The notes beneath the pieces were generated by a model. It was not told the DNA's origin. It saw nothing but the letters and a program-made list of their open reading frames with translations, and ran no database searches. This document shows positions 1 to 22,940 of a DNA stretch of 22,940 bases, piece after piece. The position numbers and the translations under genes are program-made. This stretch comes from a virus. The stretch is from IMG/VR virus record IMGVR_UViG_3300020411_003250, positions 1 through 22,940 of that record; one strand, given 5' to 3'. Position 1 is the stretch's first letter. Each line of letters starts with the position of its first letter.

Positions 1-198
1 ACCTTCAACTATGTATTCAAAGATCTCCCACGCAATACCGATAATAACAACCCACATTACAGCCCAAAAGTCTGAAGCTCCGAGCCATTGTGCGACTTTA
101 GCTATAAAAAGTCCAGCAGCTAAGTGATATGAAGTCCAACCATCTAATGCGCCTATATTAACTTGCCATTGATAGAATTTTGCTAAAGGATTATTCAT
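1..198 (-). CDS. Membrane protein, C-terminus cut by the window edge
   Basis: An open frame starts at ATG 198 (MNNPLAKFYQWQVNIGALDG) and runs 66 codons to base 1 without a stop, so the C-terminus lies outside the window. Two hydrophobic stretches are visible, about residues 24-39 and 43-64, the second Trp-rich (FWAVMWVVIIGIAWEIFEY), so this is probably an integral membrane protein. The WEIFEY ending of the helix recalls VanZ-like or small phage membrane proteins, but I do not recognise the family. It follows the polylysine peptide gene by 15 nt and is probably co-transcribed with it. Confidence 0.7.
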   Translation of the reverse strand, partial: MNNPLAKFYQWQVNIGALDGWTSYHLAAGLFIAKVAQWLGASDFWAVMWVVIIGIAWEIFEYIVEG

Positions 199-213
199 TT
201 CTTACCTTTCGTG

Positions 214-411
214 TTATTTTGCGCCAAATACTTTAGACCAAAAGCCTTTTTTCTTCTTTTTGCCCTTTTCGCCTAATTTCTTACCTTTTTTCTTTTTCTT
301 CTTCTTTACTTCTTCCATACCAGCTTTATTGCTCATATCAGCTGCACTTACAGTTGGTACTGCAGCAAATAATATTACAGCAGAAAGAAATAATTTTAAT
401 AGATTTTTCAT
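214..411 (-). CDS. Exported lysine-rich cationic peptide (65 aa)
   Basis: Residues 1-23 look like a classical Sec signal peptide (Lys-containing n-region, LFLSAVILFAAV core, AxA-type end VSA). Cleavage would leave a mature peptide of about 42 residues with 18 lysines, including runs of seven (VKKKKKKKG) and five, and ending in an amphipathic GFWSKVFGAK. The start codon overlaps the stop of the upstream gene (ATGA), indicating translational coupling. I do not recognise a family. A strongly cationic periplasmic peptide from a phage could bind LPS, peptidoglycan or DNA; a disruptin-like role in outer-membrane disruption at lysis is possible but inferred. The A-rich lysine runs could also cause frameshifting. 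Confidence 0.75.
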   Translation of the reverse strand: MKNLLKLFLSAVILFAAVPTVSAADMSNKAGMEEVKKKKKKKGKKLGEKGKKKKKGFWSKVFGAK

Positions 412-623
412 AGGATTGTCTCCATTTGTTTGTCAATAGCACCGATTATGCTTTTGAAATCTTTGTATGCCTTTTTATAAATTCCTGGCTTTTCTCTATC
501 TAAGCCTGCAAGTAGACGTTTAAAATTTGTAACCATATTGCTTCCATAAAGTTTAAGCATCATAATACGACGCTTATCTTCATCCATCTCGCGTATTTTA
601 CGAAGAGCTTCTTTTTTAGTCAT
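408..623 (-). CDS. Small charged helical protein, unknown function (71 aa)
   Basis: A 71-residue, highly charged, predicted all-helical protein starting MTKKEALRKIREMDEDKRR. It has no signal peptide, membrane segment or cysteine. Its start overlaps the stop of the 87-aa gene (TAATG) and its stop overlaps the start of the lysine-rich peptide (ATGA), so it sits in a coupled chain. Unlike its upstream neighbours it lacks the MIKLK-type leader. I do not recognise it. Confidence 0.7.
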   Translation of the reverse strand: MTKKEALRKIREMDEDKRRIMMLKLYGSNMVTNFKRLLAGLDREKPGIYKKAYKDFKSIIGAIDKQMETIL

Positions 624-886
624 TATCTCTTAAAATAACTTTTCATTTGCTTTATAATAAAGCTAGAATCTATCATTTTTCTACTTTTAATTGACTTAAT
701 TATTGCGTCATGAAGTGCTGCTTTAAATCCTGGGTACATAAAATTACCCATTTCTTTTTCAACTTTCTTGCACATTCTCTCAAAGTCTTCAAGTATTCCT
801 TCACCCTGAGATTTAAATATGTATTCAGCAGCTTTTAATTGCTCATCAGCATTTTCTTGTACTATCAGGTTTTTTAATTTAATCAT
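623..886 (-). CDS. Small protein with MIKLK leader (87 aa), putative head-packaged protein
   Basis: The protein begins MIKLKNLIVQE-NADE and continues as a lysine-rich, probably helical domain with no recognised family. The first 11 residues match the leaders of the next two upstream genes (MIKLKEILFE, MIKLKDLLFE), while the remainder is unrelated to them. The leader ends in Glu after hydrophobic residues, as T4 capsid-targeting sequences do before prohead-protease cleavage. The gene is coupled on both sides (ATGA with the 85-aa gene, TAATG with the 71-aa gene). Packaging into the head is inferred from the leader only. Confidence 0.75.
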   Translation of the reverse strand: MIKLKNLIVQENADEQLKAAEYIFKSQGEGILEDFERMCKKVEKEMGNFMYPGFKAALHDAIIKSIKSRKMIDSSFIIKQMKSYFKR

Positions 887-1140
887 ATCTTTATCCCATG
901 TTTTTTAATTTTTGCATGTAGTCCAGCCATCCAACTATGTGCAATTTTGTGAACATCTGCTTTTGCTGTATACTGCATTAAAAGTTTGATGATCATGTCA
1001 TCTACTTTTCCTAACTTTTTAAACAGATCAGCATCAGGCCCTTCATTTACAGATTCGAATGAATCATAACCAATACCTTTCCATTCTTCATCATCTTTAT
1101 CATTCTTATTTTCAAATAATATTTCTTTTAGTTTTATCAT
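883..1140 (-). CDS. Small protein with MIKLK leader and internal FESVNE junction (85 aa)
   Basis: The leader MIKLKEILFE (residues 1-10) is followed by an acidic, low-complexity segment (NKNDKDDEEW). FESVNE at residues 28-33 precedes a helical domain of about 52 residues. FESVNE recurs exactly in the 367-aa protein (residues 130-135), and the encoding DNA is nearly the same. If both Glu-ending motifs are cleaved, the mature product would be residues 34-85. ATGA overlaps join it to the genes on both sides. The domain itself is not recognised; a packaged, processed internal head protein is the inference. Confidence 0.75.
   Translation of the reverse strand: MIKLKEILFENKNDKDDEEWKGIGYDSFESVNEGPDADLFKKLGKVDDMIIKLLMQYTAKADVHKIAHSWMAGLHAKIKKHGIKI
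1042..1059 (-). repeat. FESVNE junction repeat, copy in the 85-aa gene
   Basis: The plus strand reads TTCATTTACAGATTCGAA, encoding FESVNE on the minus strand. It differs at two of 18 positions from 5780-5797, and its first 15 bases differ at one position from 2444-2458. All three copies are in frame at apparent domain boundaries of otherwise unrelated proteins. Confidence 0.75.
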
Positions 1141-1469
1141 TTTATTGGCTTCCTTATCGGTTTTAAGCCTTTACTTTTTGCGTGTCTAAGAATAGCTTTT
1201 TGACTAAGGCCTGTATACTTATCTAGCCATTCGTCACTTGACATCACATCAAATATACTAACAATGAAATCATTAACCTGTTGTTTAATTTTGTCTTCTG
1301 TATTATGAGGATCTTTTTTATTTCCGTGTTGTTTCCATAGCTGCCATTCTACTTCATCAAAAAAGTCTTCTTCTCTAGCATTATCACCCATTCCATACCA
1401 AGAATTTCTAGGTTTAAAATTCTTACCAGATACTTTACCCTCAAATAATAAATCTTTTAATTTGATCAT
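1137..1469 (-). CDS. Small protein with MIKLK leader (110 aa), putative head-packaged protein
   Basis: The protein starts MIKLKDLLFE-GKVS, a 10-residue leader ending in the L-x-E type motif LFE. The body is mixed charge with several tryptophans (SWYGMGDN, EVEWQLWKQHGNKKD) and probably soluble; no family is recognised. The start overlaps the stop of the 17-aa cysteine-rich peptide (ATGA) and its own stop overlaps the 85-aa gene. The Ile2, Leu4 and Lys codons differ between this leader and its two relatives while the amino acids are kept, suggesting selection on the peptide. Confidence 0.75.
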   Translation of the reverse strand: MIKLKDLLFEGKVSGKNFKPRNSWYGMGDNAREEDFFDEVEWQLWKQHGNKKDPHNTEDKIKQQVNDFIVSIFDVMSSDEWLDKYTGLSQKAILRHAKSKGLKPIRKPIK

Positions 1470-1519
1470 GACTTACACCCACAGCTACAATCACAAACAC
1501 AATTTTTACAATCACACAT
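1466..1519 (-). CDS. 17-aa cysteine-rich, metallothionein-like peptide
   Basis: This small gene encodes MCDCKNCVCDCSCGCKS, with seven cysteines in 17 residues at positions 2, 4, 7, 9, 11, 13 and 15, forming overlapping C-x-C motifs. It has a good ribosome-binding site (AGGAG, 6 nt before ATG), lies 2 nt after the stop of the 145-aa gene, and its TGA overlaps the ATG of the 110-aa gene (ATGA). Those features argue that it is translated. Dense C-x-C spacing is typical of metallothioneins and other thiolate metal binders, so Zn(II), Cu(I) or Cd(II) binding is plausible but inferred. The alternative is a translated coupling leader whose TGT-NNN repeats arose by chance. Confidence 0.65.
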   Translation of the reverse strand: MCDCKNCVCDCSCGCKS

Positions 1520-1521
1520 TA

Positions 1522-1959
1522 TTAGCTCCTAAATAATCTATTATATTCGTTTTTATCATACTTTACGCCGGCATATTCTGCAGCAGTATAAAGTGTCATA
1601 TACTGTCTATCAGTACTAATATGAAATTTTGGTTTATATCCTTTTTCACCTAGCGGTATATCCATATCTGCCTGTTCCCATGCCTTCTTAAGTTTCATAG
1701 CATCTGACTTTGTAAATGCATGACCCCAAATGCTTGTCATACTACTACTAGTTTTACCAAATTCATAAACTTTAATTTCAGCTTGTGGTTGAAAAGACAT
1801 GTAAATTTTTCCAATTTTAAATCCGCCTTTTTTAGCAGCAGCTTGAAAAATTGGTTTAGCAAATTTCATCTGTTCAGAAGTCATTGAATCAGCTTCATTA
1901 AGCACAACTCTAATACCTTCTTTTATAATTCTTTTTAGCTGTGATTTTTTTATCTTCAT
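1522..1959 (-). CDS. Protein with long basic leader ending VVLNE (145 aa), putative head-packaged protein
   Basis: The N-terminus is a basic amphipathic helix (MKIKKSQLKRIIKEG) running into VVLNE at residues 18-22, then ADSMTSEQ. I recall MK-I-x-KSQLK-x-IIKE openings from many small proteins of marine phages. The leader ends in L-x-E, consistent with a prohead-protease site. The remaining ~120 residues look globular (alpha/beta, with SIWGHAFTKSDAMKLKKAW and STDRQYMTLYTAAEYAG) but match no family I know. It starts 1 nt after the stop of the 534-aa gene and is followed by the cysteine-rich peptide. Confidence 0.75.
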   Translation of the reverse strand: MKIKKSQLKRIIKEGIRVVLNEADSMTSEQMKFAKPIFQAAAKKGGFKIGKIYMSFQPQAEIKVYEFGKTSSSMTSIWGHAFTKSDAMKLKKAWEQADMDIPLGEKGYKPKFHISTDRQYMTLYTAAEYAGVKYDKNEYNRLFRS

Positions 1960-1960
1960 T

Positions 1961-3565
1961 TTATTTTACCTTTTTTAAAAGTTTATGTGATGCTTTAAGC
2001 GCATTTTTTGATGCTCTTACTTTTGTAAATGCATCATCAGCTTGATTACTATTGACAACATCCATTAATTTTTCAACATCATTTATTGCATGATGTAATG
2101 TGTCTACAAGCGGACTAGAAACCTCTTTTAATTTTACATCTAAATCTGATTTTTTAAAATCTTTTAACTTTTTAACAACTGTACTCATCTGTCCGTATTT
2201 GCCAACAAAGAATCCTTGAGCAGATACACCTAATTCAATTTTTCCATCTTTCCAAACATAAAAGGGAAGAACAGCATCACCTTCAGCTGACTTTACCCAG
2301 TAAAAACATCCATAAATTGCTTTTGTAAATCCTCTCTTCATTTCTTTATGTTTTATAACTTTAATGCCTGCTTTTTTAAGTGCAGAATCTAAAAAACCTT
2401 TAATAGCTAATTTAGCTTGTGACGGTTCTTCTGGCTTTGGTGCTTCATTTATAGATTCACCCATTACCCAACCATCTTTATCCTTAAGATTTCTAAATTT
2501 TTCACCCATCTTAAGTAAATCCATTATATTTCTCATTTGGCTCATATGCCCATTAAGCATTGGTCGTCCAATTTTTTCTCTAATTGCGTTTGCCCAAGCT
2601 CTTTTATTCTTATCAGGGACAACTTTATGTTTTTTCATAAATTTTACAAGATCCTGATAATGCTCTACAAATGAGCCAAGATTAAGATCATAATTTCTTT
2701 CCCAAGAATTATCTGTTCCAAAATCTTTGTATGGATGAAGATCTTCGTTTATTTTATTCTCGTTAAATTTTTTATTTTTTAATGTATCTCTCATCCAATC
2801 TGCTAAGTCTGCAATGTATTCAATATTCTTTATAACTTCTTTATCGTCCTGTTTTTTTAGTGCCTTAACAAGTTCTTTAGCAGCCAACGGCATATATCTA
2901 CCACGCTTACTCAATTCAGAATAACCAGAAACTGTTATTTCTTCATTTACGTTTTCGTTTGCATTCTTCATCATTTGAGCAATCTTAATTAGTTTGTCTC
3001 TATCTGATTTTGATATACCTTTAAGCTGTCTATCTTTTGCAATCTTTTTTAATGTATCACCATACGCTTTTGTTGATTCTACTTTTGCACCACCGCCATA
3101 TAAATCTGCATATTTTTGTGCTGATGATTTTTCTTTACTCTTGGGAGCTTCTTTCTTTTTTGGCTTATCTTTGTTTTTGTTTTTAATTCTATCTATTGCC
3201 GCTTTTGCTTTATCTCTAATTCTTTGTATAATACCTTTTGCTCTTTTATGGTCTTTATGGTCTGGATTATTAAAAGCTTTTTTTACCGTTACGCCAGGGG
3301 AAATGGTTTTATCCATTTCTCTTTCTACAGCCGCCCGAGCCGCAGTTGCTATTACTGCCGGATTTTCTTTTAAAATAGATTCATTTTTTGCTTTGTAATT
3401 ATTGTCTATATAATCGTAAAATTCTCTTTTTTTACTATCATCTAACTCCGCCGGAGAATTTACACCAAATTTATCTAATGCAGATTTAAAAAATTTTTGA
3501 TAGGCCTCCCCATCTTCTTCATTAAATCTACTCATATGCTCTATAATTTTTGCATTAATCGACAT
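1961..3565 (-). CDS. Modular polyprotein-like protein with repeated (V/I)NE junctions (534 aa)
   Basis: I prefer ATG 3565 (MSINAKIIEHM) to the GTG one codon earlier because GGAG lies 6 nt upstream of the ATG. Modules, numbered from this ATG: 1-62, a helical acidic domain I recall from marine phage proteins (FNEEDGEAYQKFF, KFGVNSPAEL), ending ESILKE; 68-202, a very lysine-rich segment; then NENVNE (203-208), a helical module, NKINE (270-274), a helical module, ESINE (370-374), and a C-terminal alpha/beta domain with FYWVKSAEGDAVLPFYVWKDGK. The junctions end in V/I-N-E, like prohead-protease sites. A promoter-like motif lies upstream. Function unknown; a processed head-packaged polyprotein is the inference. 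Confidence 0.75.
   Translation of the reverse strand: MSINAKIIEHMSRFNEEDGEAYQKFFKSALDKFGVNSPAELDDSKKREFYDYIDNNYKAKNESILKENPAVIATAARAAVEREMDKTISPGVTVKKAFNNPDHKDHKRAKGIIQRIRDKAKAAIDRIKNKNKDKPKKKEAPKSKEKSSAQKYADLYGGGAKVESTKAYGDTLKKIAKDRQLKGISKSDRDKLIKIAQMMKNANENVNEEITVSGYSELSKRGRYMPLAAKELVKALKKQDDKEVIKNIEYIADLADWMRDTLKNKKFNENKINEDLHPYKDFGTDNSWERNYDLNLGSFVEHYQDLVKFMKKHKVVPDKNKRAWANAIREKIGRPMLNGHMSQMRNIMDLLKMGEKFRNLKDKDGWVMGESINEAPKPEEPSQAKLAIKGFLDSALKKAGIKVIKHKEMKRGFTKAIYGCFYWVKSAEGDAVLPFYVWKDGKIELGVSAQGFFVGKYGQMSTVVKKLKDFKKSDLDVKLKEVSSPLVDTLHHAINDVEKLMDVVNSNQADDAFTKVRASKNALKASHKLLKKVK
2444..2458 (-). repeat. ESINE junction repeat in the 534-aa gene
   Basis: The plus strand reads TTCATTTATAGATTC, encoding ESINE between a helical module and the C-terminal domain. 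It differs at one position from the first 15 bases of the copy at 1042 and at two from the copy at 5780. Confidence 0.7.
2744..2758 (-). repeat. KINE junction in the 534-aa gene
   Basis: The plus strand reads TTCGTTTATTTTATT, encoding NKINE, preceded in the protein by KKFNE. It is a weaker relative of the VNE/INE junctions and separates two helical modules. Confidence 0.45.
2942..2959 (-). repeat. NENVNE junction in the 534-aa gene
   Basis: The plus strand reads TTCATTTACGTTTTCGTT, encoding NENVNE at the end of the lysine-rich segment. It shares the TTCATTTAC core with the copies at 1042, 5531 and 5780. Confidence 0.6.
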
Positions 3566-3583
3566 CACAGTCTCCGTGGTTTT

Positions 3584-3593
3584 TTATAAATAT
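3584..3593 (-). promoter_or_regulatory. Promoter-like motif ATATTTATAA upstream of the 534-aa gene
   Basis: On the coding strand the gap between 3612 and 3565 contains ATATTTATAA, ending 18 nt before the ATG, with GGAG between them. The same ten bases, at nearly the same distance, precede the genes starting at 11348 and 12486, and a one-mismatch copy precedes 14564. AT-richness makes chance copies likely (one occurs inside the 8905-10185 gene). Its reverse complement contains TATAAATA, the T4 late-promoter word, but on the wrong strand. Confidence 0.4.
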
Positions 3594-3611
3594 TAAGTTT
3601 TTACCAAAATA

Positions 3612-4268
3612 CTATTTTTTTTGATTTCTACTAACTAATGCATTTGATACTTGTGCACTAAGTACAGATTGTATTGTAAAATAAAGTGATGGGTTCCTTC
3701 TTAATAACTCTTTGAATTCATGTTGCTTCCAAACTAAACATTCTGTATCATGTTTAACAATACATGTCGCAGTTGCCGGCTTCTCTGTAAGAAATGACAT
3801 CTCACCAACAAATTGACCATCTTTTAGTTCTGCAACTTTCTTTCCCTTCACTGCTACATCAACAGTTCCATTATAAATTAATACAAGATCTGGTACTAAT
3901 GCACCTTGTCTAGTTATTTTCTCACCTGATCTGAAATGTTGCCATTGTGCAATCTTACTAATCTTTAGATATTCAACTGGCGTCATTTCACTAAATAATG
4001 TTTCATATAACTCGCTATCTTTATCGTCCATCTTTACAGGACGTTTTTCATAAATAATAACTGCTATGTGATAAAGATTTACTGCAACAAATACAATATT
4101 CCAGCCTATTGGGAGCCACATTGGCTCGATAGGTATAAAATAATTGTATAGTATAGAAAACGCGCTAGCTAATACTGATAGAAGTCTTAAATATAAAATA
4201 TCCTTGACTAAAAATGAAAATGCAATCAGTCCAAAAGCTAAGTGTCCTGCTATTGTTGCTATGTTCAT
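3612..4268 (-). CDS. Popeye-like membrane protein with cyclic-nucleotide-binding fold (218 aa)
   Basis: Three hydrophobic segments (about residues 5-21, 25-45 and 50-72) are followed by a short linker and a cyclic-nucleotide-binding-type beta roll at about 95-210. Key features are RSGEKITRQG (113-122), LVLIYNGTVDV, and the phosphate-cassette region GQFVGEMSFLTEKPATATC (151-169), then a C-terminal helix. This architecture, and text such as YNYFIPIEPMWLPIGWN, matches bacterial Popeye-domain proteins as I remember them. The cassette keeps the Glu but has PATAT instead of the Arg of classical cAMP-binding domains, so the ligand is uncertain. Its start overlaps the stop of the upstream two-TM gene (TAATG). 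It is probably a host-derived gene; its role in infection is unknown. Confidence 0.8.
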   Translation of the reverse strand: MNIATIAGHLAFGLIAFSFLVKDILYLRLLSVLASAFSILYNYFIPIEPMWLPIGWNIVFVAVNLYHIAVIIYEKRPVKMDDKDSELYETLFSEMTPVEYLKISKIAQWQHFRSGEKITRQGALVPDLVLIYNGTVDVAVKGKKVAELKDGQFVGEMSFLTEKPATATCIVKHDTECLVWKQHEFKELLRRNPSLYFTIQSVLSAQVSNALVSRNQKK

Positions 4269-4603
4269 TAGTCATCAGCGTGTTCTAGTAATTTGACATC
4301 ATCCTCTGCGTTATTAAACCAAAAGTCAATTACTTTAGCAAATGATCCAACGAAACCGCCTAACATTAATAGTAAGATTTCTTTCCATCCACCTACGACA
4401 TCAACACCATTGCTCATAAAATAAATCATAAGTGATAGTATAGCAGCGAACAATGAGACAACAACAATACTGATTAACCATTTTTTGTTTTGTCTAAACT
4501 TTATTATATCTACTAACTGTTGATTAATAGCATGCTTTTGATCCTGTATGTGAAAGTCATCTTCTTTTTTGCTTGAGCTTTTCGAAAGTTTATCTACTGG
4601 CAT
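4268..4603 (-). CDS. Two-TM, holin-like membrane protein (111 aa)
   Basis: I choose ATG 4603 (MPVDKLSKSSSKKEDD), which has GAGG 8 nt upstream. A TTG-initiated form would reach 4630 and overlap the Hc1-like gene. A charged N-terminal region of about 40 residues is followed by two hydrophobic segments (ISIVVVSLFAAILSLMIYFM and ILLLMLGGFVGSFAKVIDFWF) and an acidic tail. The second segment with its FWF end and short charged tail resembles some phage holins, but a separate GTA-type holin is present, so a holin call is tentative. The stop overlaps the Popeye-like gene. Confidence 0.7.
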   Translation of the reverse strand: MPVDKLSKSSSKKEDDFHIQDQKHAINQQLVDIIKFRQNKKWLISIVVVSLFAAILSLMIYFMSNGVDVVGGWKEILLLMLGGFVGSFAKVIDFWFNNAEDDVKLLEHADD

Positions 4604-4613
4604 CTTATTATCC

Positions 4614-4793
4614 TCATTTACATTCAGCAACTGAAGCCTTTCTATATTCAGTTACTAGTTTCTTAATTTCACCAATAGCCTTACGAGCTCTTCCAGCTGC
4701 AGCCTTAACGCCTTTTTCTGAAAACTTATGGTGATTTTCATCAAAAATATTCCACTGTTCTTTTATTTGAACATATAATTCCTTACTTGACAT
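4614..4793 (-). CDS. Hc1-type histone H1-like protein (59 aa)
   Basis: The 59-residue product starts MSSKELYVQIKEQW. It has AGGAG 7 nt before ATG 4793 and stops 10 nt before the next start. The C-terminal half, FSEKGVKAAAGRARKAIGEI followed by KKLVTEYRKASVAE, closely resembles the core of Hc1-family proteins (Chlamydia Hc1 and small Bacteroidota proteins), where (E/R)GNKAAA-x-R-x-R is the hallmark. It lacks the long Lys/Ala/Pro tail of chlamydial Hc1. Such proteins bind DNA and compact chromatin. In a phage it could condense viral or host DNA, or be packaged. The family call is from memory of the motif. Confidence 0.7.
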   Translation of the reverse strand: MSSKELYVQIKEQWNIFDENHHKFSEKGVKAAAGRARKAIGEIKKLVTEYRKASVAECK

Positions 4794-4802
4794 TTCTATC
4801 TC

Positions 4803-5084
4803 CTATTTGATATAATCATCATCATGTTTTAAATAACCAAACCAGCCACCAAATTTTGTAGCTGCATGTCTTGCAACATCTTCAAAATCTTTATATGTAT
4901 TCCATAATACATCATGACCAACTGGCGCACCTCCGTGCATTTTCTTATAATCTTTTGCAATCTCTTGCAGTAATTTAACTGCCTTATTGCACTTATTTTC
5001 TAATTTTTTTACATCGCTCTTCGAAGCTGCGTAATCTTTTGGATCCCACGCTTCTGATAATTCTAAAAATTTACTTAGTTTCAT
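4803..5084 (-). CDS. Small protein with MKLSKFLELSE leader (93 aa), putative head-packaged protein
   Basis: The N-terminus MKLSKFLELSE-AWDP is an 11-residue leader ending in L-S-E, comparable with MIKLKDLLFE of the downstream cluster. The body is helical and lysine-rich (DVKKLENKCNKAVKLLQEIA) with an aromatic/Gly end (KFGGWFGYLKHDDDYIK). No family is recognised. Its ATG overlaps the stop of the 367-aa modular gene (ATGA) and its stop lies within the ribosome-binding region of the Hc1-like gene, so the three are probably co-translated. Confidence 0.72.
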   Translation of the reverse strand: MKLSKFLELSEAWDPKDYAASKSDVKKLENKCNKAVKLLQEIAKDYKKMHGGAPVGHDVLWNTYKDFEDVARHAATKFGGWFGYLKHDDDYIK

Positions 5085-6184
5085 TTTAATTCTCTCTCAG
5101 CATCAGGTATAGCTGGCGGTTGCCAATGATATTCTTGTTTCTCTGGCCAACCAATCATTTCACCTGTTCTTCCATTAATTATTTGAAATTTTGGCACCTT
5201 ACCAGACAATATTGTTTTCATAGCTTTTGCCATAGCAGCTTTAAGCTCTTTCTTTGATTTTGCATGAACGTGTCCGTACTTGTCGACTTCTTCACCAATA
5301 TTTACGGACTCTTTAATTTTCTTTCCACCTTTTGATTTTAACATATAATAATCCAATTGTTTTTGATCATAAGAAGCCCATCCAGGTGGAAATTTCTTCA
5401 CTGTCCAAGTCATCTTATTAAAATCAGGTTTTCCTTTTATACGATTTCTGCTTAAATGAGCATCTAACTCATCCATATCTTTGTTAGTAAATCCTTTAAA
5501 TTGATAAACAGGGTATGAGCGTGCGGCTATTTCATTTACACCTTCTTTCTTTTTTAATTTTTTCATAGCATCCCTACTCTTCTTGGCCTTCTTATTATAC
5601 TTGTCTAAGTTTTTCATAAATTTATCAGCCAAACCTTCATTAGCTTCTGGATAAAATCTATCTAATTGATCCCACCATTTTTTAAATGCTCTGATTGCTT
5701 TTTGGTTTCCATGTTTTTGGAGTGCCTTACTCATTTGTACTAACGCATCATGTGTTTTATCATACGCTGTATCAATATTTTCATTTACGGATTCAAATTT
5801 TTTCATAATCTTTTTTACCTTTTTATTTCCTTGCAAGTCTCTCCAAATGTCTGGTTTATATTTTCTCATATACATAAGATAATCATACATGTCCTTATCA
5901 GACATTTTAGCTTCTTTCATTCCTATTTTTTTCATAGTTTGTGACATCTTTTTTATTGCTGGAATTTTTACACCCATATCACCGCCTCTATAATCATGAT
6001 AGTCTAATGCTATTTGCCCAACTTTTGTAAGAGATGCTTTAGGCATCATATCTTTAAAATAACTTATGACCTTATTAAAATCAGATGTTTTTTTCGCATC
6101 ATACTTAGGAAATTTTTTATTTAAATCCTTTATGATAGCAAATGCTATTTTTTCTAATCTATTTTCTTCTAACGTATTTTTCAT
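5081..6184 (-). CDS. Modular polyprotein-like protein with (V/I)NE junctions (367 aa)
   Basis: Four modules are separated by Glu-ending junctions. Residues 1-129 start MKNTLEEN and are helical, with a segment rich in Lys and Met. FESVNE (130-135) leads to a second helical module with AIRAFKKWWDQLDRFYPE. EGVNE (214-218) leads to a module with YPVYQFKGFTNKDMDELDAH. ESVNIGEE (292-299) leads to a C-terminal module with FQIINGRTGEMIGWPEKQEY. No module matches a family I know. FESVNE is identical to that in the 85-aa protein. The start has AGGA 7 nt upstream and the stop overlaps the 93-aa gene (ATGA). Processing by a prohead protease into head-packaged pieces is inferred. Confidence 0.75.
   Translation of the reverse strand: MKNTLEENRLEKIAFAIIKDLNKKFPKYDAKKTSDFNKVISYFKDMMPKASLTKVGQIALDYHDYRGGDMGVKIPAIKKMSQTMKKIGMKEAKMSDKDMYDYLMYMRKYKPDIWRDLQGNKKVKKIMKKFESVNENIDTAYDKTHDALVQMSKALQKHGNQKAIRAFKKWWDQLDRFYPEANEGLADKFMKNLDKYNKKAKKSRDAMKKLKKKEGVNEIAARSYPVYQFKGFTNKDMDELDAHLSRNRIKGKPDFNKMTWTVKKFPPGWASYDQKQLDYYMLKSKGGKKIKESVNIGEEVDKYGHVHAKSKKELKAAMAKAMKTILSGKVPKFQIINGRTGEMIGWPEKQEYHWQPPAIPDAERELK
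5288..5311 (-). repeat. ESVNIGEE junction in the 367-aa gene
   Basis: It encodes ESVNIGEE between modules three and four. It keeps ESVN but has IGE inserted, giving an I-x-E motif of its own. Confidence 0.5.
5531..5545 (-). repeat. EGVNE junction in the 367-aa gene
   Basis: The plus strand reads TTCATTTACACCTTC, sharing the first ten bases with the copy at 1042. It encodes EGVNE at the end of a lysine-rich stretch, between modules two and three. Confidence 0.6.
5780..5797 (-). repeat. FESVNE junction repeat, copy in the 367-aa gene
   Basis: The plus strand reads TTCATTTACGGATTCAAA, encoding FESVNE between modules one and two. Sixteen of 18 bases match the copy in the 85-aa gene nearly 5 kb away. 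Confidence 0.75.
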
Positions 6185-6223
6185 CTTAATTTCCTTAAAA
6201 TCATCCTGATTTTGTTTATCCTT

Positions 6224-6319
6224 TCACGTCTCGTTCTTCTTTTTCTTTTCCCACTTCTTAGCCAGATCTGGCTCATTAGCGTGCATCCATCTTCTCTGTT
6301 TTTCTGATTTGAAAGGCAT
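6224..6319 (-). CDS. Small conserved phage protein MPFKSEKQRRWM (31 aa)
   Basis: The 31-residue product runs MPFKSEKQRRWMHANEPDLA and ends in a lysine-rich tail. The MPFKS-x-x-QRRWM/Y-x-A-x-x-P-x-x-A-x-x-W pattern is one I recall as a frequent tiny protein in marine and other tailed phages, of unknown function. The start overlaps the stop of the holin (TAATG), indicating coupled translation, and the gene fills the space before the 367-aa gene. Confidence 0.75.
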   Translation of the reverse strand: MPFKSEKQRRWMHANEPDLAKKWEKKKKNET

Positions 6320-6744
6320 TACTTAGTGACCTTTTTTACTTTCTCTATTGAACGACCAGCAAAATAAGCCGCATATACAGTCATTAATAATGTTTGATAA
6401 ACTGGTACATATGCTGCACCAATTGTAAAATCTTCACCACCAACTTGTAGATTTCCATCAAAAATACTTAATACAGTAAATATACCTGTTAGGAAAACTA
6501 ATGTAAGTGGTCTTATATTTTTTGATAGCCAACTACCATGTTTCATGTCAGCTTCCCATCTTGCAGAAACTTGTGCTTGTGCAGCTTGCTCTGCTTGTAT
6601 AAGTATTGTTTCTAATTTTTGTTTTGCTTCTGCTTTTTCTTCACCTGACATATGTAGGTCATCTATTATTCCACCTACCTGTTTAAGTGTGTCACCTCCC
6701 AATAGTCCTCCTACTGCTTTACCTACTGTTCCTAATAAACTCAT
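6319..6744 (-). CDS. Holin, GTA-type 3TM family (141 aa)
   Basis: A Gly-rich N-terminus (MSLLGTVGKAVGGLLGG) is followed by an amphipathic helix with acidic and Ala/Gln-rich stretches. SWLSKNIRPLTLVFLTGIFT (71-90) then opens the first clear membrane helix, and a second lies at about 108-128 (ending VYAAYFAGRSIEKVKK). The W-L-x-K-N-I-R-P-L signature is typical of the 'holin of 3TMs, for gene-transfer release' family (PF11351). Members permeabilise the inner membrane at lysis or release. The start has AGGAG 8 nt upstream. No endolysin is recognisable in the window. Confidence in the family is high; holin activity is by homology. Confidence 0.88.
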   Translation of the reverse strand: MSLLGTVGKAVGGLLGGDTLKQVGGIIDDLHMSGEEKAEAKQKLETILIQAEQAAQAQVSARWEADMKHGSWLSKNIRPLTLVFLTGIFTVLSIFDGNLQVGGEDFTIGAAYVPVYQTLLMTVYAAYFAGRSIEKVKKVTK

Positions 6745-6755
6745 AACTATTCTCC

Positions 6756-7172
6756 TTATAGCCTTTTAACCCAGCTTAACACTTTATATAGTGAACCAAC
6801 TTGGCTTCTATTTCTTAATAAAACATCTGTTTCTTCTGAGCCATTGTACTTACTATCAATAGCGTCTTTTAAAGTTTTCATCATTGTTTTTTTCATTTTA
6901 GATGTAACTTTAATTTTTTTATTTTTTCCCCATCTATCAACACTTTCAGCTGGACCTGAACCAACTCCCATAAATCCAGGATCTCCGTACTGCGGCTTAA
7001 ATTGGTATTCAATCTGTATTGCTCCACCTCTTCCTTCTTTTTCATATACAAAGTTTACCATATAACCAATATGACTTTTTACGTGATATGCATCACCAAC
7101 TTTTATATCATTATCTGTTAATTGTTCAGATAATCTATTTTTCCATCTTCTAAATTTTTGCCAATTAACCAT
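6756..7172 (-). CDS. Unknown protein with RLSE leader-like start (138 aa)
   Basis: The protein begins MVNWQKFRRWKNRLSE-QLTDND. The basic amphipathic opening ending in L-S-E (14-16) resembles the leaders of block 4, though weakly. The body looks like a mixed alpha/beta fold (IKVGDAYHVKSHIGYMVNFV, GAIQIEYQFKPQYG) followed by a lysine-rich helix (SKMKKTMMKTLKDAI). There is no signal peptide or membrane segment, and I do not recognise it. The start overlaps the stop of the thioredoxin-like gene (TAATG) and its stop is 11 nt before the holin. Confidence 0.7.
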   Translation of the reverse strand: MVNWQKFRRWKNRLSEQLTDNDIKVGDAYHVKSHIGYMVNFVYEKEGRGGAIQIEYQFKPQYGDPGFMGVGSGPAESVDRWGKNKKIKVTSKMKKTMMKTLKDAIDSKYNGSEETDVLLRNRSQVGSLYKVLSWVKRL

Positions 7173-7543
7173 TAAAATTGCTCCCCGGCTATAGCTTCTT
7201 CAATTGCATCTTTTATCTCATCAGGCTCAACATCTATTACACCATCCATATCACCTTTCCAAGTATCTATCTTGTCACCATTGACGTATAACGCTAAAGA
7301 AGGATAATTCCTTAATCTTAATTTCTTACAAACCTTCTTAGCGTCCTCAGACATAACTTGCAGTATTTCAGCATCCTCATATCCTTTGATACCTTTGACA
7401 TATTCCATGCCATCTTTTTCAGCCCATTTAGACGTAAATACGACTACAATCACGCCATCACCCGTTTTTTCTTTAAAATTTTTATCAGTTACCTGACCAC
7501 TTAGGACGCCGAGCATCGCCAAAGATAATATTATTTTCCTCAT
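7172..7543 (-). CDS. Exported thioredoxin-fold protein lacking the CxxC motif (123 aa)
   Basis: Residues 1-17 form a short signal peptide (MRKIILSLAMLGVLSGQ). The rest follows the thioredoxin pattern: DKNFKEKTGDGVIVVVFTSKW (first strand), EILQVMSEDAKKVCKKLRLRNY (second strand and helix), then the cis-Pro segment YPSLALYVNGD (80-90) and a Trp-Lys-Gly turn. Where thioredoxins have W-C-G-P-C this protein has W40-A-E-K-D44, so both catalytic cysteines are absent; the only cysteine is C72. It cannot act as a classical dithiol oxidoreductase and is more likely a binding or chaperone-like periplasmic protein. AGGAG lies 6 nt before the start. It overlaps the 138-aa gene (TAATG). Confidence 0.78.
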   Translation of the reverse strand: MRKIILSLAMLGVLSGQVTDKNFKEKTGDGVIVVVFTSKWAEKDGMEYVKGIKGYEDAEILQVMSEDAKKVCKKLRLRNYPSLALYVNGDKIDTWKGDMDGVIDVEPDEIKDAIEEAIAGEQF

Positions 7544-7552
7544 AACAAACTC

Positions 7553-8149
7553 CTATTTGTCCCTTTTTCTTTTTTCAAGATCTTTAATATCTTTTCTTAA
7601 TTCTTTTATAATGTCTTCTAATTCTTCCATTTGATCAAATACATCATCCATATCTTCTTGAAGTGAACCAACCTGATCTTTATATTGCTCGTAAGATCTT
7701 GGCCAGTTGTAACCTTCAGGTCTAGAAGGATATTCTGCTTTATATAATGTTTCCAAAGAAGGTAATTGTTTTGCTTCTTCAATTTCGCCAATAAGCATAT
7801 AATACATACCAACTAGTGAAGCTATAGCTGTACCTATTCCTATCATTGTCTGTATTGACATACTAAATTTTGTGTCTTCACTTAATTCTTTCACATTACT
7901 TCCCTCACTTCCGCTATCTGTATCTTCAATTTTTTCGGTTATCTCTTCTTGCTTCTTTTCATGACCGTTTCCGTGTTTTAATATTACATCAGTAATATCT
8001 TCTAGCGAACAAAAACCTTTATCAACAAGTATTTCACCTAGCGTACGCTTATCACCTTTAACCTGAGCTTGTAACGCTTGATTCAATTGTCTTCGAGTAA
8101 TAATATCCTCATCACATAACAATTTACCTATTTTAACGTCTCCATTCAT
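7553..8149 (-). CDS. Membrane protein with tandem MshEN-like motifs and C-terminal coiled coil (198 aa)
   Basis: The N-terminus has two 24-residue repeats, 6-29 and 36-59, with the MshEN / GspE N-domain spacing: hydrophobic-G at positions 2-3, Leu at 6, hydrophobic at 11, 17 and 21. The first keeps Q at 24 (LNQALQAQ), and the second has TLGEILVDKG. In MshEN domains this fold binds cyclic di-GMP, but here the motif Arg is replaced by Lys and Thr, Gly10 of the first repeat is Asp, and Gln24 of the second is His, so binding is uncertain. An acidic linker, one membrane helix (about 98-120) and a charged coiled coil (about 160-197) follow. It starts directly after the lipoprotein-like gene (TAAATG). 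Confidence 0.8.
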   Translation of the reverse strand: MNGDVKIGKLLCDEDIITRRQLNQALQAQVKGDKRTLGEILVDKGFCSLEDITDVILKHGNGHEKKQEEITEKIEDTDSGSEGSNVKELSEDTKFSMSIQTMIGIGTAIASLVGMYYMLIGEIEEAKQLPSLETLYKAEYPSRPEGYNWPRSYEQYKDQVGSLQEDMDDVFDQMEELEDIIKELRKDIKDLEKRKRDK

Positions 8150-8758
8150 TTAATATATGCCCTGATAAAAAGTAGCCTCAGGATCTGTGCCTACTTCTAA
8201 GTTGTCAAAAATAATTACACCGTGTTGCATTTCATTTCTATATGGATTGAAAAAATATCCATCAGCCATGCCGCTCACTAAGCCATCCTCATACTTGTCG
8301 ATAGATGCTTGTGCAAATTCTGTGTAATCCGATAAACCTACGATTTCTAATGTAATTCTTCCACTTGTAGTTTGTAACAATAATGAATCCATTTGTGTGC
8401 CGCCTAAATATAGTTTTTCATCTATTGGTTGTTCTGCAAATGAGCCATCATTATCATACATGATTAAAGCATAGTGTTCTTTTTCTGGTGTTACTCTACC
8501 ATCTTCTCTTTGAAAGTGGAGTACAAATATCTTTTTTATTGAACCATCTTCTTGTACTGATGATGCTCCGTATGTAGTTATGGTCTCATAATATTCTCGA
8601 GCTATAATTTCACTACCGTTTACCCACATTCGAATATTTTCTTCCAGTGGTTCTTCAACTCTAGCATCCTCACAAGCAGGAAATATAAACATTGCTGTTA
8701 TCAACAGGCAACCAAAAAATGCATTAACTGTATAATATATTTCATCAACTATTTTCAT
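8150..8758 (-). CDS. Putative lipoprotein or exported protein (202 aa)
   Basis: A hydrophobic segment at residues 12-28 ends in IFPAC-E, a plausible though not canonical lipobox with Cys29. The mature part is rich in beta-type sequence and acidic (MWVNGSEIIAREYYETITTY, GRITLEIVGLSDYTEFAQAS) and carries no cysteine after residue 29. I do not recognise a family. It begins 1 nt after the stop of the 47-aa gene, with AGGAG 8 nt upstream, and is followed without a gap by the MshEN-like gene. The position between an outer-membrane-type protein and a periplasmic thioredoxin-fold protein suggests an envelope role. Confidence 0.72.
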   Translation of the reverse strand: MKIVDEIYYTVNAFFGCLLITAMFIFPACEDARVEEPLEENIRMWVNGSEIIAREYYETITTYGASSVQEDGSIKKIFVLHFQREDGRVTPEKEHYALIMYDNDGSFAEQPIDEKLYLGGTQMDSLLLQTTSGRITLEIVGLSDYTEFAQASIDKYEDGLVSGMADGYFFNPYRNEMQHGVIIFDNLEVGTDPEATFYQGIY

Positions 8759-8759
8759 A

Positions 8760-8903
8760 CTAGAATCTCCTCATAGGGTTATTTTCATTTTTATTCTTAG
8801 CCAGCCATTTTTTATGTTGTACAGAAGTTCTACCTTCAGTAGCCCATTTTTTATTTAATGCTGCTTTTTTACGTTTTCTATCTTTTGCTTTACTATTTGG
8901 CAT
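8760..8903 (-). CDS. Small basic conserved phage protein MPNSKAKDRKRKK (47 aa)
   Basis: The 47-residue product MPNSKAKDRKRKKAALNKKW continues with GRTSVQHKKWLAKNK and ends MRRF. The pattern M-x-N-S/A-K-A-x-x-R-K-x-K-R-x-x-L-N-x-x-x-x-x-x-GRT-x-x-Q-x-K-x-W-L is one I recall as a recurrent tiny protein in marine phages, function unknown. It is strongly basic and could bind nucleic acid. It lies 1 nt from both neighbours. Confidence 0.72.
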   Translation of the reverse strand: MPNSKAKDRKRKKAALNKKWATEGRTSVQHKKWLAKNKNENNPMRRF

Positions 8904-8904
8904 T

Positions 8905-10185
8905 TTAAAATCCTACAAACTGATAATTCAATCCAAATTTAAAATCATATGCAGGGCGATCCCAATAATATAAATATTTTCCTTCAGCAAAAACTCCTAA
9001 GTTGTCCTGAAGCTTGACACCAAAGATTGCACCAAAATCATAATCTTCCCAGCCTCTCCAGTTTGGATCATTGAATTCAAAATCTACTGGTTCATTATTA
9101 AGTTCTAAATGTCGCTTATAATTATGCGCGTTATGATAAGAATATTTATCGTGTCCAAAATGATACGGTAATAAATTACCCCAAGCATGAATCCACCAAT
9201 TATCAGAATAGTGATAGTAATCTAGACCAATTACCAATGATGTTTCTCTTTGGAATCCTATGTCTTTCTTTAAACGATCCATATAGTTTTCTAACATTCC
9301 TGGAAAGTGATATAAGAAATACTCTCTATCTGTATATGCGAATATTTTTCCATTCTCATCTCTCCATAACCAATCTACACCAACAAATCTACCATCATCA
9401 TTCCAAAATGGACCACCACCTTCAATCTCTCTAAGTTCACCAGTTTCAGGGTCTATTTCATATAGCTGAATATCTGAATCACCGTTTAGATGATAATCTT
9501 CTGTGAACCATGCATTATCATCAATACCAAATGCGTCTTCTGCAAAATTCCACCAAGAACCTTTATACCAGGTTGTATCAAGAATCATAGCATCAAATCC
9601 ATATACAGGATGTTGTCTATGTTTAAATCCAACACTGATATTAATTCCGTCTGAAACTTCATGTTTTAATCTAAGATCACCTTGACCATAAGTTATTTTT
9701 TCAAGACCTAAATCTGTCCAGCCAACCTTGACCATAGCCCAATCACCAATATATCTTAACCAATATTCTTGATTGAGATATTCATTGCCCCATTGACGAC
9801 CTTGGGTAAATTTTAATAAATATTCCCAGCCCTTAACAGGCCCAATTGATGCCATCTCATTAGCTGATTGTTCAGAGCCATCATACCAAGTTCCGCCATT
9901 GCCTGCATTCTTAACGCCTCGCTTTGGTTCATATTTAAATCTACCAATCTTTCTTAATCCAAATGATTTTTGAAAGTCAGCTTCTAAATCTCTTTCTGTT
10001 CTTGCTACCTCTAATTGTCCTGTGCTTAATCCACCAACAATTGCAAATCTATCATCTTGGTGTCGGGGAGCATTTAGACTGAAACTCGCATAAGCTGTTG
10101 AATACTTAAAGAATTTCCAAAGTTCGTTCTCCGCAAACAAAGATGAGACCGATATTAGGCCTATTACAATATATTTCTTTAACAT
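8905..10185 (-). CDS. Outer-membrane beta-barrel-like protein (426 aa)
   Basis: A signal peptide (MLKKYIVIGLISVSSLFA-ENE) is followed by about 408 residues very rich in aromatic residues, Gly and Asp, with many short amphipathic strand-like stretches (WLRYIGDWAMVKVGWTDLGL, TSLVIGLDYYHYSDNWWIHA, LGVFAEGKYLYYWDRPAYDF). It ends KFGLNYQFVGF; a C-terminal aromatic residue on a final strand is the usual BAM recognition signal of outer-membrane proteins. I do not recognise the family. An acidic region with DPETGELREIEGGG at about 245-260 may be a surface loop. AGGAG lies 7 nt before the start. Phage-encoded outer-membrane proteins can block receptors or alter permeability; that role is inferred. Confidence 0.72.
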   Translation of the reverse strand: MLKKYIVIGLISVSSLFAENELWKFFKYSTAYASFSLNAPRHQDDRFAIVGGLSTGQLEVARTERDLEADFQKSFGLRKIGRFKYEPKRGVKNAGNGGTWYDGSEQSANEMASIGPVKGWEYLLKFTQGRQWGNEYLNQEYWLRYIGDWAMVKVGWTDLGLEKITYGQGDLRLKHEVSDGINISVGFKHRQHPVYGFDAMILDTTWYKGSWWNFAEDAFGIDDNAWFTEDYHLNGDSDIQLYEIDPETGELREIEGGGPFWNDDGRFVGVDWLWRDENGKIFAYTDREYFLYHFPGMLENYMDRLKKDIGFQRETSLVIGLDYYHYSDNWWIHAWGNLLPYHFGHDKYSYHNAHNYKRHLELNNEPVDFEFNDPNWRGWEDYDFGAIFGVKLQDNLGVFAEGKYLYYWDRPAYDFKFGLNYQFVGF

Positions 10186-10202
10186 CTGTTTTCTCCTTAA
10201 TA

Positions 10203-10331
10203 TTAAATATCAAATCTCACGACAAAAGATAAAGCTAGTTCAGGATCATTTCTAACAGGACTAGCTAGTTTTGCAACTGCTAATAATTCATTAAAATCAT
10301 TATACAGCCCAACTGTTGTTACATACGGCGC
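10203..10331 (-). repeat. C-terminal paralogous segment, copy 1
   Basis: It encodes the last ~42 residues of the 381-aa protein, with TTVGLYN-x2-NELLAVAKL and an ending VVRFDI. It is homologous at protein and DNA level to 11446-11574. Confidence 0.8.
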
Positions 10332-11348
10332 GAAAAATGAATGTGTTGCAAAATTTTGTACGTCATACGCAGCAGTATATGCAGATGACGTATTATACAT
10401 TGTTTCAGCAGGACTTGGTAAGAAAGTTCTTAATTTTTGTACTGCTGAATGTGTAACATAATTTTCTGTTTTTTGTGAATAATAATAATTGCTGCCAGTA
10501 GCAACACTACCATTTATATTCATACTACCACTTCTACCTGCTGTTATGCTTATGTTTCTTGTTCTATTAAATGTGTTTGGTGGTATTATACAAGTATACT
10601 CATGTTGTTGAATTGTTTTTGTAGAATCCCATTCTAATTTCCATCCATTAGAGCCAGTGCCCTGACCAACTGTACCATAACTTCCAGTATCAGTTATCAT
10701 TACTAGACCATTTGTATATGATACAACGCCAACAGAAGAGCCAGATCCATTTGCTGTAAGACTTCCGCTTAAATAATTTGTCTCATAGTCAGAATCATAT
10801 AAGTTTCCATAACCGTCATCTTTAATTTTTATCACACCACTCGTAGAATAATCTGTTATTTCTACGGAGCCTGTCTTAATTTGTTCACCGTATAATCTTT
10901 GTGGTATGCTAAAAACATTTACTTGATTATGTATTTTTCTTAAACCAAGTGTTTGCCAATCGGGTACAGTATTACTTCCTGAAACTATGCCTCCACGTCC
11001 CCACGGTTTATAATATTGGTCTAAAACCCATTGTGGTTGTGGTGTTGAATTATTTCTTGGATTCGGTGCTGTTGCATAATTAAAAAAATTATGATGTATT
11101 TGTTTATACAAAAGATAACCATAATTTGTATATGTTACACCGCCTGAAACAAATGATGAGGTTGGTCCGGAATTTACAGATGCAGTTTCAAATGAATGCA
11201 TTTGTGCATCAGTAGGTTTTGTACCCTGCATTGCCATAACACCCAAATATGAAGTATTATCTACAGTATCATATTTTTGCGCTAAAAAACGCTTGTGGAC
11301 AGTTATCGGTGTAACTGCTTTATCGTCTGACGTTATATCTCTAAACAT
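10203..11348 (-). CDS. Virion fibre-like structural protein with shared C-terminal domain (381 aa)
   Basis: It begins MFRDITSDDKAVTPITVHKR, an opening I recall in structural proteins of marine T4-like phages. The middle is rich in Ser, Thr, Gly and Asn with strand-like repeats (GVVSYTNGLVMITDTGSYGT, SITAGRSGSMNINGSVATGS), as in fibre or adhesin proteins. The last 42 residues contain TTVGLYN-x2-NELLAVAKL, shared with the 346-aa protein. There is no good ribosome-binding site before ATG 11348, although a promoter-like motif lies 16 nt upstream. It is separated from the upstream structural block by a terminator. The exact virion position is unknown. Confidence 0.75.
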   Translation of the reverse strand: MFRDITSDDKAVTPITVHKRFLAQKYDTVDNTSYLGVMAMQGTKPTDAQMHSFETASVNSGPTSSFVSGGVTYTNYGYLLYKQIHHNFFNYATAPNPRNNSTPQPQWVLDQYYKPWGRGGIVSGSNTVPDWQTLGLRKIHNQVNVFSIPQRLYGEQIKTGSVEITDYSTSGVIKIKDDGYGNLYDSDYETNYLSGSLTANGSGSSVGVVSYTNGLVMITDTGSYGTVGQGTGSNGWKLEWDSTKTIQQHEYTCIIPPNTFNRTRNISITAGRSGSMNINGSVATGSNYYYSQKTENYVTHSAVQKLRTFLPSPAETMYNTSSAYTAAYDVQNFATHSFFAPYVTTVGLYNDFNELLAVAKLASPVRNDPELALSFVVRFDI

Positions 11349-11364
11349 TCTATGCCCAGTTTAG

Positions 11365-11374
11365 TTATAAATAT
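11365..11374 (-). promoter_or_regulatory. Promoter-like motif ATATTTATAA upstream of the 381-aa gene
   Basis: ATATTTATAA on the coding strand ends 16 nt before ATG 11348. It lies just downstream of the terminator at 11391-11426, exactly where re-initiation would be needed. Identical words precede the genes starting at 3565 and 12486. Confidence 0.45.
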
Positions 11375-11390
11375 TATAATTCTATAACTT

Positions 11391-11426
11391 TGCTCATTAA
11401 TAAAAAAGCCCCTATAGAAGGGGCTT
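11391..11426 (-). terminator. Intrinsic terminator after the structural block
   Basis: On the minus strand AAGCCCC (11426-11420) pairs with GGGGCTT (11412-11406) around a 7-nt loop, followed by TTTTTTATTAAT. This is a G+C-rich stem with a U-tract in otherwise AT-rich DNA. It lies 19 nt beyond the stop of the 346-aa gene and insulates it from the 381-aa gene. Confidence 0.9.
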
Positions 11427-11431
11427 AATTT

Positions 11432-11446
11432 AAGACATTATGTCTT
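11432..11446. repeat. Perfect 7-bp inverted repeat before the terminator
   Basis: AAGACAT-T-ATGTCTT is a perfect palindrome with a one-base centre, overlapping the stop codon of the 346-aa gene and lying 5 nt upstream of the terminator stem. It could be a protein-binding site or a chance palindrome. Confidence 0.5.
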
Positions 11447-11574
11447 TAGAAGTCAAGTCTAACTTTTATAAGTGCTTCCCTGCTACTAGATTTCAAAATA
11501 GGTTTTGAAAGTTTAGCAACAGCTAATAATTCATTTGCACCATTATACAAACCAACAGTTGTAATATATGACTT
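11446..11574 (-). repeat. C-terminal paralogous segment, copy 2
   Basis: It encodes the last ~42 residues of the 346-aa protein. The plus strand shares blocks such as GCTAATAATTCATT and CATTATACA with 10203-10331 in the same order, showing common origin of the C-terminal domains while the N-termini differ. Confidence 0.8.
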
Positions 11575-12486
11575 TGGATCATTTCTAAAAGATGCGACCG
11601 TTAAATCACCATTGCTTCCTGATGTATATGTTGGATTTTGACTGTGGTTGTATTGATTATGTCTAACTCTACAGAAGTAATGAGTTGATTTAATTTGTTC
11701 CTCACGTCTTGCTGCAAAATATGAGCCACTACTTATTGCATCAAATAATGCAGATGCATTATTACCAGCTGTATTTGATGCTGTATTATATGATGACATT
11801 GAAATACCTGAAGCGCCACCATCATTAACTTTTGTTGAATCTAAAATAAGAATACCAGTTTCAGGATAAAATTTTCCAAATGAATGTGTTGCTGAAGATA
11901 CAGCACCAATAACTGCTGTTCCTGTTGCAATAGAACCTGATATTACATTAAATTCTCTAACTGTATTTCTTACATTTGGATCAGAGGTTGCGCCACTATC
12001 ATCAATTAGATGAATTATTTTTCCGCCGCCTGGTTGCTGTAAACGTAATTCCCAGTTGCCTGGATCCATTTTTTCTTTTAATCTACCTCTGTTCATGCTT
12101 ATTGCCCATATAACATCAGTGTCTGCGTCTGTTCCGCCACCTTGATAAGCACCAGCTTGGAATTTTTCAGTTCCTTGTGGTAGTAATAAATTTCTTAATT
12201 GTCTATAAATAGCTTTTGCAGATGCGTAATTAGAATCACCTGTTAGTGAGCCACTTCCTGCATAGTGTCCGTAAGCTACTGAAAATTGAACAGATGCTGT
12301 TGCATTTGTGCCAACAACGCCATTATAAACATCATAATAATGTTCGCCTGTACTTCCGCTTTGTGTTGAAGATGTATAAAAAGAGGTAAGTGTTCCAACA
12401 CCGCCGGACCACATACCAGAAGATACTATGCTTATCTGTCCTGGTTTTATATCATCTATTGAATCGAAATCTGTGAATATCGACAT
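11446..12486 (-). CDS. Virion fibre-like structural protein with shared C-terminal domain (346 aa)
   Basis: A Ser/Thr/Gly-rich protein starting MSIFTDFDSIDDIKPGQISI. Strand-rich segments (IIHLIDDSGATSDPNVRNTV, GKFYPETGILILDSTKVN) are followed by the C-terminal signature TTVGLYN-x2-NELLAVAKL, shared with the 381-aa protein; it ends VRLDF. I recall this C-terminal signature from structural proteins of marine myovirus-like genomes. AGGAG lies 7 nt before ATG and a promoter-like motif 18 nt before it. It is the last gene before the terminator. A tail-fibre or whisker-type role is inferred. Confidence 0.75.
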   Translation of the reverse strand: MSIFTDFDSIDDIKPGQISIVSSGMWSGGVGTLTSFYTSSTQSGSTGEHYYDVYNGVVGTNATASVQFSVAYGHYAGSGSLTGDSNYASAKAIYRQLRNLLLPQGTEKFQAGAYQGGGTDADTDVIWAISMNRGRLKEKMDPGNWELRLQQPGGGKIIHLIDDSGATSDPNVRNTVREFNVISGSIATGTAVIGAVSSATHSFGKFYPETGILILDSTKVNDGGASGISMSSYNTASNTAGNNASALFDAISSGSYFAARREEQIKSTHYFCRVRHNQYNHSQNPTYTSGSNGDLTVASFRNDPKSYITTVGLYNGANELLAVAKLSKPILKSSSREALIKVRLDF

Positions 12487-12504
12487 AATTTAACTCCTAA
12501 TCGT

Positions 12505-12514
12505 TTATAAATAT
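12505..12514 (-). promoter_or_regulatory. Promoter-like motif ATATTTATAA upstream of the 346-aa gene
   Basis: ATATTTATAA on the coding strand ends 18 nt before ATG 12486, with AGGAG between them. It is the same word and near-identical spacing as at 3584 and 11365. Confidence 0.42.
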
Positions 12515-12542
12515 TGTTGTTTAAACATTTTTTCTGTTTTAA

Positions 12543-13388
12543 TTACTTTTCCATATTAAGTACACCATCATCAATACCATCTGATGAGGTATCACCTTTT
12601 CCAAATCCAGGTGGTGGACCTGATGCTGCATTAAACCCTGCTGGTAATGAAACATCCAAATTATCTGCCACATTTGCGATAGAAGCTTTTGCTCTATCAG
12701 TTGCGGCTTTTTTCCTTTTTTGTGCCCTTTTCTTTTTTAAACCTGTAAGCGACTTCTTCTTTTTCTTTCTTCTTCTAATATCACCAGCACCAAAGTTAAA
12801 ATTTGGTAATTCACCGTTGAATGGTCGTCCTAATCTACTTTCACCAGGTTTTATTTTTACAGTAACTCTTTTTTGTGCGCCTGAATCCATACCAGTCACC
12901 AGTAGATCTACACTAGTTTCTTGTTGTACTTCACGAGCAATTAGTGTAACTCTTTGTCCTGTTACAATTTTTGTTTTTCCTCTGTTTGTATTATCTCTGA
13001 CCAAATCCTCTTTTGCCAAAGTAACAACATCCTTAACAGCGTTCGATATAGATCTATTATCGTCAGCTTCTTTTATTTTTTCATCTTCTAAAATAGCAGA
13101 AAGTTGATTCCCATCTGCGCCTGGTAACCATGTACCATCTTTTGCTTGATGAACTATTGTCTGTGCCTTTGGATCTAAACCTAATTCAACTGCATCTAAC
13201 TTCGCTTGTTGAAGAGTTGCATCACTATTTTTTTGAAATTCTGAAGGGGTAACTTCTACGCCAGCGCTTTCAATAACTTTTAAGTCGGTTACAACTTTAT
13301 TATTATCAAATTTTGCACCAGAAAGTTTTGTTGTTGAACCTTTCTGTATTCCTTTTCCGCCTTTTTTCTTTTTCTTTTTAATAGGCAT
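12543..13388 (-). CDS. Basic virion-associated protein with polylysine tracts (281 aa)
   Basis: I prefer ATG 13388 (MPIKKKKKKGGKG) over ATG 13400, because GGAGG lies 5 nt before the former and AGGAG directly abuts the latter; the chosen start is 1 nt after the upstream stop. Lysine tracts occur at the N-terminus and at about residues 206-230 (IRRRKKKKKSLTGLKKKRAQ). Between them is a more ordinary soluble region with a strand-rich part (TKIVTGQRVTLIAREVQQET, KRVTVKIKPGESRLG). The C-terminus is Gly/Pro/Asp-rich. I know no family. Its place among tail-type genes suggests a structural or assembly protein; DNA or LPS binding by the basic tracts is possible. Confidence 0.72.
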   Translation of the reverse strand: MPIKKKKKKGGKGIQKGSTTKLSGAKFDNNKVVTDLKVIESAGVEVTPSEFQKNSDATLQQAKLDAVELGLDPKAQTIVHQAKDGTWLPGADGNQLSAILEDEKIKEADDNRSISNAVKDVVTLAKEDLVRDNTNRGKTKIVTGQRVTLIAREVQQETSVDLLVTGMDSGAQKRVTVKIKPGESRLGRPFNGELPNFNFGAGDIRRRKKKKKSLTGLKKKRAQKRKKAATDRAKASIANVADNLDVSLPAGFNAASGPPPGFGKGDTSSDGIDDGVLNMEK

Positions 13389-13389
13389 C

Positions 13390-13839
13390 TTAGCCTCCAT
13401 CTCCTAGCTCATTAATATCACCTACTGCAATAACAAGATCTTGATCATTTGCCAATTCAAAGATATAATCTTCTTCATCTAATCCATTTAATGTTGAAGG
13501 ATTAATAACAGTAGCATCACCTTCACCAGTAACAGTTATTTCATCAGGAACTGATTCACCTATATCTGGTGTTGTATTTTGACCGATTTCCTGTGTTACC
13601 AACTTATATTGTAGAGATAGATCACTTGCTGTAAATGCCTGATGTATCGGCATGTTTTCTATTACAATTCCAAAATTATTTGGTCCTTGTGTATTTGCTT
13701 CATTATACAACTTATAATCTATTTCATCGTCACCAAGAGCAAATTTCTCAACGATGAAATTATTCTCTGAAAGTCGTTCTCGTCCGACTTTTGTTAACAC
13801 AGCGTCAACTATTAATGATGAATTGTCTATAAAAGACAT
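13390..13839 (-). CDS. Virion structural protein, paralogue of the 230-aa protein (149 aa)
   Basis: The N-terminal ~80 residues (VDAVLTKVGRERLSENN, VEKFALGDDEIDYKLYN, FGIVIENMPI, LQYKLVT) align with the 230-aa protein encoded next to it. This domain is one I recall in structural regions of marine T4-like phages. The C-terminal ~65 residues are acidic and unrelated to the paralogue's. A GAGGG ribosome-binding site lies 7 nt before the start. Function in the virion is unknown; the position next to fibre and baseplate-type genes suggests a tail component. Confidence 0.78.
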   Translation of the reverse strand: MSFIDNSSLIVDAVLTKVGRERLSENNFIVEKFALGDDEIDYKLYNEANTQGPNNFGIVIENMPIHQAFTASDLSLQYKLVTQEIGQNTTPDIGESVPDEITVTGEGDATVINPSTLNGLDEEDYIFELANDQDLVIAVGDINELGDGG

Positions 13840-13871
13840 AGTTTACCCTCTAGTTAATTTATGTTTGACTA

Positions 13872-14564
13872 CTAACTACCACCGGCAGAACTATCAGCAT
13901 TATCTACATAGTCAACTGTCACAGTAAATGCAGCTGTTGCACCATGTTCAATACTAGTCACAACAACAGTTGTTGTTGGATCAGGTTGTCCTGCAGATGC
14001 TCCGGAATTAGTATTATTCGGAACTGACTTAGCAATAATGTTACATGTTGAACCAATAACTGTCTGACTTATTGAGTCAACACTTTGTGCATAGTCAACG
14101 CCACCAGTTCCTACACCTGTACTATTTGTTGCCGTTGTCAGATACGCTATAGATGAATTTAGTATTGTAAACATAAATTCTCCCATAACAGATCCAAAAT
14201 TAACTAAATTCGGCGTTACAGTTTCAGGTGATCCTGCTGAATTAACTTGCCATTGTACTGTCCTATCAGCAAGTGATGACATTACTGGAAGTTTGTTTGG
14301 GTTGTCACTTCTTGTGATCAACTTATATTTCATTACAGTGTCAGGATCTGCTGTTGGTTCCAACAGCGGTAAGTTCTCTATGACAGTTCCATAATAATCA
14401 GTTCCAAGTGGGTGCGCCACATTCCAAAGAGAATAATCTACTTCATCATCTGCTAGAGCAAATTTTGTTATATTGAAAGCTTGCTCACCACGTGAAAGTA
14501 ATTCTCTTCCCTTTTTTGTTAATACTGCGTCCAAAACAGTAGTCGCATTATTTAAATATCCCAT
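13872..14564 (-). CDS. Virion structural protein, paralogue of the 149-aa protein (230 aa)
   Basis: The N-terminal domain carries LDAVLTKKGRELLSRGEQ, ITKFALADDEVDYSLWN, YYGTVIENLPLLEP and MKYKLIT, matching the 149-aa protein through about residue 95. The C-terminal ~130 residues are Thr/Ser/Val-rich and strand-like (TTTVVVTSIEHGATAAFTVT), consistent with an exposed beta domain. GGAG lies 8 nt before the start, and a one-mismatch copy of the ATATTTATAA motif lies 36 nt upstream. Tandem duplication followed by divergence of the C-terminus is the likely history. Confidence 0.78.
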   Translation of the reverse strand: MGYLNNATTVLDAVLTKKGRELLSRGEQAFNITKFALADDEVDYSLWNVAHPLGTDYYGTVIENLPLLEPTADPDTVMKYKLITRSDNPNKLPVMSSLADRTVQWQVNSAGSPETVTPNLVNFGSVMGEFMFTILNSSIAYLTTATNSTGVGTGGVDYAQSVDSISQTVIGSTCNIIAKSVPNNTNSGASAGQPDPTTTVVVTSIEHGATAAFTVTVDYVDNADSSAGGS

Positions 14565-14600
14565 TATTTCTTCTCCAAAATTTAGATATATAGAACTTTT

Positions 14601-14610
14601 TAATAAATAT
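14601..14610 (-). promoter_or_regulatory. Promoter-like motif ATATTTATTA upstream of the 230-aa gene
   Basis: It matches ATATTTATAA at nine of ten positions and lies in the 66-nt gap after the giant gene, 36 nt before ATG 14564. The word CTATAAATC just upstream adds a second AT-rich element. Confidence 0.3.
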
Positions 14611-14630
14611 CGTGATTTATAGTTTTGTTA

Positions 14631-17600
14631 CTATTCTTGATCTAGTGATACATCTACGTAAGTATCTCCAGAAGTTGTTGTTGTTACACTGTATGGATTA
14701 ACCTCTGTTATCTCAACTGCGACCAAATTTCCTTCCGGAACTGTTGATCCGTCCTCTTGACAACCGCCATACGCTAAATTAAATAGGCCCGTGTGTGTTG
14801 TAAATAACGAATCTTGATCTGATTTTTCCAAAGATGATGAATACCATAATCCTTGTGATTTACTAACAGATGAGCTATAATGATAAATTTTCTTGTCATT
14901 AAATAATGATGTTACTGAACCTGTTGCTGTAGGTTGTAATATTTCAAAGAATACATTGCTGCCGCCCCCGGTATGAACATTGCAATTATCTACGTAATTA
15001 TTATCTTTAGGGTCTAATAAATTGTCATATGAAAATGATCTTAACTGTTCAGTAAAAAATGGATTTGTTGATGATGATACAGTTTTGTAATCATGTCTTC
15101 CTGATACCAGGGATACTGCCTCATCAAAAGACCAACTAAATGTTTTTAAATGATCTTCTCTAGAACCAGTATATTTTCTTGTCCCTAACATATCTGTAAT
15201 ACCACGTCGTCTATGATACTTTTCCCCTATTATATAACGATTATCTCTTCTAAATGTTGAGCCAGAAACATTTGCATCATGAACTAGATTTGAAGATGTT
15301 GGATATAAATTATATACATGTCGTATTTTATCTTCTTTCCATATTTGTTCTGCACTTTGGCTGTAATGTTCCATTGCATCCAGACTAACTTTTTTCGTTA
15401 TATCTTCTATCAATGGTTTTTTACCAACAACAGCTTTTGGTCTTTCTAATATTGTTGGTTCAATTAATATTCCAATATTTTTCTTTGCCCTTCCAGGAGA
15501 TAAACGACGTAAGTGATCAAATAAACTTAGATCATAATATTTAATAAGTTTTAAATAATCCCAGAAATTAAATTTTGTTGTCCATTTTTGCCAATATGTG
15601 TCTGAAATTCTATCCAATCTTCCGTGAACATATCTATCAGCATACATATCTCTTGGATCACCCATGTAAGAACCAAAATCTAAATCAGCTAACGATAAAA
15701 TTATATCTTCATTAATAACATCACTTGGCGCAAAAAATATACCCAGTTTATTAGAATCAAGCGGGGCAGTATCATATGATCCTCTCTCTATTCTTTCTGT
15801 AGAACTTAATACAGGATCTGTTCCATCTGTAAAAATTGTTTTTGCTTTTCCTTCAATCCTAATTTTATTAGATGTTTTATTTAAACCTATTGAAGGAACA
15901 AATGCTTTTTGCCTATCAGATACAGAACTAAAATTAATTTCATCTGCAAATGCCGAAGCTGTTGCATATACTTGATCACCTGTTAATGAATAATCCTTTA
16001 TTCCCTTTGGACTTTCTCCTGAACTAAGATTTATTTTATCGTCCATTGAGAATCGTAAATTCATATCATAATATGATGAACTTTCATGATTTCCATTAAG
16101 CGCTTTTGGAGCAGCAACGTGATTCCAGAATGCTGATGCTGTTAATGGTGTGCTCCATAATCTCCACTCCATTAATGAACCTGTTAATTTTGATCCATAT
16201 AATGTTGCTTCTTCACTTGTTTGTGTTTTACCACCAATATGCCAGTAATTATCTCCTATAGATGATGTTTGATACCAAGCTGCCAATTGATTTGAACCAG
16301 AAAGTGTTATACTTGAAGATGCCTGTTTAATTATCTCATCTGTAGATGAATCATAAAATCCTGCAAATATATCAAAACTCTGTGTTGTAGGATTTGCATC
16401 GCTTGTCAAGAACATCTCAGAATAACTACTTGTAAGCGTAGATGCACCACTTCTACGTCTTACCATAACTGACCAATATTCTCCATTATAAACTGGTAGA
16501 GGTTGTAAACTTGCCGATACAAAACCTTCACTGGATGAAATTGAGAATGCTAATTTACCTTTTGTATCTGATCCACTAACATTTTCAATGTATATCGCTG
16601 ATTCAACTTTATTATTTGAATCATTTTTTGTTGCGATCATTGTGTCTCTTTCAGTTTCTGTTTTGAATCTGAGCTCTATTGTATCATTTGCTTTTCCATT
16701 TATTTTGTACCACGGTGATGCTACAGTTTGCGAGCCTTTAAGATCTAACGCGTATGTATATCTTTGTGTTAATTCAAATTCTGGTGAGCCGCCAGAAATT
16801 TTTGGACCACCATATTCTTGAATTCTTAAAATAGATGTTGGTATTCCGTATGCAGCGATTAGTGCTTTTAAACTTTGTTTTGTACCTTTTGTTTTTAAAA
16901 TATAAGGCATTGTTGAGAGTATTCTATTCCATATCTCCCGTGTGACATCTTGTTGAGATTTCTTTGTATATCGTACACTATAAACTCCAGTTCCGGAGCC
17001 AGATTCAGAAAGACCAAGATGATATTGAGGTAATCTTGCAAGGTCACGTCCTTCAAGCATTTTAAATCCCATTGATTCTGCAACAGGTTGCACCAATTGT
17101 GCAGATATTCCTTTTGTTATATCTTCTGATCTATCATGAACATCTGTTAGGTGTTTTATGTGTGTCCAAATAATATCATAATGATGCCCTAACATATCCA
17201 TAAATCTTACAAAAGGTTCATTATCTTCATCATACGTGACGTGTGCAGGTGTAAGATTAACTAATCTATTTGTATTTGTATTATCATAAGCTGATGCTGA
17301 TTCATGTACTTCATCATACCAAGATGTAAAATTTGAACTAGTAACAGAATATAAAACATACGGTGAAGTTAACGTTCCATCACCTGAGCGCTTAGGTGAT
17401 GCATTAGAGTATTCAATTCCATTTGAGCTTGAAACATATGAGGAAGAATTAAAATACATATAATTTTCAAAATCATCAAAACCATTTATTATCTCACGTT
17501 TTTTCATATCCCAATATTCTTGATCATTTGCTGATGCTGAAATACTAGCATACGATTGACTTTTTGCAACGTGAGACTCTATATTTGTTAATTTAGTTTT

Positions 17601-20600
17601 ATAATTTTCTAATCTTTTAGATACAGAACCAAAGTGTGAAAAATTTTCAAAGTTTGTATAGTCAACATTGATACTTACATCTAGTAAACTTCCACTAAAT
17701 ATTTTATCTTCTAACTGTTTTCTTGTATCTGTCTCTACACCAACTAAGTCTGTATGACTTCTATAAGCTGTCTCTCTCTTATTAATTACTGGTTCAACCT
17801 CATCTAGTTTTGGTGCTTTTAAAACTGTTTCTGGTATTACCTCATCAATAAATGGCTCTAGTGTAACTGTCTCTTCTAGATCAGGTGTAGCCTCAGTTAC
17901 TATATAAGCAGTATCAAATTGTTGTACTGTATCTGGCGCAGGCTCTAATAATTTATATGCTATTGAGCCCGGATAGTTTGTTACATTTACAGGTTTAAAA
18001 TTAACAACAAGTGAATCTTCTTCAGGACCAAAAACTATTCTTGTGTATAAATTATCTGAATCTTTAAGTCTATGTCTTATAAAAAATTGATCAAAATTTG
18101 TCGTTACAGGATTAATAGAGTCTGAACTTCCGCTTATTGCATTTATTTCACCTCCATATTCTCTATATGTTTTATTGACAATTAGACATGGGCCATATTG
18201 ATTTTGAACAACATCTAAAATTTTTCCCTCATATCGACCCATAACAGTTTGAACTTCTTCATCTTCTTCAGTATAACCTATTTCAAATCCTGATCCAAAT
18301 GTTGTGTACTTATTAACAGGTATATTTGCAACAACTCTTCCCTGTCCCTCTGCGGCTTCATCATATTCTTCTGTAACAATTAATTCATTATTTCCAACAA
18401 CATCTGCAATTGTTAAAACAAGTGGTCCAAGCTTTGCAGTCTGATCAACTTTAGTTCTTTGATTTGATGTAAGTAGAATATCAACTCTAACATCTTTTAC
18501 CCATAACTCACCAAAACCACCTTTATGACCATAAACTGTAACACCTGTATTTCTGTATAAACCAAACGTACCATCTTCAGGTATTACAAAATCAAAGTTT
18601 GCCTCTTCCCATTCATCAAGCTCATGACAAGGAACATAGCCCTTTGAATATGATGCAGCTGTCCCGTCAGGATTTGTTGTCAGTATGTCAGTCCATGATA
18701 GGTAAGAAAATGTTGATGTTCCATCTGCATTTGATTGTAGCTCTCCATCACTAGTTGCAGAATCAAATAATACCCATCCTGAATTACCTTTCCAAACAAA
18801 TCTTTGATCAGGTGATGTTGTCTTGTCATTATTAACAAAATCAATTGATGGGTAAGTTTGATTATTATTTGAACTTACAATATAATCACCTGCTGAAAGA
18901 TCAGAATATGTTCCTGTATATCCTGGAGAATTATAGCTATTATAAAATACATCACCTAATAATTCTTTTGCAATAGATCTCCAACCTGATGAGCTCCATG
19001 CCCAACCAAGTGCTTCAGATAAATAAAGTTCTGTTCCTATTTGAATCAGTGCAGGTATTATTAATCCAGTTGGCCCACCAATACCAGCACCTTGTCTAAA
19101 CCACTTTCTTGTAATATCGTCATACACCCATCCATTTGCTACATGCTCTGGACGAGGTACATATTCATTATTTACTGTATCCCATATCCAGTCAGTTGTA
19201 TTATTTCCAGTTGGTTCACCCTCATCTGAAAAATAATATGGCACTGGCTTTGGTTGCGTTGGGACGTCAGCTTCGTCATCAAAAAATGATTCTCCATATC
19301 CCGCATCAGCTATAGTTGTCGCTGATGGTTTGCATGAAGCTGCTAATAGTTTTCCTTGTCCATTTTCTGCAGCTTGTAACGGTACAAAATCTCCTATCCC
19401 AAGTATACCATCAGTTGCCCAAAGATTTCCTTCATATACATTACCATTCTCACCTGCACGATATAAAAAATTTACTCTGTTTGGATCACTATCGATAGCA
19501 GCTTGAAGATCAGCTGACGATACTAATTCTTTTGATAGTGAACCTCCTAGCGGATCAGATGAATCTTCATCATCAGTCTTTGCAAGTCTATAAGTTCTTA
19601 ATCCTCCAACAGACCCTTGCGGTCTTTCACGATTTGTTTCAATAAAATCATTGTCTAATAACTTGCTTGCAAAATCTGAATTTGTCCTTAGTGCACCTTC
19701 GGGATCAACTATTAGTGATACCATTTCTTCTCTAACTTCTGATGCAAGAATATCTGGCGGATCTGGTGACGTAAATTGTACTTCTCTATAGTGTCTTAAA
19801 TTTACATGTGCACCTTTTCTTCCTCCCTCATCAAATGTAGGATTTGCAGGTATTGCTTTTTGCTGCCAACTAACTCTTACTGTGTCACCTGGTTTTGCAC
19901 CATACGCAGCTAAAGAACCTATTCCGTTTGATTGTCCAGTCATTCCTCCAACATCTGTGCTTATTGCTTGATACCTATGTTTCCACCATTCTTTATTGAC
20001 ATAATCTCCATCTATTCTTGGATCACTTAAACCTCTACTAGCGTAATATCCAATATCGGGATCGTTCCAAGTTTCTAGTGCAGCAGCTTTTCTTGCATTT
20101 AAAATTTCATCAACATAATTTAAATCTGGAAAATACATACATGTTTCTGTTTCATCGTCAGGATTATATATCCAGTGCGGCTGATACCCTATCTCTGCTG
20201 TTCCTGTTTCAGAGTATTTTTGAAATGGATGAAAATAATTAAATCCACTTGTCCATGCACCACGACCATATTGATCTTCAACTAAAATAGCATTGCTGTG
20301 TAATTGATTATTCCAACCTATTTCTATATCGTTTATAGTTCTAACTGGTTGATAACTACCTGGAATTGAATAATCTTCTCTTGGCATTAAGCTATCTTTA
20401 TAATTTATAATTTCTTTGTGATCTGTTTCTTCAACTGATATAAAAGATGATAAATCATCTATTGTTATTGCGTCTTTAATTAATATTTGATTTCCTTTCA
20501 TTTTTTGTGTGAAAGGATCATCTGTTGGATTTAGATCTGCAATTAATCTTCGTCTTTCAAAATAATCTGAATTTTCAGGATCAGCAAACCTAATTGTTCC

Positions 20601-22097
20601 TGCTTCTGCTACTTGAATGTCTTGCGTTGATTCATCTTCATTTCTTGTAAATTCTGATAAAGTATTACCTAATTCTAATTGAGCGCCTGTATAGAAAAAA
20701 TGCATCCCTATTACATCGTCTATCTCTGAATTATACTTTCCATTAGGGTCATTTATTATTCTCAATAATATCATTTCATCTGTTTGACTAAGTGCTGATC
20801 CTCCTAATATAAAAGTAAAATGTGCTCTTTGCCAACCTTCTGTGACCTCAAATGAAGGTGAATATTTTGTTCCTTCAGGATTTCCCCACGGTCCTGCATG
20901 TGCTAATAATCTTATTTTTGATCCTTCAGTTCCTGGACCGCCTTTAAAATAAACACTAAATGTCATTTCCTGTCCTTTAACAGGACGATATATTTTTACA
21001 GGAGGACTCATCGATAGTGATCTATTTGCTGATGTCCTATTCATATCAACTTCTGTCGTTTGGAATGCAACCTTCACTGCTTGATTTCCTACAGGTGTAT
21101 CGTGAACAACTGTCTCAGCTGTCATTAAATTTGGATTTGCACCTGATAGTGAGTTTACAGATGATGCTTCAGGATATGGCCCATGGGTCTTCCAATTAAA
21201 TGTACTATCTAAATAACGTCCCCTTAATAAATTAAGTGTCTTTACTTGAGTTGTTAAAGTTGGTTCTACAACATAACTTGCCTCTAATGCTGGTATTACT
21301 CTTTTACCAAGAAAATATGCATCATTAATTCTTATAGTTCCATTTATAAAGCTTCTTGGTATTTCGTCATATCCAGCTAAACCAATTAAATTTGAATCCT
21401 CACCTTCAGGAAAAGTTGCTGTTTGTCCTTCTTCATTAAAATCATTTAGACATGTATATGCTGCAGTTCTAAATCTTTCTAAATAGCCCGATTCATTTAC
21501 AAAATTTGGTGATAGAATGATTTCAGTTCTATCAGCACTAAATCTTGTTACAACAGCTTTGTCTTCTTTGACATATAATCTGTCACCAAGTAATGTATTT
21601 GAAGATGTATGTTCATCTGTAGAAAAGAGATGTGAAGTTTCTGAATCTTCTTCATATCCTCCACTATAAATTTTTTCTTCTCCATTTACTAAAAGAGGAA
21701 ATGGACTTCCAAACATATGTCTAAAAAATGAAAATGATAAACGAAATCTTCCTCTTCTAAAACCTAAGTCTCTTAATATCTTACCAGGATCTAATTGTAT
21801 ATGTGGCTTATTACCTAAATCAGAATCAATTTGACTATTAAACTCATTATTGAGTAAATAATGTGTCATTATTAAAGCATCATCATCACCATATATGTTG
21901 ACACGAATACAATCATGCTCGCTGGCACCATAGTGTAAATCAGGCCATTTATTTGATAGGTAAGTTTCACCTGAAAATTGCGTATAATAATTTGCATCCC
22001 TGAAGGGTATCCAATCGTTAGTATCGGGTAACGTAACAAATTTAGCAATCTTATCAGGTAGAATCTGTAGCCGTCTTTGTTTTGGGTCTATAGCCAT
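14631..22097 (-). CDS. Giant multidomain virion structural protein (2488 aa)
   Basis: This gene fills a third of the window. The start has AAGGAG 6 nt upstream and overlaps the stop of the 107-aa gene (TAATG). Visible parts: an N-terminal domain of about 300 residues; a jelly-roll, carbohydrate-binding-like domain near 325-486 ending FYTGAQLELGNTLSEF; a second such domain near 1150-1210 (GELWVKDVRVDIL); a helical region near 1520-1550 (WDMKKREIINGFDDFENYMY); a segment near 1720-1755 with RILSTMPYILKTKGTKQSLK, which I recall from baseplate or tail proteins; a LamG/concanavalin-like domain near 1780-1990; and SLFDHLRRLSPGRAKKNIGI near 2190-2210. The whole suggests a tail or baseplate protein with glycan-binding insertions. 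Exact position is inferred. Confidence 0.85.
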   Translation of the reverse strand: MAIDPKQRRLQILPDKIAKFVTLPDTNDWIPFRDANYYTQFSGETYLSNKWPDLHYGASEHDCIRVNIYGDDDALIMTHYLLNNEFNSQIDSDLGNKPHIQLDPGKILRDLGFRRGRFRLSFSFFRHMFGSPFPLLVNGEEKIYSGGYEEDSETSHLFSTDEHTSSNTLLGDRLYVKEDKAVVTRFSADRTEIILSPNFVNESGYLERFRTAAYTCLNDFNEEGQTATFPEGEDSNLIGLAGYDEIPRSFINGTIRINDAYFLGKRVIPALEASYVVEPTLTTQVKTLNLLRGRYLDSTFNWKTHGPYPEASSVNSLSGANPNLMTAETVVHDTPVGNQAVKVAFQTTEVDMNRTSANRSLSMSPPVKIYRPVKGQEMTFSVYFKGGPGTEGSKIRLLAHAGPWGNPEGTKYSPSFEVTEGWQRAHFTFILGGSALSQTDEMILLRIINDPNGKYNSEIDDVIGMHFFYTGAQLELGNTLSEFTRNEDESTQDIQVAEAGTIRFADPENSDYFERRRLIADLNPTDDPFTQKMKGNQILIKDAITIDDLSSFISVEETDHKEIINYKDSLMPREDYSIPGSYQPVRTINDIEIGWNNQLHSNAILVEDQYGRGAWTSGFNYFHPFQKYSETGTAEIGYQPHWIYNPDDETETCMYFPDLNYVDEILNARKAAALETWNDPDIGYYASRGLSDPRIDGDYVNKEWWKHRYQAISTDVGGMTGQSNGIGSLAAYGAKPGDTVRVSWQQKAIPANPTFDEGGRKGAHVNLRHYREVQFTSPDPPDILASEVREEMVSLIVDPEGALRTNSDFASKLLDNDFIETNRERPQGSVGGLRTYRLAKTDDEDSSDPLGGSLSKELVSSADLQAAIDSDPNRVNFLYRAGENGNVYEGNLWATDGILGIGDFVPLQAAENGQGKLLAASCKPSATTIADAGYGESFFDDEADVPTQPKPVPYYFSDEGEPTGNNTTDWIWDTVNNEYVPRPEHVANGWVYDDITRKWFRQGAGIGGPTGLIIPALIQIGTELYLSEALGWAWSSSGWRSIAKELLGDVFYNSYNSPGYTGTYSDLSAGDYIVSSNNNQTYPSIDFVNNDKTTSPDQRFVWKGNSGWVLFDSATSDGELQSNADGTSTFSYLSWTDILTTNPDGTAASYSKGYVPCHELDEWEEANFDFVIPEDGTFGLYRNTGVTVYGHKGGFGELWVKDVRVDILLTSNQRTKVDQTAKLGPLVLTIADVVGNNELIVTEEYDEAAEGQGRVVANIPVNKYTTFGSGFEIGYTEEDEEVQTVMGRYEGKILDVVQNQYGPCLIVNKTYREYGGEINAISGSSDSINPVTTNFDQFFIRHRLKDSDNLYTRIVFGPEEDSLVVNFKPVNVTNYPGSIAYKLLEPAPDTVQQFDTAYIVTEATPDLEETVTLEPFIDEVIPETVLKAPKLDEVEPVINKRETAYRSHTDLVGVETDTRKQLEDKIFSGSLLDVSINVDYTNFENFSHFGSVSKRLENYKTKLTNIESHVAKSQSYASISASANDQEYWDMKKREIINGFDDFENYMYFNSSSYVSSSNGIEYSNASPKRSGDGTLTSPYVLYSVTSSNFTSWYDEVHESASAYDNTNTNRLVNLTPAHVTYDEDNEPFVRFMDMLGHHYDIIWTHIKHLTDVHDRSEDITKGISAQLVQPVAESMGFKMLEGRDLARLPQYHLGLSESGSGTGVYSVRYTKKSQQDVTREIWNRILSTMPYILKTKGTKQSLKALIAAYGIPTSILRIQEYGGPKISGGSPEFELTQRYTYALDLKGSQTVASPWYKINGKANDTIELRFKTETERDTMIATKNDSNNKVESAIYIENVSGSDTKGKLAFSISSSEGFVSASLQPLPVYNGEYWSVMVRRRSGASTLTSSYSEMFLTSDANPTTQSFDIFAGFYDSSTDEIIKQASSSITLSGSNQLAAWYQTSSIGDNYWHIGGKTQTSEEATLYGSKLTGSLMEWRLWSTPLTASAFWNHVAAPKALNGNHESSSYYDMNLRFSMDDKINLSSGESPKGIKDYSLTGDQVYATASAFADEINFSSVSDRQKAFVPSIGLNKTSNKIRIEGKAKTIFTDGTDPVLSSTERIERGSYDTAPLDSNKLGIFFAPSDVINEDIILSLADLDFGSYMGDPRDMYADRYVHGRLDRISDTYWQKWTTKFNFWDYLKLIKYYDLSLFDHLRRLSPGRAKKNIGILIEPTILERPKAVVGKKPLIEDITKKVSLDAMEHYSQSAEQIWKEDKIRHVYNLYPTSSNLVHDANVSGSTFRRDNRYIIGEKYHRRRGITDMLGTRKYTGSREDHLKTFSWSFDEAVSLVSGRHDYKTVSSSTNPFFTEQLRSFSYDNLLDPKDNNYVDNCNVHTGGGSNVFFEILQPTATGSVTSLFNDKKIYHYSSSVSKSQGLWYSSSLEKSDQDSLFTTHTGLFNLAYGGCQEDGSTVPEGNLVAVEITEVNPYSVTTTTSGDTYVDVSLDQE

Positions 22098-22420
22098 TAC
22101 AGCTCCTTAAAGTCTCTATCTATGTACTCAAAAGTTTTATCTTTAGTTCTATATCTTCTCTGATAAATTTCTATATTTAAATTTTGTGTTGGATCAATAT
22201 AAGATTCTCCTGTGATAGGATCCTCATATAATCTAATCGAATCATCTTTTTCTCTTAATGATTGTTTTTTAGTTATAATCTCATTTGGATAGTTTTTTAA
22301 TTCTCTATCTAAAAATCTTTGTAGAGCTTTACCTACTTTTTCTATATAGATAACTTCATCTCTTGCTTTAAGTGATTGATAATGATCATTTGCTTCTAAT
22401 TCTTGTTCTGTATACGGCAT
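22097..22420 (-). CDS. Small virion-region protein, unknown (107 aa)
   Basis: The protein begins MPYTEQELEANDHYQSLKAR and is charged and mainly helical, then has a strand-like part (SIRLYEDPITGESYIDPTQN, IEIYQRRYRTKDKTFEYIDR). There is no signal or membrane segment. TAATG overlaps join it to the structural gene before it and to the giant gene after it, so it is probably translated in fixed ratio with them and may be an assembly partner. I do not recognise the family with certainty. Confidence 0.75.
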   Translation of the reverse strand: MPYTEQELEANDHYQSLKARDEVIYIEKVGKALQRFLDRELKNYPNEIITKKQSLREKDDSIRLYEDPITGESYIDPTQNLNIEIYQRRYRTKDKTFEYIDRDFKEL

Positions 22421-22940
22421 TATTCTACCACCTTAAATGAATGTTTATTGTCTAAATATTCTACTGTTTTATTAATTCCGCTGCCGCTAACAACTTTAAA
22501 ATGAACATTATAATATCTTTCAGGTTCTAAACCTTCTGTTTTCAATTTAAAAAAGTTACTTGTGCTATCACAACTTAACTTTGAACCGCTGCCAAATGGT
22601 ATTAAAACGTGATCAGTTTTTGCATCTGTTATTGAATAAAAGCTTGAAGCTGACGGTAGATAATTAGCTGTTAGATATGCTGATGATGTTCCAAATGATC
22701 TTGCAAGGTATCTTTCTCTTCCGTAAACTCTTATTTTTGATACTGATCCTTGTTTGTATTGTTTTCTTAGACTAGTCAAATATACTTCTAATTTTCCAAG
22801 TTCATCTAAATTAGCAGCACTTAATGAACCTGTTGACCATGATGAGTCATCCCAAACAGCTTCTAATTTTGGATAGTATATCGTGTGTGTATCGCTAGAA
22901 AAGAATTTTAATACACCAAAGTTATTTGAATTTGATGCTG
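22420..22940 (-). CDS. Virion structural protein, N-terminus beyond the window edge
   Basis: The frame is open to the right edge with no stop, so this is the C-terminal ~172 residues of a longer protein. An internal TTG at 22779 is not the true start. Visible text includes KFFSSDTHTIYYPKLEAVWD, WSTGSLSAANLDELGKLEVY, RVYGRERYLARSFGTSSAYL, LSCDSTSNFFKLKTEGLEPE and RYYNVHFKVVSG. This strand-rich C-terminal pattern (FSSDTHT, WDDSS, F-x-TSS-x-YL, EPERYY) is one I recall from large structural proteins of marine tailed phages, next to the giant tail protein. Its stop overlaps the start of the 107-aa gene. Confidence 0.8.
   Translation of the reverse strand, partial: ASNSNNFGVLKFFSSDTHTIYYPKLEAVWDDSSWSTGSLSAANLDELGKLEVYLTSLRKQYKQGSVSKIRVYGRERYLARSFGTSSAYLTANYLPSASSFYSITDAKTDHVLIPFGSGSKLSCDSTSNFFKLKTEGLEPERYYNVHFKVVSGSGINKTVEYLDNKHSFKVVE

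Follow-up and report, generated by a model that had tools for sequence, protein, structure and literature searches.

The stretch of viral DNA analysed here (the window, 22,940 nucleotides) contains two open reading frames on the minus strand, 1961-3568 and 5081-6184, encoding proteins of 534 and 367 amino acids. The gene of the 534-aa protein was placed at 1961..3565 (ATG at 3565; the ORF runs from a GTG at 3568) and recognised as a candidate modular polyprotein gene by junction enrichment and shared modules; that of the 367-aa protein (5081..6184) was recognised likewise from the ORF and its junction enrichment. A preliminary description had treated 1961-6184 as a range of modular polyproteins. 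Both ORFs lie there, but the range also includes unrelated genes (3612-4793), and the two polyproteins are therefore separate genes. The junction motifs it had named were found in the 534-aa protein (NENVNE to residue 208, NKINE to 274, ESINE to 374), in the 367-aa protein (FESVNE at 135, EGVNE at 218, ESVNIGEE at 292-299) and in an 85-aa protein (FESVNE at 33, between leader and domain).

The 534-aa protein was divided into segments m1 to m7, all encoded on the minus strand (in what follows, a slash marks the border after a Glu). Segment m1 (aa 1-67, 3365..3565) ends in ESILKE/ and matches phrog_28651; it is also the C-terminal part of proteins of about 210-230 aa in the related loci L105, L118, L120 and L122. 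Segment m2 (NPAVIATAARAAV..., aa 68-163, 3077..3364) is preceded in five other contexts by VINE, TINE, VVSE, LLRE and ILSE. Matches to m3 (STKAYGDTLKKIAKDRQLKGIS..., aa 164-208, 2942..3076, ending in NENVNE/) were obtained in at least eight relatives, in differing contexts. The following segment, m4 (SGYSELSKRG..., aa 209-274, 2744..2941), ends in NKINE/; it stands alone behind MVKLQELLNE in L003 and comes behind KAINE in L067. Segment m5 (DLHPYKDFGTDNSW..., aa 275-374, 2444..2743) ends in ESINE/; in L002 it is joined directly to n5 of the 367-aa protein. Segment m6 (aa 375-481, 2123..2443, ending in KLKE/) is the first module after the leader MVKLRELITE in L099, and in L036 it is followed by ESVNE. 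A search for relatives of the C-terminal segment m7 (aa 482-534, 1964..2122) found none.

The 367-aa protein, also on the minus strand, may begin with a short leader, MKNTLEE/ (aa 1-7, 6164..6184), as judged from the start of n1 in L086, where n1 begins after ESVNE and has ESVNE on each side. In the window n1 (aa 8-91, 5912..6163) ends in GMKE/. It is followed by n2 (KMSDKDMYDYLMYMRKYKPD..., aa 92-135, 5780..5911, ending in FESVNE/), which comes after GIGYDSFESVNE in L099 and lies within a DUF3008 polyprotein in L013. Segment n3 (IDTAYDKTHDALV..., aa 136-183, 5636..5779, ending in EANE/) is attached behind the m4 tail in L026, and n4 (aa 184-218, 5531..5635, ending in EGVNE/) has a weak relative in L120. 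Segment n5 (VYQFKGFTNKDMDELDA...KKIKESVNIGEE, aa 219-299, 5288..5530) was found again in at least ten other loci. No relatives were found when the C-terminal module n6 (aa 300-367, 5084..5287) was searched.

Several small genes on the same strand encode proteins with leaders. The 85-aa protein (883..1140) consists of the leader MIKLKEILFE/, the linker NKND...GIGYDSFESVNE/ and the domain GPDADLFKKLGK..., which is also present within the L047 polyprotein, there after NNESVNE/. The 110-aa protein (1137..1469, leader MIKLKDLLFE/) has a relative at L013:6348-6641, the 145-aa protein (1522..1959, leader MKIKKSQLKRIIKEGIRVVLNE/) in L026, the 87-aa protein (623..886, leader MIKLKNLIVQE/) in L099, 1.7 kb from gp21, and the 93-aa protein (4803..5084, leader MKLSKFLELSE/) in L013, behind MVSLKDFLVE. 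An N-terminal leader of about ten residues with an aliphatic-x-E end is thus present in the 85-, 87-, 93- and 110-aa proteins, and a longer one in the 145-aa protein. A clear MIKLKxLLxE leader is missing from the 534-aa and 367-aa proteins, their N-termini MSINAKIIE and MKNTLEE being only loose fits; in most of the relatives' polyproteins the N-terminus is DUF3008. With these N-termini, and with leader-like internal junctions such as KKIKESVNE, the preliminary proposal of one packaging signal for several cargoes is tentative.

Together the 534-aa and 367-aa proteins contain five [VIL]NE, compared with 0.55 expected, and none of 2000 composition shuffles reached five. The (V/I)NE junction of the preliminary description is real and enriched, but homologous module starts also follow ILKE (67) and KLKE (481) in the 534-aa protein and GMKE (91) and LEE (7) in the 367-aa protein. 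Since module starts fit the gp21 rule, aliphatic-x-E, the motif as first worded was too narrow. In a set of 95 module starts bordered by Glu, whose signatures were hand-picked and whose differing contexts are partly non-independent, P3 was aliphatic in 76 (80%, against 30% at any Glu) and Lys in 12, and P2 was free. Borders without a clean aliphatic-x-E exist, for example RLKKE after an HNH-like module. Of 422 homology breakpoints between polyproteins, defined as alignment ends with unrelated flanks, 43% had [VIL]xE no more than 9 aa away on each side, compared with 6% at random. This test replaced an unfiltered first version, whose signal was weak (18% versus 10%), probably as a result of BLAST alignments extending across neighbouring modules that are shared. 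Genes picked by position alone, as the next after gp21, contained 33 ES[VIL][ND]E where 0.05 were expected.

In relatives the same segments occur in proteins of 467-839 aa rich in ES(V/I)(N/D)E. A Peptidase_S77 domain (PF03420, T4 gp21 type) scored above cut-off in 10 of 12 module-bearing contigs, and in a profile comparison the relatives' protease matched the T4 protease of known structure, 5jbl (E=3e-20). In 20 of the 21 close contigs the gene that follows begins 1-4 bases past the stop of the protease gene; it is the polyprotein gene where the contig is long enough. In L099 relatives of m3, m6, n2 and the 87-aa protein all lie within 4 kb of gp21. The window is a fragment without gp21, and its connection to gp21 is made by way of relatives and of common tail and cargo genes: used as a tail-protein query, the C-terminal part of a 2488-aa protein ties the window to gp21-bearing records, whereas the N-terminal part gave no matches. 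The window had no Megablast match in the phage collection, and searching bacterial and archaeal genomes yielded matches only in contigs from mixed-taxa metagenome bins. One relative is in culture, Flavobacterium phage vB_FspM_immuto (host Flavobacterium sp. LMO8); its protein immuto35A_191 is of this type, with candidate junction Glu residues at 198, 256, 487, 532 and 610.

One module was found in two settings, after a leader (MIKLKELISE/KCWKGYEKKG) and after a junction (DLNE/KCWKGYEKKG). Modules of the SGYSxL type are similarly preceded by the leader MVKLQELLNE/ or the junction NENVNE/, and FESVNE/GPDADLFKKLG of the 85-aa protein corresponds to NNESVNE/GPDKDLFKKLG inside L047. Segments are reused across phages, alone or inside chains, and the same modules start after leader ends and junctions, which are in this sense equivalent, as the preliminary description had proposed. 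The domain shuffling between junctions that it suggested looking for in related phages was also seen, the m5-n5 joint in L002 being an example. A joint MAFFT alignment of module fragments misaligned the modules and was left out for the 534-aa protein.

The T4 gp21 cleavage rule is L/I-x-E, and cutting of the T4 leader is reportedly lost on replacement of the Glu by Asp (PMC9026906). Major capsid proteins of these phages have LINE, LISE or LIKE near the T4 cleavage position, and in the capsid precursors LISE/, LINE/, LIKE/ or IVSE/ precedes the core region alignable to mature T4 gp23. Comparison of these sequences supports the presence, in the same lineage, of a prohead protease with a matching rule.

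Modules are short, with a median length of 76 aa, and basic: 93% have pI>9, compared with 39% of other proteins. A Pfam search found no domain above cut-off in the 534-aa or 367-aa protein, and among ten window proteins the only real match was that of a 59-aa Hc1-like protein. The term "effector-like" used earlier for the domains is not supported: this search detected neither an enzymatic nor a toxin domain in the two proteins, and the modules are small basic domains. AlphaFold2 models of the 367-aa protein and the L037 polyprotein were poor (mean pLDDT 57 and 48), and Foldseek searches with them returned nothing significant. Junctions 218 and 292 of the former and 82, 182, 236, 419 and 474 of the latter had pLDDT <50, a weak signal of the junction disorder predicted in the preliminary description because 40-58% of each chain did likewise.

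The polyprotein reading of the 534-aa and 367-aa proteins is well supported by these comparisons. Probably both are precursor chains of proteins in the head interior of a T4-like phage, to be cut into modules by a gp21-type protease. Each chain would be a string of small basic domains with aliphatic-x-E sites, often ESVNE, between them. Chains would first be incorporated into the prohead, where the serine protease would cut after Glu and free the domains as separate internal proteins, much as T4 gp21 releases internal proteins from targeting leaders. Other phages carry the same domains, either singly after a capsid-targeting-like leader or within a polyprotein, reshuffled at the junctions. At the sequence level modularity, reuse, the motif, its counterpart in the capsid protein and the adjoining protease gene of relatives are demonstrated. 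We infer that the chains are cleaved and that the products are retained in the mature head and ejected into the host; their role is probably DNA association or early host interaction.

A less probable reading, which still deserves some weight, is that the chains are scaffold-like prohead core proteins, cut by gp21 at the same sites into waste that mostly leaves the head. The gene's place in relatives, within the head-gene cluster and flanked by gp21 and gp22, agrees with this. T4 gp22 and two further core proteins are cleaved to several fragments, most of which depart (PMC9026906), and the gp22 scaffold of immuto has a duplicated module after GVNE. However, relatives encode a separate gp22-like scaffold, module content turns over fast, unlike a scaffold, and modules recur as stand-alone leader-bearing proteins, as the small families phrog_9437, phrog_9411 and phrog_6437, and as genes in non-T4-like phages.

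It is rather improbable that the chains stay uncut, with ESVNE a flexible linker or scaffold-binding repeat and multi-domain proteins in the virion. Certain junctions within the chains (KKIKESVNE) can be aligned to the leaders, resembling them over several residues before the Glu, and could therefore serve as targeting signals; but conservation falls on just those positions, P3 and P1, that the gp21 rule specifies, with variable residues around them, the same motif recurs where the capsid precursor is expected to be cut, and the gene starts within a few bases of the protease gene. We give still less credence to ordinary polyvalent proteins (Iyer et al. 2017), that is, injected multi-domain conflict proteins with any processing due to a built-in protease. 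Domain shuffling and the multi-domain layout agree with it, as does L036:1-3036, which unites a zeta-toxin-like kinase and a cytidylyltransferase in one protein. The window proteins, however, have no protease, metallopeptidase or known enzymatic domain, and their junctions obey the gp21 rule, which the portions of that account available to us do not describe for polyvalent proteins.

T4 IPI-IPIII and Alt, whose capsid targeting sequences gp21 cleaves, resemble the present system in the short N-terminal leader ending in aliphatic-x-E, the same-family head-cluster protease and the small basic cargo, but the T4 internal proteins have one cargo and one leader per gene, whereas here several shuffling modules have a site at each border. 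T4 gp22, gp67 and gp68 likewise have several gp21 sites per protein and genes beside gp21; their pieces are mostly discarded, whereas the modules here form conserved families of their own, which are also encountered singly. In the giant phages SPN3US and phiKZ the gp21-family protease (gp245/gp175) makes many post-Glu cuts in head proteins, some of them repeated within propeptides (PMC10052503), but these propeptides belong to one mature protein and are not strings of unrelated modules. Polyvalent proteins, in the available part of their description (PMC5512222), are similarly multi-domain, shuffled and thought to be virion-carried, but their enzymatic domains are large, some of these proteins include a metallopeptidase of their own, and no repeated prohead-protease junctions are described in that part. 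Virions of S-SM1 were found to contain T4-GC190, a cyanophage cytidylyltransferase that has a leader (PMC3037559). The cyanophage T4-GC119 protein (e.g. SSM2_109) is a mosaic sharing the modules KKCWPGYEKKG and EAWVQSKITKAADYLDSAADY, but differs in having no [VIL]NE excess (1 versus 0.4 expected). In S-B43 a protein related to T4-GC119 is annotated as structural.

Processing of polyproteins is characteristic of RNA viruses and retroviruses. We are not aware of a described phage whose head cargo is made as a polyprotein, and the literature search found no published description of such phage head polyproteins. Somewhat tentatively, we favour the general view that T4-like phages load many internal proteins through gp21-processed polyproteins of exchangeable modules, in which each junction would be both cleavage site and recombination border, and a cassette swap in one gene would change the injected set. 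Since immuto is cultured, the question could be tested with one virion proteome. If true, this group of otherwise uncultured T4-like phages would have a new way of packing several proteins into one virus particle, and it would account for the diversification of head proteins in such phages. The protease rule would then allow many head proteins that lack annotation to be located, and their limits set, in T4-like phages from the environment, with aliphatic-x-E borders beside gp21 as the search key.

The open reading frames for the 534-aa (1961..3565, minus strand) and 367-aa (5081..6184, minus strand) proteins, with all motifs listed for them in the preliminary description, are present in the 22.9-kb viral record. 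The two proteins contain five copies of [VIL]NE against 0.55 expected from composition, and none of 2000 shuffles gave five. Segments n1 (5912-6163) and n5 (5288-5530) of the 367-aa protein share LDxxFxxY...DFNKV and are possible distant paralogues. Between the polyprotein genes lies a gene (4614-4793, minus strand) for a 59-aa histone H1-like Hc1 protein (PF07432, E=1.3e-15), which, judged from its sequence, is likely to condense DNA. The product of 3612-4268 (minus strand) reads as a membrane protein followed by an apparent cyclic-nucleotide-binding domain.

A search with the 367-aa protein yielded eleven loci that matched in part only, mostly over residues ~195-296, the matches sitting within very different proteins rich in KESVNE or KESVDE. 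In the related contig L002 this segment is fused directly to a LDPYKDFGTDNSW... segment, which in the window belongs to the 534-aa protein; the domain shuffling among related phages raised in the preliminary description was thus seen. Scanning DNA for a KKIKESVNE pattern and searching with the protease alignment enlarged the set of relatives to about 90 contigs. One cultured relative, Flavobacterium phage immuto, encodes upstream of terminase an 841-aa protein annotated as 'hypothetical protein', with five [VIL]NE (0.6 expected; five were reached in 0 of 2000 shuffles). The cyanophage T4-GC119 protein (L131:3698-5824) is a mosaic that has modules in common with these polyproteins, and parts of it match 502 phage records. 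L036:1-3036, upstream of terminase, encodes a 1011-aa enzymatic polyprotein of similar build, in which SVNE, SLNE and DINE junctions connect a zeta-toxin/AAA_33-like kinase with a cytidylyltransferase and other segments.

T4 gp21, the prohead protease, cleaves after L/I-x-E (PMC9026906). Module m2 of the 534-aa protein is preceded by VINE, ILKE, TINE, VVSE, LLRE or ILSE across six contexts, and m5 by INE, ISE, IKE or VDE. Of 95 module starts with a boundary Glu, 76 have V, I, L or M at P3, compared with 30% at any Glu of these proteins, and only 39 have Asn at P2. Among 422 homology breakpoints whose flanks are unrelated, 43% had [VIL]xE within 9 residues on either side of the break, in both directions, versus 6% of random positions. 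The (V/I)NE junction proposed earlier is therefore the most frequent version of a broader site. Not all borders fit, the HNH-like module often ending in RLKKE. On these patterns the polyprotein junctions obey the gp21 rule, and cleavage is predicted.

Peptidase_S77, the family of T4 gp21, scored above the curated cut-off in 10 of 12 module-bearing contigs, and the protease profile matched the solved T4 protease 5jbl (E=3e-20). Genes in close contigs run from TerL and portal gp20, past a 281-aa protein and two small genes, to gp21 and the polyprotein; after these come small genes with leaders, an actin-like gene, a gp22-like scaffold and gp23 (gp20, gp22 and TerL being named from sequence reading and annotated relatives). 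Only 1-4 bases separate the gp21 stop from the next gene in 20 of 21 close contigs, and post-gp21 genes picked by position alone contain 33 ES[VIL][ND]E (0.05 expected). In the protease (L037:5688-6284; alignment A1), the V/M-x-E loop that comes after SSRGxGS holds a Glu that never varies, and PVNE[GS]V is usually present close to the C-terminus; both are candidate self-cleavage sites. The actin just before gp22/gp23 in L045 (13544-14566) is of the Volactin family (PF25216, E=9e-72), with similar genes in L060, L074, L078, L094, L099 and L102. The immuto gp22 scaffold (L125:14967-16208) carries a tandem duplicated module, GFEQWLDSVSAQMDKFGKNNPTIQ, after GVNE and NLEE. The gp23 precursors of the lineage contain ARQLISE/NSK, AKQLINE/FTT, ARELIKE/ASA, AKQIVSE/ANV and AKQLISE/ANR (slash, predicted cut). 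In L004 the motif lies ~20 residues upstream of the core aligning with mature T4 gp23 from residue 29 onward, a putative cut position placed by comparison, not experiment.

The 22.9-kb window fragment itself lacks gp21. Its tail protein matches the gp21-bearing records G016, G018, immuto and Mel-JY01. L099 carries relatives of window m3, m6, n2 (of the 367-aa protein) and p87 (an 87-aa leader-bearing protein) less than 4 kb from gp21, and in L045 and L037 the polyprotein is immediately followed by close counterparts of window 4268-4630 (DQKHAINQQLVDIIKFRQNKKW) and 6319-6744 (holin-like).

The modules have a median length of 76 aa and a median net charge of +8; 93% have a pI above 9, compared with 39% of other proteins in the same contigs. 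Several have matches that cover a large part of a small family's profile (phrog_9437, phrog_9411, phrog_6437, DUF3008). In these respects they are closer to T4 internal proteins than to enzymes or toxins. The predicted pieces may stay in the head or may leave it, as fragments of the T4 core do. The Syn30 cytidylyltransferase T4-GC190 has the leader MKKFSAFLNE/..., and purified virions of S-SM1 were found to contain cyanophage T4-GC190 (PMC3037559), a result supporting the idea that leaders of this kind mark cargo of the head. T4, phiKZ and SPN3US already provide examples of proteolytic head maturation, targeting leaders and core proteins cut at several sites, and polyvalent proteins are known as injected proteins that undergo shuffling; in open-licence PubMed Central texts we found no description of exchangeable internal-protein modules strung together and processed by gp21.

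The same modules occur behind leaders and behind junctions. Inside the L003 polyprotein KCWKGYEKKG comes after DLNE, and in L078 a 113-aa protein opens with MIKLKELISE followed by KCWKGYEKKG. In the window m4 stands behind NENVNE, in L003 behind MVKLQELLNE. RKFGEPLPTL follows, after a few residues, MIKLRDLLNE in L120 and KKIKESVNE in L043. GPDADLFKKLG lies behind FESVNE in the window 85-aa protein (883..1140, minus strand), its L047 counterpart behind NNESVNE inside a 665-aa chain. Judging by these sequences, leaders and internal junctions are interchangeable, and the recurrence of the same modules after either suggests that the chains arose by fusion of adjacent leader-bearing genes.
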